Shown: positions 1 to 64,000 of the stretch, piece after piece
Layout: every line of letters starts with the position of its first letter
Position numbering within the stretch: the first letter of the stretch is position 1
Assembly (NCBI RefSeq): GCF_026248685.1
Contig: NZ_CP111042.1
Location: forward strand, 124,001 to 188,000
Direction of reading: 5' to 3'
DNA: 64,000 nt
DNA from: Haladaptatus caseinilyticus
Lineage (GTDB): Archaea > Halobacteriota > Halobacteria > Halobacteriales > Haladaptataceae
Notes under the pieces: model-generated
The model's database searches: none
Seen by the model: only the letters and a program-made list of their open reading frames with translations
Told to the model about the DNA's origin: nothing
Made by a program: the position numbers and the translations under genes

Positions 1-557
1 CCAAGGAAGATGGGAAAGTTCACAACACGACTGTGGTATTTGATCCAGACGGTGAGCAACGAGCACAGTACCGGAAAGTCCACCTTTTCGACGTCGAAAT
101 TGGCGATGAAGTAGTTACCCAAGAGTCCGCTCGAGTTGTTCCCGGTGAGAATATTGTCACGTTCGATACGGGATTTGCGACCGCTGGCTTGGCTATCTGT
201 TATGATCTTCGTTTTCCCGAACTATTCAGTAGTCTTGCGGGGAACGGAGCCGATGTTATCATTCTCCCTGCCGCGTTCACCAAACATACCGGCAAAGATC
301 ATTGGGAATCACTGCTCCGAGCACGGGCAATCGAGACCCAATCATATGTGATCGCACCTGGGCAGATCGGAGACAAACCGAACTCGGTACCCAGCTATGG
401 TCGTTCGATGGTCATCGATCCATGGGGAAACGTCGTCGCCAGGGCAAGCGATACGGTTGGTGTTATAACGGCCAATCTGGATTTCGGCTATCTTGACCAA
501 ATTCAACGAGAGCTACCTTCGCTCGAACATAAGCGAAAAGAATTGTACAATATTTGA
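1..557 (+). CDS. Nitrilase-superfamily C-N hydrolase, 5' truncated by window edge
   Basis: The reading frame is open from base 3, so this is the C-terminal two thirds of a carbon-nitrogen hydrolase. The family hydrolyses amides, carbamoyl compounds or nitriles with a Glu-Lys-Cys triad. Visible are the catalytic Lys in YRKVHLFD (about residue 25 of the fragment) and the Cys in AICYDLRFPELF (about residue 66), plus the usual GRSMVIDPWG segment near the end. The first catalytic Glu lies before the window. The FPELF and RFPE signatures resemble the Nit2/omega-amidase branch, but the substrate cannot be read from sequence. A TrmB regulator starts 35 bases downstream, and an ABC importer follows. 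Confidence 0.88.
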   Translation, partial: KEDGKVHNTTVVFDPDGEQRAQYRKVHLFDVEIGDEVVTQESARVVPGENIVTFDTGFATAGLAICYDLRFPELFSSLAGNGADVIILPAAFTKHTGKDHWESLLRARAIETQSYVIAPGQIGDKPNSVPSYGRSMVIDPWGNVVARASDTVGVITANLDFGYLDQIQRELPSLEHKRKELYNI

Positions 558-591
558 ATATTTTGTTATTATTTTATTAAGGAGCTAAATT

Positions 592-1389
592 ATGTCCTTT
601 ATTGGTATGGGAACATCACTAGTCGATGACTTCGAGATATACTTGCACGAAATGGGCCTATCAGAGTACGAAGCCCGCGCTTATCTCGGAGTCTTGCAGA
701 GTGGAACAGCAACTGCAAAGGAAATATCCGATGCTGCAGATATTCCGCAGTCACGGGTTTATGATGTACTCGAATCACTCGAGTCGATGGGATTTGTAAC
801 TATTCAACCCGGACGGCCGAAGAAGTTCGGTCCAATAGAACCTGAACTTGCCGTCTCACAATATGTTCAGCACAAACGAAGCAACTTAGAAAACGAGATT
901 GCACAGAGTCGAAAAGTCGGCGATCAGTTCCTAGAGAAACTCGATGGGCAGCAGTTCCAATATCGTCAAAATGATGAGATCGACGTATTCTGGTCATACA
1001 AGGGGAAAAATTACATCCTGAAACAGTTCGGCCGGTACTGCAGCAATGCTACTGATGAAATTCGGATGATAACCAAGGGGAACAGCTTCGAACGAGTGGT
1101 TCAAAGCCATAAGGAAATATTACAAAACAGACATGAACACGGTGTTGATATCCGAATTATCGTCCCACACGATGGAATCAATAACATGGTTCTCGACACC
1201 GCAAGTGAATGGGCTGAACTTCGCGATAGAGATGCTATCGAGGGTCGAATCTACCTATTTGATTCCAATAGAGTTCTAATAACGTGGCTCAGCGATCAGG
1301 AAGATCGGTTTGTAGCGATGGCAACACAGAGTTCTCAACTTGAGATGACCATCGGACAGCTGTTTGAATTGTCGTGGAACTCGCCATAA
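592..1389 (+). CDS. TrmB-family transcriptional regulator
   Basis: A 265-residue protein with an N-terminal winged helix (about residues 18-85: GLSEYEARAYLGVLQSGTAT, then IPQSRVYDVLESLESMGFV) and a C-terminal domain of the TrmB effector/phospholipase-D-like type. TrmB proteins are archaeal sugar- or metabolite-responsive regulators of ABC importers and central metabolism. The ATG at 592 is supported by a Shine-Dalgarno-like GGAG at 581-584, rare enough in haloarchaea to be worth noting. It lies between the nitrilase and an ABC transporter on the same strand, so local control of one or both is a reasonable inference. It could equally act on remote targets. Confidence 0.9.
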   Translation: MSFIGMGTSLVDDFEIYLHEMGLSEYEARAYLGVLQSGTATAKEISDAADIPQSRVYDVLESLESMGFVTIQPGRPKKFGPIEPELAVSQYVQHKRSNLENEIAQSRKVGDQFLEKLDGQQFQYRQNDEIDVFWSYKGKNYILKQFGRYCSNATDEIRMITKGNSFERVVQSHKEILQNRHEHGVDIRIIVPHDGINNMVLDTASEWAELRDRDAIEGRIYLFDSNRVLITWLSDQEDRFVAMATQSSQLEMTIGQLFELSWNSP

Positions 1390-1400
1390 CGAGTTACGGA

Positions 1401-1421
1401 GCTGATTTTCAGCACTTTTTT
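1401..1421 (+). terminator. Hairpin plus T-tract after the TrmB gene
   Basis: GCTGA and TCAGC form a 5-bp stem around a TTT loop, followed by ACTTTTTT. This starts 12 bases after the TrmB stop codon and resembles an intrinsic terminator. It would separate the nitrilase-TrmB unit from the ABC importer operon. Confidence 0.5.
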
Positions 1422-1630
1422 GGGTTGCTTCTTGCACTCGCCCTGATCTAACAGGTACTACTTGCCAGATTGGCTTCTAATGACTTCACTCTGTAGAGAA
1501 GCTACCAGACAGTGTACAGTTTACTAGCGCGACATTGCAGGACCCACTAGTGAAATGTAAAACTGTTCTAGAAGCAAAATGCGGAATAAAATTTGTTTGC
1601 GTTTACCACTGTACCATGGTGAATAAGTGA

Positions 1631-1637
1631 TTTATAG
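1631..1637 (+). promoter_or_regulatory. Likely TATA box for the ABC importer operon
   Basis: TTTATAG lies 22-28 bases before the ATG at 1659, the distance expected for a leaderless or nearly leaderless haloarchaeal transcript. The preceding 240 bases hold no gene. Confidence 0.45.
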
Positions 1638-1658
1638 CCTATTGCGATATGAACTGTC

Positions 1659-3032
1659 ATGGTTGACGATAACAATCAACTATCGAAACGCCAAATCAAT
1701 TTCAATAGCGGTCGACGACGTCTTTTGAAGACGGCAGGCCTGGCTGGGACGGTTTCACTTGCAGGCTGTACCAGCCTCCCCGGAGGCAAGTCAGGGAGTA
1801 GCGGGACAAAAACGCTCAGAGTGCTCAACTCCGCATACGAGCCTACACAGAAAGAGTTCAACAAATTGTTCTCTGAATTCGAGGACAAACATAGCAATGT
1901 GAAAATCAAGTACAATCGAGTTGGGTTCGCAGAGGCTCCTCAAAAGGCTTCGCAGGCTCATGCATCTGGGAACCCCTATGATATCATGAACCTCGCATCA
2001 CCCGGAAACAACGTTGCTGCTGCAAAAAAGGGCCTGTTCCAGCCTATCAACGACGTTATCGAAGAGCGAGGTGGGACTGACTACTGGCTCGAAAAATCCA
2101 TCTTCAAATTGGACGGCGACTTTTATTTCGCACCCCACTACGGGTCTGTTCTCAATCTTCTTTACCGCGAGGATTTGCTCAAAGAAGCCGGAGCACCTAT
2201 GCCTCCATTCGACTCGTGGGATCAGTATCAGAAAGCTGCAAAGATGGTGACAAAGCCAGACAAGAATCAATATGGACATCCGGTTTTTCTGGGATCCAAT
2301 CACTTCCATGGCGTATGGCCGATGATGTTAGTGCTGGGCAATGGGGGGCATCTCGTCAATTCCGATGGCAACATCGTCTACGACTCCAAGAAAACTGCAG
2401 AAGCGCTCTCGTTCATCAAGGAGATGAATCAATTTAGCCCAAAAAGTGCGCATAATACTAGCATTCCGAATATGCGACCACCATTGTACCAGGGCCAGTA
2501 TGCAATGACGTGGTACTCGACCAACTTGATGCCAAGCGACATCGAGGAGTACAATCCCGACCTCAAAGGGAAGGTGCATGTAACTCACGTCCCGGCCAAG
2601 AACAGCAATCACACACCAGTTGCCCGGATGACCGGCACTGGATACGGTCTCAGTAGTAAGACGAACCACCCTGATATGGCGAAGAAACTCATCAAGTTCG
2701 TCACGAAAAAAGAGAATGTCACACGTCTCTTGTTGGCTCAGCCCGCCGCTAAAGTTCCGATGGTCAAAGGCATCCTTGATCAGGATCAACTTTGGGAGAG
2801 CGAGACGCTCAGTAAATACGAGGATCATTATCGAAACCTCGTTGGCATCGCACAGGACTATGGCCGCATTATCGCGGTCAACGAGAATCCCGACACTGTG
2901 AACTCGATCACTGGGCAGGCACTGAGCGAGGCTCATGTCGTCAAATCAGCTCAAGATGTCGTTTTGAACGGTAAAGATCCGATGCAGTCGGCACAGAAAT
3001 GGGCGAACAAGATGCGTAAGGATCTCAAATAA
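1659..3032 (+). CDS. ABC importer solute-binding lipoprotein (family 1, sugar-type)
   Basis: A 457-residue extracellular binding protein. It has a Tat signal (twin Arg in SGRRRLLKTAGLAG, residues 18-30) ending in a lipobox LAGC at Cys37, so it is probably a membrane-anchored lipoprotein. The mature part has the MalE/UgpB-type fold signature (WYSTNLMP, LYREDLLKEAGAP, WDQYQKAAK). Two permease genes follow within 6 bases, making a classical CUT1-like import unit. The ligand may be a sugar, a glycerophosphodiester or another polyol. The family name alone does not decide this. Confidence 0.92.
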   Translation: MVDDNNQLSKRQINFNSGRRRLLKTAGLAGTVSLAGCTSLPGGKSGSSGTKTLRVLNSAYEPTQKEFNKLFSEFEDKHSNVKIKYNRVGFAEAPQKASQAHASGNPYDIMNLASPGNNVAAAKKGLFQPINDVIEERGGTDYWLEKSIFKLDGDFYFAPHYGSVLNLLYREDLLKEAGAPMPPFDSWDQYQKAAKMVTKPDKNQYGHPVFLGSNHFHGVWPMMLVLGNGGHLVNSDGNIVYDSKKTAEALSFIKEMNQFSPKSAHNTSIPNMRPPLYQGQYAMTWYSTNLMPSDIEEYNPDLKGKVHVTHVPAKNSNHTPVARMTGTGYGLSSKTNHPDMAKKLIKFVTKKENVTRLLLAQPAAKVPMVKGILDQDQLWESETLSKYEDHYRNLVGIAQDYGRIIAVNENPDTVNSITGQALSEAHVVKSAQDVVLNGKDPMQSAQKWANKMRKDLK

Positions 3033-3037
3033 CAGCT

Positions 3038-3979
3038 ATGACGGAAATCAGTGAACGTCAAAATTCGGCCGTGACCGCAACAACCACCAGAGTTCGAGGC
3101 TGGTTCGACGACTTGAGCGAGAATCAAGTAGGATTAGTGCTCGTCGCGCCACTCGTACTCTTGTTGCTCACGCTCTACTTGTACCCTATCTTTAGGGCGT
3201 TCCTCTTTAGCCTCCAGGAAATCAGCCTCTTCGCAACCGACGGCCGGTGGATTGGCCCAGAACACTACCTTACTTTGCTGGAATCTGCTCGCTTCTGGAA
3301 TGCGTTCAAGAACGGGGTTGTGTATACCATTGGATCCGTTGCAGTTACGCTCGTGATTGGTGTCGGCACTGCATTGGTTCTCAACCGATCGTTCGTCGGC
3401 AAACGGGCGATAACTGGGCTCATCCTTTCACCGTACATGATCCCGATCGTTGGGATTGTTATCGTTTTCCGTTGGTTCTTCAACGGGCTATCTGGGGTGG
3501 CGAACTATGCATTCGTTCAAATCGGACTCATCAACGAACCAATCGCCTGGTTCAGTGACCCCACCTATGCAATGCCTATTTTGGTCTTCATCAGTGGATG
3601 GGCGCTGTACCCGTTCGTTACGATGCTTGTGCTAGCAAAACTCCAGACGATTCCCGAGGAATACTATGAGGCTGCACGGTTAATGGGTGCATCTCGTTCT
3701 CGTCAATTCCTCTCGATCACCCTTCCGCAGCTTCGGAGCGTCCTGTTCGTCGCGATCCTCTTGCGAATGCTCTGGACGTTCAATCTCTTCGATATCATCT
3801 GGTTGGGTACGCAAGGCGGCCCCGGTAATGCCACTGAGACACTTCCAGTGATGGCGTATCGCACCGCACTCGACGGGCTCAGTCTCGGAGAAGGGACTGC
3901 TGTCGCGTTCCTCACATTTGTCGTGCTAGCCATCGGAACATCGATTTACTTCAAAGCGTTCGGGGAGGCGAGCGCGTAA
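3038..3979 (+). CDS. ABC importer permease, MalF/UgpA type
   Basis: A 313-residue membrane protein with about six transmembrane helices. The cytoplasmic EAA loop, which contacts the ATPase, is visible as IPEEYYEAARLMGASRSRQF. It starts 5 bases after the binding-protein stop and is followed directly by the second permease, so the three genes are almost certainly one transcript. No ATP-binding subunit is encoded downstream. In several archaea one shared MalK-like ATPase serves many CUT1 permeases. Confidence 0.92.
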   Translation: MTEISERQNSAVTATTTRVRGWFDDLSENQVGLVLVAPLVLLLLTLYLYPIFRAFLFSLQEISLFATDGRWIGPEHYLTLLESARFWNAFKNGVVYTIGSVAVTLVIGVGTALVLNRSFVGKRAITGLILSPYMIPIVGIVIVFRWFFNGLSGVANYAFVQIGLINEPIAWFSDPTYAMPILVFISGWALYPFVTMLVLAKLQTIPEEYYEAARLMGASRSRQFLSITLPQLRSVLFVAILLRMLWTFNLFDIIWLGTQGGPGNATETLPVMAYRTALDGLSLGEGTAVAFLTFVVLAIGTSIYFKAFGEASA

Positions 3980-4822
3980 ATGATCGAACTCTCACTCCGT
4001 CAACGTCACTATCTTGAACGAGCCGTAACCTACGGGCTCGTCATCGGGATGACCGCCCTGTTGATGATACCGATGATTTGGGGAGCTCTATCGACAGTGC
4101 GCCCTTCGAAGGATCTCTTCACGTGGCCTCCGAAGATCATCCCATCGAGCGTCACGCTCGAAAACTACCGGTTGCTGCTGGAGACGACGAGTTTCGTCCA
4201 GTATTTCATTAACAGTCTGACAACCGCTATACTTGCAATGATATTTACGCTGGCTATCGCCATTCCAGCTGCCTATGCGGTTACCCGATACGAGTTCCAT
4301 GGCAGAAAATACGTCAGCAACCTCAGTACGATTATCTACATGTTCCCACTCGTATTGCTGGGGCTTCCATTGTTCGTCATTTTCTCGCGACTCAGCCTTA
4401 CCAACTCGAGAATCGGACTCGCATTAACTCACACTGCCTTCGCACTACCGTTTGCACTAATGCTCTTACGCGTATTCTTCAATGATATCTCTCCCGCGAT
4501 AGTCGAGTCGGCACGACTGGTTGGGGCAAGCCGACTTACTATCATTCGGAAAATAATCCTCCCCCTGTCGCTGCCCGGCATCGTGGCCACGATCATCTTT
4601 GTGATGGCATTATCGTGGAAGGAATACTTCTTCGCGCTTCTAATGATGAACGACAGCGGGCTCTACACACTTCCGATCGGGATTGCCAATCTCATCAACA
4701 TTGCAACAACCAATTGGGGACTCATCCTCAGTGGCGTGATGATAATGAGTCTCCCGCCGATGCTACTCATATTCTTCCTCTATGATTACCTCTTAGAAGG
4801 ATTCAGCGTTAGTTCCTTGTAG
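3980..4822 (+). CDS. ABC importer permease, MalG/UgpE type
   Basis: A 280-residue permease whose ATG directly follows the stop of the previous permease (zero spacing), indicating translational coupling. About six transmembrane segments are present, and the EAA loop reads IVESARLVGASRLTIIRKII. It pairs with the MalF-like subunit to form the translocation pore. It is the last gene of the unit: a convergent open frame on the other strand overlaps its 3' end by 37 bases. Confidence 0.92.
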   Translation: MIELSLRQRHYLERAVTYGLVIGMTALLMIPMIWGALSTVRPSKDLFTWPPKIIPSSVTLENYRLLLETTSFVQYFINSLTTAILAMIFTLAIAIPAAYAVTRYEFHGRKYVSNLSTIIYMFPLVLLGLPLFVIFSRLSLTNSRIGLALTHTAFALPFALMLLRVFFNDISPAIVESARLVGASRLTIIRKIILPLSLPGIVATIIFVMALSWKEYFFALLMMNDSGLYTLPIGIANLINIATTNWGLILSGVMIMSLPPMLLIFFLYDYLLEGFSVSSL

Positions 4823-5049
4823 CCCGACGATATTCGTTCGAATTCCTGTTTCGAACGTCTTCTTGGACGGTTCTTTGCTACCTTTAACAATTCACCGAGT
4901 AACCCGATTACCAATCGGTTTCGCTCACTTACGATCTGTTCTTCGAAAAAAGTCGAAGTCGTCAGCTGCTTATCCACCTGTGCCAGCATCGCATTCAAAA
5001 ACGGAATTGGATCGGCAACCTCATCTGCAGCTGGGAATCCATGCATCAT
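4786..5049 (-). CDS. Small hypothetical protein, doubtful
   Basis: An 87-residue open frame starting MMHGFPAADEV with mixed hydrophobic and charged composition (LVIGLLGELLKVAKNRPRRR). It overlaps the convergent permease by 37 bases. The composition is protein-like rather than shadow-like outside the overlap, but no family is recognised. It sits beside a broken winged-helix gene and may itself be a remnant. No function is proposed. Confidence 0.3.
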   Translation of the reverse strand: MMHGFPAADEVADPIPFLNAMLAQVDKQLTTSTFFEEQIVSERNRLVIGLLGELLKVAKNRPRRRSKQEFERISSGYKELTLNPSKR

Positions 5050-5094
5050 ATAATGGATATGTAGTATTTACATCGATAATTCTTCTCCGACCAG

Positions 5095-5204
5095 CTACTC
5101 CTCCGGAACCCACCAAATCACCACCCGCGGACTCAATTTCCCACGTTCTAATCACCTTGCTCATGCAACTCCTCGAGCCGCTGATGCACTGGTCGCCGCT
5201 CCAT
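5095..5204 (-). pseudogene. Winged-helix gene remnant (C-terminal half), with stop and frameshift
   Basis: Read on the minus strand from 5204: MERRPVHQRLEELHEQGD, then an in-frame TAG. One base later in the other frame it continues RGKLSPRVVIWWVPEE and stops at 5095-5097. The longer fragment at 53160-53378 encodes RRPVHQRLEELHERGELERG and RGKLSSRVVIW in one frame, so this copy carries a nonsense codon and a one-base frameshift. It is one of at least five fragments of this family in the window. The rest of 4823-5303 holds no other recognisable gene. Confidence 0.72.
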
Positions 5205-5303
5205 CTTCTTCACTTAGTACTTTTTCAGTGAACTCTCCATCGTCCACACATTTATGTAGGTTCAATCCGTCCCATTACTAACGGAATTCTATCTTGGTAT
5301 AAA

Positions 5304-6386
5304 ATGAATCGACGAATACTTCGATTTCTGGTTGTCGTCTTTGGACTTGTGATTCTCTGCTATTTTGTCGGCGGGAGCCAGGTCAGCCGCGAACTCGCAA
5401 GCGCTAATCCAGTATTCATCGTCCTCGGCTTCTCTATCACTTTAGCCGCGCTTTTCTGTTGGAGCGAAGCTGTTCGCTGTCTTCTCAACCGTTCGGAAAC
5501 CCCTATTGGGGGGTGGCGGTTCCGAGGTGCATACCTCGCAAGCTTCTTCGCCAAACAAATCATTCCGATCGGCCGCGCAAGCAGTCCGTTTCTGCTCGCC
5601 CACATCGTCTCGTCCGAAATGAGCACAGATCGGGACCAAACGCTGGGGGCGGCACTCGTAATAGAGGTATTGAACCTTACTGCATCGCTCAGTCTCGGTC
5701 TTATCGGATTGGGTTTCCTCGCCTTTCGAGGTCAGTCTGCTATAGCATTTATTTCCGTTCCCTCGCTCCACATCGCGATCCTCCTCACAGGTGGATTTCT
5801 GGCCGCCACGACCACGCTGTATCGATACAAGCACCTGCTTTTACGTCGGATAATAGTAGTGGGTATCCGGCTGCTCTCGGTGCTGCGTGCATTGAGTGGA
5901 AATCGGACACAGCGTCTCCACCTTCGTCTCCGTCCAGTAAAGGCCCGTACCCGATTCATTCGCGAATATCTTCACTTACGAATGCGCTCGTATTCGACCG
6001 AAATCAACCTCGTGCTGGAGAACCGCCGGCAAATCGGACTCGCACTCGGATGGTCAGTCGTCGGGTGGATTTGTTTCTGCCTTCCCCTCTATGCGAGTTT
6101 CCTCGCACTTGACCGGCATATCTCGATACTACTCCCGCTTTTTCTGATTCCTGCGAGCGGGATTGCACGAGTTATTCCACTTCCAGGTGGTCTTGGTGGT
6201 GTTGAAGTTATGCTCGGTGGGATGATTATTGCGCTGACTAGCTTGGATGCGGGAACCGCTGGCGGGATTGTTCTTCTCTATCGATTGCTTAGCTATTGGG
6301 GAATTCTCATGCTTGGTGGGCTGTATTCAGTGTATTTCCTGGATATTGGTCAACTCCTTCAAATTCGACGAAAGCAAACGTCGTAA
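5304..6386 (+). CDS. Flippase-like membrane protein (UPF0104/LPG synthase TM region family)
   Basis: A 360-residue integral membrane protein with roughly eight hydrophobic segments. Family signatures are visible: FFAKQIIPIGRASSPFLLAH near residue 90 and PLPGGLGGVEVMLGGMI near residue 295, matching the PxGxGxxE region of the MprF-flippase/AglD-associated superfamily. Such proteins move lipids or lipid-linked sugars. A specific role cannot be read. It stands alone, with a TATA-like sequence overlapping its start (TATAAAATG). Flanking genes are unrelated. Confidence 0.85.
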   Translation: MNRRILRFLVVVFGLVILCYFVGGSQVSRELASANPVFIVLGFSITLAALFCWSEAVRCLLNRSETPIGGWRFRGAYLASFFAKQIIPIGRASSPFLLAHIVSSEMSTDRDQTLGAALVIEVLNLTASLSLGLIGLGFLAFRGQSAIAFISVPSLHIAILLTGGFLAATTTLYRYKHLLLRRIIVVGIRLLSVLRALSGNRTQRLHLRLRPVKARTRFIREYLHLRMRSYSTEINLVLENRRQIGLALGWSVVGWICFCLPLYASFLALDRHISILLPLFLIPASGIARVIPLPGGLGGVEVMLGGMIIALTSLDAGTAGGIVLLYRLLSYWGILMLGGLYSVYFLDIGQLLQIRRKQTS

Positions 6387-6463
6387 CGAACGACACCGCT
6401 TAGCTGATTGACGTAGTGTGACCGATTCTTGTCACTTTATACCATACAATACGACGTGAGACT

Positions 6464-6682
6464 ATGTCTCGACGCACGGCTGTAACCGATGCCGCAATCA
6501 ACGCTCCTGTTGGCTTAGTCCTCCTTTCGATTGGTAGTATCGTTGCATCGGCACTTGGGACCATATTTGATCCGGTGATCGCTGCGATTCCAGCACTGAT
6601 CGTCTAGATTGTTTGTGCGTTCTATGGGCTCAAACAGTTTGCCTATGGATTGTATACGCTCATCGAAGATGCAACGAGCTAA
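6464..6682 (+). pseudogene. Small two-helix membrane protein interrupted by an in-frame TAG
   Basis: From the ATG at 6464 the frame reads MSRRTAVTDAAINAPVGLVL and a first hydrophobic helix, meets TAG at 6605-6607 (codon 48), then continues without interruption IVCAFYGLKQFAYGLYTLIE to a TAA at 6680-6682. The residues after TAG are hydrophobic and protein-like, and the frame is kept. This is best read as a recent nonsense mutation of a 72-residue membrane protein. A 47-residue product with one helix could still be made. Pyrrolysine read-through is unlikely because haloarchaea are not known to use it. Confidence 0.6.
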
Positions 6683-6811
6683 CAGGGCGCCCCATATTAT
6701 AAACAAATTCACGTAGTAGCGGATCGACTTCGGCGTAAATTTGGCTTTTACACAATTTTACTCTCGAATAGGTAGCGGACAGCTAAGGTGGCAATTGATC
6801 CATAAGCCGCA

Positions 6812-7249
6812 CTACGTTGCGGGGTGTACTGTGTTTCGATTGCCAAACTTCGTAGCTAACCAACCACCGATTGCGGCTCCGATGAAACCCAATACGGCTC
6901 CGATAGCTAAGATAGCCAGTATAACCAATGGAACGACGATCACCGTAAAGACGATTGCACCGGACCCAAGCCATTTGGTGGCGATGTCAGAGAGAGGACT
7001 GAACGCCATCACCAGTGCTGGAATAGCACCAAGAGCCCCAGCACCGATACCCGTACGATAGATCCTCTGTGCGTTACGTTTCGCCAGATAGCTTGCAATC
7101 ATTCCCCCAATAGTCGCCATTATGAGTGAGTAGATCTCTGGTTCAAAGAACCAATTGTATCCGACGGTCAGTGGGATAGATATGAGTCCGCCAATAAGTG
7201 CGTATTTCCACTCTGACGACGTCTTGTTAGTTTGATTGAATCTCACCAT
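6812..7249 (-). CDS. DUF5518-type membrane protein
   Basis: A 145-residue protein with four hydrophobic segments (ALIGGLISIPLTVGYNWFF, LIMATIGGMIASYLA, GAGALGAIPALVMAFS, and a long Ile/Val-rich final pair) and Gly-zipper-like motifs (GAVLGFIGAAIGGWLA). This matches the haloarchaeal DUF5518 group, which has no known function. The start MVRFNQTNK is the only good ATG. It is a single gene with no operon partners. Confidence 0.75.
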   Translation of the reverse strand: MVRFNQTNKTSSEWKYALIGGLISIPLTVGYNWFFEPEIYSLIMATIGGMIASYLAKRNAQRIYRTGIGAGALGAIPALVMAFSPLSDIATKWLGSGAIVFTVIVVPLVILAILAIGAVLGFIGAAIGGWLATKFGNRNTVHPAT

Positions 7250-7292
7250 ACTAATTGACCCAAACTATATATGGTGGTAAGAGTACTTCATT

Positions 7293-7326
7293 CTCTCTGC
7301 AAATCGTCCCTGTTCATCGCGCTCAC
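7293..7326 (-). pseudogene. Winged-helix gene remnant (N-terminal 12 codons)
   Basis: On the minus strand this reads SERDEQGRFAER, aligning with SEHDNQGRFAEQ at the start of the 53 kb fragment. The codon before it is AAG, where a start codon would be expected. Nothing of the rest of the gene is present here. It lies 90 bases outside the right-end hairpin of the tnpB element. Confidence 0.5.
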
Positions 7327-7414
7327 TCTTCCGCGATACTTCGCAAACGCATCATAGCTCGTCCTAATTGCTCGAATCTTTCTGAATCACTATATGGTCA
7401 CAAACGCCACATTG

Positions 7415-7480
7415 ACATCCTCCCGCGCCTGAAGACGCGGGAATCCCACGGCACCGCACCGCTTGGGTTGGGATATTACG
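7415..7480 (-). ncRNA. Putative omega-RNA scaffold/right end of the tnpB element
   Basis: In characterised IS200/IS605 elements, the guide RNA for TnpB is transcribed from the 3' end of tnpB into the right end. Here the segment after the tnpB stop contains GTAATATCCCAACCCAAGCG, a GC-rich stretch and the terminal 7-bp hairpin at 7421-7442. The related remnant at 38405-38512 keeps the same opening (GTAATATCC) and the same terminal GGAGGATGTC. Transcription is inferred from the family and cannot be seen directly. Confidence 0.5.
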
Positions 7481-8795
7481 GTTTGCAGTCTACCACTTGA
7501 TCCTGCGGTTGGAATCCGCAAGACAAGTCGTGAAGGTAGACTCCGGGCTGTGCCAACCAGCCGGTACTCCTATCCCCGCCCAAACTGGCCGAAGACTCGG
7601 AGTTACTTTGGTTCACGTCGAGACGGATGTTTTCCGCCCCGTTCACATCAGCGTTGAACGCCGCATCACACTTCTCACAGACGTACAAGCCGCGCTCAAC
7701 ACGCTGACTATCGTCTTCTCTACCGCAGATGCAACACGTCTTACTCGTGTCGCGCTCAGACACTTCTACGACTTCGATTCCCTCGACCTTCGCCTTGTAC
7801 GTGAGAATCTTGGTGAAGCGGTCGAACGCCCACCCGTGCAAGTCGAGGTTTCCGTGCCGACCCCAGTTCTTCGAGTCACCGTTTTCGTCCTCGCGGACGC
7901 CAGCGAGTTTCCCGACGTTGATGTGGCCAACCTGCTTCTGGACACATCGTTCAACAATGTGTTTGGTGAGGCTGTGGAAGAAGTGGGTGCGACGCTCAGA
8001 CCACTTGTGGTGGAGTCGCGTAGCTTCTTCGCCGCCTGAATCATCGCACTTGGCGATTTCTTTCGGGAAGTAGTAGCCATCCTGTTTCAGTCGATTGCCG
8101 GGGTACAAGTCTGCGTCCTCGGTGCTGTACGCGACCGCCGCGAAGTTACAGATGCCAAGGTCAATACCAGCCGTCTTCTCGCCGGGAGCGGTGGGCGTCT
8201 CAATCTCGTGTTTACAGACGAGATGTAGTTCCCATCGTTCCTTTGACTTGTCGTAGACGGCGCGAACCTGTTGCAGATTCTCGACTTCTACGCCGGGTCG
8301 AGTTTCGTACTCGACAAGGATGTACTCCAACGCTCGGGGGTATTCCTTGTGATTCGCCCCTTTAGAGAGGCGAACTCGATTGTTCTTCGAGTCGTGTTTG
8401 ATGCCGTATTGCTTCCACGTCACCGTACTGCGTGGGTGTTCTTCGTGGACGCGCCAACCCTGCTTGTCGTAGTAGTTTTTCTTGCGGTAGCCGGGCGGGT
8501 TCGCTCGATTGTCAGACTTCCTCTTCCCGTACCACGAGTTGAAGGCTTCAGCGAGTTCCTCCAGAACGCGCTGACTGGACTGACTGTGCAGTCCCTTGTA
8601 TTTTGGATGTGTCTTCAACTCGTCTTTGAGGTCGCCGTGGTCGGGGATCTCCCCGGTTTCATCCCACACGTTGCGGGAGTGGTAGTTGGCGACGTTCCAG
8701 AGTTTGCTGGCGCTCCGTCCGTGTCGGTCGAGAGGTTCCTCTACCTGTGAATGGTTGAGAATTTTCGCTCGATGAGTGCGGTGGGCTTCCAGCAT
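7476..8795 (-). CDS. tnpB: TnpB RNA-guided nuclease-like protein (IS1341 type)
   Basis: A 439-residue protein, the usual length for the haloarchaeal group. It has an N-terminal helical part (RVLEELAEAFNSWYGKR), the RuvC-I motif AGIDLGICNFAAV (catalytic Asp about residue 214), a RuvC-II region VGKLAGVRED, a zinc ribbon with CCICG and CEKC, and the RuvC-III motif NADVNGAENI. TnpB is dispensable for transposition and acts as an omega-RNA-guided DNA endonuclease that favours element retention. The RuvC-II segment has Lys where close haloarchaeal relatives commonly have Asp (VGDL), so nuclease activity should not be assumed. No tnpA is present nearby. Confidence 0.93.
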   Translation of the reverse strand: MLEAHRTHRAKILNHSQVEEPLDRHGRSASKLWNVANYHSRNVWDETGEIPDHGDLKDELKTHPKYKGLHSQSSQRVLEELAEAFNSWYGKRKSDNRANPPGYRKKNYYDKQGWRVHEEHPRSTVTWKQYGIKHDSKNNRVRLSKGANHKEYPRALEYILVEYETRPGVEVENLQQVRAVYDKSKERWELHLVCKHEIETPTAPGEKTAGIDLGICNFAAVAYSTEDADLYPGNRLKQDGYYFPKEIAKCDDSGGEEATRLHHKWSERRTHFFHSLTKHIVERCVQKQVGHINVGKLAGVREDENGDSKNWGRHGNLDLHGWAFDRFTKILTYKAKVEGIEVVEVSERDTSKTCCICGREDDSQRVERGLYVCEKCDAAFNADVNGAENIRLDVNQSNSESSASLGGDRSTGWLAQPGVYLHDLSCGFQPQDQVVDCKP

Positions 8796-8806
8796 TCTAA
8801 ACGTCT

Positions 8807-8822
8807 GTATAAGTACTTATAC
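8807..8822. promoter_or_regulatory. 16-bp perfect palindrome upstream of tnpB
   Basis: GTATAAGTACTTATAC lies 12-27 bases before the tnpB ATG and contains TATA-like sequence on both strands. It may be the tnpB promoter, part of the left end, or both. Confidence 0.5.
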
Positions 8823-8911
8823 TCGTGTCTCTTGGAAATTTTCGGATTGAGAACGGTGGAATATCCGGCCGTGCTATCGACGGTGGACTGTGGAGGCGTT
8901 GTCGGATTCAT

Positions 8912-8931
8912 CCTGACCCTAAAGGGTCAGG
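8912..8931. repeat. Second IS-end-type hairpin upstream of tnpB
   Basis: CCTGACCCT and AGGGTCAGG form a perfect 9-bp stem with a 2-base loop, flanked by ATC and TATTCTCC. The layout copies the right-end hairpin at 7421-7442, including the trailing TTCTCC/ATTCCC-like segment, in the same orientation. It may be the left-end hairpin of this element or the orphan right end of a lost neighbour. No tnpB sequence lies next to it on the high-coordinate side. Confidence 0.5.
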
Positions 8932-8983
8932 TATTCTCCTTGATTCAGTATAAACCCGAGGAAGTCGAACTATCGATAAACCG

Positions 8984-9124
8984 CTAGTCTTCAAGATCGG
9001 CAACGTGCGCTGCAACAGCCGAAAGACTCTCGGCTGCAACACCATTTTCTCGCGCTTCAACCCGCTCACGGGCACTTCGAATGTACTCCCGAGCGTCAAT
9101 ATGCGCGGATTCGTTCCTGCTCAT
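8984..9124 (-). CDS. 46-residue hypothetical protein
   Basis: From the ATG at 9124: MSRNESAHIDAREYIRSARE, then a helical, charged stretch (ERVEARENGVAAES) and SLSAVAAHVADLED to the stop. It is predicted to be one amphipathic helix or a short helical pair, acidic as is normal for haloarchaea. The upstream 119-residue gene ends 37 bases before, on the same strand. The pair could be co-transcribed. No family is recognised, and an antitoxin-like role would be speculation. Confidence 0.5.
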   Translation of the reverse strand: MSRNESAHIDAREYIRSARERVEARENGVAAESLSAVAAHVADLED

Positions 9125-9161
9125 ACTACTAATTCGGGACTGAGGAACCATAACGACTGGG

Positions 9162-9521
9162 TCACAATCGACTTGTGAAGACGCGTTTCCCATCATCGTT
9201 CTGCGTAAGCAACTCCGATGCCCCTGCTCGTTGGAGATAGTCTGTCGCAAACTTCTCCCAGACGTGGTCATGCTCAACGGCATAGTACGCCCATGGATTG
9301 TCAACACTAGGTGGATATGTCTCGAACGAGATGACAACATCGTTCTTTCTGCGGACGCCAGTAGCGCCTAACGACTGAAGAAACGAAAAGAGGGCTGCTT
9401 TCCGTCGGACCGTGAGGATTCGCTTCGATTTACGAATATATTCGTTTGCCCACGTTGCCCAGTCGTCTCCTTGATTCGTTTGTGAAACGTCGGAAAACGT
9501 GTGAAACGTCCGAGTGTACAA
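9162..9521 (-). CDS. Hypothetical protein, 119 residues
   Basis: A protein with mixed alpha/beta character (RKAALFSFLQSLGATGVRRK, NDVVISFETYPPSVDNPWAY, HVWEKFATDYLQRAGASELL). Composition and codon pattern look coding, but I recognise no family. The start is uncertain: the ATG at 9521 follows directly on the broken winged-helix remnant at 9566-9625, which may be a fusion junction. The 46-residue gene follows on the same strand. It has no signal peptide and no membrane helix. Confidence 0.5.
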   Translation of the reverse strand: MYTRTFHTFSDVSQTNQGDDWATWANEYIRKSKRILTVRRKAALFSFLQSLGATGVRRKNDVVISFETYPPSVDNPWAYYAVEHDHVWEKFATDYLQRAGASELLTQNDDGKRVFTSRL

Positions 9522-9565
9522 TTCGAAAAATGCAATTGACGTTCGATGGTTCGCATTCGGAAGGC

Positions 9566-9625
9566 CGTTCGGTCTTCAGCGTATCCGCTACCCACCGAGC
9601 GGTTACTACCGAAAACTTTGACTTG
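9566..9625 (-). pseudogene. Winged-helix gene remnant (recognition-helix region)
   Basis: The minus strand reads KFSVVTARWVADTLKTERP. The 29 bases at 9581-9609 are identical to 53263-53291, which encode the same VVTARWVADT in the longest fragment of this family. Similarity stops abruptly on both sides, so only the middle of the gene is present. It lies immediately upstream of the 119-residue hypothetical gene and may have lost its C-terminal part when that gene arrived. Confidence 0.65.
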
Positions 9626-9723
9626 TGCATCGTCGTCAGTTGTTTCCTCTGTCTATTGACAACAATCAAATCTTAATATTTTTAGTAAAATACTATCAGA
9701 AAGTCATATTAATAATCGATGTG

Positions 9724-11055
9724 ATGGATGCTGTCATGCCACTTAGTGGAACAGCACTTGGATTAGTGGGATATGCTGTAATCGCGCTTGTATTGCTCTT
9801 AGTCATCTGGAAACAACTTTACGTCATCCCAACACTTATTATCGCCCCAATCGCCGGCGCACTTATTGCTGGCTTCTCTCTTGAACAGATTGGATCATTC
9901 ACCGAAAGCGGCCTACAGGGAGTCGTTGGAATCGTCGCGATGTTTGCCTTCGCAGTGTGGTACTTCAGCCTTATGCGCGAATACGGCCTCTTCGATCCAT
10001 TAGTAAAGCGTGTCATTCAGGGGGTAGCTAATCGCCCGGCGATGCTCACCGTTGGAACAGTAATTATTGCGATGATGACGCACTTGGATGGCTCTGGGGC
10101 GACAACGATGCTGATCACAATTCCAGCAATGATCCCACTCTATGATGCTCTCGATGTGGATCGGAAAATCCTTGCTGCACTTGTCGGGTTGACAGCTGGA
10201 ACGATGAATATGGTCCCTTGGGGTGGTGTCGTCGTTCGTGGAGTAAGTGCAATCGACCCCGCAACAATCGCGAATGTGTATAATCCAATGATCCCTGCCC
10301 ATCTCGCTGGTCTCGCGATGGTTCTCGGTATTAGCTATCGTTTCAGTCTGAGTATCCGTGATGATGTATCCGGCTTTGAGCAAACCCAGCGCCAACAGCT
10401 TGTCAACAAAGCCCTTGATGGCCGTGAGGGCGAGATCGACTGGAAATGGGGTATAAATGCCGTCCTGACTGTTCTCGTCATTGGTGCTCTTATCTCTGGA
10501 ATTACCTCGCCAGCAGTGGCCTTCATGCTTGGATTAGTGGCCGCTTTAGTCATCAACGTCCGCGATTACGATCAGCAAAAAGAAGTATTGGAGAAGTACG
10601 CCGCTGATGTCATGACCTATGTCGGTATCTTGTTTGCTGCAGGCGTGTTGATCGGTGTTCTCCAAGAAAGTAAGATGATTGAGCAAATGGCACGGATTCT
10701 GCTGATGATTATCCCAGATACGCTCGGGAATTTCTTACCAGTCGTACTCGGGATTATCGCGATGCCCGCAAGTCTCCTCTTCAGTCCTGACGCGTTCTAT
10801 TTTGGGGTGCTTCCAGTCGTTGCTGAAACAGGGACTCAATTCGGTTTCTCACAAGTTGCGATGGTTCGTGCAGCTATCGTTGGTCAAATGACGGTTGGAT
10901 TCCCCATTTCACCGCTCACTGGAGCGACGTTCTTACTCATCGGATTAGCCGAAGTCGAACTCGGTGAGCATATCCGATTTACATTCCCGTACATGTGGAT
11001 AACGTCACTCGTGATACTGGCTGTTGGGATACTTACGGGTGGAATTCCAATCTAA
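9724..11055 (+). CDS. CitMHS-family (citrate-type) secondary transporter
   Basis: About 443 residues from the ATG at 9724 (MDAVMPLSGTALGLVGY). An ATG at 9736 is also possible. There are around twelve hydrophobic helices, with family-like segments MTHLDGSGATTMLITIPAM and FSPDAFYFGVLPVV. CitMHS proteins import citrate complexed with a divalent metal, driven by protons; other carboxylates are possible. The TAA stop overlaps the next ATG by one base (TAATG at 11053-11057), coupling it to the AtuA-like genes. The substrate is therefore probably a carboxylate processed by them. Confidence 0.87.
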   Translation: MDAVMPLSGTALGLVGYAVIALVLLLVIWKQLYVIPTLIIAPIAGALIAGFSLEQIGSFTESGLQGVVGIVAMFAFAVWYFSLMREYGLFDPLVKRVIQGVANRPAMLTVGTVIIAMMTHLDGSGATTMLITIPAMIPLYDALDVDRKILAALVGLTAGTMNMVPWGGVVVRGVSAIDPATIANVYNPMIPAHLAGLAMVLGISYRFSLSIRDDVSGFEQTQRQQLVNKALDGREGEIDWKWGINAVLTVLVIGALISGITSPAVAFMLGLVAALVINVRDYDQQKEVLEKYAADVMTYVGILFAAGVLIGVLQESKMIEQMARILLMIIPDTLGNFLPVVLGIIAMPASLLFSPDAFYFGVLPVVAETGTQFGFSQVAMVRAAIVGQMTVGFPISPLTGATFLLIGLAEVELGEHIRFTFPYMWITSLVILAVGILTGGIPI

Positions 11056-12419
11056 TGGTGGGCAATCGTATGACTGACCACCTCACGATTGGAACGGGCG
11101 CTGGCTTTGCCGGTGATCGAATCGATCCAGCAACGGCACTCGCTGACCAGGCTGACCTCGACTATTTGGTATTCGAGTGTCTTGCTGAACGAACGATTGC
11201 AAACGCTCAACGACGAAAGATGGATGACCCATCGACGGGATACACTCCACTTCTGTCACGACGAATGGAAGCTGTCCTCCCGTCTTGTGTGGAGAACAAT
11301 ACACGGATCATTACGAACATGGGTGCTGCAAACCCAGAAGCGGCTCGCAAACGGGTTATCGATATCGCAACCGAACTCGGGATTTCGGACCTTTCGGTTG
11401 CGAGTGTCGCTGGTTCAGCAGTTCGTGACCGATTCGACCATTTTGAAGAGCAAACGTTCTCTGGTGAATCAACAACACAGTATCAGGAGAATTGTGTTTC
11501 TGCGAATGCGTATTTGGGTGTTCAGGGCATTCTCGATGCACTCAATGACGATGCTGACGTGATTATTACTGGTCGCGTTGCGGACCCGTCCCTCTTTCTT
11601 GCTCCAATGGTCTATGAGCACGGTTGGGATCTTACGAACCCCACAGATGCGGATCAAATCGGCCAAGGAATTGCCTGTGCGCATTTATTGGAGTGTGCTG
11701 GGCAAGTCACGGGAGGGTATTTCGCAGATCCCGATTACAAGGATGTTCCCAATCTCGAGACTCTCGGCTTCCCCATAGCTGAGGTCACAGTCGATGGCGA
11801 TGTTACGATCATGAAGCTCCCTAACTCAGGTGGGAAAGTGACGCTCCGAACCTGCAAAGAACAGATTCTCTACGAGGTTCACGATCCCAGTGCATACCTG
11901 ACACCCGATGCCATCGCTGATTTTTCGAACGTCTCGTTTGAGCAAGTTGGAACGGATCAGGTTCAGGTGTCTGGTGCTACAGCGGATCCCAAACCAGAGA
12001 CACTCAAAGTCAATATTGGATATGAAGATGGAGTTCTTGGAGAGGGTCAGATCTCGTATGCAGGACCCAACGCAGAACAACGTGCTCGATTAGCTGGTGA
12101 CACAGTCCGCAAACGATTGGTTGCGCGAGATTTCCCAATTGATGACCTTCGGGTGGATATCATGGGAGTCGACTCACTGCACGAAGGCCGCGGTCGAGAT
12201 CAATCGAGTCCATATGAAGTTCGCCTCCGGGTTGCTGGAAAGTGTGAAACCAGTACTAATGCGGCCGAAATTGGACGAGAAGTGCAAACACTGTATACAA
12301 ACGGTCCTGCTGGAGGAGGTGGCGTAACAATGCGAACAAAGCCTGTGCTAGGAATTGTATCCACGCTAATTGACCGAAATCACGTTCATCATGATGTGTG
12401 TATTGAGGAGGTGAAATAG
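11055..12419 (+). CDS. AtuA-like (DUF1446) protein, large component
   Basis: About 454 residues. The ATG at 11055 overlaps the transporter's stop codon; a second ATG is at 11070 (MTDHLTIGTGAGFAGDR). It begins with the family's Gly-rich GTGAGFAGDRIDPA and contains CLAERT, NMGAANP and ITGRVADPSLFLAP. AtuA proteins were named from acyclic terpene utilisation, but most homologues lie in carboxylate or CoA-ester pathways with an unknown reaction. The small domain fused at the C-terminus in many homologues is here the separate next gene. Confidence 0.9.
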   Translation: MVGNRMTDHLTIGTGAGFAGDRIDPATALADQADLDYLVFECLAERTIANAQRRKMDDPSTGYTPLLSRRMEAVLPSCVENNTRIITNMGAANPEAARKRVIDIATELGISDLSVASVAGSAVRDRFDHFEEQTFSGESTTQYQENCVSANAYLGVQGILDALNDDADVIITGRVADPSLFLAPMVYEHGWDLTNPTDADQIGQGIACAHLLECAGQVTGGYFADPDYKDVPNLETLGFPIAEVTVDGDVTIMKLPNSGGKVTLRTCKEQILYEVHDPSAYLTPDAIADFSNVSFEQVGTDQVQVSGATADPKPETLKVNIGYEDGVLGEGQISYAGPNAEQRARLAGDTVRKRLVARDFPIDDLRVDIMGVDSLHEGRGRDQSSPYEVRLRVAGKCETSTNAAEIGREVQTLYTNGPAGGGGVTMRTKPVLGIVSTLIDRNHVHHDVCIEEVK

Positions 12420-12737
12420 ATGGGAATTCCAGTTCACGAACTCGCTCATGCACGGGCTGGTGATAAAGGAGATACTTCTAATATCGGTGTCTTTGGATAC
12501 GACGATGACAGCTATCAAATCCTCAAAAAAGAGCTGACTGCAGCTCGTGTTGAAAATGAACTCGAAGAAATCATCGAAGGTTCCGTTACTCGGTATGATC
12601 TCCCTCAACTGAACGGGTTCAATTTTGTTCTTGAAGGTGCTCTTGCGGGTGGTGTAACGACCTCAGTGCGGGTCGACACACATGGAAAGTCTCTCTCATA
12701 TGCGTTACTTGATATCGTGGTTGATGTCGAGAAATAA
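12420..12737 (+). CDS. AtuA C-terminal domain-like small component
   Basis: A 105-residue protein whose ATG follows the TAG of the large component without a gap. The motif HARAGDKGDTSNIGV (residues 10-24) and LNGFNFVLEGALAGGVTTSV are typical of the AtuA C-terminal, ferredoxin-like-fold domain. Two-gene arrangements with the large DUF1446 component are common, and the two proteins probably form one enzyme. The direct abutment supports equal expression. Confidence 0.88.
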   Translation: MGIPVHELAHARAGDKGDTSNIGVFGYDDDSYQILKKELTAARVENELEEIIEGSVTRYDLPQLNGFNFVLEGALAGGVTTSVRVDTHGKSLSYALLDIVVDVEK

Positions 12738-12851
12738 TTATTATACTGATAAAGACATCCGAGGGATTGATGTTGGTGTCGTTGAAATTCTATTTTCCAT
12801 TTAAGGTCATCCATGCCTAACCTTATCCGCTGTTGTCGATATCACACTGCT

Positions 12852-13550
12852 ATGAACTCGTTTGACGCAGCTCGCGTTGAGACGGTCTTGGTGGACTCGT
12901 ATAGTACACTCGTCGATATGCGTTCGTTAGAGGATGCACTCGCCGAGTATACCGAGAAAGCACGAGAAGCTGCGACGATCTGGTTCCAACGATCGAAGAT
13001 CTATGGCATCACTGCCACTCAGTTCGATGAATTCCGTCCCTGCAGGGAGAAATACCGTCACTCGCTCAATTATGCGCTTCAATCGGTGGGTGCATCCGTT
13101 TCTCCAACAGACCAAGAGGACATCCTCACTGCCCTTGATCGACTGACTGTCTTTGATGACGTTCGCACTGGACTCAAACGTCTCACTGATCATGGCTATG
13201 AAGTCTATGTGCTCTCGAATGGTGGTCTCGATATGCTTGCAACGTTAATTGACCACGCCGAAATTGATGACATCATTTCGGAAACGGTCAGTGCCTCGGA
13301 GATTGGGCTCTACAAACCAGACCAACGATTGTATCGACATGCCGCTGTCCGAACGGAGACCCCCATCACGGGACTTGCGCATGTGACTGCCTCGTGGAAC
13401 GATGTGCATGGTGCGATGCAATCTGGAATGCAAGGAGTGTGGCTCAATCGAAGAGGAACAGAGTGGGAAGCGTTTTTGGATGAGCCGCATCTTACCGTTG
13501 AAAGTTTCCACGAGTTTGGTGACATTCTCAATGTTGAGTCTAATAATTAG
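12852..13550 (+). CDS. Haloacid dehalogenase type II-like hydrolase
   Basis: About 232 residues from the ATG at 12852 (MNSFDAARVETVLVDSYSTL). An upstream ATG at 12813 would add 13 non-conserved residues. HAD motifs are visible: nucleophile Asp in VDSYSTLVD, motif II VLSNGG, motif III Lys in GLYKPDQ, and the motif IV region HVTASWNDVHGAMQSGMQGV, which is typical of (S)-2-haloacid dehalogenases. The YS in place of the usual YG in motif I is a minor change. It is on the same strand as the CitMHS/AtuA genes, 114 bases downstream, and may act in the same carboxylate pathway. Confidence 0.85.
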   Translation: MNSFDAARVETVLVDSYSTLVDMRSLEDALAEYTEKAREAATIWFQRSKIYGITATQFDEFRPCREKYRHSLNYALQSVGASVSPTDQEDILTALDRLTVFDDVRTGLKRLTDHGYEVYVLSNGGLDMLATLIDHAEIDDIISETVSASEIGLYKPDQRLYRHAAVRTETPITGLAHVTASWNDVHGAMQSGMQGVWLNRRGTEWEAFLDEPHLTVESFHEFGDILNVESNN

Positions 13551-13592
13551 GAAATCTGATTAGGGCGCCAGTCGATTAGGATCATCTTTATT

Positions 13593-14561
13593 TCAGGCTT
13601 GCCCGATAACGTGATCCGTTAGCCACTCTACCACTGCATCGTTGGTGTCAGCCACGCGGTCGATGGCGTCAAAGACTGCACCTGCGACAGGACTCATCGC
13701 TGGTTCCACAACACGATAGTTCTCAACATCCGCGACTTGTCGGCGGAATTCGGCGCTCATGTACCCACTTCGGAGCACGCTTCCTGCCGAAGCGACAGTC
13801 ACTGGGTTGTCGAGGAATCCACCAACGAGACGAACGCCGGTCACTACCTCTGCGATAGCGTCATTACATATCGTCCGTGCAATGGGATCACCATCTTCAG
13901 CGGCAGCCGTGATCAATGGTGCAACGCTGTCGAGTGGATTCCCAGATGGCACGTTGGTGAATCTATCCTCATCGCAGACGGCCGTCCTAAGCTCGGGCAC
14001 TGAATCACAGCCCCAGTGTTCTAAGAGTTGATCCCCGAGTATCCATTCTACGGGCGTTTCGCTGCCAAGTATTGCATGGAGTGCCCGTTCACCGAGATTG
14101 TGTGCACCGGCACGGGCGTACTGTATGAAATCGTAGTTGCTGATTTGCTTTCCGTCAGCTGTGATTCCGAACACGAGAGAGCCAGTGCCACAGATTGCAA
14201 CGATGCCTGGGTTGTTCCGGAATGCTCCGATGTGAGCTATCTCTTCGTCGGTGACTACATGGGGCTCGCAGGCGAGTCCATCAATGTCCAGGGCTTGCTC
14301 AGTCGGCGTGTAATCATCGGAGATGTTGAGACTCCCTACCCCGGCTGTGAGTGCTACCACATCACTTGGCGATTGCTCTGCGTCGGCGAGCGCGGTCCGA
14401 ACACCCTCACGGAGGTTCTGTCGAGCCACCTTCGAATCGTTAAACTCGGTACTCGCGCCACCTCGCTTAGCAACTCCCAATATATGTCCGTCGAGATCGG
14501 CAACGGCAACGCGTGTCTGAGTGCCACCTCCATCGAGTCCAACCACTACATCGTTGCTCAT
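13593..14561 (-). CDS. BadF/BadG/BcrA/BcrD-type ATPase, N-acetylglucosamine-kinase-like
   Basis: About 322 residues from the ATG at 14561 (MSNDVVVGLDGGGTQTRVAV). The ASKHA ATPase fold is visible: phosphate-1 LDGGGTQTR, phosphate-2/connect region AICGTGSLVFGI, and adenosine motif TVASAGSVLRSGY. The length and ASTEFN segment fit the sugar-kinase (NagK-like) branch better than the 2-hydroxyacyl-CoA dehydratase activators, and no Fe-S cysteine pair is seen. It is convergent with the HAD gene and has no partner genes. Confidence 0.85.
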   Translation of the reverse strand: MSNDVVVGLDGGGTQTRVAVADLDGHILGVAKRGGASTEFNDSKVARQNLREGVRTALADAEQSPSDVVALTAGVGSLNISDDYTPTEQALDIDGLACEPHVVTDEEIAHIGAFRNNPGIVAICGTGSLVFGITADGKQISNYDFIQYARAGAHNLGERALHAILGSETPVEWILGDQLLEHWGCDSVPELRTAVCDEDRFTNVPSGNPLDSVAPLITAAAEDGDPIARTICNDAIAEVVTGVRLVGGFLDNPVTVASAGSVLRSGYMSAEFRRQVADVENYRVVEPAMSPVAGAVFDAIDRVADTNDAVVEWLTDHVIGQA

Positions 14562-14611
14562 TGATCTCATTGGCGTAGATTGTCAAGATAAATCCTCTGG
14601 TCATCTGAAAC

Positions 14612-14692
14612 TCGGACTCACGAATCACTCGAAGAATATTGTCATCACTCGTTTGCTCCGCAAATTATCCTGTTCGTTGTGTTCACTCTCGT
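14612..14692 (-). pseudogene. Winged-helix gene remnant (N-terminal third), frameshifted
   Basis: The minus strand gives SEHNEQDN, then after a one-base loss AEQTSDDNILRVIRESEF. The 53 kb copy reads SEHDNQGRFAEQTSNDDILH in one frame. DNA similarity is high over about 80 bases (for example CGTTTGCTCCGCAAAT on the plus strand in both) and ends abruptly after the SEF codons. It is upstream of the BadF gene and probably inert. Confidence 0.6.
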
Positions 14693-14719
14693 TCTCCGTC
14701 AGAGCGCATACTGAGACTA

Positions 14720-15100
14720 TCACGGAATTCCGATATGCCGATGCTGAAAGAACAGATAGAGGCATGCAATCGGGACATTGAGCAGCGGAATGACCATGAG
14801 ATAATAGAGAATGGTTGGCTTCCACTCGGAGTGTTTCCGGACATATTGGCGGTCAGAATACACAGCAGGCAGGGAGAGCAGTGCAGCTGCGTAACTCACG
14901 AGGACGATTCCACCAGCAGGATACGTCGTCAAGTACCCAGAGACATTGAGCGAAACAAATCTAGCAATACCCATCGTGAAAACAGTCACAACGAGCCAGA
15001 GAGTGAATAGAACAGGAATTGCAAGTGTCACTAGCCACCATCCTCCTGCGTGAAGATCGCGCTCGAACAACCCTTTAGAAAAGAGTTCTGTAGAGACCAT
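14720..15100 (-). CDS. Small integral membrane protein
   Basis: A 126-residue protein from the ATG at 15100 (MVSTELFSKGLFERDLHAGG). Three to four hydrophobic segments follow: WWLVTLAIPVLFTLWLVVTV, GGIVLVSYAAALLSLPAVY, and ILYYLMVIPLLNVPIACLYL. The open frame extends further upstream, but it runs antisense to the amphi-Trp gene and is not a credible start. No family is recognised. It is divergent from the amphi-Trp gene with a 132-base shared upstream region. Confidence 0.65.
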   Translation of the reverse strand: MVSTELFSKGLFERDLHAGGWWLVTLAIPVLFTLWLVVTVFTMGIARFVSLNVSGYLTTYPAGGIVLVSYAAALLSLPAVYSDRQYVRKHSEWKPTILYYLMVIPLLNVPIACLYLFFQHRHIGIP

Positions 15101-15204
15101 AGATGTTGTATTACTACTTGAGAAAATAAGAACCTTCTCGGTGGTGCTTCGGTGGAATTGGTTACTACCACCGATCAAACTGCGCGGATATGAAGCCCGA
15201 GCTG

Positions 15205-15210
15205 TTTTAT
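15205..15210 (+). promoter_or_regulatory. Likely TATA element of the amphi-Trp gene
   Basis: TTTTAT lies 23-28 bases before the ATG at 15233, as expected for a leaderless transcript. Confidence 0.35.
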
Positions 15211-15232
15211 TGACAGCCGTTGCAGGTTTGGT

Positions 15233-15526
15233 ATGGGAAACGACGACGAGGAATCCAAGACCGAAGCGAAATCGCCAGACGATGAGACGGAACGTGAAGG
15301 TGAGAAAGTAATGAGTCGGGCAGATGGTGCGAGGATCCTCCGCGAAGTCGCAGATGGTGTGGAGAACGGAACAATCGACATCGAAGGAGACAACGGTTTC
15401 ACGGTCGCGGTTCCAGAGCATTTCGAACTGGAAGTCGAGTATGAGGTTACCGACGACGAGGCTGAGTTCGAAGTCGAACTCGAATGGCGAATGGAAGACG
15501 GCGAACCGGTATCGTCTGACGAATGA
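15233..15526 (+). CDS. Amphi-Trp domain protein
   Basis: A 97-residue, very acidic protein. The first 26 residues are low-complexity Glu/Asp/Lys. The amphi-Trp domain follows (about residues 27-92): SRADGARILREVADGVENGT, a central beta segment ending VAVPEHFELEVEYEV, and the final EFEVELEWRMEDGE. This small domain is common in haloarchaea and its function is unknown. It stands alone on the plus strand. Confidence 0.85.
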   Translation: MGNDDEESKTEAKSPDDETEREGEKVMSRADGARILREVADGVENGTIDIEGDNGFTVAVPEHFELEVEYEVTDDEAEFEVELEWRMEDGEPVSSDE

Positions 15527-15591
15527 CACGGTTGGCGGCCTCAGTAGTAGCCAATCGTCGGAAAATCGCATCCGTTCATTCAGCGATATGA

Positions 15592-15888
15592 GTGAACTCA
15601 CTCAAAAACGGCGGGCGACACGTTCAGGTTGGACTGACGACCTCCGAGGAAGCGGGCCAAATGCCGCTGCCGACCGACGAATTCGTAGCCAAAGAGACTG
15701 ATTTCCGTGGCTCGCTCGGTCTTCAACCATCACGGTACTCCGAGATGTTGGATATGATCAAGACGGGTATGCTTGACCCGACCGAACTCGTGTCGGAAAC
15801 CATCTCGATCGATGAAGTTCCAGACAAACTCGCGGCAATGAGGGACTACGATACGATGGGGATTCTCGTTTGCAGTGACTTCAGCTAG
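15592..15888 (+). pseudogene. C-terminal fragment of a zinc-type alcohol dehydrogenase
   Basis: The 98-residue frame begins with unrelated residues, then NGGRHVQVGLTTSEEAGQMP, a middle part with FRGSLGLQPSRYSEMLDMIK, and ends ISIDEVPDKLAAMRDYDTMG. This is the last third of the medium-chain dehydrogenase fold: the end of the Rossmann domain and the C-terminal return to the catalytic domain. The zinc ligands, GHE motif and GxGxxG are all missing. It is a dead fragment. It lies next to other gene fragments. Confidence 0.75.
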
Positions 15889-16387
15889 ATATTTTTCTAG
15901 CTAACAATTTTATCGCGTAGAAGAACAGTAGCGATATCTGTACCGTGTTCACTATGAGCTGTCAGAACCACTAGGTGCTGGGCAAGTAGCGTCGATTATC
16001 CGGTCTTTTGCCAGTGGGGTGATGACGTAAGCCGAGGGAGTGCCATGGTTAGATCCATTTGGGCAGCCCCATAGAACTGTTCTCTCCCAACCGGAGTTGA
16101 GATCCGCAAAATCACAGTATTATTTGTCGCTTGAAATATCGACAGTTCCCATTCCTTTTCGTGGTACCATTGACTGTGGCATGCTGAAGCGTTGTTCTCG
16201 ACAGTTTGTGACCCCAGTTCCCAACTCAATCGGGTCAATTGGGAGAGGTCAAATGGCACGACGTTGGGTAACGTCACATCATTCGAAACACCGCCCAAAT
16301 TGTCGTGAGTAGCCATATCATACAACGCGAACTGCATGGTTAAAAATGCAGTTAATAACTATCCTGAAAAATCATAGCGTATAATAA
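15889..16387. other. Intergenic stretch without a recognised gene
   Basis: Open frames exist on both strands (for example 15996-16337 minus, ending PHWQKTG), but they are antisense to each other, and none shows a family motif. The stretch is AT-richer at both ends. It probably holds decayed sequence. Confidence 0.4.
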
Positions 16388-16431
16388 CCACCGATTGGAG
16401 ACGGTTGCTACGCCCAGCCAACCGTGGTGGG
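16388..16431 (+). other. Foldable dyad element upstream of a broken zinc-finger tail
   Basis: CCACC (16388-16392) can pair with GGTGG (16426-16430), enclosing a 7-bp hairpin ACGGTTG/CAACCGT. The position, just before a SWIM-type zinc-finger tail, matches that of the larger structured element at 23455-23522. Sequence identity between them is low, so a common origin is only a suggestion. Confidence 0.35.
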
Positions 16432-16437
16432 CTTAAG

Positions 16438-16527
16438 AACTGCTTGTGGGGATGTGATTGCAATGGCCTCGGTGACTTCCCGTGCTGGCCATGCGTTTAA
16501 ACTGGACGGAAAGAACTGCCGAACTAA
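16438..16527 (+). pseudogene. Zinc-finger tail (CxC...CxxC) remnant with premature stop
   Basis: The frame reads NCLWGCDCNGLGDFPCWPCV, then TAA at 16498-16500, then TGRKELPN and a TAA at 16525-16527. The intact protein at 23544-23693 ends GLDNFPCWECVRTGRKELPN, so the TAA here replaces the Arg codon, and the rest of the frame is kept. The piece has no start codon. In haloarchaea I know this tail as the C-terminus of SWIM zinc-finger proteins. Confidence 0.7.
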
Positions 16528-16707
16528 TCACCCGCTCTCGTTTTTAATTGTATACACTGATTGACGCCCTCGTCTGTTATTGTTTGATTCACCGACGATG
16601 AATGGCTGTTGTCCAAACTCACATTCCCGTGCTAAGGATTTCGCATCCTGTCATCAGCTTCCGGAAACGAGACTTACTCAATTCTGGACGCCAAAAGCCA
16701 AGTCACT

Positions 16708-17706
16708 ATGACTTCGGAGATGACTGCCTATACAATAGAAGAATACGGCAATCCAGATGTCTTTACGGAGACAACAGTCGAGATTCCCGATCCAGAACCA
16801 GACGAAATTCGCATAGAAACTGTCGCATCGAGTGTCAACCCGGTTGATTACAAGATTCGCCGTGGGGACCTCCCCGATTTTAGCCCTAATTTCCCAGCGA
16901 TTCTTCATTGTGACGTTGCGGGAATCGTAGATTCTGTTGGCGCAAACGTAGAGCGGTTCGAAGAGGGTGACGAGGTGTATGGGATGCCTGGTGGGGCCGG
17001 CCAGCAAGGAACCCTCGCTGACTACGTTACTGGCCATGTGGACACGTTTGCTCACGCGCCAGAGACGCTACCTCTCAAGGATGCAGCCTCCCTGCCAGTC
17101 GTCGCACTCACGGCGTGGGAGATGCTCGCAGACAAGACAAAAGTCGACATTGACGATGAGGTGATCATCTATGGGGCTAGTGGTGGTGTTGGTCACATCG
17201 GCGTTCAGCTTGCACGCTGGTTCGGAGCAAACATTACCGCAACTGGATCCTCAGAGGAAAAACGTGCCCTTGCGACTAAACTCGGAGCCGATGCGACAGT
17301 GGACTACACGTCGACCGATGTCGGGACATATGTGAACGATCATGCTAACGATCATGGATTTGACATCGTGTTCGATCCTATCGGAGACGACCATCTTCAA
17401 ACAGCCTTCGAAGCGGTTCGTCCGTTTGGGACCGTTGTAACCACCGAATCGAGTTCAACGCAGGACCTCTCGGCGATGCATGCAAATTCGCTCGAACTAG
17501 GGGTAGTATTAGTCATCCTCCCGGTATTGCTGGGCAAACATCAGAGCCACATCGGTGAAGAACTCGAGACCATCGCGACACTTGTCGATGATGGTGCCGT
17601 CGAACCCCATATTGACGAACGATTCACTTTCGAACAAGTAGCGGCCGCACACCGTCGAGCAGAAAAAGGGAATTTCACTGGAAAACTACTGCTCGTTAAC
17701 GACTGA
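16708..17706 (+). CDS. Zinc-independent medium-chain NADP(H) oxidoreductase (quinone-reductase-like)
   Basis: A 332-residue protein. The catalytic GroES-like domain starts MTSEMTAYTIEEYGNPDVF and contains SVNPVDYKIRRGDLPDF. The Rossmann domain has the fingerprint YGASGGVGHIGVQLARWFGA (about residues 155-174), then GSSEEKRALATKLGAD. Zinc ligands are absent, as in quinone oxidoreductases and related NADPH-dependent enone reductases. ATGs at 16708 and 16720 are both possible starts. It is a single gene, unrelated to its broken neighbours. Confidence 0.9.
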   Translation: MTSEMTAYTIEEYGNPDVFTETTVEIPDPEPDEIRIETVASSVNPVDYKIRRGDLPDFSPNFPAILHCDVAGIVDSVGANVERFEEGDEVYGMPGGAGQQGTLADYVTGHVDTFAHAPETLPLKDAASLPVVALTAWEMLADKTKVDIDDEVIIYGASGGVGHIGVQLARWFGANITATGSSEEKRALATKLGADATVDYTSTDVGTYVNDHANDHGFDIVFDPIGDDHLQTAFEAVRPFGTVVTTESSSTQDLSAMHANSLELGVVLVILPVLLGKHQSHIGEELETIATLVDDGAVEPHIDERFTFEQVAAAHRRAEKGNFTGKLLLVND

Positions 17707-17768
17707 ACCACTGTCTCAACTATTTTCTCGCCCATATCAATCCGTTCGAAGCATCGACTAACATTTTA

Positions 17769-18035
17769 TACCGAGCCCAACGACAGGCAGGCGTCACGAA
17801 GTACGACCCTGCAACAGAGGCAATCACAATCGCGCTGACCTGGAAGGCTTACCAGTAACACGGATGGGAGCAATTCAGTTCCACAGTCCGGCACGAACTC
17901 ATTCACGCCTGGCAGTACCACGAGTTCGGCGACGCGGATCACGGGACAACATTCACCCGTTGGGGTCTGGATGACAGTCCCACGGACTGTTACACTCCCA
18001 ACGTCTGTTCTACTGGTCGGGAACGGACAGTCTAG
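17769..18035 (+). pseudogene. SprT-family zinc metalloprotease remnant with in-frame stop
   Basis: The frame reads YRAQRQAGVTKYDP, then EAITIALTWKAYQ, TAA at 17856-17858, then HGWEQFSSTVRHELIHAWQY, HEFGDADHGTTFTRW and a TAG at 18033-18035. HELIH is the HExxH zinc site and the later DADHG gives the third ligand region, as in SprT/Spartan-type proteases. The N-terminus has no start codon, and the zinc-ribbon C-terminus is missing. It is clearly inactive. The rest of 17707-18320 contains no recognisable gene; it includes a C-rich patch near 18145-18230. Confidence 0.78.
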
Positions 18036-18320
18036 AGTTTGGACAAAGCAACTCTGGGTTGGCTGCGCTTATCCCCCGTGGACAGTCTCACAGTGCTTTA
18101 CTACTCCACTCGCACATTCATTGAAACCTTGGTATCTCGTCTAGGGGCACCCCCAGTATAGCACCCAACTCTGCGTGAATCCAGTGGGCACCCCAACCAA
18201 TGCATCCACTGGCACTCCCACTATCGTCGCTCGTTGCGTTTCTTCGGCCTGTCTCGATAGAGGGACTGTCGGAACTCGCTGCTCTTGGTGATTGTCCTGT
18301 GCTGTCTCACAGCCAGAAAG

Positions 18321-18641
18321 TCATTCCGCTGGTTTTATATCGTTGATCTGAAGTGAATACTGCTCGGGCAACTCATCAATCTTCACTCGAATCTTCAGCA
18401 CTCGCTCTTGGACTGCCAATTCCTCCATCACCACAACCTGCGACCGCTTGAACGACGCATTTCCTGTTTTGATCTCACAGTAATATCTCGCTAGCACACG
18501 CCCGTCCCACCCATCTTTCGCCCGAACGATACAGTCGGGTGTCCACCGCTTTTCTCCATTTGGATGGTTAACTGAGATCGGCGCGCCTCTCTCGATCTCG
18601 AGGGCTAGCCCAAACTCTAGCTCACCATCATCGAATTCCAT
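18321..18641 (-). CDS. Hypothetical protein, possibly nuclease-like
   Basis: A 106-residue protein from the ATG at 18641 (MEFDDGELEFGLALEIERGA). Conserved-looking parts are WTPDCIVRAKDGWDGR and ARYYCEIKTGNASFKRSQ. The E-x-K in CEIKTG after an upstream Asp resembles a PD-(D/E)xK nuclease core, but the evidence is thin. The C-terminal half is acidic and amphipathic. It is convergent with the ThyX remnant's junk extension, and its 5' region is very AT-rich. No experimentally known relative is recognised. Confidence 0.55.
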   Translation of the reverse strand: MEFDDGELEFGLALEIERGAPISVNHPNGEKRWTPDCIVRAKDGWDGRVLARYYCEIKTGNASFKRSQVVVMEELAVQERVLKIRVKIDELPEQYSLQINDIKPAE

Positions 18642-18652
18642 ATACAATAAAA

Positions 18653-19096
18653 CTATTTTACTAACAGAAAATATAATATTGTATTTATAAGAGTGTAAAA
18701 TATATCTATACAAATCAATCTATTGAAGTGTGAGTCTCGTGCTTCCCACTGACTATCGGCTGCTGCCTGCATATCAGCGACGTGCATCAGCATCCGGACG
18801 TTCAGTGCCATCACGAGATTGACTTTCGTCCCGATCGGCAACACGAATCGAGCATCTTCTGGTGGCATTCCAAGCTCAAGCAATTCCTGATAGTCTTCGA
18901 CTGAACTGCGAACGGATCGCCGGAATAGCTCTTCTCGCTTTGCAACCATCTCCTCATCGACCGTCCCCCCTTCTGATTGCGCCCAATCCAGTTCGCATCC
19001 GTCGCTGAGGGTGGTGTAACAACCATCGTTCCGGCTTCCACGTCGGTCAAATCGACCGGAACGCACGATGAACGGAATAAACGAATTAACTCTCAT
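18653..19096 (-). pseudogene. ThyX (FAD-dependent thymidylate synthase) fragment
   Basis: Residues about 56-120 of this frame match the C-terminal half of ThyX: SVRSSVEDYQELLELGMPPE, DARFVLPIGTKVNLVMALNV and RMLMHVADMQAAADSQWEAR. The ARxxLP and NxR segments bind dUMP and flavin in the active enzyme. The N-terminal half with the RHRxxS motif is missing and is replaced by unrelated sequence, and the last 25 residues are an AT-rich extension. It is therefore a dead internal fragment, and an intact thyX presumably exists elsewhere. Confidence 0.75.
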
Positions 19097-19137
19097 TTGT
19101 ACCGAATCTCTTTCTATTGCTGCAACGATTACAGGAT

Positions 19138-19818
19138 ATGTTCACCGAGCTGGCTTCAAACATATTCGTTCTCTCAGAACCGTTATCATTTTACGGGCTC
19201 CAGATCGGTCGGAATATGGTTGTTGTTCGACTTCCGAATGGTGAGCTATTCGTAAACTCACCAGCATCATTGACCGAAGACAGAATTGCGGCACTGAACG
19301 ATCTCGGGACAGTGAGGTATGTGACACCATCGAGTAAACTCCACGGTCATCTCCACATGAAAGACTACAAATATACATTTCCAGACGCGAAGTTATTCGC
19401 TGCACCTGGCCTTGATCGTCGCCGCACAGACCTTGTATTCGATGGTCTTCTTGGCAGCACCCCTGACGAACGCTGGAGTGATGTCATCGACCAGACGGCG
19501 TTCCTTGGCGCCTTTTGGATTACCGAAATCGAATTCTTTCATCGACCAAGTAAGACACTGATCATCGGTGATATCTGCTACAATCTCGGTCCGAAAACGC
19601 CGCTCAAAACAAGGCTTGCCACACAGCTTCTCGGCATGTATGGTGATCTATCTGTCCCCCTTGATCTTCGGCACATGATGAAAAACGAGGCCGCAGCACG
19701 CCACTCAATCGACCAGATCCTTGAGTGGGACTTCGAACGAGTCATTGTCGGCCACGGTAGCGTTGTCGAGCACAATCCAAAGCGAAGGTTTCGTGAGGCG
19801 TTCGATTGGCTATATTGA
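19138..19818 (+). CDS. DUF4336 protein (metallo-beta-lactamase-like fold)
   Basis: A 226-residue protein from the ATG at 19138 (MFTELASNIFVLSEPLSFYG). DUF4336 features are visible: VRYVTPSSKLHGHLHMKDYK, FPDAKLFAAPGL, and a late DFERVIVGHGSVVE with a His-Gly pair. The family looks like a metallo-beta-lactamase relative with altered metal ligands and has no established reaction. It is divergent from the ThyX fragment and not in an operon. Confidence 0.8.
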   Translation: MFTELASNIFVLSEPLSFYGLQIGRNMVVVRLPNGELFVNSPASLTEDRIAALNDLGTVRYVTPSSKLHGHLHMKDYKYTFPDAKLFAAPGLDRRRTDLVFDGLLGSTPDERWSDVIDQTAFLGAFWITEIEFFHRPSKTLIIGDICYNLGPKTPLKTRLATQLLGMYGDLSVPLDLRHMMKNEAAARHSIDQILEWDFERVIVGHGSVVEHNPKRRFREAFDWLY

Positions 19819-20121
19819 CCGAGTAAATTCGAATTCTGCATGATGTTTGGCCTCTAATATCGCCAGCTTGCTCAATGTCGATCTCCGGGGTTGAATTGGG
19901 TAATAGAGACATGACTGGATCAGTTGTCTTTCCCTACTCGGGCACACTATGGCACGCGTTTGAGCAGGAAGGAGGGGTGGCGAGGAGAGGGCGTGTGGAT
20001 CGGGAGTGATGGTGCCAGACCCACGCGAGACCCATTCAGGGTGTCAGAGGCAACCGCGCCACATCTACCGGCTTAGTGGGATTCGATAAATGCTTTGTGC
20101 TATTGTTAAAAGATAAGACAG
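19819..20121. other. Intergenic, no gene seen
   Basis: About 300 bases between convergent genes. The part near 19960-20080 is more GC-rich than its surroundings (GAGGAGAGGGCGTGTGG-like), suggesting leftover coding sequence, but no frame or motif can be recognised. Confidence 0.4.
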
Positions 20122-20997
20122 TCAAATTTCCTTTGAGAACGACCGAGTATGGTCAGCTATCACCGTGTCGAGTGCTGCTGTGACTGCATCAACATCCTCG
20201 ATATCGTCACGATCACACCGGAGGTTCTGACGCCACCATCCCTTTCGGTGAATCACCAGTGCCTCGTCGCTGAGTGAATAGCCCGTGAGCCCAGTCCACG
20301 GTCGGAACCGATGCAGCATCGGTCGATCAACAACGAGGCCAGCATCGGTAACACGAAACGTCCGTGGGTTCGCTGCGCCTGCAAGCGGTGCCCAGAGCAC
20401 CATTAGCAAGTAGAGATCTCCGGCCCACTCGACGCCAAACACAACCTGCGCAATGATACCAGCACTACCACCGATAATCGCGATAATCATCGTACCAATT
20501 GCAATCCACCGCCACCGTTGTGGCCATCGTCCTTCCCACGCTGTGATCTCAGTCGTCCCTGCAAGCGCAGCAGTTGTGTATCTATTTCGGCTCATCGTGA
20601 CAAGAGGCAGACCCGTAAACATCCCACCGATCATTGTCACCATTGCAAGTACAACTGCAATACTGGGTGGCGAAATACCGATTCCTGCTGCTGCAAAAAC
20701 ACCGACAAAGGGGATAAATGGAACCGCAACGAGTAGCCAAATCATGTTGTGGCGACCAAGCCGAACTGCGAGTCCAGGTGTGTGAGAAATCAGCCACCCA
20801 GCAATGATTCCCAAGAGGGTGACAGAAACGAGAAAACTGACGTACAGGGTGGCACCGTCCGCACTCACCGTTGAAATCCCCAGAATGGCTATCGGGGTGA
20901 GGAGGATGGCAACGTAGAGACCAGCGACGAACGCATACAACGTATCGGGGCGTTCACCGTTCGATAGATCACCCCGAGATTCAGTACGTGTCGCCAT
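20122..20997 (-). CDS. Hypothetical membrane protein
   Basis: About 291 residues from the ATG at 20997 (MATRTESRGDLSNGERPDTL). Six hydrophobic segments come in two sets of three: YAFVAGLYVAILLTPIAILG, LYVSFLVSVTLLGIIAGWLI and others, then a second set near WIAIGTMIIAIIGGSAGIIA. The C-terminal cytosolic part (VDRPMLHRFRPWTGLTGYSL) resembles a PH-like domain found in haloarchaeal membrane proteins. No precise family is recognised. An upstream extension of the frame exists, but it is poor in haloarchaeal character and was not used. The next feature upstream is tRNA-Thr. Confidence 0.75.
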   Translation of the reverse strand: MATRTESRGDLSNGERPDTLYAFVAGLYVAILLTPIAILGISTVSADGATLYVSFLVSVTLLGIIAGWLISHTPGLAVRLGRHNMIWLLVAVPFIPFVGVFAAAGIGISPPSIAVVLAMVTMIGGMFTGLPLVTMSRNRYTTAALAGTTEITAWEGRWPQRWRWIAIGTMIIAIIGGSAGIIAQVVFGVEWAGDLYLLMVLWAPLAGAANPRTFRVTDAGLVVDRPMLHRFRPWTGLTGYSLSDEALVIHRKGWWRQNLRCDRDDIEDVDAVTAALDTVIADHTRSFSKEI

Positions 20998-21176
20998 ACT
21001 CACTAGTTCCTCGCAGTTGTTGAAAATACTACCGGACGAATGAGTCCACGCTGGTCTTTTTGTCTTTTCTAAGAATTTAAGGGGTTGAAATGTACTTTCA
21101 TTAGTAGCGCATACTAACTTCTGAGAATCTTCTTGAAGATCCTCTCTTACATGCTCCATTCAAACTCTGTAGCGAA

Positions 21177-21250
21177 AGCCTTAGGAGAGATTTGAACTCT
21201 CGGCCGACTCCTTACAAAGGAGTTGCTCTGCCAGCCTGAGCTACCAAGGC
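21177..21250 (-). tRNA. tRNA-Thr (anticodon TGT)
   Basis: On the minus strand a full cloverleaf folds: acceptor GCCTTGG/CTAAGGC, D-stem GCTC/GAGC, anticodon stem ACTCC/GGAGT around TTTGTAA (anticodon TGT), variable CGGCC, and T-stem GAGAG/CTCTC with loop TTCAAAT. The discriminator base is T, and CCA is not encoded. It has 74 bases and no intron. Confidence 0.95.
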
Positions 21251-21330
21251 ACTCTCAAAATAAGTCATCTTCGGCAAAGGATTTTCGTTTCACATCTCAA
21301 AACCAAGAGGCTAGAACTTGCTTGGTTACC

Positions 21331-22407
21331 TTACTTTATCGGAAACCGCAGTAGTGCTCCAACACCACTGAAGGCAGTCACGAACTGGGATCCACGTTCG
21401 GTATCACTGTTTATCACATATCCGTTGCCACCCTGCTGTTCGACAGCTGTTTCCAACTCTTCTCGTTGGTCTCGCGGTACTGTCGATGCAATAAGTATCG
21501 ACTCAACCGCTCCGAAGTCGGTCGCTCGCTCTACCTCTTCGGCACCATATGCAACCAGATCGCCATTTCGAAGCCGCGAATAGAACTCATCAAGGTGCTT
21601 GCGTCCTTCTCGCTGTTCGGCGTCGAGCAGTTGCTCATCCGCTTTCTCGACAAGCTGGTCCAACCCTTGCACAGTTGCATACTCAACCGAGTACGTTCCG
21701 AGCAGCCGATTGCGCAACCGATGGTCAAGGTAGCTGTCCGAGACGAACTGCTTTGCCGTCGCGAGCGTTCCCCCAACGACAAGGCCGGTAACCGTGCCCT
21801 CGTTACCGGTAAACGCATCGGTGGCGATATCTCCGACTTGCTGGAAGAACTCGTGGACTTGCCGTTCGCGGTCGCGCTCGAACCGCTGTGCAGACTGACC
21901 ACCCGCCCGCGACTTCCCCATTACTTGGCTTTCGAACGTCTGTATCGGGATGATCCGTTCTCCAACAAGTCGTCCGATGGCAGCGCCACCACGTTCGATG
22001 ACGATGAGTCCAAAGGTCTCATTCGGCGTCACTGCTTCAATCAGCGGTGTGAGATCAAAGTGATCGTCACATCGGTACGTCGACTCGGCCACTGGAGTCA
22101 GCAAGTCATCGAAGGCAGTCGAGATTAACTCACCCTCAACGACACCTGCATAGACCACGAGTCCATTCTCTGGTGTCCTTTCGTATCGACGGAGGATCCG
22201 CTGGACACGCTTGAGTGCTTGCTGAACGTGGTCTTGTGTCTGGTCGGATTTGATATTCTCAGCACTCGCGTATTCCTGGGCGATTCGTTCTCGAATTGAA
22301 CCCAACGATTTGCCGTTGGGAACGGTAACGGTGACGAGCTCAGTACCGTCGCCGGTGAGTGACTCAAGTTGGTCGATCTGGTCGCGAAGATCGTATGGTT
22401 GTGACAT
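21331..22407 (-). CDS. Divergent aRF1-like peptide chain release factor paralogue
   Basis: A 358-residue protein with all three eRF1/aRF1 signatures: NIKS (residues 51-54), YxCxxxF as YRCDDHF (111-117) and GGQ in GKSRAGGQSAQRFERDR (169-171). Its C-terminus ends GVGALLRFPIK, like normal aRF1 (GGIGAILRYP). It is about 55 residues shorter than standard haloarchaeal aRF1, with the loss in domain 3 (the minidomain). NIKS and YxCxxxF read stop codons and GGQ triggers hydrolysis, so it could terminate translation or rescue stalled ribosomes. Vms1-like proteins are related but lack NIKS. It is monocistronic, next to tRNA-Thr. Confidence 0.82.
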   Translation of the reverse strand: MSQPYDLRDQIDQLESLTGDGTELVTVTVPNGKSLGSIRERIAQEYASAENIKSDQTQDHVQQALKRVQRILRRYERTPENGLVVYAGVVEGELISTAFDDLLTPVAESTYRCDDHFDLTPLIEAVTPNETFGLIVIERGGAAIGRLVGERIIPIQTFESQVMGKSRAGGQSAQRFERDRERQVHEFFQQVGDIATDAFTGNEGTVTGLVVGGTLATAKQFVSDSYLDHRLRNRLLGTYSVEYATVQGLDQLVEKADEQLLDAEQREGRKHLDEFYSRLRNGDLVAYGAEEVERATDFGAVESILIASTVPRDQREELETAVEQQGGNGYVINSDTERGSQFVTAFSGVGALLRFPIK

Positions 22408-22588
22408 TGTATACTGGTGGCTTATGAGTAGTTGATTGGCGATCCCGTGAGGCCGACCTAACGACCCCTGCCACCAGCTATGAAAACAGAGAGATGCCGC
22501 TCATCGACTGCAAGACCGTACTGATGCACGAATGTGAGCGGTGCATATCATAACACAGGAACCGCTCAGCTAAAAGAATTCTGGAGAG

Positions 22589-23023
22589 TTACGCCTCTGT
22601 ATCGACTGGCACCCGCTCGAATCCCATTGTCGAAAAATCACTGTCGAAGGCGAATAGATGCTCTATCTCGTGCTCTCGAGCAAGCACCGCACTCGTCTGA
22701 TCGATAAACGAAATTTGCTGGTCGTCGAAACGCTCGAACTCTTCACAAGCTGAATCAAACGTCTGTTTACCTACTGGGAGGATATTGAACGTCTTCGACT
22801 GCCGAACCGTCGAAAGCGCTTCAACAGCTGCTGTGTGTCCAATCTGGTACAGCATGAGTGTCGCAAACTCTGAAAGCACATACCGACTGGTGAACACCGG
22901 TCCATATTCACCCGATTCCATCCCATCGAAGACTGCATTCGCTGCGTCGTGATTCACATCATCCTTATCAAAGGCAGCGTACAATCCACCAGTATCCACG
23001 AACAGCGGCAGTGGACGACTCAT
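22589..23023 (-). CDS. PIN-domain (VapC-like) RNase toxin
   Basis: A 144-residue PIN domain with acidic residues in the expected places: Asp10 in LFVDTGGLYAAF, Glu52 in VLSEFATLML, Asp108 in SFIDQTSAVLA, and Asp127/Asp129 in FAFDSDFSTMGF. PIN proteins cleave RNA with Mg2+. Its ATG overlaps the stop of the upstream winged-helix gene by four bases (ATGA at 23020-23023), a strong sign of a toxin-antitoxin pair or of a co-regulated ribonuclease. Confidence 0.87.
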   Translation of the reverse strand: MSRPLPLFVDTGGLYAAFDKDDVNHDAANAVFDGMESGEYGPVFTSRYVLSEFATLMLYQIGHTAAVEALSTVRQSKTFNILPVGKQTFDSACEEFERFDDQQISFIDQTSAVLAREHEIEHLFAFDSDFSTMGFERVPVDTEA

Positions 23024-23373
23024 TCTGAACCCTTCCCATAGAGGATATCATCCACGTGCTCAGACGCATCAGTGGGCTCTCCAGAGCTGTAGGTCGTCCG
23101 TGAAAAGACTGGGTCACTCGGATCAACCTCATTCACCGAATCCTCATCGACTAGCCACCACACGACTCTTCCAGCAGTCTGGCGACTCTTCACTCGACCC
23201 TGATCCTCGAGTTGCCCAAGCTTCCGCCGGGCTGTCTCTCGTGAACACTCAAGGGCATCGGCAACATCACCGGAGGTCACCACTGGTCCCTCCACTTCCT
23301 CGAAGATAGCGAGTACGTCGGCGAGCGTCACCGTCTCGACGTACCGCCCAGAATCATTGCGATCTTTGGACAT
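23020..23373 (-). CDS. Winged-helix DNA-binding protein, likely antitoxin/repressor of the PIN gene
   Basis: A 117-residue protein starting MSKDRNDSGRYVETVTLADV. The winged helix covers residues 15-75 (VVTSGDVADALECSRETARR as the helix-turn-helix, then GRVVWWLV as the wing). The C-terminal 40 residues (TTYSSGEPTDASEHVDDILY) are acidic and could bind the PIN partner. The gene overlaps the PIN gene by four bases. Its promoter region and first ten codons are duplicated at 62222-62251, where the rest of the gene is missing. Confidence 0.85.
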   Translation of the reverse strand: MSKDRNDSGRYVETVTLADVLAIFEEVEGPVVTSGDVADALECSRETARRKLGQLEDQGRVKSRQTAGRVVWWLVDEDSVNEVDPSDPVFSRTTYSSGEPTDASEHVDDILYGKGSE

Positions 23374-23547
23374 ACTCTACAGTACACACTACCGAAGTAT
23401 AGTCCTGTTGGTGTATGCCATGTGGTGAATACCAACCTTTATGGCCATATGGCGGGAAGACCGGTGCCCTCGGGCGTGTGTAGAAACGCGCCGGGTGTTG
23501 TAGCACCCGGCACCGGTCTTCCAAATACCACGGCTAGAAGACCATGT
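23342..23547. repeat. Long intergenic direct repeat, copy A
   Basis: This segment, from the tenth codon of the winged-helix gene (minus) to the start codon of the small zinc-finger gene (plus), is repeated at 62222-62410. Shared blocks include ACAGTACACACTACCGAAGT, ATGTGGTGAATAC, GCCCTCGGGCGTGTGTAGAA, GCACCCGGCAC and AGAAGACCATG. The copies differ by substitutions and a 12-base indel near 23440. Both end at an ATG on the plus strand. Confidence 0.85.
23455..23522 (+). ncRNA. Putative three-way-junction structured RNA, copy A
   Basis: A perfect 12-bp outer stem GGAAGACCGGTG (23455-23466) with CACCGGTCTTCC (23511-23522) encloses a weak GCGT/ACGC hairpin (23474-23489) and a strong 7-bp hairpin CCGGGTG-TTGTAG-CACCCGG (23491-23510). 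The copy at 62 kb keeps the strong hairpin with 10 bp and a changed loop (TTACAG). It lies 22 bases before the ATG of a small zinc-finger gene. It could be an RNA element in that gene's leader, a protein-binding DNA palindrome or a small RNA. The strand is a guess. Confidence 0.5.
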
Positions 23548-23693
23548 CAACGAAAACGTCTAGTGAACTTGAAGCTGACGACACGGCACAGAAAACAGAC
23601 GACAAAACGCCCGAGAACTGTGGCTGTGACGGTCTTGATAACTTCCCGTGCTGGGAATGCGTCCGAACCGGTCGCAAGGAACTGCCGAACTAA
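23544..23693 (+). CDS. 49-residue zinc-finger miniprotein (CxC...CxxC)
   Basis: It starts MSTKTSSELEADDTAQKTDD and ends with a compact zinc site: CGCDGLDNFPCWEC (Cys-x-Cys, then seven residues, then Cys-x2-Cys) followed by VRTGRKELPN. The N-terminal 28 residues are acidic and probably unstructured. The tail is the same as that at the C-terminus of haloarchaeal SWIM zinc-finger proteins as I know them. Here it stands alone with its own start. A decayed copy is at 16438-16527. It may be a functional microprotein or a surviving C-terminal exon-like fragment. Confidence 0.65.
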   Translation: MSTKTSSELEADDTAQKTDDKTPENCGCDGLDNFPCWECVRTGRKELPN

Positions 23694-23787
23694 CCACTGC
23701 TTCAGCCCTTTTATCTAGTAGAGATTCCTATACAGGCGAGAATCATCTTATCTATAGCGATAACGTACCCCTCCTCGGGCAAAAACA

Positions 23788-24225
23788 ATGAACGAGCAGG
23801 ATCAGATGGAAGCAGAAAACAAAGAGATTGTACGTAGCCTCATGGAGGAAGTTTTCAACGAGAAAAACATTGAGGCCGCTGACGAATTCTTGGTTGAGGA
23901 CTACTCGGAGTATGCAACTGGGAATGGGGAATCATTCCAAAGCCGTGAGGAGTTTAAAGCAGGGAATGCAGACTTTTTCGCTGCATTTCCCGACCTCACT
24001 GTCACGGAAGATGGATGCATTGCTGAAGGGAATACCGTTGTATATCGGCATACTTTGACCGGGACGCACAAGGGAGAAATAATGGGAGTCGAACCGACGG
24101 GCAACGAGATTACCCTAGAGAATGCTGGTGTCTTTCGTATTGAAAACGGAAGAATCGTTGACCTCTATCTCTATGCGGACAATATCAGTCTGATGCGCCA
24201 ACTGGGAATCGTAACTGAAAATTGA
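23788..24225 (+). CDS. SnoaL-like ester cyclase/polyketide cyclase family protein
   Basis: A 145-residue protein of the NTF2-like fold, close to the usual length. Segments typical of the SnoaL-like ester cyclase group are ENKEIVRSLMEEVFNEKNIE, DFFAAFPDLTVTEDGCIAEG, NTVVYRHTLTGTHKGEIMGV and a final LYLYADNISLMRQLGI. The real substrate of haloarchaeal members is unknown; many may be binding or stress proteins. It is a single gene with no operon partner. Confidence 0.85.
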   Translation: MNEQDQMEAENKEIVRSLMEEVFNEKNIEAADEFLVEDYSEYATGNGESFQSREEFKAGNADFFAAFPDLTVTEDGCIAEGNTVVYRHTLTGTHKGEIMGVEPTGNEITLENAGVFRIENGRIVDLYLYADNISLMRQLGIVTEN

Positions 24226-24259
24226 GGGATGGTAATTAAAAAACTAATCTTTCATATCA

Positions 24260-24619
24260 TTATGACGAGCTTGTCGACACATCGTCAAGAACGATACCAA
24301 CATTATCCATCCTAATGGATGTTTGGCCAACTGTTTGCGTGTGGCCGTCGATGGTGAGCGTTACTCCGTCGATGTGGATTGTCGACGAATCGATTGTAAA
24401 CGCTCGATGGTCAATCGAAGTGGTCGGAAACCCCGGCCCCGACAGGTGTGTGTCTTGGATCTGAACCGTTCCATCACTAATTTGAACCTGGTGCTCCCTT
24501 CCCGCGTGATCATTCACGTTAGTTGCTGGATCGCCCCCGGAGGCTGTGGCACCCATCGCTACGGATGTGAGGAGCACCGCGCCCACCAATAAGCAACCCA
24601 GCCGTTGTATTCGTCCCAT
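24260..24619 (-). CDS. Small secreted protein of unknown function
   Basis: A 119-residue protein with a Sec-type signal peptide (RLGCLLVGAVLLTSVAMGAT, cleavage likely after ATASG). The mature part is rich in Thr, Ile, Asp and His with a repeating beta pattern of about 9-11 residues: VQISDGTVQIQDTHL, FTIDSSTIHIDGVTLTIDG, TSIRMDNVGIVLDD. This suggests a small beta-solenoid or sandwich. No family is recognised. The upstream 380 bases to the SWIM fragment hold no gene. Confidence 0.6.
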   Translation of the reverse strand: MGRIQRLGCLLVGAVLLTSVAMGATASGGDPATNVNDHAGREHQVQISDGTVQIQDTHLSGPGFPTTSIDHRAFTIDSSTIHIDGVTLTIDGHTQTVGQTSIRMDNVGIVLDDVSTSSS

Positions 24620-25003
24620 TGCACATTGAGGGTGACCACCACTCTTGATAACTTCCGTCGACTGTTTCGATTTTCAACTGAACTGTTATTTTCGAAGGTT
24701 TGATCAAGTGGGATAAACGGTGCGATCCTAACTCATACAAATCGGACCTCTCATTGGCTCTATAGCGAATTTTTGTAGAATCCTGAAGAGAGCCATCGTT
24801 TAGATCGTTTGTATCTTTTCCATCCTATCTAATATTTGTTCAGATGGGAATGAGATAATTCTCTACAACTACGATGAAATGGCTTCGTATAATCCGATAA
24901 GGAGACACTTCTGAGTGTAATTTGGGATGCTCTGATTGGTCGATGACTCATCGCACTGGGTAAGCCATTATCCGGCACCAATCTCCCTCTTTACACTCAA
25001 AAA
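24620..25003. other. Intergenic, no gene seen
   Basis: AT-rich sequence with scattered stop codons in all frames. It would contain the promoter of the secreted protein and the lost 5' part of the SWIM gene. A TGA at 24944-24946 closes the SWIM frame upstream. Confidence 0.4.
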
Positions 25004-25282
25004 AGCAAGGAGCGCAAACTCGCCTCAGACCGTGACACTGTCAAGACGGCACAGAAACGCGCACAGGCCGAACAATTCTCCTTCGACGTGGGTGCCTCCA
25101 GACTCGTCGAAGTGATCAACGAGAGCCACGAGAACCCGGAAGAGCACCAATACACCGTGTCCATCGACAACGTGACTCACGAACTGATGGCCTGCACCTG
25201 TCCGCACCACGTCCACCGGAACGCCTACTGCAAACACATGGCCGCCGTCGAAACCGCAACCGAAGAGGGAACCTACCCGTGA
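25004..25282 (+). pseudogene. SWIM zinc-finger protein lacking start and tail
   Basis: The frame reads SKERKLASDRDTVKTAQKRA, FDVGASRLVEVINESHENP, and the SWIM core CTCPHHVHRNAYCKHMAAVE (C-x-C-x(n)-C-x-H), ending EEGTYP. No ATG, GTG or TTG is in frame before 25088 (GTG), which lies inside the conserved part, so the true start is lost. The CxC...CxxC tail that closes these proteins elsewhere is also absent. SWIM domains bind DNA or protein. A 65-residue product from the GTG is possible. It abuts the convergent nuclease gene with a 2-base gap. Confidence 0.65.
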
Positions 25283-25284
25283 AG

Positions 25285-26727
25285 CTATTCGAGTGACTCA
25301 CATGCGATGCCGTCATTATCGGCATCGAGCCGATGTGGGTCACTCGGATCCTGGTCGAGCACGGCCTGGGCTTGTTCGTGCGTGTCGAAGTGACTGCAAT
25401 CGTAATCGCCATCTGATGGGAGTGGTGGGATATCGACTTCGTCGCCTCCACCAGACGATTCCTCCGTTTTTTCAGGTGTTGTCGTCGGTACCGGGCTTGG
25501 TTCTTCGAAGTCCCACAGCCCAACATCATTCTGCTGGGCGTTTGCTTCAACTGTCGCGAACTTGCTCTGTTTCGAGAATGAACTGTCGTACAGCCGAGCA
25601 TAGCCGTCGGTCAGTAGTCGCTGGTTGAAGTTCTCACCGTCAACATAGATATAGACCAAGAGTCTTCCATAGCTCCCTCGTCGGTCGGCTTCCGGATCGG
25701 TCTCTATCCGGATTGTCTTCCCGTCCAATTCGTCAGTCGCAAACCGACTTGCCTGTTCGCCCCATTCGTAGAGATGGTCGCGTCCAGCCGTCGAATCTGG
25801 GATCCCCTCAAACTCATCGGGATTGACTCGACTTAACGTCGTTTCTGGTGTATCAACTCCTAAAAGGCGGAGTGTGTCGGTTTCACCGTTCGGGAACTCG
25901 ACTTCCATCGTGTCCCCATCGATGACTCGGGTGACAGTGACTGTCCATTCTGTTCCGCTCCCTGGCCCACGTGCTGCTTGAGTCGTCGGCGTAGGGATTG
26001 GCGTTAGTGTCTGAGTGGTTATTGTTGGGATGTTCGTTGTCTTTCTCGTTGTGGATGGTGTTGTGGTTGCAATTGTGGTCGGCTGTTCTGTTGTAGCCTG
26101 TACTGTGGTCGCTGACTGAGTCGCCGTAGTTTGGACTGTAGTAGTGGTCGTTTGAGTCGTTGTCACTGATGCCGTTGCCCGTGTAGTACTTGTAGGTGTT
26201 TGGGTCGTCGATGCTTGCGTAGTAATCTTTGGCGCTTCATATGGAACTGATACAGACCAAGTCTGTATTTTGTCGTCAAAGAGCGTATCGCGGTCAGTGA
26301 GCGTTACAGATACGTTGAGTTTGCCTGATTTAAACGACCCCAGTACAGTCGAATTTAGCGGAATTACTGTCGTTGTCGATGGACCCCGTTTGACATCGTC
26401 AGTCTGGAGTACTTCCTCACCGCTGATCTGAACAACGTAGTATGGCTCACCGTGGTCACCGGTATCAGCACCCTCGAGAGTGGTGTTTGATTGGATTTGT
26501 AGATCAAATGCTGTATAACGTCCATCGCCATCGGAATCTTTCTTGTTGATAACCGTAACCTTCCCGATGGAGGGTGTCTCTGTTGTTTCTGATGATTTCG
26601 AGTTAGCTATTTCTTCCGAAGATGAGGTCGTTGTTGTCGTCGTCTTTGATTCAGTATTAGCACTGCATCCTGCGATAACGAGCATTAGCGCAAGTGCTAC
26701 AGAAATGAGCACTTTCGAATTGTTCAC
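25285..26727 (-). CDS. Secreted lipoprotein with thermonuclease (SNase) and Excalibur domains
   Basis: A 480-residue protein. It has a signal peptide with lipobox ([10 protein letters not shown], Cys at about 21). An N-terminal domain (about 50-165) is of unknown type, with calcium-site-like [11 protein letters not shown] Thr-rich linker (about 170-255) probably carries O-glycans. The staphylococcal-nuclease fold follows (about 262-415: [39 protein letters not shown]), and an Excalibur calcium-binding motif closes the protein ([13 protein letters not shown]). The SNase catalytic Arg/Glu positions appear kept. It is likely an anchored extracellular nuclease for DNA scavenging. Domain order SNase-Excalibur is known in bacteria. 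Confidence 0.87.
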
Positions 26728-27107
26728 AGAGACTATACTAACTCTAGAGAGATAAATCTATATCTATTCTATGAGTCATCCAACCCATCATTTTCAAATT
26801 TTCATATAAAAAGATAGTAACGATAAACGATCCTACTATATGAGAAGTTTTAATTCGGCGCATTCTAACCCACTGTGACCATTCCAAGTCCAGTCAGTTA
26901 GAGTAAGGTAAACAGGAGTCGTCATCTACTATTCACTCATATTTGATTACTTTTGATGAAAGTCCGGAGAAGGTGGTCGATTACAAATTAGTGATAGAAA
27001 TATTCTGAAAATAAATCTTGGACAGAAAGTGGACTTTCCTATCCATAGAATAATTGACGTAAGAGAGATTTTCTGCTAAACCACTGCGGAGCTAGTATGG
27101 GATGTTC
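26728..27107. other. Intergenic, no gene seen
   Basis: Strongly AT-rich sequence of 380 bases between two minus-strand genes. It carries the promoter of the nuclease lipoprotein and the 3' flank of the M20 peptidase gene. No motif stands out. Confidence 0.45.
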
Positions 27108-28397
27108 TTACTCATCGACACCACAGTAGTCAACAGCAATCCCAGCGATCGTTTTCGCTGTCTCGAGTAATGCAGGGACCGTGGTGTGTTCATCAGCACC
27201 GTGAAGATTCCAGCCTTCCGGACCGACTGAAACTGCATCAGTATCGTAGTAGAGTGCGTAAAACCGCTCATCGAGTGCGGCATTGCCACCTACAAATGAC
27301 CCAGATTCTCCCGTAACTCGCTCAGCATTTTGCTTTGATATTTGTGCAATCTCTGCCTCGGGACTGATCTCATGTGGAACTGCCTGCCACCCAAACCATT
27401 CAACCGATGGTTGGTGGTCCTTGAGCCAAGGGTCATCATTTGCTGCCTCTCGGATCGTACTCTCGATCTGCTCTCGAACCTCTTCTCGACTTTCACCAGG
27501 TGGCCATCCGACACGGCCTTGCAGAGTCGCCTTACTAGGGAGTGTCGAAGGCCAATCACCGGCTTCGATCATCCCGATATTGATATTCGTCACGTTCCCT
27601 TCGAGGTCTGGATCACTTCGATAGGCAGGTTCGTAGTCAATTTCGGCTTTTCGTCGTTGATCGAGCTCTTCAATCGCTTGGTAGATCTTCGTTGCATTTC
27701 CAATGGCATTGACTCCTTCGTGGCCCCAGGCAGCATGAACACTTTTTCCAGGCACCTCTACTCGGAAATACATGACTCCCGCACTTGCAATACCAATATT
27801 TGGAATATCGAACGGCTCAGCGATTACAGCTGCATCAGGAACATAGCCCCGTTCAAGGGTAGATAAGGCACCGCCGATACCGCCATCCTCTTCCTCAACA
27901 ACACTTTGGAAGATGAGGTCTCCACCGAGCTCAACCCCTGTCTCTTCAATTGCTTCGAGCACAAGTAATATTGCTCCTAACCCACCCTTCATATCGGCCA
28001 CACCACGCCCATAGATGTTGTCTCCTTCCTGGGTCACCGTCCACGGTTCCCGTTCCCACTCGCTCTTAGTCACATCGACGACATCGATATGACCACCGAG
28101 AGTAAGTGTTGGGCCATCTCCCCCTTCGATCCGTACTGCAACGTTCGGTCGACCTTCGTACCCAACAGCATCGTATGAAGAGGTTTGAAAATACCCCTCG
28201 TGATCTGTAAGTTCGTCTGCAGATGGTTCCCAGACATCTGGTTCATACCCAAGTGACTCAAGGTGGTCAATAACGACCGCTTGTCCGGGCTTTTCGTCGC
28301 CAGTTACCGTCTGGGCTTCGACGAGGTCGGTTACCAATTCTATGAGATTTGTCTCTTTCGCGTCTATCGCTTCTTCGAGTGTTGCTTTAGTGGACAT
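27108..28397 (-). CDS. M20-family metallopeptidase (ArgE/DapE/acylase type)
   Basis: A 429-residue dizinc amidohydrolase. Metal and catalytic motifs are visible: LTLGGHIDVVD (His ligand and Asp), GRGVADMKGGLGA (bridging Asp), EEEDGGIGG (general-base Glu and Glu ligand), a later AEPFD, and a C-terminal His in WNLHGADEHTTV. The dimerisation lid contains GKSVHAAWGHEG. Substrates of the family are N-acyl amino acids, small peptides or succinyl-diaminopimelate. It ends the minus-strand Liv/amidase unit, so the substrate is probably what that importer brings in. Confidence 0.9.
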   Translation of the reverse strand: MSTKATLEEAIDAKETNLIELVTDLVEAQTVTGDEKPGQAVVIDHLESLGYEPDVWEPSADELTDHEGYFQTSSYDAVGYEGRPNVAVRIEGGDGPTLTLGGHIDVVDVTKSEWEREPWTVTQEGDNIYGRGVADMKGGLGAILLVLEAIEETGVELGGDLIFQSVVEEEDGGIGGALSTLERGYVPDAAVIAEPFDIPNIGIASAGVMYFRVEVPGKSVHAAWGHEGVNAIGNATKIYQAIEELDQRRKAEIDYEPAYRSDPDLEGNVTNINIGMIEAGDWPSTLPSKATLQGRVGWPPGESREEVREQIESTIREAANDDPWLKDHQPSVEWFGWQAVPHEISPEAEIAQISKQNAERVTGESGSFVGGNAALDERFYALYYDTDAVSVGPEGWNLHGADEHTTVPALLETAKTIAGIAVDYCGVDE

Positions 28398-28544
28398 TGT
28401 ATGTATTGTGAGTGTCTATGGTTGTTCTCGACTGCTAGTTAAGCTACGCAATTCGGTGCCTATCATACCCAATTACGAAGCCAATTGGTGGTGGCCAGCT
28501 CTCCCCTCGGATCTGAGAGTAGCCTCCGAATTGAAGTACCACTC

Positions 28545-29537
28545 TCATCGGTCGAATAGCTCCTGGACTCGAGATCGAATGCCGAAATCACTCCCAGCAA
28601 GCCCATTCGGGAAGAACAACGTCACGATGACTAACAAGGCACCCCAAATGATCAAACGAACCTCACCGACATCACGGAGCATCTCTGAAAGGCCGAAGAC
28701 AGCAACCCCACCGAAGACGGCACCACCGATCATCCGTGGGCCGCCAATGATACCCATCGCCATTATCTCGATCATTTGAGACAACTGAAGCATCGGAGGC
28801 GAAATGATGAGGAGAGTGTATGCTTGCAGTGCGCCAGCAACACCAGCGATGGCCGAGCCAATAACGAATCCAGAGAGCTTGTAGCGAGGGACGTTATTTC
28901 CGAGCATTTCTGCAGCTTCTTCTGATTCACGAATCGCACGAGCTACCAAGCCAAATCGATTGACGAGAAACCCATACTGAACAATCATGAGTAACACGAC
29001 AACACTCACGACGAAGTAGTACATGAGCAGTTGGTCACCACCAAAGAGAGGTGAAAAATTCGTGTACCCAGTTGGACCACCGGTCACGTCCCGGAGAATG
29101 ATCGTCCCCCGGTAGATGATTTCGGCGTAAGCCAATGTCACCATACCGACATAAGCTCCTTTGAGGCGCAGTACGGGATATGCGATCGGAAGGCAGAACA
29201 GCATGGCGGCAACCCCGGCTATGAGAATGGACAGGAGTGGTGGCACACCGAATTCTCCCACAAATAGTACAGCCGCATAGGCCCCGACGCCATACAAGGC
29301 GACATGGGCAAATGTAAAAATCCCGAAGTATCCTGCAATGAAGATCCAACTCCCGACTAAGAGCACGATGATGAACAACTGCATAAGGATCTCAATCCCA
29401 TAGGACGTGAAAATCAGTGGAGCAATCGCGGCGATGAGTCCACCGAGAAGGAAAAGAATCCCATTCCGGGTTCCAGCGTCTTCTCTGAGCCGAGTAGTGG
29501 TTCGTCCGAATGCAGCACGGAGAGTCTGACCAATCAT
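28545..29537 (-). CDS. Branched-chain amino-acid-type ABC permease, LivM-like
   Basis: A 330-residue permease with about nine to ten helices and the LivM signatures GYFGIFTFAHVALYGVGAYA and AIRESEEAAEMLGNNVPRYK (cytoplasmic coupling loop). Its start overlaps the stop of the LivH-like gene by four bases. It partners the LivH-like subunit to form the pore. Despite the family name, members transport amino acids, urea, short amides and other polar solutes. Here amidase genes in the unit suggest an amide or acylated amino acid. Confidence 0.9.
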   Translation of the reverse strand: MIGQTLRAAFGRTTTRLREDAGTRNGILFLLGGLIAAIAPLIFTSYGIEILMQLFIIVLLVGSWIFIAGYFGIFTFAHVALYGVGAYAAVLFVGEFGVPPLLSILIAGVAAMLFCLPIAYPVLRLKGAYVGMVTLAYAEIIYRGTIILRDVTGGPTGYTNFSPLFGGDQLLMYYFVVSVVVLLMIVQYGFLVNRFGLVARAIRESEEAAEMLGNNVPRYKLSGFVIGSAIAGVAGALQAYTLLIISPPMLQLSQMIEIMAMGIIGGPRMIGGAVFGGVAVFGLSEMLRDVGEVRLIIWGALLVIVTLFFPNGLAGSDFGIRSRVQELFDR

Positions 29538-30409
29538 CCGCTAATCCACCCTCCGATACCGTCCGGTGTAGCAACCAAAATGACGATCATGATCACAAAC
29601 AGGATGATCATTGCCGTTTCGCTCGCAACCCAGATCATGCTGATGCTCCGAATCACGGCAAGCCCTATCGCCGCGATTAGCGTTCCCCGGACACTTCCAA
29701 GACCACCGACCATCACGACAATAAATGCTAGTAGAAATGGATACCACCCGACTGATGGATAGATCGCAAAGAGTGGCGCAAGAAGTACACCGGCTAACCC
29801 CGCAAGGGCAGCACTCACCCCAAAGGTAATTGCATAAATTCGCTTCGGACGGACACCCATGAGAAGTGCTGTTTCACTATCCTGTGAGACCGCTCGAATA
29901 GCGAGTCCTAGCTTCGTTCGAGTGATAACTAGAAACAGCAGGCTTAGCGCTACGACCGAGATCAAAAAGATCAACAGCCGTTGTGCATTCACGCTGATGC
30001 CTGCTACCTCCCATGCTGCATTCGTTATTTGGGGGAATGCACGTCGACTCGAGCCGATCTCGACGAGGATCGTGTTTTCGATGAAAATTGCAAACCCGAG
30101 CGTGATTACCATTGACGAGATATCAAATTCTTCTCGGTCTCGTAGCGGCTCGATCAGTGCATATTCGATAATCCATCCGACCACAAACACGACCACAATT
30201 GAACTGAGAATCGCGACCAAAATACTACCAGAGATCTTCAACGCGAAAAATCCGACGAATCCGCCGATCATAAACAACGCCCCATGGGAAAAGTTGAGAA
30301 CACGAGCGACACCCCAAATCAGGGTCAGTCCAACTGCAATCAATGCAAGCTGTCCCCCGAAAAACACACCATTGACAATTTGTTGAATAATGAGTTCGAG
30401 ACTAACCAT
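29534..30409 (-). CDS. Branched-chain amino-acid-type ABC permease, LivH-like
   Basis: A 291-residue permease starting MVSLELIIQQIVNGVFFGGQ. LivH motifs are LIWGVARVLNFSHGALFMIG and the coupling loop AIRAVSQDSETALLMGVRPK. It has about eight helices. It lies 81 bases after the LivF-like ATPase gene and overlaps the LivM-like gene by four bases, consistent with co-translation of the two pore subunits. Confidence 0.9.
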   Translation of the reverse strand: MVSLELIIQQIVNGVFFGGQLALIAVGLTLIWGVARVLNFSHGALFMIGGFVGFFALKISGSILVAILSSIVVVFVVGWIIEYALIEPLRDREEFDISSMVITLGFAIFIENTILVEIGSSRRAFPQITNAAWEVAGISVNAQRLLIFLISVVALSLLFLVITRTKLGLAIRAVSQDSETALLMGVRPKRIYAITFGVSAALAGLAGVLLAPLFAIYPSVGWYPFLLAFIVVMVGGLGSVRGTLIAAIGLAVIRSISMIWVASETAMIILFVIMIVILVATPDGIGGWISG

Positions 30410-30490
30410 ACTACTGCTCCCCCCTCGTGATCGCCGTACGATCAGTCTTCTTTCGGTTGTGGGGAATGATCCGAGTGTTTATTTCCCAAT

Positions 30491-31210
30491 TCATTCGTGC
30501 CGTTCTCCAATGTACATTTTCATGATATCGTCCTCATTCCGTAGTTCGTCTGTCCATCCTTCGAATACGACGCGCCCTTGGTCGAGGACGTAAACGTACT
30601 CGGCGATATCGAGGACCTTTCGGATGTTCTGCTCGATAATGATCATGTCCCGACCCTCGTCTTTGAGTCTAGCCACTTGTTCAAAGACGAGATCAACGAG
30701 ATCTGGGGCAAGTCCTGCACTTGGTTCATCGAGGAGCAAAATTTTCGGATCGGCCATCAGTGCACGGCCAAATGCAACCATCATTTGCTGGCCTCCGCTA
30801 AGTTCTCCAGCTCGTTGATTTCGTTTCTCCTCGAGAATTGGAAACATCTCAAACACTGTCTCATACTGATTTTCCAAAAATGCCGTATCATCGATTAAGA
30901 ATGCTCCAATTCGGAGATTCTCTTGGACAGACATTTCCGGAAAGACGTTCCCACCTTGGGGTAGCATGACTGCACCTTGTTCGATAATGTCTCGTGGATG
31001 GGCGTTTGTCACATCGTGATCCTGAATTCGGATCGACCCATCCCATACCTCGACGAGTCCGCAAATAGATTTGAGAAGTGTCGATTTTCCGGATCCGTTT
31101 GGTCCGATGATACAGTTAACACGATCGGGTTCGATATCGAGACTGATATCGTGTAGAACCTGATTTTCACCATATCCGGCGTCGACCGACTCTAAATTTA
31201 CTAGTGACAT
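30491..31210 (-). CDS. ABC ATPase, LivF-like
   Basis: About 239 residues. Walker A is GPNGSGKSTLLKSICGL, the signature LSGGQQMMVAFGRALM, and Walker B ILLLDEPSAGLAP, followed by the H-loop-equivalent IIIEQNIRKVL typical of LivF (Gln-Asn in place of His). A GTG at 31216 overlaps the LivG stop codon in GTGA and is an alternative start two codons upstream; the ATG at 31210 was chosen. It forms a heterodimer with the LivG-like ATPase. Confidence 0.9.
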   Translation of the reverse strand: MSLVNLESVDAGYGENQVLHDISLDIEPDRVNCIIGPNGSGKSTLLKSICGLVEVWDGSIRIQDHDVTNAHPRDIIEQGAVMLPQGGNVFPEMSVQENLRIGAFLIDDTAFLENQYETVFEMFPILEEKRNQRAGELSGGQQMMVAFGRALMADPKILLLDEPSAGLAPDLVDLVFEQVARLKDEGRDMIIIEQNIRKVLDIAEYVYVLDQGRVVFEGWTDELRNEDDIMKMYIGERHE

Positions 31211-31212
31211 TT

Positions 31213-31950
31213 TCACGTCCCTCCGAGATAGGCTTCACGAACTTGCTCATCAGCCTGGACCTCTTCAAAAGTGCCAGTCATTACTTGTCGTCCGGCGTTC
31301 ATCACAATAACTCGTTCACAAAGTGCACTGATGACGGACATATCGTGCTCGATCACGAGAATGGCAGTTCCTCGATTGTTGATTCGTTTGATATCATCGA
31401 TAATCTCATCCATGAGTGCGGGATTCACACCTGCAGCTGGTTCATCGAGTAGAATCAGCCCGGGATCAAGCATTAGTACACGAGCCAGTTCGAGGAGTTT
31501 TTTCTGTCCGCCACTGAGTTCATCAGCACGGTTTTCAGCGACATGATCCAAATGTAGCTCTTCCAGTAGTTCCCAAATTCGCTCATCCCGCTCTTCTGGC
31601 CCAACCGAGACGTTTGGGACCATCATGTTCTCTACGACAGTTAGCCGACCAAATGGCTTCGAGATCTGGAACGTGCGACCAACGCCACGTGTCGACACTT
31701 CGTACGGTTTCTTGTTCGTGATGTCCTCACCATCGAATATGATCTCACCATCACTTGGTGATAGAAACCCGGTGATGAGATTCAGTGTTGTCGTCTTTCC
31801 AGATCCGTTAGGACCGATCAATCCAACCAATTCTCCGTGGTCGATCGAGATATCGAGGCCATCGACTGCCAGCACACCCCCAAATGACTTCTTGAGGCCG
31901 TCCGTAGAGAGGATTTGATTTTTACTCGTCGGTGAGGTGTGTCCGGCCAT
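31213..31950 (-). CDS. ABC ATPase, LivG-like
   Basis: About 245 residues from the ATG at 31950 (MAGHTSPTSKNQILSTDGLK). Walker A is GPNGSGKTTTLNLITGF, the signature LSGGQKKLLELARVLM, Walker B LILLDEPAAGVNP, and the H-loop VIEHDMSVI. The ATG overlaps the amidase TAA by one base (TAATG), so translation is coupled to the amidase. That coupling is a good argument that the transporter and the amidase serve the same substrate. Confidence 0.91.
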   Translation of the reverse strand: MAGHTSPTSKNQILSTDGLKKSFGGVLAVDGLDISIDHGELVGLIGPNGSGKTTTLNLITGFLSPSDGEIIFDGEDITNKKPYEVSTRGVGRTFQISKPFGRLTVVENMMVPNVSVGPEERDERIWELLEELHLDHVAENRADELSGGQKKLLELARVLMLDPGLILLDEPAAGVNPALMDEIIDDIKRINNRGTAILVIEHDMSVISALCERVIVMNAGRQVMTGTFEEVQADEQVREAYLGGT

Positions 31951-33419
31951 TATCCGTCTCCCTCCACGATTCCTGTTGGTGGATAGGACCCAACCCATGG
32001 CATTGTTTGTTCGACAAATGCACTCGCTTTGAGTACGTCCCGATCACCGAATCGAGGTCCAATCAATTGCATTCCAATGGGAAGGCCGTCATCAGAGAAT
32101 CCGATTGGGATAGATCCTGCTGGATTGCCGCTCAAGTTAAGCAACCATGTGAGAGTCCATCCATGCATTGGATGCACCGAGACGCCGTCGACAGTGGGGT
32201 GATTTGTATCTAGCTCAAATGCGGTTCGACCAAGCGTTGGTGTAGCTAGGATATCGAACTGTGCAACAGTTGATTGAATCTCTCGATAGACTGATGTTCT
32301 AATTCGTCGAGCTTCGGCAAGTTCTCGAGTACCGATCTGTAGTCCCTTCTCAATGCGAGATTTGACTTCTGGAGTAACCTCGGTATCATCTGCTAATAGG
32401 TCGACGTTTGAATCTCGTTTTAGATTCTCGTAGAGCCCAACATAGCGAGCTTGAAGGATCCGTTCTAGTGCTTCGTGTCGTTCTTCCCACGTTTCTTCGA
32501 ACGTGATGTTCACCGGCTCAACGGTTGCACCAGCCTTTGAGAGATTCTGTAGCGTGCTTTCAATTGAACTCTGTACTTCTGTGCTGATTACGGACTCACC
32601 GAAATCGATCGAATAACCAATCGATAGCTCCGATATCGTTTCATCAACAACATCTCGATACGAACCTGGAGCCTGTGGGAGACTAAACGGATCATTTAGA
32701 TCAGGACCGGCGATTACATCCAGCATTAGTGCTGCATCTTCGACCGTCCGGGCAATCGGTCCCAGGTATGTGTATGGTAAGCTGTTCTCGTATGCGTCTA
32801 CATTGGACGCACCATGTGGTACACGTCCAAAATCAGGCATTAGTCCATACACTCCACAGGCACTGGATGGGATTCGTATGGAACCTGCCGCATCAGATCC
32901 GAGTGCAAGCGGTGCAAGACCTGCAGCAACTGCAGCGGCGCTGCCGCCAGATGAGCCGCCAGTTATCCGAATGAGATCCCATGGGTTGGTTGATGCTCCA
33001 AAGACCGAATTTTCAGTTACGGTTTTTCGGCCGAATTCGGGCGTATTTGTTTTTCCAAGAATAATTGCTCCTGCGTCTCGAAGCCGTTTGACAACTGTAT
33101 CATCAGCGGTAGGGACGTAATCAGCAAACGAGGGCGAACCAAACGTGGTACGTACACCGTTGACTCGTGTAAGATCCTTGATGGCTATTGGAATTCCATG
33201 GAGCGGACCCAATTTCTCACCTCGCTGGATTGCTTGCTCGGCTTCCAATGCTTCCGAACGTGCACGCTCATCACATACCGTAACATAGGCTGTGAGCTGG
33301 TCGTTGATCCGGTCGATCCGATCGAGGAATGCATCAATGACTGTAACGGGTGAGAGATCACCGTCTTTAATACGGTCCGCAAGGTCGGTAGCAGGAGTAA
33401 AGCATAGTTCCTCACTCAT
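31950..33419 (-). CDS. Amidase signature family hydrolase
   Basis: About 489 residues from the ATG at 33419 (MSEELCFTPATDLADRIKDG); an earlier in-frame start at 33428 adds three residues. The Ser-cis-Ser-Lys triad region is visible: Lys in GIPIAIKDLTRVNG and the Gly/Ser-rich GGSSGGSAAAVAAGLAPLAL, then GSDAAGSIRIPSS. These enzymes hydrolyse amides and acylated amines, and a few act on aryl or indole acetamide. GatA is unlikely because no GatB/C neighbours exist. It is followed in TAATG overlap by livG-like. Confidence 0.9.
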   Translation of the reverse strand: MSEELCFTPATDLADRIKDGDLSPVTVIDAFLDRIDRINDQLTAYVTVCDERARSEALEAEQAIQRGEKLGPLHGIPIAIKDLTRVNGVRTTFGSPSFADYVPTADDTVVKRLRDAGAIILGKTNTPEFGRKTVTENSVFGASTNPWDLIRITGGSSGGSAAAVAAGLAPLALGSDAAGSIRIPSSACGVYGLMPDFGRVPHGASNVDAYENSLPYTYLGPIARTVEDAALMLDVIAGPDLNDPFSLPQAPGSYRDVVDETISELSIGYSIDFGESVISTEVQSSIESTLQNLSKAGATVEPVNITFEETWEERHEALERILQARYVGLYENLKRDSNVDLLADDTEVTPEVKSRIEKGLQIGTRELAEARRIRTSVYREIQSTVAQFDILATPTLGRTAFELDTNHPTVDGVSVHPMHGWTLTWLLNLSGNPAGSIPIGFSDDGLPIGMQLIGPRFGDRDVLKASAFVEQTMPWVGSYPPTGIVEGDG

Positions 33420-33553
33420 ACAGACCAACCCCCTGCAGCAGTGATTGATCTCTTAACTTCGGTTCTCTTTGGCTACCGATGGGCCCGTGGTACAAGTCGT
33501 AGAACTGACCACGTGACACTCCTCGTTCCAACTGGGTCCCTCGAGGTGGTGAA

Positions 33554-33988
33554 TTAGTCAAGATCATATTTGAATGAGTAACAGTACTTTTCGTATCCTA
33601 ATTGTTCATAAAAACGATGAGCGTCGTCACGCCACAATCCTGATTCAAGCTCAACAGCATCGCAACCCTGTTGTTCAGCCCATTCGTGCACGAACAACAG
33701 AATCCCTTTACCATACCCTTCGGAACGACGTGTTTCCGTGGTCACGAGGTCGTAGACATATGCATGCCGTCCCAAATAGAAGTTCGTCGAAATTGTGACG
33801 CCAGCCACTGCCACTGGTTCGTTTTCTTCAAAGCCCACGAAGAGGTGATATCCTTCTTCGGCCATCTCGGCATACAAATCGTCAAATGAATCTGCAGTGA
33901 GGTGGGACCGAAGCTCCTGAAGGATTGGGAAAGCTTTTCGACGTTCTTCCAGTGTTGTAGCCTGCTCAATTTCCACTTTGATCACCAC
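33554..33988 (-). CDS. GNAT-family N-acetyltransferase
   Basis: A 144-residue protein with the acetyl-CoA motif A region TRRSEGYGKGILLFVHEWAE (R/Q-x-x-G-x-G/A) and the following beta-bulge and DAHRFYEQLGYEKYCYSFK. The start is a GTG, as no ATG is near. It lies between the binding-protein and amidase genes on the same strand. It could acetylate an amine or amino acid handled by the pathway, or protect the cell from it. The substrate is unknown. Confidence 0.85.
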   Translation of the reverse strand: MVIKVEIEQATTLEERRKAFPILQELRSHLTADSFDDLYAEMAEEGYHLFVGFEENEPVAVAGVTISTNFYLGRHAYVYDLVTTETRRSEGYGKGILLFVHEWAEQQGCDAVELESGLWRDDAHRFYEQLGYEKYCYSFKYDLD

Positions 33989-34032
33989 CTGTCGGGAAAA
34001 AGGCAGCTACCTTGCTCAAGTCTCTCATTGAG

Positions 34033-35319
34033 TTAATAGACACCCTCGTCTATTTGTTTGGCTGCTAGCTTGGGAGGCCAGACAAAGTTCAAATTACCAT
34101 CAATTATCTGATATCCGAGTGCCGACTGTGTTTGTGGATCTCCCCATGCTGCTTGATGGTTTTGCTGGAATTTGATGTATCCACTTCCGCCCTTGACTGG
34201 ATCGTGATTGAGGACTTTTTTAGCCCATTGATCGTTACTCGCCGATCTGAACGCCTCTAAGTCATCGAACGAACGAGCATACTCTGCAATCAATTTGATA
34301 TTTTGATATGAAAGTGCCGCACTCCCAGTCATCTCGGCATCGTATTTCTTATTCCATGCTTGGAGCGCTCCTTGTTGTTTGAGCAATTTGTCTACGCGAC
34401 CCGCATTCAACAGCGTAATCGCACCATTTGCAGCGTTACCTGCTGTTTGCCGAGCTTGTTCGATTGTGAGGCCATAGTTGTGGAAGAAATGTGTATTTTC
34501 AAAGCCAGCTCCAGCAAATTGCTTTGCAAGGTTACCAGCACCGGATGAGGATGTTTGAACACCCCAAACGATATCAGGATTACTCTGCTGGATTCGTGCG
34601 AGAAGGGAAGTGAAATCGGTTTCGTCTAATCCAACTTCGTCCTCCGAGATAACATTCCACCCGATTTTGTTCATTTCCCCTTTCATTAAATCCATAATAG
34701 AGAGTCCATATGAGGTATCTTCTCCGATCAACGCTATTCTCTTTTTCTGATATGGGAAGTAGCCGATCTTCTGCTTTTGAAACTGTGAAATAAGCTGCCG
34801 CCAACCCACCGCGTAAGCTTGCGAAGGTGGTGTCGTTTTAAAGACGTTTGTTAAGTTGTTGCTGTTAATCTTTTTGACAATCTCACTTGATACCGCTTCG
34901 TCGATGATCTGTGGCACATCGTGTTGGTTAGTTACATCGATTGTTGTCAACGCAACGTCACTATGAAATCCTCCTCCTACTGCATCTACATTCTCTTCTT
35001 GAATTAGTCGATTGACCTCGTTTCGACCAGCTGAAGGCTCAGATTCCGAATCGCCAAATACTAATGTGATGTCCTCACCATGTACACCATTCTCTTCGTT
35101 TATCATTTCGCGAGAAAGGTTCGCTGCCATCTTTTTTTGTTGTCCAATATTTGAAGCTGGTCCCGAAAACGGTCCGTAAAACCCGATTTTGAGGCCACCT
35201 CCTCCTTCACCTCCTCCAAACCCTTTGAGACATCCGGCTAACGCTCCAATGGCTCCTACTCCGCTGGCACGGAGAAGCCCGCGTCGTGTGGTGGCGTGGG
35301 ACACGTTGTTAATACCCAT
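34033..35319 (-). CDS. ABC importer binding lipoprotein, LivK/urea-amide type
   Basis: About 428 residues from the ATG at 35319 (MGINNVSHATTRRGLLRASG). A Tat signal with twin Arg (TTRRGLLRASGVGAIG) leads to a lipobox GALAGC. The mature protein is of periplasmic-binding type I: LKIGFYGPFSGPASNIGQQK, GDSESEPSAGRNEVNRLIQE and DVALTTIDVTNQHDVPQIID. It starts the minus-strand unit with GNAT, amidase, LivG, LivF, LivH, LivM and M20, and is divergent from the HyuC-like gene. It delivers solute to the LivHM pore. Confidence 0.9.
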   Translation of the reverse strand: MGINNVSHATTRRGLLRASGVGAIGALAGCLKGFGGGEGGGGLKIGFYGPFSGPASNIGQQKKMAANLSREMINEENGVHGEDITLVFGDSESEPSAGRNEVNRLIQEENVDAVGGGFHSDVALTTIDVTNQHDVPQIIDEAVSSEIVKKINSNNLTNVFKTTPPSQAYAVGWRQLISQFQKQKIGYFPYQKKRIALIGEDTSYGLSIMDLMKGEMNKIGWNVISEDEVGLDETDFTSLLARIQQSNPDIVWGVQTSSSGAGNLAKQFAGAGFENTHFFHNYGLTIEQARQTAGNAANGAITLLNAGRVDKLLKQQGALQAWNKKYDAEMTGSAALSYQNIKLIAEYARSFDDLEAFRSASNDQWAKKVLNHDPVKGGSGYIKFQQNHQAAWGDPQTQSALGYQIIDGNLNFVWPPKLAAKQIDEGVY

Positions 35320-35444
35320 GTTACTCAACTCAGAGACAAAGTATAAAAAACTATTGGCCAACATGGTTATCTGTCCCATTTTGCCTTCTAGAAACGAGAC
35401 TTCGTCCGAGAATCCGAATTGAATCTAGATAAGATGTAAATACT

Positions 35445-36710
35445 ATGGGTGAGATTGGCACACATATGCTGGAGATCAATTCGGAACGGTTTCACGAAAC
35501 GTTCGAACGGTATTCAGAAGTTGGTGGGACCGCCAAAGGTGGTCTTAACCGATTAGCTCTTTCAGCAACCGATGGTGAAATCAGAGATGAATTCATATCG
35601 GATTTAGAGGCACTTGGATTATCAGTCCGGATTGATGAAGTTGGAAATATTTTCGGACGTCGATCAGGTACCGATCAATCAACCAACCCAATTCTTATCG
35701 GGTCACATTTAGATTCACAACCAAGCGGCGGCCGATACGATGGACAGCTCGGTGTTCTCACAGCACTGGAAACAATTCGAGTCTTCGAGGATTTGGACAT
35801 AGAGACACAACGGCCTATTGAAATCGTCAATTGGACGAATGAAGAGGGGTCACGTTTTAAACCAGCATTGATGGGTAGTGGGGCATGGGTTGGAATTCAT
35901 GATGTCGATGAAATTCTCTCAACCACAGATGAGCAGGGTACCTCAGTTGAGGACGCACTCGATCAAATCGGTTATAATGGAGAGACCCCGTGTGAACCAA
36001 ATCAGATACCACATGCATACTTAGAACTTCACATAGAGCAAGGACCCGTGCTCGAAGAATATGAACGGGAAATCGGAATTGTTGAAGGGATTCTTGGTAT
36101 GGCATGGCTCGAAGCAACGATCTATGGCGAAGCTGATCATGCAGGCCCCTCACCGATGCATACTCGATCGGATTCAATGGTTGCCGCAGCAGACGTAATT
36201 ACGGGGGTTCGACGGCTAAGTACTCATCTTGGAGATGATGTGGTAACGACCGTTGGGGAAATGACCATTGAACCCAACTCGGTGAATGTAATTCCATCCA
36301 AAGCCAGTTTTACTATTGATCTGCGATCGTACGATAATGATATAATTACTCGTGGTATCGACCAGATCGAAGCCGAACTATCATCTGCCTGTTCTCGGGA
36401 GGGAACCGAGTATGATCTCGAGGAGCTATGGAGGATCCCACATACCGAATTCTCGCAGCAGATTTGCACTAATCTTGAGACCATTGCCAACGAACTCGGA
36501 CGGTCTCACGAATGCATGATTGGCGGTGCCGGTCATGATGCTTCCTATTTAGCAGATTTGACCCAAACAGGGCTTGTCTTTGTTCCTAGTGCCGATGGCA
36601 AAACGCACAACGAACAGGAGTTCACTAAATGGGAAGATGCCGTCGCTGGGGCCGAGGTGTTTGCTAATACCGTCTTGCAATTGGCTGATTCAATGGAGAC
36701 GTCACAATGA
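35445..36710 (+). CDS. Zn-dependent N-carbamoylase/allantoate-amidohydrolase-like (HyuC-type M20)
   Basis: A 421-residue enzyme with all family motifs: IGSHLDSQPSGGRYDGQLGV (His and Asp ligands), NEEGSRFKPALMGS (catalytic Glu-Glu), HIEQGPVLE, GEADHAGPSPMHTRSD in the lid and GAGHDASYLA near the end. Such enzymes split N-carbamoyl-L-amino acids, ureidoglycolate or allantoate. An ATG at 35466 (MLEINSERFHETFERYSEVG) is a possible alternative start. Divergent from the binding-protein gene with 125 bases between, and followed by an Lrp regulator. Confidence 0.9.
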   Translation: MGEIGTHMLEINSERFHETFERYSEVGGTAKGGLNRLALSATDGEIRDEFISDLEALGLSVRIDEVGNIFGRRSGTDQSTNPILIGSHLDSQPSGGRYDGQLGVLTALETIRVFEDLDIETQRPIEIVNWTNEEGSRFKPALMGSGAWVGIHDVDEILSTTDEQGTSVEDALDQIGYNGETPCEPNQIPHAYLELHIEQGPVLEEYEREIGIVEGILGMAWLEATIYGEADHAGPSPMHTRSDSMVAAADVITGVRRLSTHLGDDVVTTVGEMTIEPNSVNVIPSKASFTIDLRSYDNDIITRGIDQIEAELSSACSREGTEYDLEELWRIPHTEFSQQICTNLETIANELGRSHECMIGGAGHDASYLADLTQTGLVFVPSADGKTHNEQEFTKWEDAVAGAEVFANTVLQLADSMETSQ

Positions 36711-36771
36711 ACACAATTCATGCTCTTTTATACACAACCGCGATATCGACGGAAAGTAAGTCCGAGAGGCG

Positions 36772-37260
36772 ATGACGATGGATTCTCGTGATATTGAAAT
36801 ACTCAAGACCGTATTCGAGCTTGGTGATCCAAGTCCACGACGAATCGGAGAGAAACTAGAGATTCCAAAATCAACTGTTCATTATCGACTATCCAAGCTC
36901 CAAGAACGAGGTGTCCTTCGAAACGATCTCTATGAATTCGATTCGAAAGTTGCCGGATTTAGCATCACCGTGATCACAGAAGTTCTTGCAGAGTATGAGC
37001 CAGAATACCAACAACATGTTGGAGAAGAGCTTTCTGAGATCGGGGGTGTCTCTGAAGTCCATTTCATGATGGGTGACACTGATTTTATCGTTATTGCACA
37101 TCTTCCAAACAGTGATCATATTCAGCGTTTAATTAACGAATACGAAATAATTGATGGGGTTGAGAGAACTAGCTCAAAATTCGTAATTTCGACAATTAAG
37201 GACGAACCAAACGTAATGCGGAACTATAATCTGGATACGCTCACTGAGATCTTGGGGTAG
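36772..37260 (+). CDS. Lrp/AsnC-family regulator
   Basis: A 162-residue protein. The winged helix occupies the first 65 residues (DIEILKTVFELGDPSPRRIG, IPKSTVHYRLSKLQERGVL) and the ligand-binding RAM/ACT-like domain follows (VITEVLAEYEPEYQQHVGEE, HFMMGDTDFIVIAHLPNSDH). Lrp proteins sense amino acids and form octamers. It follows the HyuC-like gene by 61 bases and probably controls the divergent amidase/Liv and HyuC-like units. The start could also be two codons in (ATG at 36778). Confidence 0.9.
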   Translation: MTMDSRDIEILKTVFELGDPSPRRIGEKLEIPKSTVHYRLSKLQERGVLRNDLYEFDSKVAGFSITVITEVLAEYEPEYQQHVGEELSEIGGVSEVHFMMGDTDFIVIAHLPNSDHIQRLINEYEIIDGVERTSSKFVISTIKDEPNVMRNYNLDTLTEILG

Positions 37261-37348
37261 CAGATGTGGGGTTAATTCGAGTAAGTGTGGTTTTTCTCTA
37301 TATTTCTTCTTGCCTTATTGGGTCTTCCAGTCACCGGTTGTTTGAGGT

Positions 37349-38037
37349 GACCGCGAGCAACTTGAAACACTACTCACCGAGACGGCAATCACACCCGACG
37401 ATGACGAAACCCTGCTCGAACTTTTCGTCCTCTTTCGATTCATCGCGACACTTGAAGAACTCCACGAGACGAGTACCCAATTGGAGACGATCAAAACCGG
37501 TTGTCAAGAAGTCGCTCATCTCAGGAAGAATAATGGAACTGAGTTGCAGTCTATCACGACAACTCTGCTTCCAAGTGCGGTCTCTCCTTCCGAGCATTTC
37601 CAGATGATCAAGATGACCTCTCTCGAACGGAGAAAGTGCACACGACTAGCTTCGACATCGCCAATGACTACTTCCAGGACCGATCGTTCCAGACACACAC
37701 TAGACGCCCCGATATTATCGTCCTCGAAATCGCACACCCAGACGGTGAGCAAGACTACCTCATCACCGAAGTCAAAAACAGCACGAATACGAAGACAATT
37801 CGGCAAGGAATCAAAGAGACACTCGAATACCTCGCATTCCTCCAGCAGGACGACGAATTCGTGTATGGTAGTGAAGTCTCTGAGGGGTACTTTGGCAACG
37901 GGTGGAATGGGATCATGGTCATCCAGGACGCCGTCGAAGAGACCGCGTCGCTCGAAGAGCAAGAAAATAAAATCAAGATTTTACAGGCTCCGGAAGTCGA
38001 TACAGCACTCGAGCAGGTTCTCCAACAGTTTTTCTGA
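37349..38037 (+). pseudogene. PD-(D/E)xK nuclease-like gene broken by frameshift
   Basis: The first part reads DREQLETLLTETAITPDDDE, then LFRFIATLEELHETSTQLE in one frame. From about 37540 coding continues one frame away: CGLSFRAFPDDQDD, then RRPDIIVLEI and YLITEVKNSTNTKTIRQGIK, ending VLQQFF at a TGA at 38035-38037. PD followed by ExK in ITEVKN is the metal site of this nuclease fold, as in haloarchaeal McrC- or restriction-like hypothetical proteins. The shift and the missing start make it a pseudogene. The 133-residue 3' part could be translated from the GTG at 37636. Confidence 0.62.
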
Positions 38038-38083
38038 GATCTACTGCCCTACAACGGCGAGCACTACTGCGATTAGAAGGAAT

Positions 38084-38206
38084 TCAGCGTGAGAATCGCT
38101 CGTCGTAGTACTGATCTTGAAGCCGTGACTTGTACTCATTCATTGCCCAATACATACACTGACCCCGTGCTTTCTGTATAGCTGAATCAATAGCATTCGT
38201 CTCGAA
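38084..38206 (-). other. Unassigned protein-like remnant
   Basis: The minus strand encodes IDSAIQKARGQCMYWAMNEY and KSRLQDQYYDERFSR, then a stop. The composition is protein-like, but no family is recognised. It abuts the tnpB remnant in opposite orientation, so it may be the tail of a gene cut by the IS. Confidence 0.3.
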
Positions 38207-38404
38207 TTGTACGATGAATGTGGTATAGCGATGAACTCGGACGTGAATGGTGCGGAGAACATCAGACGAAAAGTAACTCGGAGTATTGCCCGTGATGGGG
38301 GAGATAGGAGTACCGACTGGTTGGCACAGCCAGTGGTCCACTTGTTTGACCATCGTGAGGGCCGGTTCGCCCAACGAGAACAGGTTGGTAACCGCGAACC
38401 GTAA
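38207..38404 (+). pseudogene. tnpB C-terminal remnant
   Basis: The frame reads LYDECGIAMNSDVNGAENIR, matching the zinc-ribbon end and RuvC-III motif of the tnpB at 7476-8795 (EKCDAAFNADVNGAENIR), then DGGDRSTDWLAQPVVHLFDH and a TAA at 38402-38404. The first 370 residues of the protein are missing. Asn-Ser-Asp replaces Asn-Ala-Asp. Its right end is still attached (38405-38512). Confidence 0.82.
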
Positions 38405-38512
38405 TATCCAACCTGCGATCGGGATTCCTGCGTTGACGAGACGCAATGCGTCTCGTTCTTACACCAGAACGCTTCGCATTCTGGGGACATCTTTAGGCGC
38501 CGGAGGATGTCA
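38405..38512 (+). mobile_element. IS200/IS605-type right end with an inserted two-hairpin segment
   Basis: It begins GTAATATCC and ends CTTTAGGCGCCGGAGGATGT, both as in the right end of the tnpB element at 7.4 kb. Between the two halves of the expected terminal hairpin (GGGATTCCTGCGT ... GGCGCCGGAGG) lies about 55 extra bases with two hairpins: GAGACGCAATGCGTCTC (38439-38455) and CCAGAACGCTTCGCATTCTGG (38464-38484). The terminal bases overlap the 3' end of the next gene on the minus strand. Confidence 0.6.
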
Positions 38513-39434
38513 CCAAGTGCTGTTCGAGAAAATCACCCTCTTGCTCGACAACTTCTTCGAACAACTCATCGAATGCTCCAAAGTGATCAGTTTCGATCGT
38601 TATACACCTCACATCCCGAAGGCGAGCAACTGTGGCATCAATGGCGCTCTTCGGAGCGATCGTGTCATCAGTCCCCTGCAAGACAAGTGCCGGACAATCG
38701 ACTTGGCGTGCGCTCGTGATGGGTCGGTAAAAGCCGAATGTAACGAATGCACGTGCAGCACATCGATTGACATCTGGATTATTCGCATCTTCGCCAGCAA
38801 CGGCACTATGACCCTCCTTGGAACCGGGCGGAGCGAGTGCAGGTAGTTCGTCGGGATAGTCCCCCCAGATTGGTATGTAATAGGGATCTCGTCCAGTATA
38901 CTTCCGGCCAAGATCTCGTAGTCCTGCCCACGTCGTTCGAAGGCCGTAGGCGACCCCCAACTGGCGGACAAAATACAGAATGGTCCGGGCTCCATCAAAA
39001 ATTGGAGTCCGCCCAACATAGGCATCGACATCCTCCTGGGCAGCAGTGATTAAGGCGCCACCGCCTCCTAACGAGAAGCCATAGACGCCGAGTCGATCTC
39101 CATCAACACCCTCAATGGTTCGCGCATATCTGACTGCAGCTTGCCAGTCGTTGATCTGCCCGAATGGGAGAGCGACGTTTCGGGGCTCACCACCACTCTC
39201 GCCGAGTGAGCGATAGTCGAATAGTAATACAGCGATCCCCCGTCCTGCGAAACGCTCGGCAAATGCTGGAAGCCCAAATCCACGTGGTAGTCCAAACCCA
39301 TTCGCCATCACCACTATTGGAGGATCTTTATTGGTCGTTGCTGCCTTGTCAGGGCGATACAGGGAGGCAACACATTTCGTTCCTTGACTCGTGAATTCCA
39401 TCAATTCCGGTCGTATGGTTTCTCTTTGCCCCAT
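38493..39434 (-). CDS. Alpha/beta hydrolase (dienelactone-hydrolase/acyl-peptidase type)
   Basis: A 313-residue hydrolase. The nucleophile elbow is GVYGFSLGGGGALITAA (Ser at about residue 144), with an oxyanion region VMANGFGLPRGFGLPAFAER, an Asp in LVLQGTDDTIAPKSAI and a His in ETDHFGAFDELFEEV. The substrate is unknown. The last codons (TSSGA and the TAA) fall inside the right end of the adjacent IS remnant, so the natural C-terminus was replaced by the insertion. The catalytic His lies about 27 residues before the end, so activity may be kept. It is a single gene. Confidence 0.87.
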   Translation of the reverse strand: MGQRETIRPELMEFTSQGTKCVASLYRPDKAATTNKDPPIVVMANGFGLPRGFGLPAFAERFAGRGIAVLLFDYRSLGESGGEPRNVALPFGQINDWQAAVRYARTIEGVDGDRLGVYGFSLGGGGALITAAQEDVDAYVGRTPIFDGARTILYFVRQLGVAYGLRTTWAGLRDLGRKYTGRDPYYIPIWGDYPDELPALAPPGSKEGHSAVAGEDANNPDVNRCAARAFVTFGFYRPITSARQVDCPALVLQGTDDTIAPKSAIDATVARLRDVRCITIETDHFGAFDELFEEVVEQEGDFLEQHLVTSSGA

Positions 39435-39594
39435 AGCTTCTCAGCGCAGTACGCTAGCAAACAGCATAAACGATAGGCAAGCTAACTGATTCAGCAGCTG
39501 GATGGCCTGCTCCCTACTGTTTTGCAAACCATTGTAAGTCACTGAGTGACCCGTAGCGTTTTGTGCCACCTCTTCGAGTATCGGAATAGAACCC

Positions 39595-40749
39595 ATGTCA
39601 ACTACTAACGACCGCGTCGTCGTGGTCGGAGCTGGCGTCTCGGGGCTTGCCATTGCCCGCGAACTCGCACCCGATCATGACGTTATCGTCCTCGACAAAG
39701 GCGGTATCGCCGCAGATACCTCCTCTCGAGCGTCCGGAATGATTTCGCTTTCACTTGAACCGTTTCCCGATGAATGGGCAACCTTCGCCCTGTCACAATT
39801 TCGCGACCTCGACGGTCAGGGCGTCTTCTCGTTCACAGAACGGGAGACGGTTCGTCTCGTTCCTGAGGCGAACGCCGACCTATACACCGATCAAGCACCT
39901 GATGGTGGAGAATTTCTACCTCGAGATGCACTGAAGCGCAGATTCCCAGAATCGTTTGGTGACCTCTCTGCGTACGGAGGTGGTCTTCTCTACGATGGGA
40001 CCGGTTACCTTGACGCACTCGACTATGCAATGACGTTGAAGTGGGCCGCAGAACGGAACGGAGCGGGCATCTTCCGCGACCACGAAGTCACGGATATCCG
40101 ATCCAAAGACGGCACGGTGACTGGCGTTGAGACGGAGTATGGCGTTATCGACGCCGACCACGTCGTCTTCGCGACTGGATGGAAGACGCGCGACCTCCTC
40201 GCCGATCACGTCGAACTCCCAGTGAGGCCGCTCCGGTGGAACGCGGTCGTCATCGAACCGGACAACCCACTCCCGGACGATTGTCCTATGGGTTCTGAAC
40301 CGACGATGCGGATATACTGGCGGCCGACCGATCACGGTAACGTGCTCGTCGGCGGAAACGAACACCTCCTCGATGACCCGGAAGGCACACCGATGAGCGT
40401 TCAAGAATCGTTCCGCAAAGGCGTGGTTGAGGACGTCGCACCGCTACTCAATGGGGCTGCTGCGGGAACTATCCGCCGAGAAGATTGCTGTCCGACCGCG
40501 GACTGTGCTTCCCCCGACGGCCTTCCTATCATTGACACCCCCCGAGAAGTACCGGATGGGCTCGCGGTCGTGACCGGTCTTCACGGCCGAGGCGTTATGC
40601 TTTCGCCTGTAACTGGGCGTGCCGTTCGATCGCTGGTTACCGGAGAGGAACCGCCCTTCCCGATGACGCAGTTTCGACTCAATCGGTTCGACAATCGATC
40701 CACTAATTTTGACTATCGAAGCCATTGGGGAACAGGGGAAGACGATTGA
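39595..40749 (+). CDS. FAD-dependent amino-acid/amine oxidoreductase (DAO family)
   Basis: A 384-residue flavoprotein. The N-terminal dinucleotide fold is VVVVGAGVSGLAIARELAPD, with the FAD-ribose Asp/Glu after IVLDKGG. The C-terminal FAD-binding part has GLPIIDTPREVPDGLAVVTG and LHGRGVMLSPVTGRAVRSL. Family members oxidise sarcosine, D-amino acids or glycine. A second DAO-family protein is encoded at 53724-54866. It is convergent with nothing and has no obvious partner. GC content is higher than its surroundings, which may reflect separate ancestry. Confidence 0.87.
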   Translation: MSTTNDRVVVVGAGVSGLAIARELAPDHDVIVLDKGGIAADTSSRASGMISLSLEPFPDEWATFALSQFRDLDGQGVFSFTERETVRLVPEANADLYTDQAPDGGEFLPRDALKRRFPESFGDLSAYGGGLLYDGTGYLDALDYAMTLKWAAERNGAGIFRDHEVTDIRSKDGTVTGVETEYGVIDADHVVFATGWKTRDLLADHVELPVRPLRWNAVVIEPDNPLPDDCPMGSEPTMRIYWRPTDHGNVLVGGNEHLLDDPEGTPMSVQESFRKGVVEDVAPLLNGAAAGTIRREDCCPTADCASPDGLPIIDTPREVPDGLAVVTGLHGRGVMLSPVTGRAVRSLVTGEEPPFPMTQFRLNRFDNRSTNFDYRSHWGTGEDD

Positions 40750-40868
40750 ATACTGTAGTATATCAATGGTAAACAAGACACGGTTTTCATATTTGATTCA
40801 TTAGAGGGGTGACTGAAATCGGAAGAAATACCGTAAACAACACAACACTGCCCCAAACACCAAAATAA

Positions 40869-41135
40869 TTGGTGCAATGGGGTGTGATTAGCCGATCATT
40901 TGGGATGACCGAATGGGCAATCACAGGGGAGCTACAATGGTTGGGAGGATTTTCGGCGGATATATTCATTACGGCTACATTTTACGATAAGGCGGGCCGA
41001 GCGTTGTCATCCGATGGAATCGCAAACATCCCCTTGGCACCCAGGCGAACAGGTGGGTTCCAAATCGATTACCTGAATGGTAACGGCAAAGCTATAAAAG
41101 ATTACAAACTAGCAGTTGAAGTGATCCAAAAATAA
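40869..41135 (+). pseudogene. FxLYD-like domain fragment
   Basis: An 88-residue frame from a GTG, with TEWAITGELQWLGGFSADIF, ITATFYDKAGRALSSDG and GGFQIDYLNGN-type strands. This is the FxLYD beta-sandwich found C-terminal in haloarchaeal exported proteins. A signal peptide and the upstream part are missing, and the sequence before it is AT-rich with stops. It is probably the 3' remnant of a lipoprotein gene. A short cytosolic product is not excluded. Confidence 0.5.
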
Positions 41136-41190
41136 ATCACGAACAGCGAACAACGACAAAAGCAATCGATACACCGACCACCGTTTCATT

Positions 41191-41382
41191 CTAATCGGAT
41201 CTGCAGTCTTCAGCGCCAGTAGCGAATTCAGCGACTGTCATCTCCTGGTTTTGGGCCATTTCCCGAAAGATATCACCACCATTCACAATTGAGATACCAC
41301 ACTCATTAGCCAGCATTTCAGAGAGTGTTGACGTACCTGAGTCTGGTGATCCGGAAAGTGTGACGAGAAGCTGCTGTCCCAT
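41191..41382 (-). pseudogene. Cytidylate kinase N-terminal fragment
   Basis: 63 residues: MGQQLLVTLSGSPDSGTSTL followed by SIVNGGDIFREMAQNQEMTV, the start of archaeal Cmk with its P-loop (SGSPDSGTST) and the GGxIFR substrate segment. A complete archaeal enzyme has about 180-200 residues, so the CMP-binding and LID parts are missing and the frame runs into GAEDCRSD and a stop. An intact cmk is expected elsewhere in the genome. Confidence 0.65.
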
Positions 41383-41611
41383 TTGTTGATTTGCTATTCT
41401 CGAAGTTATCTTTTTGGTGTGAATTCACTGTCTACGGTGTCAATCGGTTTCTCCTGCCCTTCATCTTCTTCTCATCGTTCTCCAAAAACACAACTTCTTC
41501 AACAATTTAAACTGTTCACGACGATTTTTAGTCAATTCATTCTGTTCAAAGTTGCAGCAAGTATCATTAGTGGATTAATAGCAATAGTGGAATCCTCGAA
41601 ATGGAAGGGCG

Positions 41612-42142
41612 ATGTCGAAACTAAACCGACGACAGTTCCTTCGGAAATCTACAGCCGCAGTCAGCGCGAGTACAGTAGTGGCCACAGCTGCGACGAGCCA
41701 AGTAACCGCCCAATCGACCCAAGAATTCGAAGAGAACGTCGAACAAGCGATCCACGATCGGATCAATGCCATCCGAACCGATCGAGGACTACAAACACTC
41801 GCGTATAGCAAAACCCTCGAACAAGTGGCTGATTACCACAGCCAAGATATGATCGACGAGAACTATTTCGCACATACTGCTCCAGATGGCGAAACCGTGG
41901 GCGATCGCTATGACAGATACGATACTTCATGTCAAACGTGGGGGGAGAACATATTATATAATTATGCCAGCAACAAATCCCCGGCAAATGCTGCAGAAAG
42001 GAGTGTTGAACAGTGGATGGAGAGCGATGGCCATCGACGCAACATTCTTTCCGAAATGTGGGCCATAGAAGGGATTGGTGCTCAGGTTGGGTCAGATGGT
42101 CGTCTGTACGTAACACAAAACTTTGGAGCGGGATGCCAATAA
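41612..42142 (+). CDS. Secreted CAP (SCP-like) domain protein
   Basis: A 176-residue protein. A Tat signal (NRRQFLRKSTAAVSASTVVA) exports it in a folded state. The CAP domain follows (about residues 40-176): IHDRINAIRTDRGLQTL, HSQDMIDENYFAHTAPDGET, a GENIL strand, ERSVEQWMESDGHRRNIL, and the final YVTQNFGAGCQ. Two Cys (SCQTWGEN and GAGCQ) may form a disulfide. Archaeal members have no known substrate, and the fold is often a lipid-binding or protease-like scaffold. It stands alone. Confidence 0.87.
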   Translation: MSKLNRRQFLRKSTAAVSASTVVATAATSQVTAQSTQEFEENVEQAIHDRINAIRTDRGLQTLAYSKTLEQVADYHSQDMIDENYFAHTAPDGETVGDRYDRYDTSCQTWGENILYNYASNKSPANAAERSVEQWMESDGHRRNILSEMWAIEGIGAQVGSDGRLYVTQNFGAGCQ

Positions 42143-42573
42143 CTGGCCGTAATGTCGAATCCGCTTGATATTGACTACATTACGTAGTTCTTTTTTGAAG
42201 CAGAATTCAAATTCCCGTTCGCGAACCAAAGGCACCAACCTGTTGAGACCCTTATGGACAAACTCACGTAGATCTGCCTCAGTCCAGCCAAGACCCCCAA
42301 TCGTCGGAAGAGGTGTAAAACACGACCTTCTCGGCCCCGAAGTCCCGACACATGTCCCTCCATGTGGTGTTCCTCGAACGTGACCGGCGCCCACAGGGAC
42401 TTCGACCCACCGAGCGCGGTCAACGCGAACCGGTTATCGATTGTCTCGTATCAATCACACAGTGAGAACTATGTCATCGTCAGCGATCTCACGAACAGTA
42501 TCTTAAACTCTTATTGTCATGTGTTGTTTGCTACCCCACGAATGCTTTTTACCCCAATCACCGATGTCTATCC
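42143..42573. other. Intergenic with a GC-rich, frame-shifted remnant
   Basis: At 42270-42430 the minus strand is GC-rich and encodes pieces in different frames: LGGSKSLWAPVTFEEHHMEG, then MCRDFGAEKVVFYTSSDDWG. Together they look like a shifted reading frame of one protein, but I cannot name the family. A further stretch, RLVPLVREREFEFCFKKELR, follows in a third frame. The remaining bases before 42574 are the promoter region of the D-aminoacylase gene. Confidence 0.35.
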
Positions 42574-44169
42574 ATGACCTTTGATTTACTAGTCAAAGAC
42601 ACACGAATTATCGACGGAACTGGTGCACCGTGGTTCCGTGGCTCAGTCGCTGTCACGGACGGAACGATCGACCAAGTTTTCCGCACACCATCTCCACGGG
42701 CTTCTGCGAAAACAACTCTCGATGGATCTGGACTCGTCACGTGCCCTGGATTCGTCGATACACACACTCACTCTGATCTCGAGCTATTCTCCGATCCCAC
42801 ACTTGCTCCAAAACTCCGTCAGGGAATCACCACCGAAATCCTCGGCCAGGATGGGTTCTCGATGGCACCTCTGTACCGAGACGATGTCGACGCCTGGGAA
42901 ACGCATTTGAGCGGTATCAATGGACGACTCGATGGCGAGTGGAGCTGGAATAGTCTCGCAGGCTATCTCGATGCGGTCGCAAAACAGGATCTCGCTCCGA
43001 ACATCGCAACGCTCGTCGGCCATGGTACGGTTCGATTCAATATACTCGGGTTCAGTGACACAGATCCGACAGCTGGAGATCTTGAGCAGATGGTCGAACA
43101 CATTACGGAGGCACTAGATGACGGGGCGATCGGGCTCTCTACTGGACTCGTTTATCCTCCGGCGAGATATGCTGATACGGCCGAGGTCAAACGACTCGCA
43201 TCGGCCCTTCACGACTATGGGCGGCCGTTCGTCGCGCATATACGAAACGAACGTGAACAGATATGGAGTGCACTCGATGAATTCATCGACATCGGCGCTG
43301 AAGTCGGGATTCCATTGCATCTCTCCCACTTCAAGCTCGCTGGGCCACCACAACAGGGCAAGGTTGACCGGGCATTAGCAATCATCGAGACGGCTCGTGA
43401 GCGCGGGGTCGATCTTACCGTCGAGCAGTATCCCTATACCGCAGGTAGTACGACTCTCACGAACGTCTTACCGCCGTGGGTACAGGCTGACGGCCCCGAG
43501 CAAACGCTTCGGTATCTTCGTGACAATGAGAGCCGCGACCAGATTCGACGGGACATAGAGGAGTGGCGCATCGAGGGATGGGAAAATAGAGGCGCCTACA
43601 CTGGGTGGGAGAACATCGAGGTGACAAGCGTCCAGTCGTCGGCCAACAAATCGGTCGAGGGAAAGAGTATCGCAACAATCGCTGCCGAACGAGACACCGA
43701 TCCGGTTTCTGTCATCTGTGATCTTCTCGTGGATGAAGAACTCGAAGTGAGTATGTTGCTTCATCAACTCACCGAAACCGACGTGCAGGAGATACTCGCC
43801 GACGAACGCGTCAATGTTGGCACCGATGGGCTGTTTGGGGGCCGTCCGCATCCGCGCGTTTATGGAACCTATCCGAAGATTTTGGGTCAGTACATCCGCG
43901 ACGAGAACCTGTTGACGCTCGAGGAGGGGGTTCGAAAAATGACGTCACTCCCAGCCTGTGCGATGGGGCTCGACAGCAAAGGAGTACTTCGACCCGGGCT
44001 CGATGCGGATATTGTCCTCTTCGATCCACGAACGGTCGGCACAGACGCTTCCTATGAACACCCAGGACAGTTCCCGACCGGTATCCCGCACGTTATCGTC
44101 AATGGCGAAATCGTGGTTCGGGATAGCGAGTTCACGGATGCACGTCCTGGACAAGTAATCCGAAAATAA
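42574..44169 (+). CDS. N-acyl-D-amino-acid deacylase (D-aminoacylase, amidohydrolase superfamily)
   Basis: About 531 residues from the ATG at 42574 (MTFDLLVKDTRIIDGTGAPW); an upstream ATG adds 20 unlikely residues. Motifs of the family are CPGFVDTHTHSDLELFSDP (HxH metal site), GHGTVR, PLHLSHFKLAGPPQQGKVDR (His ligand), HPRVYGTYPKILGQYIRDEN and the closing GLDADIVLFDPRTV. The Asp of VGTDGLFGG is the catalytic acid. It frees D-amino acids from N-acyl-D-amino acids. The neighbouring D-amino-acid lyase-like enzyme supports that role. It is the first gene of a D-amino-acid/amide hydrolase cluster. Confidence 0.9.
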   Translation: MTFDLLVKDTRIIDGTGAPWFRGSVAVTDGTIDQVFRTPSPRASAKTTLDGSGLVTCPGFVDTHTHSDLELFSDPTLAPKLRQGITTEILGQDGFSMAPLYRDDVDAWETHLSGINGRLDGEWSWNSLAGYLDAVAKQDLAPNIATLVGHGTVRFNILGFSDTDPTAGDLEQMVEHITEALDDGAIGLSTGLVYPPARYADTAEVKRLASALHDYGRPFVAHIRNEREQIWSALDEFIDIGAEVGIPLHLSHFKLAGPPQQGKVDRALAIIETARERGVDLTVEQYPYTAGSTTLTNVLPPWVQADGPEQTLRYLRDNESRDQIRRDIEEWRIEGWENRGAYTGWENIEVTSVQSSANKSVEGKSIATIAAERDTDPVSVICDLLVDEELEVSMLLHQLTETDVQEILADERVNVGTDGLFGGRPHPRVYGTYPKILGQYIRDENLLTLEEGVRKMTSLPACAMGLDSKGVLRPGLDADIVLFDPRTVGTDASYEHPGQFPTGIPHVIVNGEIVVRDSEFTDARPGQVIRK

Positions 44170-44191
44170 AAGTTGGAAAGGATACGGTCGG

Positions 44192-45331
44192 CTACCGGAC
44201 TTTACCCCGGGCTTGAACCGGCCATACTTCCTCTACGGCACCATCCCTCACGCCGACGATAGTGTCGTGAAGGTTTATCGTCGTACAAACATGCGGAACG
44301 ATGAACTCCAATCGATCGCCGACTCCGATTGGCTCCTCACAGTCGCTCGTATCGATCCACCCGTGTTCTTCAGACGCGTTTACATAGTTGATATCGTCTC
44401 GATTTTTCGGAACGGGCATCTGAGGCTTGTCGAGCGAGAGCGTCTTACTGCCGGCGTTGACCACGACACGGTCTTCCGTCGGTTTCGAGATGACGGTACT
44501 CACTACTGTGGCTGCACAGTCGTCTTTTCTGATATCGAACGGGCGATGTTCGAGTTCCCCGACGTCCATGAACGGATACATCCCCGGATTGATTTCGGTC
44601 ACGATTGGATGCTTTCCGCTATATTTGGACGTTGCGGTTCCACCCACCTTGACTTCCTCGACCAGGATACCTTCGGCTCCGAGAAGATCGACCGTCTCTT
44701 CAGCGACGTCCATCGCGGCCATGCACTCATGTTCGTACTCGTCTCGTGCCGATGCGTTCCCCTTCACGTGTGCTTCGTACGCGAGTATGCCACGGAATTC
44801 CACGTGTGACTGTTCTTGGATGAATCGTGCGACTTCGAGAGCTGGCTCTCCGGGTGGAACACCGGTTCGGTTTAGCCCGACGTCGATTTCGAGGATGATG
44901 TCGATAGGTACGTTGTGTTCACTAGCAACCGCCTGCAGCGGTTCGATGTTGTCGATACTATCGACAGTAGTGGCAAACCTCTCCAACTTCTGTGCCAGCC
45001 AGACGAGTCGGTGTAGCTTTCGTTCGCTGACAACTGTATATGAGAGGTAGATATCATCGAGTCCGTTTTTTGCCATCACTTCGACTTCACTGAGCGTTTG
45101 GCAAACGATTCCACCGCCATTCGAGATCTGGTTTTGGAGACGCGCGATTTCAGCGTTCTTGTGGGTTTTAACGTGTGACCGTAACCGGACGTTGTGTGTC
45201 TCCGCAAAGTTCGCATATTCCCGGAGATTGTCTTCCATTGTGTCGAGGTCAACGGTCAGTACTGGTGTTTCGAGTTCGTCTTTGGACGAGAACAATGATG
45301 GTGTCGTCCAGTCTGTAGTTGGTGTGGTCAT
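44192..45331 (-). CDS. PLP-dependent D-threonine aldolase/D-serine dehydratase-like protein
   Basis: A 379-residue fold-type III PLP enzyme. The alanine-racemase-like N-terminal barrel carries TPVLTVDLDTMEDNLREYAN and the PLP Lys in RLRSHVKTHKNAEIARLQ. The C-terminal part has FIVPHVCTTINLHDTIVGVR, whose His and Cys bind the Zn2+ or Mn2+ needed by DSD1-type enzymes. Reactions of the group are D-threonine or 3-hydroxyaspartate aldol cleavage and D-serine dehydration. It is convergent with the D-aminoacylase gene, with only 22 bases between them. Confidence 0.88.
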   Translation of the reverse strand: MTTPTTDWTTPSLFSSKDELETPVLTVDLDTMEDNLREYANFAETHNVRLRSHVKTHKNAEIARLQNQISNGGGIVCQTLSEVEVMAKNGLDDIYLSYTVVSERKLHRLVWLAQKLERFATTVDSIDNIEPLQAVASEHNVPIDIILEIDVGLNRTGVPPGEPALEVARFIQEQSHVEFRGILAYEAHVKGNASARDEYEHECMAAMDVAEETVDLLGAEGILVEEVKVGGTATSKYSGKHPIVTEINPGMYPFMDVGELEHRPFDIRKDDCAATVVSTVISKPTEDRVVVNAGSKTLSLDKPQMPVPKNRDDINYVNASEEHGWIDTSDCEEPIGVGDRLEFIVPHVCTTINLHDTIVGVRDGAVEEVWPVQARGKVR

Positions 45332-45390
45332 ATTCTATCTTTTCAGGATTGTTGTAAATATCTCCACTGGGTTCACTATCATTGTTCTGA

Positions 45391-46659
45391 TTATAGCTGT
45401 CGGATGGTCTCAGAGAGGACATTTACACCGAGGGGAAGCGCATCTTCATCGATATCAAATCGCGATGTATGATGGCCATATGGATTGCTCGCTCCGATAC
45501 CAATGTATGTTGCTTGGCCACCGTTCTTTTGCACTTCGTTGATGAGGTAGGACGCATCCTCACTTGCGCCAATATCTGTACGATCGACGACTGTCTCTAC
45601 ATCCACGACTGAATTTGCAGCCTGCACAATGGCATCGACGAGACTAGAATCAGATTGGAACGTAGTCGTTTTCCCATATAATGCTGTATCACTCTCGACA
45701 CCATGCATCTCAGCGGCATGGTCAACGATTCGATGTACTTTAGCGAGCATATAGTCGTTGATATCTGCCGTTTCTCCCCGGACTTCGACCCGCATTCGAG
45801 TTTCTTCAGCAATCACGTTCTGTGCGTTTGGCGAATGGACTTCTCCAACATTGATCCGAGTCGCTCCATCTTCGTGTCGTGGGATCGCATACACGTTTTG
45901 AATCGCTGTCGTGGCTGCTTGCAGTGCACTTCGTCCTTGATTTGGTGCTTTCCCAGCGTGAGCACCTTCTCCAATAAACGTCACATCGAGTTTTGCATTC
46001 GACAGGGGCCGTTCGTAAGCTGCTATCACTTTCCCAGTTTCATTATCAAGACCGAGATGAAGCGCAAGAAAATGATCGATGTCTTCGAGATGACCCGTTT
46101 TACTCATTGGATATCCACCTCTCCCGCCTTCCTCAGCTGGCTGGAAAAACAGCTTCAAATGACCATCAAACCCACCATTCTCATCTAACTCACGAGCGAT
46201 TCCGATTCCAATCGTCGTATGACCATCATGTCCACATGCATGCATTACACCCGGATGACGGCTGTTGAATCCTTCGCGAGCTGGTCGATGCTCCTTCTCG
46301 CTTGCTTCGACTCGTTCGAGAGCATCCATATCTACCCGAACACCGACAGTGGGTCCTGCACCACTTCCGTACGTTTTCTCAGCTACAATTCCAGTGACGT
46401 TACCAATCCGGTTGAGATACCTCTCGGAACATCCTGTATCTTGAATACGCCGTTTTGCTTCCTGTATCTCATCCGCTGATGGTACCCCAAGCCGTTCACT
46501 TGTCTCAACTGCATCTGCTCCAAGGTGTAAAGTGAATTCTCGTTCTTCCAGTTCTTCTGCGACAAGCGCAGTTGTGCGAAACTCTTTCCAACCAGCTTCA
46601 GGATACGCATGCAGATCCCTTCGGATTTCTTTGAGCGATAATTCACTTGTGTATGCCAT
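45391..46659 (-). CDS. M20 amidohydrolase, AbgA/aminoacylase-like
   Basis: A 422-residue dizinc hydrolase. Metal motifs are GVRVDMDALE, MHACGHDGHTTIGIGIA and FQPAEEGGRGGYPMSK, and a C-terminal GASNPYGHHTSRFDIDED. The insertion after RLGVPSADEIQEAKRR and the length resemble the A subunit of p-aminobenzoyl-glutamate hydrolase. Other members cut N-acyl and indole-acetyl amino acids. It lies 60 bases upstream of the DSD1-like gene on the same strand, so the two may be co-transcribed. Confidence 0.89.
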   Translation of the reverse strand: MAYTSELSLKEIRRDLHAYPEAGWKEFRTTALVAEELEEREFTLHLGADAVETSERLGVPSADEIQEAKRRIQDTGCSERYLNRIGNVTGIVAEKTYGSGAGPTVGVRVDMDALERVEASEKEHRPAREGFNSRHPGVMHACGHDGHTTIGIGIARELDENGGFDGHLKLFFQPAEEGGRGGYPMSKTGHLEDIDHFLALHLGLDNETGKVIAAYERPLSNAKLDVTFIGEGAHAGKAPNQGRSALQAATTAIQNVYAIPRHEDGATRINVGEVHSPNAQNVIAEETRMRVEVRGETADINDYMLAKVHRIVDHAAEMHGVESDTALYGKTTTFQSDSSLVDAIVQAANSVVDVETVVDRTDIGASEDASYLINEVQKNGGQATYIGIGASNPYGHHTSRFDIDEDALPLGVNVLSETIRQL

Positions 46660-46828
46660 ACCATTACATCCGGTAGCAAGTAGAAAAACGATTGGTAGCC
46701 GGCAGTCTGCCTCACTCAGTGTTCGTAGTAGCAGTCATTGGCGCCCAAAACGTCGGTTTTGTCTCTTTCGATAGAGACTGTACAACGCTTGCCATACAAC
46801 TATAGTGAAACTTTCCGATGTAGCTTGT

Positions 46829-47638
46829 ATGTTGTTCGAGTCAATTGGCAAAAGCTCCCATTCGTGGGCCGCGAAGACATACGAAGAAATTCAAACCATC
46901 GCAGAGCAAGAGGGATCAATACTGCTTATTCCGTTTGGAAGCATAGAACAACACGGCCATCATCTTCCTGTTAGCACGGACACGATTCTTGTGAATGCCA
47001 TCGCACATGCTGGTAGCGAGCAACTTGAAAATGATATTCCGCTCCTGATTACGCCGACGCTTTGGGCGGGCCGTTCACCACATCATCTACCTTTTGGTGG
47101 AACAATTTCACTCGATACTGACACGGCACTCAAGACGCTTTGCAGTGTGGCACAAACAGGACTTGAAAACGGATTTGATGCGTTGCTCTTTGTCAATGGC
47201 CACGGAGGTAATATTTCACTCATTGATGATGCCGTCAGTGAGGTTGGTGCATCCAACCAAACGGCCGAAATACTTGGTCTCACCTACTTTCACTTGGCTA
47301 GTTCGTTTGTTGATGATATCCGTGAAAGCGACGTGGGCGGCATATCCCACGGCGGGGAACTTGAGACCTCCTTAATGTTGTATCTCCGTCCGGATCTCGT
47401 ACGCGAGGAAACAATCACGGGGACACATCGTGAGTCGACTTATGAGACAGAAGCACGGGATTTGTTTGACAACGGAGCGCTTTCTGTCTATCGTCCATTT
47501 ACGGAATACAGCGAATCTGGAGCGATTGGCGACCCACACCTCGCGACTGCAGACAAAGGACAACGATTCTATGATGGACTGGGCAAAGAACTCGCTAAAT
47601 TGTTGGAGCAGATACACACCGAAACACACTCTTACTGA
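46829..47638 (+). CDS. Creatininase-family amidohydrolase
   Basis: About 269 residues from the ATG at 46829; an upstream GTG at 46805 is less likely. Metal motifs are GSIEQHGHHLPVSTDTILVN, NGHGGNISLIDDAV and SHGGELETSLMLYLRPD. The family acts on creatinine, on mycofactocin precursors (MftE), on formamides (FAPy deformylase ArfB) and on guanidino/lactam rings. No mycofactocin genes are near, so a lactam or cyclic imide substrate fits the surrounding amide hydrolases. It is followed at 62 bases by the CapA-like gene. Confidence 0.88.
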   Translation: MLFESIGKSSHSWAAKTYEEIQTIAEQEGSILLIPFGSIEQHGHHLPVSTDTILVNAIAHAGSEQLENDIPLLITPTLWAGRSPHHLPFGGTISLDTDTALKTLCSVAQTGLENGFDALLFVNGHGGNISLIDDAVSEVGASNQTAEILGLTYFHLASSFVDDIRESDVGGISHGGELETSLMLYLRPDLVREETITGTHRESTYETEARDLFDNGALSVYRPFTEYSESGAIGDPHLATADKGQRFYDGLGKELAKLLEQIHTETHSY

Positions 47639-47700
47639 AGAAGGTAATTACACGGTTTCTGAAATATATTATTATGTATGTCGATATCCCATTGCATGCC

Positions 47701-49071
47701 ATGACTGATTCGCTATATGGACGTGAAGGGAAGGATCTAACACTCGCTGCCGCTGGTGATGCTATACTCACACGGAAACAATCTGTCTACGACGATGATC
47801 AGTTTATCCAGCTCGTGAACACGGTTCGCGAGGCTGATACGTCATTCGTAAATTTGGAAGTCTTACTCCACGATTATGACGGATATCCGGCGGCGAACAG
47901 CGGGGGCACGTATATGCGAGCACCATCGTGGATTGCTGACGAACTTCGGTGGAGTGGCTTCGACATCTTTGCAGCAGCAACAAATCATACGGGTGATTTT
48001 TCACATGGTGGTATGGAAGCGACAATGCGAGCGCTTGATACACGAGATATTCCGTATGCGGGGCTTGGGAAGAACTTAGCGGATGCGCGACGGCCAGCTT
48101 ATGTTGATACACCAGGTGGACGTGTTGGCGTGGTGGCTGCCTGTTCAACGATCACACCGGGGAGCGAAGCTGGAGTACAGCGTCCTGATATACAGGGCCG
48201 TCCAGGTCTTTCACCGTTGCATCTTGAAACCCACTATTCGGTGCCAGAGACGGTTCAAGATCAACTTGAATCAATGAGTGAGTCCTTAGGGTTAGAAGAC
48301 ATCAAAGACCGTCACAGGCGGCTTGGATTTCCTGTCCCGGGAGAGAACCGTTCGGAATTCTCGCTGCTGAATATTGGTGGGAACCAGCATCTACACTTCG
48401 AGAAAGACGACACATTCGGAATCACACAGCGGGCAAATAACGCTGATCGAACAGCAATCCTCGACCAAATTCGGCAGGCACGATCGCAATCCGACTGGGT
48501 TTTCGCTAGTCTTCACGTTCATGAGGGTGTCGGTGGTGTGATCAATGACAAGACAGTACCTGAGTTTCTCGAAAAGTTTGCCCGGGAGTGTATTGATGCC
48601 GGTGCTGATGCGTTTCTTGGGCATGGACCACACGTACTTCGTGGAATCGAAATCTACGATGATGCACCAATCTTCTACAGCCTCGGGAACTTCATGATGC
48701 AGAACGAGACCGTGACAAAACTTCCTGCGGAAATATACGACAAATATGATCTGCCCCAGTGGGATTCCCTTCCTGCTGATCTCTTCGATGCCCGAGTCAG
48801 TAACGAGGAGAATCAACGAACTGGATTCTTGGCAGACGCTGCCTTCTGGGAGACGATCTTGCCAGTGTGTCACTTTCAGGAAGGTCGATTACAGGATATT
48901 ACTTTGTATCCAGTTGATCTCGGCTACGAACAACCACGACCACGACGAGGACGGCCGGTGCTTGCAACCGAAACCAAAGCGAGCGAGATTCTCGAAACGG
49001 TGGTGTCGTTGTCGGAACCGTATGGTACCGAAATCGCGATTGATGGCGAAATAGGTAGGATAAACGTGTAA
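47701..49071 (+). CDS. CapA-like (poly-gamma-glutamate synthesis protein) metallophosphoesterase-fold protein
   Basis: About 456 residues from the ATG at 47701; an ATG at 47674 is possible. CapA signatures are LTLAAAGDAILTRKQS, FVNLEVLL, AAATNHTGDFSHGGMEATMR, SLHVHEGVGG and GADAFLGHGPHVLRGIEIYD followed by FYSLGNFMM. There is no signal peptide or membrane helix, unlike the membrane-bound capsule protein. Cytosolic members accompany amide-hydrolase gene clusters. The precise reaction is unknown. The upstream creatininase-like gene is probably co-transcribed. Confidence 0.87.
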   Translation: MTDSLYGREGKDLTLAAAGDAILTRKQSVYDDDQFIQLVNTVREADTSFVNLEVLLHDYDGYPAANSGGTYMRAPSWIADELRWSGFDIFAAATNHTGDFSHGGMEATMRALDTRDIPYAGLGKNLADARRPAYVDTPGGRVGVVAACSTITPGSEAGVQRPDIQGRPGLSPLHLETHYSVPETVQDQLESMSESLGLEDIKDRHRRLGFPVPGENRSEFSLLNIGGNQHLHFEKDDTFGITQRANNADRTAILDQIRQARSQSDWVFASLHVHEGVGGVINDKTVPEFLEKFARECIDAGADAFLGHGPHVLRGIEIYDDAPIFYSLGNFMMQNETVTKLPAEIYDKYDLPQWDSLPADLFDARVSNEENQRTGFLADAAFWETILPVCHFQEGRLQDITLYPVDLGYEQPRPRRGRPVLATETKASEILETVVSLSEPYGTEIAIDGEIGRINV

Positions 49072-49075
49072 ACTA

Positions 49076-49118
49076 CCCCATCCTGACGCTCGCTTACGCT
49101 CGCGTCTGAGGACGGGGG
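49076..49118. terminator. Imperfect hairpin between convergent genes
   Basis: CCCCATCCT pairs with AGGACGGGG with one mismatch, enclosing GACGC/GCGTC. It starts 5 bases after the CapA stop and 68 bases before the symporter stop. It may be a bidirectional terminator or a leftover IS200/IS605-type end: the CCCATCC...GGACGGGG layout resembles those ends. Confidence 0.5.
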
Positions 49119-49185
49119 TTTAGCGCCTACAAGAGCTAAAGCACGCGTTCAATCATTTTCAAAATCGTGGTCGTTTGGGTCTCCC

Positions 49186-50712
49186 CTAATCGGTGTCTTC
49201 TATCGTGGGTGGTTGTCGTTGTTCGCCCTGGTCCATGGCGTGCTTCGTCTTTCGTTCGAGGTCTTCCAGGTTGTGTTTCCGTGCCGTTGCAAGTGCCTTT
49301 TCGTATTCCGGTTTTTGCATCAACGAGATGCCGAAGAACAACAGTATAGACATCGGTAAGCCGACAAAGACGGGGTGAAGCCCCATGTATTCAGACGTTC
49401 CCGCGAAGTATCCGATCCACCACCACGCGACTGTGAGTCCGGCGCCGACGATAAGGCTCCAGAATGCCGCATCGGACGTCCCTCGTGGCCAATAAAATGT
49501 CGCAAGCCATGGAACGAGGACACCGCCGGTCAGTGCAACTGCTCCGAATACGATCAGATCGATGATTCCCGGAACGATAAGCGCAAGTCCGAGTGAAAAA
49601 ATCATCAACCCGACGACGGTGATCTGTGAAACCGTGGTTTGTTCATCACGTCCGGCATCTGGATTTAAATATCGGATGTATATGTCGTCGACGACGTTTG
49701 ATGATCCGGAGAGCAGAAAACTATCACCACTACTCATGATCGCCGCTGCCAGTGCTGCCAGTACGACGCCGGCCAACCAGTCAGGTAGGATGTCCATGGC
49801 CATCTGAGGCATGATGAGTTGCGGATTCTGGATATCGGCATACATCACCAAGCCAATCGCGCCGATTATTAGCGGAACAGGGATAAACGCGAGTCCGATA
49901 ATACCGTTCAGTGTCGTCCCCACGAATCCGTCTCGTGGGCTCTTTGCGGACATTATTCGTTGTAGATAGCCTTGCCGCACGAGCATCGTAGGAACGAGCG
50001 TCACGACGTACCCAGCAATGAGTGTCCACTTCATCGCAAACAGATCGAAGGCCTGTGGTGCTACGTCGGTGACCTGGGATGTCGCCGACGAAAAACCACC
50101 GAGATTCATCATCCCCAAAATAGCCAGCAACCAAAGTCCGACGAACAGGATACAGCCTTGAATAAAGTCCGTCCACATCACAGCTGACATCCCACCCATG
50201 ACGGTATATGCTGTAATGATTATTGCACCGATGATGGCCGCCTCTGTGACCGTTATCGCATCTGCAAATAGAAAACTAATGATCGTCCCAGCAGCCAACC
50301 ACTGTGCACCAAGTGTGCTGATGAATCGAAGCAAATAGAACGGAACTGCTGCTGCTCGGGTTTTTTCGTCGTACCGATCTTCGAGCATCGACGGAAGTGT
50401 GATATTCCGAGTTTTTGGAAGTTTGTGGCCCAACAGGAAAGCTACGATGAAGAAGCTGAATATCGCGATACCGTAACTCCAGAACGCGGTGATACTCTCA
50501 GCTTCGAACGTAGACGCCGATAACCCAATCGTTCCCCCTGCTCCGATTGCTGTTGCAAAAAACGAGAGGGCAATAAGATACCACGGAGCCCCCTTACCAG
50601 CCAAGAAAAAGTCTTCAAGGTCAGCGATCCCTTTTTGATGGAAATAGTATCCAATTCCAAGCATTCCGAGGATGTAAACGATAACAATACCAACGATTAT
50701 TTCTCGAACCAT
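49186..50712 (-). CDS. Sodium/solute symporter (SSS family)
   Basis: About 508 residues from the ATG at 50712 (MVREIIVGIVIVYILGMLGI), with about 13 transmembrane helices. Family features are the sodium-site-containing first repeat (GKGAPWYLIALSFFATAIGA), VMGGMSAVMWTDFIQGCILF and AALAAAIMSSGDSFLLSGSS. The C-terminal tail is charged and cytosolic (LEDLERKTKHAMDQGEQRQP). SSS carriers import amino acids, sugars, urea or carboxylates with Na+. Position at the end of the D-amino-acid/amide hydrolase cluster suggests the solute is one of its substrates. Confidence 0.9.
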   Translation of the reverse strand: MVREIIVGIVIVYILGMLGIGYYFHQKGIADLEDFFLAGKGAPWYLIALSFFATAIGAGGTIGLSASTFEAESITAFWSYGIAIFSFFIVAFLLGHKLPKTRNITLPSMLEDRYDEKTRAAAVPFYLLRFISTLGAQWLAAGTIISFLFADAITVTEAAIIGAIIITAYTVMGGMSAVMWTDFIQGCILFVGLWLLAILGMMNLGGFSSATSQVTDVAPQAFDLFAMKWTLIAGYVVTLVPTMLVRQGYLQRIMSAKSPRDGFVGTTLNGIIGLAFIPVPLIIGAIGLVMYADIQNPQLIMPQMAMDILPDWLAGVVLAALAAAIMSSGDSFLLSGSSNVVDDIYIRYLNPDAGRDEQTTVSQITVVGLMIFSLGLALIVPGIIDLIVFGAVALTGGVLVPWLATFYWPRGTSDAAFWSLIVGAGLTVAWWWIGYFAGTSEYMGLHPVFVGLPMSILLFFGISLMQKPEYEKALATARKHNLEDLERKTKHAMDQGEQRQPPTIEDTD

Positions 50713-51148
50713 GTGGTAGTGAATCACAGCCAAAGAATATAAAATTCATCATAGGAGGAAATAGTTTATCGTCTATCAATTATACGGAAAAAGTCGGAGA
50801 AATTCTAGGAAATGATGCTTCTTTGCGAAAGTGTTTAACGCAAGTGAAGAAACGACCGATTATTCGAGAGTGCCTACTGTCCGAAAATCCCGTGCCGTGA
50901 AGTTGCATGTGGAGGGATCTAGAAGTCCTACAACGGTACACAGTAGATTACCGAGTAGCGGGTGTAGGTGAGAAGTTGAAAATCAATCGCGGTGAATATC
51001 TCTACTAATCATGCAGTTGTGGTGTCTCCGGGATTTTGGCATTTTAACAAGGAAAAATCAACTAAGGATTAATTTTTCCCGATTTGGTTAGGATAGTTTT
51101 AAAATAACCACCACACTTTAACCATAGTTCTGTGAACGAGGGAAGTAC
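50713..51148. other. Intergenic, no gene seen
   Basis: About 430 bases of divergent upstream region for the symporter and the DUF389 protein. A GC-richer patch at 50885-50990 resembles decayed coding sequence (GTGAAGTTGCATGTGGAGG), but no family can be named. TATA-like ATATAAAATTC at 50736-50746 may be the symporter promoter. Confidence 0.4.
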
Positions 51149-52441
51149 ATGCGACTCGTCCGCACACTCATTAAGGACGAGGACAAGGAGGCTGTTCTTC
51201 AGGTCCTCAATGACGAAAACATCGACTATATTGTCTCGAAGGAAGCAAGTGACCGTGGAGAATTGGTCGTCGTGGAGTTTCCCGTTCCCGAACAGGCTCT
51301 CGAAGTTGTCCTCGAGAAGTTCAAAACGGCCGGTCACGGTGAACATCATTATACTGTCGTCGCTGATGCAAAATCCGCTCTCTCAACTAATATGGGTGAG
51401 ATGGAAGAGCGATTTATCGTCGGTGAAGAAGCAGACGACAGCATTGCTGCCGAAGAACTCCGGTCGCAAGCACTCGAACTGCTCCCGAATGCATTCACCT
51501 TTCTTCTATTGACATTTTTGAGTGCGGTAGTTGCAACCGCTGGGCTCCTTTTGGATTCGCCGGCCTTCGTCGTGGGATCGATGGTTATCGCACCACTCGT
51601 CGGTTCTGCACTCACGGCAAGTGTTGGAACAGTTCTCAGTAATCGCAAGATGATCGTCGATGGGTTCACGACACAAGTATATGGACTGGGAATAGCGATC
51701 ATCGGAGCAATTATGTTCAGTCTCGTCCTCAAAACAGGGCATTTTCTTTCTCCATCACTGCATCCTGGAGCAATCAATCAGATTGCACAGCGCATCTCAC
51801 CTGGGTTACTATCACTTATCATTGGGGTCTGTGCCGGTGCTGCCGGTGCAGCTGGTCTTGCAACCGGTATCTCTGCTGCACTCGTCGGTGTCATGATCGC
51901 TGCAGCACTCATACCAGCCGCCGCAGCTGTTGGTATCGGCATCGCATGGAACAGCCAAGCAATCGCACTTGGATCACTCATCCTTCTCGTCGTGAACGCG
52001 GCATCGATTCACGTCTCTGGTGTTGCCGTGTTCTGGTATCTCGGGTATCGGCCAGACTGGTGGGAACCAGGTGCTATCCGGCCAAACTTCAAACTCGGTC
52101 GGATTGGTCCATCACTCGTGGTCGCAATTGCACTCCTTGTCCTATTTGTCACTGCAGGGGGCGCTGTTTCGACCCATGTTGGCTTTGAACAGTCAGTCAA
52201 TGAAGTCGTTGGCGAGACACTCAGTCATCAACAGTACCAAGAACTCACGCTAATGGAGGTTCGAGCGGAATTCAACCAGGGGATATTATCGAACAATCCA
52301 CAGGAAGTGACTGTGGTTGTCAAACGACCACCCGGTCAGAACTACCCGCGGGTAAGTGAGCAGCTCAAGAACCGTATTTCGACGAAAACTGGCCGTCAGG
52401 TGACTGTCAGTGTCGAGTTTGTCGACCGGCAACAAGCGTGA
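51149..52441 (+). CDS. DUF389 (TIGR00341) membrane protein
   Basis: A 430-residue protein. The cytosolic N-terminal domain (about 1-100; MRLVRTLIKDEDKEAVLQVL) is followed by the DUF389 membrane core with the hallmark DSPAFVVGSMVIAPLVGSAL and ATGISAALVGVMIAAALIPA. A C-terminal soluble part (about 350-430; LTLMEVRAEFNQGILSNNPQ) closes it. The function is unknown; related bacterial proteins have been linked to transport. It is monocistronic. Confidence 0.88.
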   Translation: MRLVRTLIKDEDKEAVLQVLNDENIDYIVSKEASDRGELVVVEFPVPEQALEVVLEKFKTAGHGEHHYTVVADAKSALSTNMGEMEERFIVGEEADDSIAAEELRSQALELLPNAFTFLLLTFLSAVVATAGLLLDSPAFVVGSMVIAPLVGSALTASVGTVLSNRKMIVDGFTTQVYGLGIAIIGAIMFSLVLKTGHFLSPSLHPGAINQIAQRISPGLLSLIIGVCAGAAGAAGLATGISAALVGVMIAAALIPAAAAVGIGIAWNSQAIALGSLILLVVNAASIHVSGVAVFWYLGYRPDWWEPGAIRPNFKLGRIGPSLVVAIALLVLFVTAGGAVSTHVGFEQSVNEVVGETLSHQQYQELTLMEVRAEFNQGILSNNPQEVTVVVKRPPGQNYPRVSEQLKNRISTKTGRQVTVSVEFVDRQQA

Positions 52442-52942
52442 ATTCTTCCATACCACTCGCTCACGGTATTCAACATCGCATGTGCCCCTCCTGGGAGCTC
52501 GGGATTTAGAAATAGGTGGCAGCAGATCTCTTTGCCTTGGTCGAATCACCAATAGCAGGTTGAGATTGATCAACTCTCGGAGAATGAACTCTGTGAGTAA
52601 AACTTGTAGATGATCCTACTATCGATTCAGCACCTAGACTTGACTTACTATCTGTACTGTAGGCTACTCGGTTTTTCAACGTTCTCGCAGTTCCGACAGC
52701 ACTCCATGGGCTGGTTTGATTTCGTGCCAGAATAATACTACAGAATAGCCTAACTCAAAATAGGCTAATTGAGAATTGGCTATCTTACTTTTCTAGTGGT
52801 GATCCTTCGACGCTCTTCCTAAAACCCCGTGACTACTGTGAGATTTCCTCTCTTCCTCACTACCGCGTCTCCATTAATTTGAGGCTGTTTAAACGCACTG
52901 AAAGTATTTACCGTTCCAGTCCTCGTTTTTCAGCATCACAAA
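52442..52942. other. Intergenic, no gene seen apart from a dyad
   Basis: 500 bases with stop codons in all frames. The only clear structure is the dyad at 52745-52783. The last 80 bases would hold the promoter of the 49-residue membrane protein. Confidence 0.45.
52745..52783. promoter_or_regulatory. Interleaved inverted repeats, possible operator
   Basis: TAGCCTA and TAGGCTA face each other across 8 bases, and ATAGCCTAACTCAA also faces TTGAGAATTGGCTAT at the other side. Three related half-sites are thus spaced over 39 bases, a pattern typical of a cooperative repressor site. It lies 160 bases before the small membrane protein gene. Confidence 0.4.
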
Positions 52943-53092
52943 ATGACGAATAGCGAGAATCAGCACCCAGAGCCACACTATCGACTGTTATCGATCTTTA
53001 AAGTCTTATTCGCAATTCTCGTCACAATTTTCATCGGTATTCTTTGGTGGGTACTGAGCGGCTGTTTCATTGGTTGTCCTGCTATCCTCTAA
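52943..53092 (+). CDS. 49-residue single-helix membrane protein
   Basis: MTNSENQHPEPHYRLLSIFK leads into one strongly hydrophobic helix (VLFAILVTIFIGILWWVLSG) and a Cys-containing end (CFIGCPAIL). The composition, one clean helix after a polar N-terminus, is typical of real small membrane proteins. No family is recognised. The end with two Cys three residues apart could bind metal or be lipid-modified. Conservation would be needed to prove it. Confidence 0.5.
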   Translation: MTNSENQHPEPHYRLLSIFKVLFAILVTIFIGILWWVLSGCFIGCPAIL

Positions 53093-53159
53093 TTGGTCTA
53101 CTTTCACAAAGCACACTGCGTACGATAAGGGTTCGCTAGTTTCTCTATTCTTCTGAAAT

Positions 53160-53378
53160 TCACCAGATAACTACCCGTGAACTCAATTTCCCACGCTCCA
53201 ATTCACCGCGTTCATGAAGTTCTTCGAGTCGCTGATGGACTGGCCGCCGCTTCATCCCAACTGTATCCGCTACCCACCGAGCGGTTACTACTGGGAACTC
53301 GGACTCACGAATTACGTGCAGAATATCGTCATTACTCGTTTGCTCCGCAAATCGTCCTTGATTGTCGTGCTCACTCCT
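53160..53378 (-). pseudogene. Winged-helix gene, nearly complete but without start codon
   Basis: This is the longest member of the scattered family: RSEHDNQGRFAEQTSNDDIL, HVIRESEFPVVTARWVADTV, GMKRRPVHQRLEELHERGEL and ERGKLSSRVVIW then TGA at 53160-53162. VTARWVADTV-GMKRRPVHQR is the helix-turn-helix. The codon before SEHD is AGG, and the one before that is TAG, so the ATG expected there seems to have mutated. Translation from the internal ATG (GMKRRP) would give only a 32-residue piece. The 53379-53478 stretch upstream is Thr-codon-rich on the plus strand and not assigned. Confidence 0.68.
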
Positions 53379-53478
53379 CTAACGACTTCGACGAAAAGTC
53401 AACCTACAACGACAACACGCGAGACATCCATCACTACAGCTACTAGGATGACAGAAACGTGTAAATCGACAACCCACA

Positions 53479-53631
53479 CTACGACAGGGAGTGTAGGATA
53501 CACAACTGAAGTATCCAGATAATGGGGTGTTTTTGTAGCTTCTTACGAATCTCACCATCGTTGCCAAGCTTGTTCAAAATCTCATAGGCCGACCAACGTG
53601 GCCGCTCAAGCTTTCTTGGAATCCCAAGCAT
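53479..53631 (-). pseudogene. Second-type winged-helix fragment
   Basis: An open frame of 50 codons from the ATG at 53631: MLGIPRKLERPRWSAYEILN, then KLGNDGEIRKKLQKHPIIWI and a random tail. It aligns with the second half of the pseudogene at 61005-61216 (WSRRSAYNDLTRLHENDEIR), so it is the recognition helix and wing of that family. The first helices are missing. It is probably not functional. Confidence 0.55.
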
Positions 53632-53723
53632 TGTCGAAACTCCACACTCTCTTCTTCGATAGTCCGAAGTCCAATTGTCTGACTATAGAGAGTGAGAACA
53701 GACGAGGGCCAGAAGCTAGCGTT

Positions 53724-54866
53724 TCACCATTCAATCGCACTTCTGATTTCGAAGTCTTCCTCCAGAGTCTCAAACCGATCTGGCGCGAAGACGTCGGCAT
53801 CAAACGTCGGCGTAGTCTCTGTGAGCAATTCTGCGATCAAGTGTCCAGCAACTGCACTGTACATGATACCTTCGCCGTTGAACCCACAGCATACATACAC
53901 TCCACTCGGGTGAATTTCTCCGACCAGAGGGTGGCGGTCAGGTGTTGCCGAACAAAGTCCACCCCACTTCCCAGTCATCTGGCTTTCTTGAAGTTGGGTA
54001 GAGATCTGTGGTGCTTTCTCTGCAACCTCTTGGATAAACTCTTCACGGGCTGTCGAGCTGAACGTTTCGGGGTCAAGCTCCGTTTTCCCAGTACCGCCTC
54101 CAATCAGTATCTCCCCATTCACTTCTGATCGGTAGTACAGCTCAAGATCGGGATCATTGATAAGCGGTAGCTCAACCGTTTGTCCGGGGTCTAACATCGC
54201 AATCTGACTGACCCGGGGCTTCAATGGAAGTGCAATATCGATATCTTGTGCCAGCGATTTACTCCATGCTCCTGCTGCAACGACTACCGCCGAAGCAGTA
54301 TATGCTCCCTCGTTCGTCGTCACACGAGTGCTACCTGAAGTGAGGGTGTCAATTGATTCGACTGACTCACTTAGCACATCTGCACCCCTACACATTGCCT
54401 CCTCCAGAACGGTGACTGTCGCCGTGTATGGGTCAAGTGAGAACCCATTTTCGAACATAAACCCGGCTTCGATATTATCCGTGATGAGCGCTGGTACCCG
54501 ATCGCCGATTTCATCACCAGTCAGTAGTTGAGACTCGATCGCGGTTTCTTCGTGCAACTGTTCGAGATATGCTACTGAGGCTGGGTCTCGTGCAAACGTG
54601 TATGCGTCCCCATAGTGCAGGTCGATTTTTGAATCCTGAGCCATTTCTTCCCAGAACTGGATGATATACTGATGCTCATTCGGATGCGTTCCCGTACTCA
54701 AGAACTGATCGGGAGTGATGAACCCAGCTGCACGTCCACTTGCTTTGCTTGCTGGCTGGTCTTTTTCGAATACAGCGACATCCTCAATCCCCGCAGCAGT
54801 AAGATGATGGGCACAGCTGGCGCCGGCCACTCCACCACCGATGATGATGACTTCAAAATCATTCAT
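53724..54866 (-). CDS. FAD-dependent oxidoreductase (DAO/sarcosine-oxidase-like)
   Basis: A 380-residue flavoprotein beginning MNDFEVIIIGGGVAGASCAH with the GxGxxG FAD fold and the Glu of AVFEKDQPASKASGRAAGFI. The later part has GGLCSATPDRHPLVGEIHPS and VYVCCGFNGEGIMYSAVAGH. The family oxidises N-methyl or D-amino acids. It follows hyuB by 17 bases on the same strand, so it is the last gene of the hydantoinase unit and probably oxidises the amino acid or N-methyl amine that hydantoin opening yields. Confidence 0.88.
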   Translation of the reverse strand: MNDFEVIIIGGGVAGASCAHHLTAAGIEDVAVFEKDQPASKASGRAAGFITPDQFLSTGTHPNEHQYIIQFWEEMAQDSKIDLHYGDAYTFARDPASVAYLEQLHEETAIESQLLTGDEIGDRVPALITDNIEAGFMFENGFSLDPYTATVTVLEEAMCRGADVLSESVESIDTLTSGSTRVTTNEGAYTASAVVVAAGAWSKSLAQDIDIALPLKPRVSQIAMLDPGQTVELPLINDPDLELYYRSEVNGEILIGGGTGKTELDPETFSSTAREEFIQEVAEKAPQISTQLQESQMTGKWGGLCSATPDRHPLVGEIHPSGVYVCCGFNGEGIMYSAVAGHLIAELLTETTPTFDADVFAPDRFETLEEDFEIRSAIEW

Positions 54867-54883
54867 AGATGGACCCTCGAATA

Positions 54884-56626
54884 CTACTCCGATTCCACGT
54901 TTACATCGTACACGTCAGCCGCAGTCTCTGGGCTAACCATGCCATTATGCACGTCTTCGCGGACTGCATCTGGATCTCGGTCGGTCGGATCGCCCCATCC
55001 GCCACCGCCTTGGGTCTCGATGGTAAACGATTCTCCTGGCTGGAACGGTTCGCTCCCGATCAGACACATTTCCCATTCGTCGCCGTCCTTTTTCCAGCCG
55101 CCAATCACCTCTTCGTCGTCCATACCATGGTTTTTGATGAGCCGTCCAAGACCACCAGAATGGCCGTCGTTGACGCCGGGACTGCCTTCTTTAGTTCGAC
55201 TTGTTTCCACACTCAGTTCGGCATACCCGTGGAAGCGGAACGTTTCGCGCAGACCTAGTCCACCACGATGTTCACCGTCACCACCAGAGTCAGTAATGAA
55301 CTCGCGTTCCTCCACAGTTACTGGGAAGAGCAGCTCTGCACGTTCCACAGGCAAGTCCATGCAGTTTCCAAGTGGGTCTGCAGTCGTCTCCATCCCATCT
55401 CCAGTGGGTGTACCACCCCATCCTCCGGGTGGAAGATCTGACCATACGTATCCAGCGTCGGTTTCCGGGTCTTCTTGCTGGACAGTAAACCAGTTACACT
55501 CAGAGTAGGTCGGGGCAACGATTTTGTCCGGGATGGCATCCGCGAGTGCTTGCCAAATTACGGCACAGATCTTCGAGGCAGCGAACGTTGTACATCCGAT
55601 CACGGGCCGTGGCCAATTGGGATTCACCCACGAACCGTCGGGTAGTTCGATATCGATCGGTCGATACATTCCTGCATTGGCTGGTGCTTCGGGGTCAGTG
55701 AAAAATTTCAGTGCATAGTAGACCGCCGAATATGTATTTGCTTTCGGTGAATTCACGGATCCGGGCACTGCATCGTCGGTTCCTTCGAAGTCCACCGTAA
55801 TCTCATCATCGTCTACGATGAGTGTCACATCGAGATAGATCGAATCCTTCGTGATTCCGTCACAGTCACCGTAGTCCTGGGCGCTGTATTCGCCGTCTGG
55901 AATCTTGCGGATCGCTTCTCGTGTTCGCTCTTCAGTGTAATCCAATACATCATGCATTCCCTGTCGTACCGTGCCAGCACCGTACTTCCGTTCGAGCCGG
56001 TGCAGTTCATCTTTGGCGGCTGTCAGCGCAGCACGATGGGCTTGTACGTCTCCTTCGATGTACTGTGGAACACGGGTATTACTTTTCAACACGCCAAGAA
56101 GTGCTTCGTTTATCTCTCCATCTTCGACGATCTTCGTGGGTGGGATTCGAAGTCCCTCCTCCGCGAGGTGGGTCCCCCACGACTGTCCTCCTGGACCTCC
56201 ACCACCGAGGTCCGTCCAGTGTCCACGACTGACGCCAAAGCCCAAGAGCTCGTCTGACTCATCGTAGATGGGTTGTGTCCAAGTAACGTCGTTGATATGC
56301 GTCCCTCCATTGTACGGATCGTTAAGCAAGACGATATCATCTGCACCGAGTTCGTCTTTGCCGAATTCGTCGAGGGAGGCTTCTGCACTGAAATGCATCG
56401 CGGCAAGGTGGACTGGACAGTTCGCTGTTTGTCCAACGAGATTCACATCTGGTGTGAAGATTGCGTTCGAAAAGTCCACCATATCATAGATGATCGGTGA
56501 GAACGATGTTCGTTGTAGTACCGTACTCATTCGGTCAGCCGTATGTTCGTACGCACTTCGTAGGACTTCGAACGTTACTGTATCGATATTCTTTTTCTGA
56601 TCTGGTTTTTGGGACATTGTAGACAC
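54884..56626 (-). CDS. hyuB: Hydantoinase/oxoprolinase subunit B
   Basis: A 580-residue protein with family signatures VTFEVLRSAYEHTADRMSTV, DIVLLNDPYNGGTHINDVTW, SVNSPKANTYSAVYYALKFF and GGDGEHRGGLGLRETFRFHG. With subunit A it forms an ATP-dependent ring-opening enzyme for hydantoins, N-methylhydantoins or 5-oxoproline; acetone and acetophenone carboxylases are close relatives. It starts 4 bases after hyuA. The third subunit typical of acetone carboxylase is absent, favouring a hydantoinase or oxoprolinase role. Confidence 0.92.
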   Translation of the reverse strand: MSTMSQKPDQKKNIDTVTFEVLRSAYEHTADRMSTVLQRTSFSPIIYDMVDFSNAIFTPDVNLVGQTANCPVHLAAMHFSAEASLDEFGKDELGADDIVLLNDPYNGGTHINDVTWTQPIYDESDELLGFGVSRGHWTDLGGGGPGGQSWGTHLAEEGLRIPPTKIVEDGEINEALLGVLKSNTRVPQYIEGDVQAHRAALTAAKDELHRLERKYGAGTVRQGMHDVLDYTEERTREAIRKIPDGEYSAQDYGDCDGITKDSIYLDVTLIVDDDEITVDFEGTDDAVPGSVNSPKANTYSAVYYALKFFTDPEAPANAGMYRPIDIELPDGSWVNPNWPRPVIGCTTFAASKICAVIWQALADAIPDKIVAPTYSECNWFTVQQEDPETDAGYVWSDLPPGGWGGTPTGDGMETTADPLGNCMDLPVERAELLFPVTVEEREFITDSGGDGEHRGGLGLRETFRFHGYAELSVETSRTKEGSPGVNDGHSGGLGRLIKNHGMDDEEVIGGWKKDGDEWEMCLIGSEPFQPGESFTIETQGGGGWGDPTDRDPDAVREDVHNGMVSPETAADVYDVNVESE

Positions 56627-56630
56627 TCCG

Positions 56631-58661
56631 TTAGTTACTTGACCTAATGATGATGTTCTCGTGCTTGTCGACCGATGCGTTCATACCTGGGTTTAGAGTG
56701 ATCGTTGAATGGTCATCCTCGACGATGGCAGGACCGTCGAGATTCATGCCGGGCTCGAGATCTCCTCGGTAATAAATCGAAGTCTCTTGCCACTCGCTAT
56801 TGAAATATACATCTCGTGTTCCGGAACCATCATCGTGGCCTCCACTCATCTCTGCATTTCGGAATCCATGATCGACCGTCTGTCTACTTCCTGCCACACG
56901 CAAGTTCACAAATGTGACTGGGAATTGGTCAGAAGAGATTCCATACTCTTGCTCGTGTTGTTCGTGGAAAGTTTCAATGAGTTGTTCAATAGTTCCGGCA
57001 TCGAGTGATTCGTCGGTAACGGGAACGTCGACTTCGTAGGTTTGGCCGACGTACCGCATCTCTGCAGTCCGTTCGAATGAAATCTCTTCTGGCGTGGCCC
57101 CTCCTTCGCTGAATCTGGCTAGAATTTCTTGTTCAAGATCCTGAAATTCGGCTTCCAACTCAGACGGATCAACTGCCTCTACTGGCGTATAGAACGTCTT
57201 ATCATCGTTGTACCGGATGTCCATTACCGTTCCTCCAACCGCCGAAAGGACACCAGAAGCACTCGGAATAATGACTGACGAAACGTCGAGACTCCTTGCA
57301 ACCTCTCCAGCGTGCATCGGTCCACAGCCACCGAATCCAACGAGCGAGTAATCGCGGGGATCTTGTCCACGTTCGATTGTCGTCTCACGAACTGCTGCGG
57401 CCATGTTTTCGTTTGCGATTTCGAGGATGCCTTCTGCAGCTTCGAGAACGTCCATATCCAACTTTTCAGCAAGTTCTGCGATCGAGTCGTGGGCTGCTTC
57501 TTCGTCGAGTGTTCGTGTCCCTCCCAAGTACGTTTCGGGGTCTAAGCGCCCGAGAATAAGATGTGCATCGGTAATCGTGGGATCGGTACCGCCCATATCA
57601 TAGCAAACCGGCCCTGGATCGGCACCAGCACTCTGTGGACCGACACGGAGCGATCCACCATCGTCGATCCATGCAATGCTGCCCCCACCAGATCCGATGG
57701 TGGTCACATCAAGCATCGGCTTTACCAGGGGAATGTCGAACTTGACCTCGTATTCTGTCGTGACTAGTGGCTCTCCGTCTTCGACCAGGGAGACGTCTGT
57801 CGAGGTTCCACCGATATCCATCCCGATGATATCCGATTGGCCAACCGTCTCTCCAATAGCTTGACTGCCTCTGACACCAGCTGCTGGTCCAGAGAGAATT
57901 GTCGATTCAGCCCTTCGTTTCGTTTGTGCTGTTCCAGCAACGCCACCGTCGGAACGAATAACGTAAAATGAACCACTAAACCCGTCATCAACAAGCTTCC
58001 CGTTCAGATCATCTAAATAATCTGCCATTATCGGCTCAAGGGCAGCGTTCATGATCGTGCTGTTGAACCGGGCAATTGACCCAAGTTTTCGACTCAGCTC
58101 TGATGAAAGTGCCACGTAGAGATCATCAACAGTTTCCGTGAGAATTTCTTTCACACGCTGTTCGTGTTCCGGGTTCGCGTATGAATTAACAAAACCAACA
58201 GCAACACTTTCTACACCATTGCGTTGGAGTTCATCAGCGAGGTCGCGTACAGCCTGCTCATCGAGTGGTTCCGTCACCTCCCCGGAGTCATCAATACGCT
58301 CTGTGATTGTGTATCGATGGCTGCGATCAGTGAGGGGATTTGGTTTCGATTGATACGGATTGTACAGTTCCTCACGATGATAACGCCCAATCTCAATGAG
58401 GTCTCGGAATCCCTTCGTTGTAATTAATGGAGTTACTGCGTATTCTCCCTCGATTACGGCGTTCGTCGCGATTGTACTTCCATGCATGAACGTATCAACT
58501 TTCGATAGGTCTACGTCTACACTTCCAAGCGCATTCATCACTCCGACAGTCGGATCATCGGATGTTGTCGGGACTTTCCCGTGAACCGCTTTCTGTTCAT
58601 CACTCAGCCATCCATATAGGTCGGTATGTGTGCCACCGACATCCACGGCTATTGTGGACAT
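56631..58661 (-). CDS. hyuA: Hydantoinase/oxoprolinase subunit A (ATP-binding)
   Basis: A 676-residue protein starting MSTIAVDVGGTHTDLYGWLS. The ASKHA-type ATPase elements are VGGTHTDL, GSTIATNAVIEGEYAVTPLI, SGPAAGVRGSQAIGE and IIGMDIGGTSTDVSLVEDGE. A C-terminal hydantoinase domain ends GPAIVEDDHSTITLNPGMNA. Subunit A uses ATP to activate the ring amide. It is the first structural gene after the IclR-type regulator and is followed by hyuB and the FAD oxidoreductase. Confidence 0.93.
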   Translation of the reverse strand: MSTIAVDVGGTHTDLYGWLSDEQKAVHGKVPTTSDDPTVGVMNALGSVDVDLSKVDTFMHGSTIATNAVIEGEYAVTPLITTKGFRDLIEIGRYHREELYNPYQSKPNPLTDRSHRYTITERIDDSGEVTEPLDEQAVRDLADELQRNGVESVAVGFVNSYANPEHEQRVKEILTETVDDLYVALSSELSRKLGSIARFNSTIMNAALEPIMADYLDDLNGKLVDDGFSGSFYVIRSDGGVAGTAQTKRRAESTILSGPAAGVRGSQAIGETVGQSDIIGMDIGGTSTDVSLVEDGEPLVTTEYEVKFDIPLVKPMLDVTTIGSGGGSIAWIDDGGSLRVGPQSAGADPGPVCYDMGGTDPTITDAHLILGRLDPETYLGGTRTLDEEAAHDSIAELAEKLDMDVLEAAEGILEIANENMAAAVRETTIERGQDPRDYSLVGFGGCGPMHAGEVARSLDVSSVIIPSASGVLSAVGGTVMDIRYNDDKTFYTPVEAVDPSELEAEFQDLEQEILARFSEGGATPEEISFERTAEMRYVGQTYEVDVPVTDESLDAGTIEQLIETFHEQHEQEYGISSDQFPVTFVNLRVAGSRQTVDHGFRNAEMSGGHDDGSGTRDVYFNSEWQETSIYYRGDLEPGMNLDGPAIVEDDHSTITLNPGMNASVDKHENIIIRSSN

Positions 58662-58790
58662 GCATCATGATTCATGATATTACTACATATACTGCAAGGA
58701 TGGTCGAACACGTCCTCTGAGGTTCGATAGTATAAAAAGACGCCAATAGCGTACGCTCTTAGATTCAAAGCATCGTCCGCTATTTTGACG

Positions 58791-59552
58791 TCAATACTCG
58801 AGGTGGAGTTCAATTGTGTTTGCCGTTTCCACAATTGCCTTTCTCATTTTTTGGTCGTAGTCCTCATCTTGAAATCGTGCTGATGGCCCGGCGATACTCA
58901 CACCTCCATAGACAGTCCCGTCTTGTTTTATTGGCGCTCCAACGGCGTGAACCCCTTTAACCTCCTCACCGGCATTATATGCATACCCCTGGTCACGCAC
59001 CTCTTGTAATTCGTTTAAGAGAGCTCTCCGTTCCGTTATCGTATTATCTGTTTGTTCTGGCAGTCCGTGACGGTCAAGTATCTGATGTACTTCTTCCTCG
59101 TCCAAATTTGCCAAGATACACTTTCCTGCTGCAACAAAGTGGAGAGACGTACGAAGGCCACGTCTGCCATTTGTCTGGACTGCCCGGTCACCTTTTGCAC
59201 GATCTAAGTATACTGCTCGTCCGTGTTCCTCGACGATGAGCCATACCACCTCTCCCGTCTCTTCTGCTGTTCGTTTCAGGATCGGATGGGCAACCGATGT
59301 TAGCTTATTTTTCTGCTTCGAATACGTCCCGTGGTCAAGAAATTTCAAACTCAAGTCGTACGTTTTCCCGTCTTTGACCACGTATTCTTTCTGTTCTAAT
59401 GTGGCAAGATACGTATGGACCGTACTTTTCGCTAAGTCGAGATAGTCTGCTAACTCAGTAATCGTGCTTCCATCAAGTTCTTGGAGTGCTGTTACGATTT
59501 CAAAGACCGTATCAGCCGTTTTTACCGTTCGGCTAGTGTTAAACTTTGACAT
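58791..59552 (-). CDS. IclR-family transcriptional regulator
   Basis: A 253-residue protein. The N-terminal winged helix (LQELDGSTITELADYLDLAK, STVHTYLATLEQKEYVVKDG) is followed by the IclR effector domain (HFVAAGKCILANLDEEEVHQ, GEEVKGVHAVGAPIKQDGTV, YGGVSIAGPSARFQDEDY). Haloarchaeal IclR proteins control sugar and aromatic catabolism. It precedes hyuA on the same strand by 129 bases and probably controls the hydantoinase unit and itself. Two identical-style dyads upstream (59629 and 59758) are candidate operators. Confidence 0.91.
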   Translation of the reverse strand: MSKFNTSRTVKTADTVFEIVTALQELDGSTITELADYLDLAKSTVHTYLATLEQKEYVVKDGKTYDLSLKFLDHGTYSKQKNKLTSVAHPILKRTAEETGEVVWLIVEEHGRAVYLDRAKGDRAVQTNGRRGLRTSLHFVAAGKCILANLDEEEVHQILDRHGLPEQTDNTITERRALLNELQEVRDQGYAYNAGEEVKGVHAVGAPIKQDGTVYGGVSIAGPSARFQDEDYDQKMRKAIVETANTIELHLEY

Positions 59553-59628
59553 TGGTGAGGAATTGAACGGTTCCCTACTTATACTCTGATAAAATACAAC
59601 CTAAGAGAGAATAATTTATAAAATAAAA

Positions 59629-59643
59629 TTCGGTATTTGTGAA
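59629..59643. promoter_or_regulatory. Candidate IclR operator 1
   Basis: TTCGGTATTTGTGAA lies 77 bases before the IclR gene start. It shares 13 of 15 bases with the motif at 59758-59772. TTC...GAA ends give it partial symmetry, as expected for a dimeric regulator. Confidence 0.4.
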
Positions 59644-59757
59644 TGAGATCCAGAATGGTGTGATCCATCTAAAATGTCGAATATCGCCTCTATAGGGGAT
59701 ATCTAACCAATTTTCCATAATAAATTTAAGAAATTAAATTAAATTCTATAGTTAATG

Positions 59758-59772
59758 TTCGGTATTTACGAA
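59758..59772. promoter_or_regulatory. Candidate IclR operator 2
   Basis: TTCGGTATTTACGAA is a near-palindrome (TTCG on one side, CGAA on the other). It repeats the motif at 59629-59643 with a spacing of 129 bases. The sequence between is very AT-rich. The rest of 59553-59984 holds no supported gene. Confidence 0.4.
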
Positions 59773-59943
59773 CACCCATCGGTACCCGGGCCATCTGGTA
59801 CTCTTTCCATTTTGTCGGGAGTGGCACAATTCTCCGCAGTCTCCGTCGAATCAACTTTGAACCCCAGAACGGAGTAGAGTGAGTGATGATAAACTGATTC
59901 TCTTCCACGGTATCGAAAAACGTGGTTATTTCATGCTGACAAA

Positions 59944-59951
59944 TTTATAAA
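59944..59951 (+). promoter_or_regulatory. Likely TATA box of the FMN-binding protein gene
   Basis: TTTATAAA lies 34-41 bases before the ATG at 59985, which would give a leader of about 10-15 bases. Confidence 0.45.
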
Positions 59952-59984
59952 CCGTTTTCACCGCAGCCATCTGTTATAGCAGAG

Positions 59985-60551
59985 ATGACTGACAACCCAC
60001 CCAAGAACGTCACTGATTCTATCCGTTATCAAGGAAAGGCTATCGATGATCCAGCATGGATTCCTGAATTTCTCGCTGACCAAGAAACGGGCGTGCTCGG
60101 TCTCATCGATGACAACACTCCACATCTTGTGACACAACTCTTCGTATACAATCGAGATGAGGGTGTGATTTACCTCCACGGTGCTCAGGCGGGACGTGCT
60201 CACAATCTTGTTGAGAGCGGCGACCAGCCGCGCGCTTCCTTCACGACAAGTGAAAAAGGGCGGTATATCCCGGCTGACGAACCGGTGAACTTCACCGTCG
60301 AGTACTCAAGTGTGGTCGCTTATGGAACGATTGATTTGCTCGCTGATAGAGAAAATAAACGAGCGGTTCTTGAGCAATTCATGGAGAAATTTGCACCCCA
60401 GCTGGCTGAAGGCGAGGACTATGAGCGAATTGCACAGGAGTCAATCGATCGGACGGCCGTCTACCGTCTCGACGTCGAATCATGGAGTGGGAAAGAAGGG
60501 TGGAAAGATCCCGATCATCCTGGTGCGTACAGGCTTGACTCTCCCCGGTAA
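59985..60551 (+). CDS. Pyridoxamine 5'-phosphate oxidase-like FMN-binding protein
   Basis: A 188-residue protein of the split-barrel flavin-binding fold. Typical parts are ATG-proximal IDDPAWIPEFLADQETGVLG, LIDDNTPHLVTQLFVYNRDE, GVIYLHGAQAGRAHNLVESG and EYSSVVAYGTIDLLADRENK. Members include nitroimidazole-resistance (NimA-like) proteins, which the HGAxxGRxxxL segment favours over true PdxH. Bound flavin or heme and a reductase role are likely. It is a single gene. Confidence 0.87.
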   Translation: MTDNPPKNVTDSIRYQGKAIDDPAWIPEFLADQETGVLGLIDDNTPHLVTQLFVYNRDEGVIYLHGAQAGRAHNLVESGDQPRASFTTSEKGRYIPADEPVNFTVEYSSVVAYGTIDLLADRENKRAVLEQFMEKFAPQLAEGEDYERIAQESIDRTAVYRLDVESWSGKEGWKDPDHPGAYRLDSPR

Positions 60552-60745
60552 TCATGATCCTTCTCTCCACATCTTCTCCTACCCTTATTGAGTCCTGCAG
60601 CCAGCGAATGGCCGGTTAACCCTAAATGTCCACCTCCTACCAAGTGATCACAGCCCGAAACTCAGACTCATGCTCCGTATTGCAAGTTCTTTCTCAACTA
60701 TTTTGCCACTATTGTTTTGTAGTATTATGCCATCTGAATGCTTAT

Positions 60746-60913
60746 ATGGGTGATTTGGTTGTCAAAGCGGCAGTGAAAGAACAGCTTGAAGGACAAAATG
60801 TGGCGAGTGACTTCTACGATGCACTCGATGAAGAAGTCGCTTCAGTCCTCGATAACGCTGCTCAACGAGCCGAAGAAAACGATCGCAAAACCGTCCAAGC
60901 GCGCGATTTGTAG
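60746..60913 (+). CDS. 55-residue histone-fold miniprotein (DUF1931-like)
   Basis: MGDLVVKAAVKEQLEGQNVA is followed by SDFYDALDEEVASVLDNAAQ and RAEENDRKTVQARDL. The last 35 residues match the central histone helix and second loop (FxDALDxxVxxLLxxAxxRAxxNDRKTVxxRD), as in archaeal histone-like proteins. The whole is shorter than a canonical archaeal histone (65-70 residues), so the third helix is absent. The upstream open frame is not credible, and the ATG at 60746 has a short AT-rich leader. It probably dimerises and may bind DNA. It is conserved in haloarchaea as I know them. Confidence 0.75.
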   Translation: MGDLVVKAAVKEQLEGQNVASDFYDALDEEVASVLDNAAQRAEENDRKTVQARDL

Positions 60914-61004
60914 CTGCTCATCGCTTCAGATAACATCAACCTGTTTTTGCTAGTCACTACACAGAACTCATTTCTCTAACGACGAACCGCTACTCAAACC
61001 GAAT

Positions 61005-61216
61005 CTAGATCACCCGATGAACTTCGGGCTTCTTCTTGCGAATCTCGTCGTTCTCATGCAGCCGAGTGAGATCGTTATAGGCCGACCGCCGTGACCAATC
61101 GAATTTGTTCGCGATTTCGCTCACCATGGAGGAGTCGAGTGGTTTCATGACCTCGAGTACATCCGTTGGAGACCGTTCCTGTACGAACTCGTTTTCCTCT
61201 TCTCGTCTTCATCAGG
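61005..61216 (-). pseudogene. Second-type winged-helix gene, frameshifted
   Basis: From the minus strand: PDEDEKRK in one frame, then after a shift ENEFVQERSPTDVLEVMKPL, DSSMVSEIANKFDWSRRSAY and NDLTRLHENDEIRKKKPEVH, with RVI and TAG at 61005-61007. SEIANKFDWSRRSAYNDLTR is the helix-turn-helix. A TGA lies just before ENEF in that frame, and no start codon is found, so the gene is broken near its 5' end. It relates to the fragment at 53479-53631. Nothing else is seen at 60914-61478. Confidence 0.6.
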
Positions 61217-61478
61217 TATACTTTCCTGGCCTTCGCTCGGTCTCTCTTCTTAGCACGATGGTGATGCCGATGTTAGTATTCTATACTAACCTTCGGCAAT
61301 CTTGCAAACCCTGACCGCTTCCCTGACCACCCACACCGACAATCGTCCCACTACTCTACCACCCACCAATAACTGAGACTGAGAACTCCCGTTCGCAGTT
61401 CTCAGCCGGGGGATTGCAGCTCACAGCTGCCAAGTGCAAACTTATAATCGTCTTTACCAAGTAGAGATACATACGAAC

Positions 61479-61601
61479 ATGGCGCTGGAAAAGATACTCA
61501 CGGTCGAACAATTGGCCGAGACAACGGGCCAATCGGAAGAACAACTCCGAAAAGACCGCGAAGCCGCAGCGAAGATGGCTGGCGACGCTGCAGACGAATA
61601 G
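61479..61601 (+). CDS. 40-residue helical protein
   Basis: MALEKILTVEQLAETTGQSE and EQLRKDREAAAKMAGDAADE form one open frame with an ATG at 61479 and a TAG at 61599-61601. It is predicted to be a helix-turn-helix-like or helical hairpin protein, acidic. It lies 14 bases before the start of the 76-residue gene on the same strand, which suggests a small two-gene operon. No family is recognised. Confidence 0.45.
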   Translation: MALEKILTVEQLAETTGQSEEQLRKDREAAAKMAGDAADE

Positions 61602-61615
61602 CGCTACACCTTTTC

Positions 61616-61846
61616 ATGACCGGTACTGGTTCGACGAACACGATAGACCAATTACTCAGTCATACTGATGGTCCATCGAAGCCAATTGCGGACCGTGATC
61701 TGACTCGCGTTCGCTCATCTGCATATATTGTCCACGGTAATTTCGCCAGACTGGATGAGATCTGTGATGACATCAGTCCCGAGAGCGATTACGATGATGG
61801 TGAGAGCGAATTGCTCTATGCGCGTCCCAACGACGAATTCGAATAA
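61616..61846 (+). CDS. Hypothetical 76-residue protein
   Basis: MTGTGSTNTIDQLLSHTDGP is followed by RVRSSAYIVHGNFARLDEIC and an acidic, Tyr/Asp-rich end (SPESDYDDGESELLYARPND). The composition is haloarchaeal and no antisense gene competes. It may form an operon with the 40-residue gene upstream. No family is recognised, so no function is given. Confidence 0.5.
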   Translation: MTGTGSTNTIDQLLSHTDGPSKPIADRDLTRVRSSAYIVHGNFARLDEICDDISPESDYDDGESELLYARPNDEFE

Positions 61847-61989
61847 TGTCACTCAATAAAAATGGAAGATGAATAGTAGTTCTCATCATCTACAAACAAA
61901 TAGATACAGAGCATGTCACATCAGAAATAAGTATCATCTACCCTCACAGATGTAGAAATATTTATTCTCTATTCGCTCCTTTATATGCT

Positions 61990-62214
61990 ATGGAACTCAG
62001 TAATTCCTCTGTCTCTGAGCGTAAGAGCACGCTCCCCGACGTTGTGAAAATCAACCTCATTATTTGGGGGGCACTCATCACAGCTCTCGGTATCATTCTG
62101 TGGGAGACGACGTTCCTTACTCAGGCAGTGCCAGTGGCATTCCTTGCTGCAATTGCCAGCAATATCTTCCTGTTGTGGGGAGCACGAGGGATGCGCGATG
62201 AAGCACAAGATTGA
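61990..62214 (+). CDS. Two-helix membrane protein, 74 residues
   Basis: A polar N-terminus (MELSNSSVSERKSTLPDVVK) precedes two hydrophobic helices (INLIIWGALITALGIILWET and AVPVAFLAAIASNIFLLWGA) and a short charged tail. A TATA-like TATTTATTC at 61958-61966 stands about 28 bases before the ATG, as for a leaderless transcript. Its stop is followed after 7 bases by the duplicated intergenic region shared with 23 kb. No family is recognised. Confidence 0.6.
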   Translation: MELSNSSVSERKSTLPDVVKINLIIWGALITALGIILWETTFLTQAVPVAFLAAIASNIFLLWGARGMRDEAQD

Positions 62215-62221
62215 GAACTTA

Positions 62222-62410
62222 TACCGCCCAGAATCGCTGTGGTCTTTGGACATACGCCACAGTACACACTACCGAAGTATAGTCCTGTTAGTGCATACCA
62301 TGTGGTGAATACAATATGGTGGGAAGAATGATGCCCTCGGGCGTGTGTAGAAACGTGCCGGGTGTTACAGCACCCGGCACTGGTCTTCCAGATGCACCAG
62401 AAGACCATGA
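62222..62410. repeat. Long intergenic repeat, copy B, with structured hairpin
   Basis: This copy corresponds to 23342-23547. It includes the first ten codons of the winged-helix gene on the minus strand (MSKDHSDSGR), cut off right after, then the promoter region, then a perfect 10-bp hairpin GTGCCGGGTG-TTACAG-CACCCGGCAC at 62355-62380, and AGAAGACCATG. The outer stem keeps GGAAGA/TCTTCC, with mismatches beyond. After its ATG the plus strand gives MNTKQSAARGADVTGDC and no zinc finger. Confidence 0.82.
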
Positions 62411-62585
62411 ATACAAAACAATCCGCAGCCCGTGGCGCTGACGTGACGGGTGACTGTATGAGTGATCGAGAAGTCCTCCCCCGGCATTGGCTACATAAAT
62501 ATTATAAAAGGAATCATTAGTAAAAGCGGTTACTTGGCTAACTGCAAGAGGTAAAGTTATATGTCCCAGGTTTGACCTCCCTGGT

Positions 62586-63884
62586 GTGATGATACCAAAT
62601 GCCACGGAACGGGTGGGTCGCAGGTCGTTTCTTAAACTCGCTGGTGCGAGTGGCCTTACTGCTACAGCAGGTTGCATTGGGCTTGGAGGAAGCGGAGGAT
62701 CAAATGAAATTGTCTTCGGCCAACCTGCAGCACAGACTGGTCAGTGGGACTTTCTTCAACCCGGTGTTTCGCAAGCGACTGATGTAGCACTTCAAGGCAT
62801 CAATGACGCTGGAGGCCCTTTAGATTCAAAACTGAAGATAGTTAGACGTGATACTGCTGTCAACCCACAGGAAGCCCGATCAGTCGTTACCCAACTTGTT
62901 GAAAACGACGACGCAGTAGCACTGCTTGGACTGTTTTCTAGTGAAATTAATCCGCTGTTCAACTTTCTGCAAGAACAACAAACGCCGATTGTGACTCCCT
63001 GGCCGGGCTCAAACTTCCTTGATACTCGCGGCGGTGACAAAGGAACTCCGGAGAATATCGATGATGACGGTTGGGTCTGGCGAACAGTGATAAGTGACAC
63101 TGTTCACACTGCTGGCGCTGCAAAACGTGCCCTTGAGCAAAACCACGACAAAATCGGAATTATAAACGGTAACTCAGAGGGGGCACGAAGCTGGGCTGAT
63201 GGATTTAAGACCGCATATGAAAACGGTGGCGGTACCGTTACTAAGCAGGTCGAAGTTAGCCAAGGGGGATCGAGCTACCAGTCCGCACTCGACCGCTTAT
63301 TCGGAAGCGATTTCAGTGCCTTCGCAGTGAGCATTCCCCTGGAAGATGCTATCACGCTATTGTCTGATTGGGCAGACGGCGGCTACGGTAAGCAGCCAAT
63401 CCTTTCAGATCCACTTTCACAGAATGACCTTGCTAAGCAGGTTGGAAACGATCTCAATGGGGCGTGGGCAGCTAGCCCAGGCCAGTCCGGCCCGAGCTAC
63501 GATACCTTCCAAAACGCATACAAAGAAGCCGACGGTGACGCTGAAATCAACGCGTGGACAGCTCCGGCTTGGGACGCAATTCAGGCGACCGCACTAGCCA
63601 CTGAACGTGCTGGTGAAGCGAGTGCGGAAGCCATTGAGAAAAATCTTGGAGCGGTCACTCGAGGGAACGGCACTGAAGTCAGCACATTTGCTGAAGGGAA
63701 GAAAGCGTTAGGGAATGACAAGGAGATTGTTTACCGTGGTGCTGCAACTTCTATGACCTTCACCGACTTCGGAAATGTATTTGGATCGGTGACTATCAAC
63801 GCCGCAAAGAATGGCAAATTCACCCAACAAGAAGTCATTCCAGCGAAAGAACTCCGCGAGTTCGTCAGCGAAGACGAGTACTGA
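62586..63884 (+). CDS. ABC importer binding lipoprotein, LivK-like
   Basis: A 432-residue protein with a Tat signal (VGRRSFLKLAGASGLTATAG) and lipobox TAGC, starting from an ATG at 62586 or 62589. The mature part is of periplasmic-binding type I: EIVFGQPAAQTGQWDFLQPG, ALLGLFSSEINPLFNFLQEQ, IIDGNSEGARSW-like GIINGNSEGARSWADGF and AWTAPAWDAIQATALATERA. A LivH-like gene starts 2 bases after its stop codon. It belongs to a second, separate Liv-type importer, distinct from the one at 27-35 kb. Confidence 0.9.
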   Translation: MMIPNATERVGRRSFLKLAGASGLTATAGCIGLGGSGGSNEIVFGQPAAQTGQWDFLQPGVSQATDVALQGINDAGGPLDSKLKIVRRDTAVNPQEARSVVTQLVENDDAVALLGLFSSEINPLFNFLQEQQTPIVTPWPGSNFLDTRGGDKGTPENIDDDGWVWRTVISDTVHTAGAAKRALEQNHDKIGIINGNSEGARSWADGFKTAYENGGGTVTKQVEVSQGGSSYQSALDRLFGSDFSAFAVSIPLEDAITLLSDWADGGYGKQPILSDPLSQNDLAKQVGNDLNGAWAASPGQSGPSYDTFQNAYKEADGDAEINAWTAPAWDAIQATALATERAGEASAEAIEKNLGAVTRGNGTEVSTFAEGKKALGNDKEIVYRGAATSMTFTDFGNVFGSVTINAAKNGKFTQQEVIPAKELREFVSEDEY

Positions 63885-63886
63885 AT

Positions 63887-64000
63887 ATGGGGCTCGCACA
63901 AAATATTGTCTTTGGACTGGTAACCGGTTCGTATATCGCCATCGCAGCGATCGGATTCACCCTGATATACGGCATTGTAAATATGATAAACTTTGCATAC
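63887..64000 (+). CDS. Branched-chain-type ABC permease, LivH-like, 3' cut by window edge
   Basis: The ATG at 63887 opens MGLAQNIVFGLVTGSYIAIA, then AIGFTLIYGIVNMINFAY to the end of the window, the standard first helix and conserved LIYGIVNMINFAYG segment of LivH. Only 38 codons are visible. Together with the preceding binding protein it starts a second importer operon. Confidence 0.85.
   Translation, partial: MGLAQNIVFGLVTGSYIAIAAIGFTLIYGIVNMINFAY

Follow-up and report, generated by a model that had tools for sequence, protein, structure and literature searches.

An insert-less aRF1-family protein on a secondary replicon of Haladaptatus caseinilyticus and its plasmid-borne relatives in Halobacteria

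Most archaea are expected to have one class-1 release factor, encoded on the chromosome. The canonical haloarchaeal aRF1s of the set compared here are 408–419 aa long and have a domain-3 insert, in which CxxC pairs are mostly present; in Aeropyrum pernix, the ordinary release factor of the organism is an aRF1 without this insert. Extra release factors have been described from both archaea and bacteria. Methanosarcina barkeri encodes two aRF1s, apparently only one of which is active in termination (PMC2943090), and PrfH is a sporadic, mobile extra bacterial release factor that has been proposed to deal with RNase damage, with RtcB (PMC6514570). Other proteins of the aeRF1 superfamily depart from the canonical architecture. 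The archaeal VLRF1 has a coiled coil before its N domain and lacks the Pelota C domain (PMC6514570), and Balon is described as lacking both NIKS and GGQ (PMC10901736). Archaeal Balon-like proteins are listed in a 2026 survey for Methanosarcinia, Syntropharchaeia and Thermoplasmatota, and in that survey they are known only from lineages other than Halobacteria (PMC13324472). Neither "haloarchaea" nor "halobacteri" occurs in the main text of the article that covers the superfamily (PMC6514570), and a search of titles and abstracts, with partial coverage of the literature, returned no plasmid-borne or paralogous haloarchaeal aRF1.

The window analyzed here, a stretch of 64,000 nucleotides of the haloarchaeon Haladaptatus caseinilyticus, encodes a second aRF1 that has no domain-3 zinc-ribbon insert. 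It lies on a 389-kb contig (C7) of a 4.82-Mb genome assembled in seven contigs.

A second aRF1 without the domain-3 insert

The gene (21331..22407, minus strand) starts with ATG and encodes 358 residues. Its product contains the N, M and C domains in that order, each above the Pfam cut-off (eRF1_1, 28.7 bits; eRF1_2, 100.3 bits; eRF1_3, 62.5 bits), and the NCBIfam aRF1 model TIGR03676 scores 305.2 bits against a cut-off of 234.7, in an alignment that is limited to positions 3–313 of the 403 in the model and leaves the insert columns unmatched. A first-pass annotation had recognized the three functional motifs and the loss of about 55 residues from domain 3, and both observations are borne out. 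NIKS is found at residues 51–54 (22246..22257, minus strand), YRCDDHF, which corresponds to the YxCxxxF motif, at residues 111–117 (22057..22077, minus strand), and the catalytic GGQ at residues 169–171 (21895..21903, minus strand). Comparison with an eRF1 alignment reveals that the N domain has also kept its GT and E positions, which are stop-reading residues in human eRF1. With every checked stop-reading residue retained, the protein sequence points to stop-codon-dependent release, and no tested feature would mark the protein as a rescue factor. A structure prediction, which was based on four near-identical sequences and reached a mean pLDDT of 37, was left unused.

The canonical aRF1 of the same organism (C1:1106153) has an open frame of 416 aa, or 413 aa from its Met, so that the window protein is 55 residues shorter, a difference that equals the domain-3 insert. 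The approximate site from which the insert is absent, near residue 312, lies at 21466..21477 on the minus strand, the exact column being alignment-dependent. The two proteins are 37% identical over residues 4–313 and 33% identical over their full length. Canonical archaeal aRF1 (TIGR03676, as in PDB 4af1), the best PDB match, has the same three domains, NIKS, YxCxxxF and GGQ, whereas the window protein is about 55 residues short in domain 3, plasmid-borne and accessory. The short domain 3 had also been read as the mark of an unusual protein, which it is not, given that other archaea lack the insert too. Outside Halobacteria, several families of the phylum (e.g., G465, G519, G485) have an aRF1 frame that is about 365–400 aa long and matches the query to the C terminus. 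The aRF1 of Aeropyrum (373 aa in PDB 3agk; also 3vmf), whose structure has been solved, is likewise complete and of similar length without having the insert; it is distant in sequence from the window protein. The window gene and its family allow the question of whether termination needs the domain-3 insert to be tested in accessible halophiles.

Three matches to eRF1 domain 2 exceed the cut-off in the H. caseinilyticus genome, namely the canonical aRF1 on the 2.65-Mb contig C1, Pelota, and the window gene on C7. A VLRF1-like frame, starting with a coiled coil, is also present on C1. The standard prf1 is thus encoded separately, in agreement with the earlier suggestion of a second aRF1-type protein, and the idea that the window gene provides the only release factor of the organism is rejected, with the canonical aRF1, Pelota and the VLRF1-like protein all located elsewhere. 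Taken together, the window gene is a real, conserved, accessory class-1 release factor with a predicted function.

Plasmid occurrence and motif loss among the relatives

Orthologues with 84–94% identity are found in six of nine Haladaptatus genomes (G000, G002, G005, G006, G007, G008), located on plasmids, on a second chromosome and, in H. pallidirubidus, on the main chromosome too. The other three genomes have no orthologue, and the gene is therefore not essential. In PLSDB, 12 records contain the protein, two of them from Haladaptatus and ten being plasmids of other haloarchaea with 55–57% identity: Haloferax (two), Halobellus, Halostella, Salinibaculum, Haloprofundus, Natrinema, Halomicrobium, Natronobeatus and another natrialbacean. 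The gene is named prf1 in 10 of the 12 records, and the other two are unannotated. Among 391 genomes of Halobacteria, at least 60 (G171 and G038 included) have a match that reaches the C terminus with E ≤ 1e-63, the count being a lower bound because weaker paralogues fall under the E limit. A complete class-1 release factor is here a mobile accessory gene. A virus-borne factor was also considered and rejected; two scans of viral contigs yielded no relative, and the single match in a phage collection extended over only 23% of the query. Scans with PHROGs and PADLOC returned nothing useful.

The motifs were counted in 70 distinct insert-less haloarchaeal sequences, four short or split ORFs having been left out beforehand. 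Class A, with the stop-reading motifs and GGQ, comprises 23 sequences including the window gene; class B, in which NIKS is lost and GGQ kept, comprises 40, and class C, in which both are lost, seven. YxCxxxF is present in all 23 sequences of class A and in none of the 47 of classes B and C, which means that two motifs about 60 residues apart were lost together. One class A sequence reads HIRS at the NIKS position.

Near-copies were left out of the trees, so that of 102 distinct proteins 87 were kept in an 88-row tree and 62 in a 63-row tree, each with Aeropyrum added. In the 63-row tree, classes B and C form a single clade (100/99), the class A genes of plasmids and of Haladaptatus come together (97/79), and all three sets are joined (100/100). 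GGQ was lost in three places within class B. This topology indicates a single loss of stop reading, followed by repeated loss of catalysis (GGQ at least three times), and the family shows that the two activities can be shed separately. The window protein groups outside the chromosomal aRF1 clade of haloarchaea (AU p 0.015 against one haloarchaeal clade), and an origin as a recent duplicate of haloarchaeal aRF1 is disfavored (AU p 0.0146), the group having been named after the tree was seen and long branches being involved.

In the gene neighborhoods of class B, no telling partner was found. Several genomes of family f8 (G387, G202, G158, G288, G327, G226, G231 and G215) have the class B gene and the canonical prf1 about 30–40 kb apart. 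The seven class C relatives without NIKS, YxCxxxF and GGQ (L108, L020, L111, L025, L120, L031, L116) resemble the hibernation factors Balon and Rv2629 in combining an aeRF1 fold with the absence of NIKS and GGQ (PMC10901736). Judged by these motifs, they are candidate A-site factors of the Balon type in Halobacteria.

A canonical aRF1 match of at least 430 bits is present in 73 of the 75 genomes with insert-less proteins, the exceptions being G171 and G038. In G171, the canonical locus beside argS (L153:6231-7148, minus strand) is an open frame of 306 aa that contains the N and C domains of canonical aRF1 and the insert but no M domain, with DIES instead of NIKS and YRRDTTF, without the Cys, instead of YxCxxxF. 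The argS-adjacent place is occupied by a normal aRF1 in G262, which belongs to the same genus. Between these two canonical genes, dN/dS is about 0.37 in the N domain and about 0.69 in the C domain, compared with about 0.16 and 0.26 in an intact control pair. As seen in one assembly that is 96% complete, G171 has no intact aRF1 other than the insert-less one. This protein branches as sister to all the paralogues together, with support of 100/97 in the 63-row tree and of 95 (SH-aLRT alone) in the 88-row tree, on a long branch of 0.5 changes per site, and a small tree with Pelota and VLRF1 gave it no supported place. Its position suggests that a working general release factor gave rise to the clade, and G171 looks like a natural replacement experiment. 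In G038 (L026/L125), the only aRF1 found is an insert-less protein of 349 aa, whose long branch joins the base of the clade with weak support (92/61).

As a tentative interpretation, which we consider possible rather than probable, the clade could be a preserved series, leading from a stop-reading factor (class A) through a codon-blind peptidyl-tRNA hydrolase (class B) to a Balon-like, non-catalytic A-site blocker (class C). Plasmids would be one vehicle of this series, and in at least one lineage, G171, such a protein would have assumed termination once the canonical factor was without its catalytic domain. As the family sheds the two activities separately, the path from release factor to rescue or hibernation factor becomes testable in accessible halophiles.

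A probable backup release factor and the alternatives

The window protein, here named aRF1B, is probably a horizontally spread accessory member of the aRF1 family that is delivered by aEF1A, releases peptides in a stop-codon-dependent manner and serves as a backup to the chromosomal aRF1. This reading draws on the complete motifs, the three domains above cut-off and the score of the aRF1 model, on the retention of YxCxxxF in 23 of 23 sequences although the plasmid relatives are only 55–57% identical, and on purifying selection combined with a wide, patchy occurrence on plasmids. It is also supported by the sister protein, beside which G171 has no other intact aRF1, and by the solved structure of the insert-less Aeropyrum aRF1. 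Counted against it are the 47 of 70 clade members without stop reading, which show that the niche tolerates other functions, as well as the long G171 branch, the frameshifted copies in Haladaptatus and the three of nine genomes of this genus without an orthologue. Mechanistically, aEF1A-GTP would deliver aRF1B through its Pelota-like C domain, and NIKS, YxCxxxF and the GT/E residues would enable the N domain to read UAA, UAG or UGA. The M domain would then swing GGQ into the peptidyl-transferase center, where peptidyl-tRNA would be hydrolyzed, and ABCE1 would recycle the complex after release. Supplied by a plasmid or megaplasmid, such a backup would probably help a host that is short of termination capacity or whose own factor is impaired. 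Release activity, stop-codon range, delivery by aEF1A and condition of use are all predictions. The second aRF1 of M. barkeri is likewise an extra aRF1 beside a working one; it differs in that, of the M. barkeri pair, a single member appears to act in termination, and it is set beside the window protein by description only (PMC2943090).

The gene neighborhood bears on a different role, which had been proposed in the first-pass annotation as specialized rescue or stress response. Directly upstream lies a VapC-type PIN-domain protein (22589..23023, minus strand; PF01850, 52 bits), a possible partner, whose start is overlapped by the gene of a winged-HTH protein (23020..23373, minus strand). The best HTH matches of the latter are borderline, reaching or narrowly missing the cut-offs (HTH_11, 25.9 bits with a cut-off of 25), and it may be an antitoxin or regulator. 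VapC is located upstream in four of eight Haladaptatus places, those of the window, H. halobius, the H. pallidirubidus plasmid and G005. On six of eight annotated plasmids of other genera, an annotated toxin-type gene lies at most 3.1 kb away, belonging to three unrelated kinds (MazF on two, Doc on three and nucleotidyltransferase/DUF86 on one). Hypothetical ORFs take this place in the remaining two and in one unannotated record; a 170-aa ORF in L054 is PIN-like by eye, with no Pfam match.

These neighbors could point to a rescue factor, one that frees stalled peptidyl-tRNA after PIN, MazF, Doc or HEPN toxins encoded on the same plasmids have damaged tRNA, mRNA or the translation apparatus. 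The HTH–VapC pair in half of the Haladaptatus places, a relic of the gene beside a VapC-like gene on C5, the proximity of toxin-type genes on the six plasmids and the presence of only three genes named toxins in the roughly 123 of 132 kb examined in pHME132 all fit this explanation, as does the parallel with bacterial PrfH beside RtcB (PMC6514570). Nevertheless, toxin-type genes are common on haloarchaeal plasmids, related plasmids are not independent, and VapC is missing from the other four Haladaptatus places. PrfH shares the sporadic, mobile nature of the window gene but belongs to an unrelated fold family, and no RtcB neighbor occurs among the annotated genes here. Rescue at non-stop ends does not need full stop-reading motifs, and their retention points to stop-codon-dependent release. 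A rescue role is therefore conceivable but rather unlikely, and the link to RNase toxins is suggestive only.

Two further observations concern the surroundings of the gene. Upstream of prf1, about 850 bp without listed genes are conserved between plasmids (L044, L046, L050–L052, L054, L055), situated between the gene of an OB-fold-like DNA-binding protein and prf1; alignment of this stretch between plasmids revealed no function. Downstream, a tRNA-Thr (UGU) gene (21177..21250, minus strand) is present in three of eight Haladaptatus places. It occurs on C5, C6 and C7 of the H. caseinilyticus genome, and no copy was matched on the 2.65-Mb C1, where the only match was tRNA-Lys; the tRNA for ACA codons may thus be encoded on secondary replicons only.

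A changed stop-codon preference of the protein, for recoding or for a subset of genes, is improbable. The N domain is divergent, at 37% identity to the canonical aRF1 of the same organism over residues 4–313, and M. barkeri provides a precedent for two aRF1s (PMC2943090), but the GT, E, NIKS and YxCxxxF positions are all standard. Recoding had been brought up earlier, together with a remark on a small membrane-type ORF with an internal TAG (6464-6679, plus strand). The TAG is real in the sequence, but its connection to recoding is not upheld, since a congener has an uninterrupted copy that is 87% identical and no PylS (pyrrolysyl-tRNA synthetase) above the family cut-off was found in the H. 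caseinilyticus genome, so that the TAG is taken as an ordinary nonsense mutation in a gene that is simply broken.

Even less probable is that the gene is a redundant copy that is being lost and has no function of its own. Its presence is patchy. In H. pallidirubidus, one-base deletions disrupt every one of the three copies; two different sites are affected, and the chromosomal pair is alike. H. litoreus has a one-base deletion near the 3' end, and other species have intact copies. A gene fragment with 82% identity over 38 residues remains on contig C5 of H. caseinilyticus, beside the VapC-like gene. The gene is thus dispensable in H. pallidirubidus and H. litoreus, unless the deletions are sequencing errors; a programmed frameshift was rejected, as the deletion sites differ. 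However, among the four intact Haladaptatus genes (six pairs), dN/dS is 0.07–0.11 for the whole gene and 0.07–0.10, 0.03–0.08 and 0.10–0.19 for the N, M and C domains, respectively, and the paired motifs are kept in 23 of 23 sequences. In Haladaptatus, the gene is under strong purifying selection, the stop-reading domain included. The two chromosomal places in H. pallidirubidus (L042/L043) are 552 kb apart and have identical proteins over about 17 kb, which suggests a large recent duplication or an assembly effect.

Membership in another branch of the superfamily was assessed by model scores and architecture. The acVLRF1 model gives 73 bits (cut-off 125) and the pelota model 55.7 bits (cut-off 177.65); Pelota/Dom34 has an Sm-like N domain and no GGQ, whereas the window protein has an eRF1_1 N domain and GGQ. 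In a whole-protein tree with Pelota and VLRF1, both lie on branches of about 4 (VLRF1, a single row, 3.9) and VLRF1 falls among the class B and C rows, a placement taken as long-branch attraction and not informative. That the protein is a Vms1-like peptidyl-tRNA hydrolase or a Balon-like hibernation factor can practically be dismissed, as its weak cross-matches to the acVLRF1, baeRF family 10 and Rv2629 models are far exceeded by the aRF1 score, and as it possesses the Pelota-like C domain that archaeal VLRF1 lacks and the NIKS and GGQ that Balon lacks.

Follow-up and report, generated by a model that had tools for sequence, protein, structure and literature searches.

Results

A duplicated intergenic element ahead of decayed genes

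The window, by which we mean the whole 64,000-nucleotide stretch of Haladaptatus caseinilyticus DNA that was analyzed, carries an intergenic block in two copies, A (23342 to 23547) and B (62222 to 62409). A first-pass annotation had described this block as present twice and lying between divergent starts. The repeat is genuine (81% identity over query positions 1 to 205; E 3e-52) and its location is as described; two is the correct count within the window, but the host genome has seven copies. Copy A is flanked on one side by genes for a divergent winged-helix regulator-like protein and a PIN-domain protein (Table 1). The ORF on its other side, first read as a zinc-finger miniprotein, is a relic of a SWIM-domain gene that has suffered an in-frame deletion, as seen by alignment to an intact copy. 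A second decayed SWIM gene copy, leaderless and with one TGA, is found at 25019 to 25378 (+). A tblastn search of the host genome with the SWIM protein gave 49 matches, many of them fragmentary or stop-containing. SWIM genes form a large decaying family in this genome, and the leader is present at only seven copies.

The core of copy A folds at −59.6 kcal/mol, compared with −37.6 ± 3.6 for shuffled sequences (z −6.1), and its outer stem of 14 perfect base pairs encloses two hairpins. Copy B folds at −42.0 kcal/mol, compared with −28.9 when shuffled (z −4.1), and its minimum-energy fold is unlike that of copy A. The lengthened 10-bp hairpin that had been assigned to copy B belongs to an alternative fold; family-wide support goes to the three-way junction described below. 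In both copies, the conserved part of the leader terminates precisely at the ATG. Copy A has a TATA-like TTTATG (23438 to 23443) at a distance of only some 14 nt from the leader instead of 27, and by eye copy B has no TATA-like box in the usual place. Because their ORFs are deleted or truncated and their TATA-like boxes abnormal (A) or missing (B), the two copies in the window have probably decayed and represent relics of an otherwise active family.

Table 1. Positions of the features at copies A and B in the window
Feature	Position	Strand	Basis
PIN-domain (VapC-like) gene	22589..23023	-	PF01850, E 1.3e-13
Divergent winged-helix regulator-like gene	23020..23373	-	HTH matches, best PF25213 (E 1.1e-6), under gathering cutoff
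Upstream block common to A and B: divergent HTH gene start and promoter DNA	23342..23453	.	Sequence
Copy A leader including start codon	23454..23546	+	R1 covariance model, 97.4 bits, E 1.6e-24; fold z −6.1
Copy A strand 1, 5′ side of outer stem, GGAAGACCGGTGCC	23455..23468	+	Fold; helix covariation among relatives
Copy A hairpin 1, GGCGTGT/ACGCGCC	23473..23492	+	Fold; covariation
Copy A hairpin 2, GGGTGT/GCACCC, variable tetraloop	23493..23508	+	Fold; covariation
Copy A strand 2, 3′ side of outer stem	23509..23522	+	GGTCTTC (23515-23521) common to both folds
Copy A strand 3, GAAGACC immediately 5′ of ATG, complements strand 2	23537..23543	+	Covariation with strand 2 in class I relatives
49-aa ORF, relic of SWIM-family gene with in-frame internal deletion	23544..23693	+	Aligned to intact copy; matches family residues 103-133
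Copy B leader including ATG, outer stem partly eroded	62321..62409	+	R1 covariance model, 82.1 bits; fold
Copy B strand 2, GGTCTTCC	62382..62389	+	Alignment
Copy B strand 3, GAAGACC, pairs with strand 2 in predicted fold of B	62400..62406	+	Fold
Truncated ORF behind copy B, family likeness in first few codons only	62407..62520	+	ORF list; SWIM gene body unaligned

The leader family spans an order of haloarchaea

Both window copies belong to a family of structured 5′ leaders of about 90 nt. Haladaptatus has at least 48 leader copies in nine genomes. Among 392 genomes of the order, a covariance model built from 39 Haladaptatus leaders (R1) had matches in 157. A further model (R2), for which 88 matches from other genera were used, had matches in 225 of these genomes, representing 71 of 95 genera, and the counts per genome rose to at least 11 to 14. 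All 27 positive genomes in a phylum-wide sample fell inside the same order. Named plasmid carriers are Halobacterium salinarum, Halalkalicoccus, Haloprofundus, Natrinema, Halopiger, Halostagnicola, Natribaculum, and Halomontanus. The search for further copies that the first-pass annotation had proposed was thus strongly positive: the family spans the order and is no two-copy curiosity.

The annotation had also known of no described family with this layout, and an Rfam match is indeed absent. Against Rfam 15, the window region gave two chance-level matches, neither above the gathering cutoff, and nine loci with relatives gave none; a search of open-licence papers turned up no account of the element. 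An origin in haloarchaeal viruses was rejected, as a class I leader (see below) was unmatched in phage records and viral contigs gave no match. The sole match of the SWIM protein to phage records was a weak one, to Bacillus phage SP-15.

Two leader classes mostly precede genes for small zinc-type proteins

The genes downstream of the leader mostly encode small zinc-type proteins, SWIM proteins in class I and zinc ribbons in class II; some, such as that at locus L194, lack a zinc motif. In class I, the leader and a short third strand are followed by the ATG of a SWIM gene or another small gene. The Haladaptatus leader usually enters an ORF of about 130 codons that starts MSTK...LEADETAQKRAQ and carries a SWIM zinc finger (PF04434). 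A SWIM start lies downstream of 37/48 Haladaptatus and 15/40 other class I copies, and a divergent winged-helix/HTH gene lies upstream of 26/48 and 25/40, respectively. Inverted repeats upstream of class I leaders are longer than shuffled ones (mean arm, 5.7 and 5.6 versus 4.3 to 4.4). The first 15 or so codons of class I genes (MSTNE...Q[ED]RT-like) are common to genes whose proteins are otherwise unrelated. It is as if promoter, leader, and N terminus moved as one cassette.

SprT-like genes are also downstream of 10/48 Haladaptatus copies, and in Halalkalicoccus sp. FCH27 (L264, 3031 to 5102) PIN and HTH genes stand next to a divergent leader-SWIM-SprT-like arrangement. Plasmid loci combining SWIM and TFIIB genes are without this leader. 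At four plasmid SWIM genes (L261, L262, L263, and L266), a different hairpin leader of the GTGCCCC..GGGGCAC type is situated just 5′ of the start codon, and the first three of these genes adjoin TFIIB-like genes.

Class II, whose named plasmid carriers are Natrialbaceae, consists mostly of one family (f8). Here the promoter AGTAGATATAAGT is followed by the same junction, an extra linker hairpin, and a second hairpin past the ATG, the stem of which covaries (CGGGAT..ATCCCG and CGAGAC..GTCTCG). This last hairpin is conserved and has an ATAAAC loop. It lies about 20 nt past the ATG and is contained in a very short ORF (M..LPGYKRPAR) preceding the zinc-ribbon gene. A zinc-ribbon ORF lies no more than 900 nt away in 33/42 class II copies, and as many as 5 more have a zinc-type ORF of a second kind. 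The very short ORF that begins at the ATG may couple to the zinc gene.

Covariation supports a three-way junction

The fold of the family is a three-way junction. Among the 88 matches from other genera, 96.1% of cells are paired, and 21 of 23 pairs show double changes, in 287 cells altogether. None of 500 shuffles attained any of these measures, and sliding one strand by 1 to 3 columns reduced pairing to 35 to 51%. Class I alone gave a similar picture: 97.3% of cells are paired, 20 of 23 pairs are double changed, and there are 192 double-changed cells versus 51 ± 8 after shuffling (0/500), with 40 to 46% pairing in the slid versions. GC, CG, AU, and UA are exchanged at one and the same position. 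The alignments used (A3 and A5) had been made to fit the structure and are biased in its favor; with an effect this large and base changes of these kinds, an alignment artifact is nevertheless an unlikely source of the covariation. The Haladaptatus-only alignment varies little, with double changes at four pairs, and the real support comes from other genera. The covariation test that had been suggested on the basis of two copies was therefore strongly positive (20/23 class I pairs change on both sides; 0/500 shuffles), and the earlier suggestion that the shape is selected is borne out.

A third strand can compete for the outer stem

The main feature of the element was missed in the first reading, which listed an RNA leader among its options but did not notice the competing pairing of a strand just before the AUG. 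Strand 3, the final 7 nt before the start codon, is complementary to strand 2, which forms the 3′ half of the outer stem, and the two change together. Strands 2 and 3 read, in turn, GGCTGTTTC and GAAACAGC at L198, GGTTGTC and GACAACC at L254, GGTCCT and AGGACC at L206, GGGTT and AACCC at L210, and GGGTTC and GAACCC in Halobacterium (L268). A strand 2 pairs with its own strand 3 at 6.40 of 7 positions, compared with 5.26 ± 0.18 when partners are swapped (0/5,000; 15 distinct 7-mers), and the duplex energy is −9.43 versus −6.41 ± 0.38 kcal/mol (0/2,000). An alignment made from sequence only pointed in the same direction (40 double-changed cells versus 18.6 ± 5.4; 0/500). Support for a switch comes from class I copies outside Haladaptatus, the only set in which it could be assessed, since the strands are invariant within Haladaptatus and barely vary in class II, where the result by run length was not significant.

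These data suggest that strand 2 can pair with strand 1 or with strand 3, never with both at once. Strand 3 was paired in 32 of 38 predicted folds when strand 1 was blocked and in 8 when strand 1 was free. The junction is predicted to be favored by about 9 kcal/mol over the fold with strand 1 blocked, so switching would need help.

Promoter and start region

A TATA-like 6-mer occurs 20 to 40 nt upstream in 31/46, 26/40, and 37/42 copies of three sets (median, 27 to 28). Almost every copy that has one carries it 25 to 29 nt 5′ of strand 1. With a TATA-like box about 27 nt upstream, the RNA should begin with strand 1, and the outer stem is probably where the transcript starts. A Shine-Dalgarno-like motif is present between strands 2 and 3 in 19/40 non-Haladaptatus class I copies (5 ± 2 expected); Haladaptatus copies have none. 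As for the large operator considered in the first-pass annotation, operator-like DNA is present upstream of the structured part but outside it.

Discussion

A candidate switch at the start codon

The element is best read as the 5′ leader of an mRNA, a cis-acting switch that would move between two states and so control translation start; we give this reading a probability of about 0.68. Of the options first listed, the RNA leader is thus probably the right one. Transcription would begin at strand 1. As long as strand 1 holds strand 2 in the junction, the start region would be open; were strand 1 bound, trimmed, or displaced, strand 2 would pair with strand 3, and the resulting hairpin would close against the start codon and lower translation. 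In many class I copies, the Shine-Dalgarno-like sequence would then sit in the hairpin loop. The divergent winged-helix protein of class I probably adds transcriptional control at the inverted repeats flanking the TATA box. The signal might be an ion, a metabolite, or a protein, and since the downstream products differ, a single common signal is more likely than self-regulation by each product. We propose more tentatively, as an idea with the odds somewhat against it, a natural riboswitch-like regulon specific to haloarchaea, in which one fold, present in some genomes in more than ten copies, would respond to a common signal (e.g., metal or ionic state) and, by exchanging strands at the start codon, set the translation of many small zinc proteins.

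Self-regulation is nevertheless the strongest competitor. The encoded small zinc protein would bind the junction of its own mRNA and repress it. SWIM and zinc-ribbon proteins frequently bind nucleic acid, and the products are mostly of these two types. However, the same fold precedes SWIM proteins, zinc-ribbon proteins, and proteins with no zinc motif, which makes this explanation unlikely. Less probable still is a small RNA acting in trans, in which a released or early-terminated leader would use its strand 2 to pair with strand 3 of other copies. Such an RNA would suit the abundance of copies within single genomes, the compatibility of their strands 2 and 3, and the relic ORFs behind some copies, but the start codon is kept at a fixed position after strand 3 in almost all copies, the best match between strands 2 and 3 is within the same copy, and by eye no U-run follows the junction. 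That the element works as DNA, as a mobile-element end or a protein-bound cruciform, is very improbable: although the family is scattered over several replicons and copying between A and B, in one direction or the other, took in a longer stretch with the promoter, the junction pairs covary strongly, the TATA is at a fixed distance, the start codon follows directly, the position relative to genes is constant, and common element ends are not visible by eye around the copies.

As a cis-acting leader, the family would have consequences beyond this window. With strong covariation, presence in 71/95 genera, and often many copies per genome, it would revise the prior picture, in which structured leaders are untypical of haloarchaea (PMC4983044). 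It offers a candidate switch that can be tested directly in relatives amenable to genetics, and it links many small, unstudied zinc proteins in a possible single regulon.

Comparison with known systems

VapBC loci resemble copy A and the Halalkalicoccus locus L264 in having a PIN gene after a divergent HTH gene. A shared toxin-antitoxin module was rejected, and PIN excluded from the element, because few copies have a PIN gene nearby (9/48 in Haladaptatus and 2/40 among the other class I copies). A ribosomal S15 leader has been described for Halobacteria (PMC7247131), and ribosomal-protein leaders share with our element a structured haloarchaeal leader before a gene for a small, possibly nucleic acid-binding protein; their products repress their own mRNA, as the autogenous alternative proposes. 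The genes after the present leader differ in that they do not encode ribosomal proteins and are of several unrelated types (SWIM, zinc ribbon, or unknown). The synthetic theophylline riboswitch of Haloferax volcanii likewise controls haloarchaeal translation from a structured 5′ leader, and the paper on it gives the fluoride riboswitch of Thermococcus as the sole natural archaeal riboswitch determined by experiment (PMC8241225). There is also a likeness to translational riboswitches that work by a switching strand. They and the present element have in common a 5′ position, a conserved and covarying junction, and an alternative pairing that reaches the start codon; mutual exclusion of the two pairings is indicated by sequence evidence in class I, and not in Haladaptatus or class II. 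The likeness is one of structure; neither by sequence nor by covariance did the leader match an Rfam family. We rate the leader as a new class within a known kind, the cis-regulatory leader RNAs.
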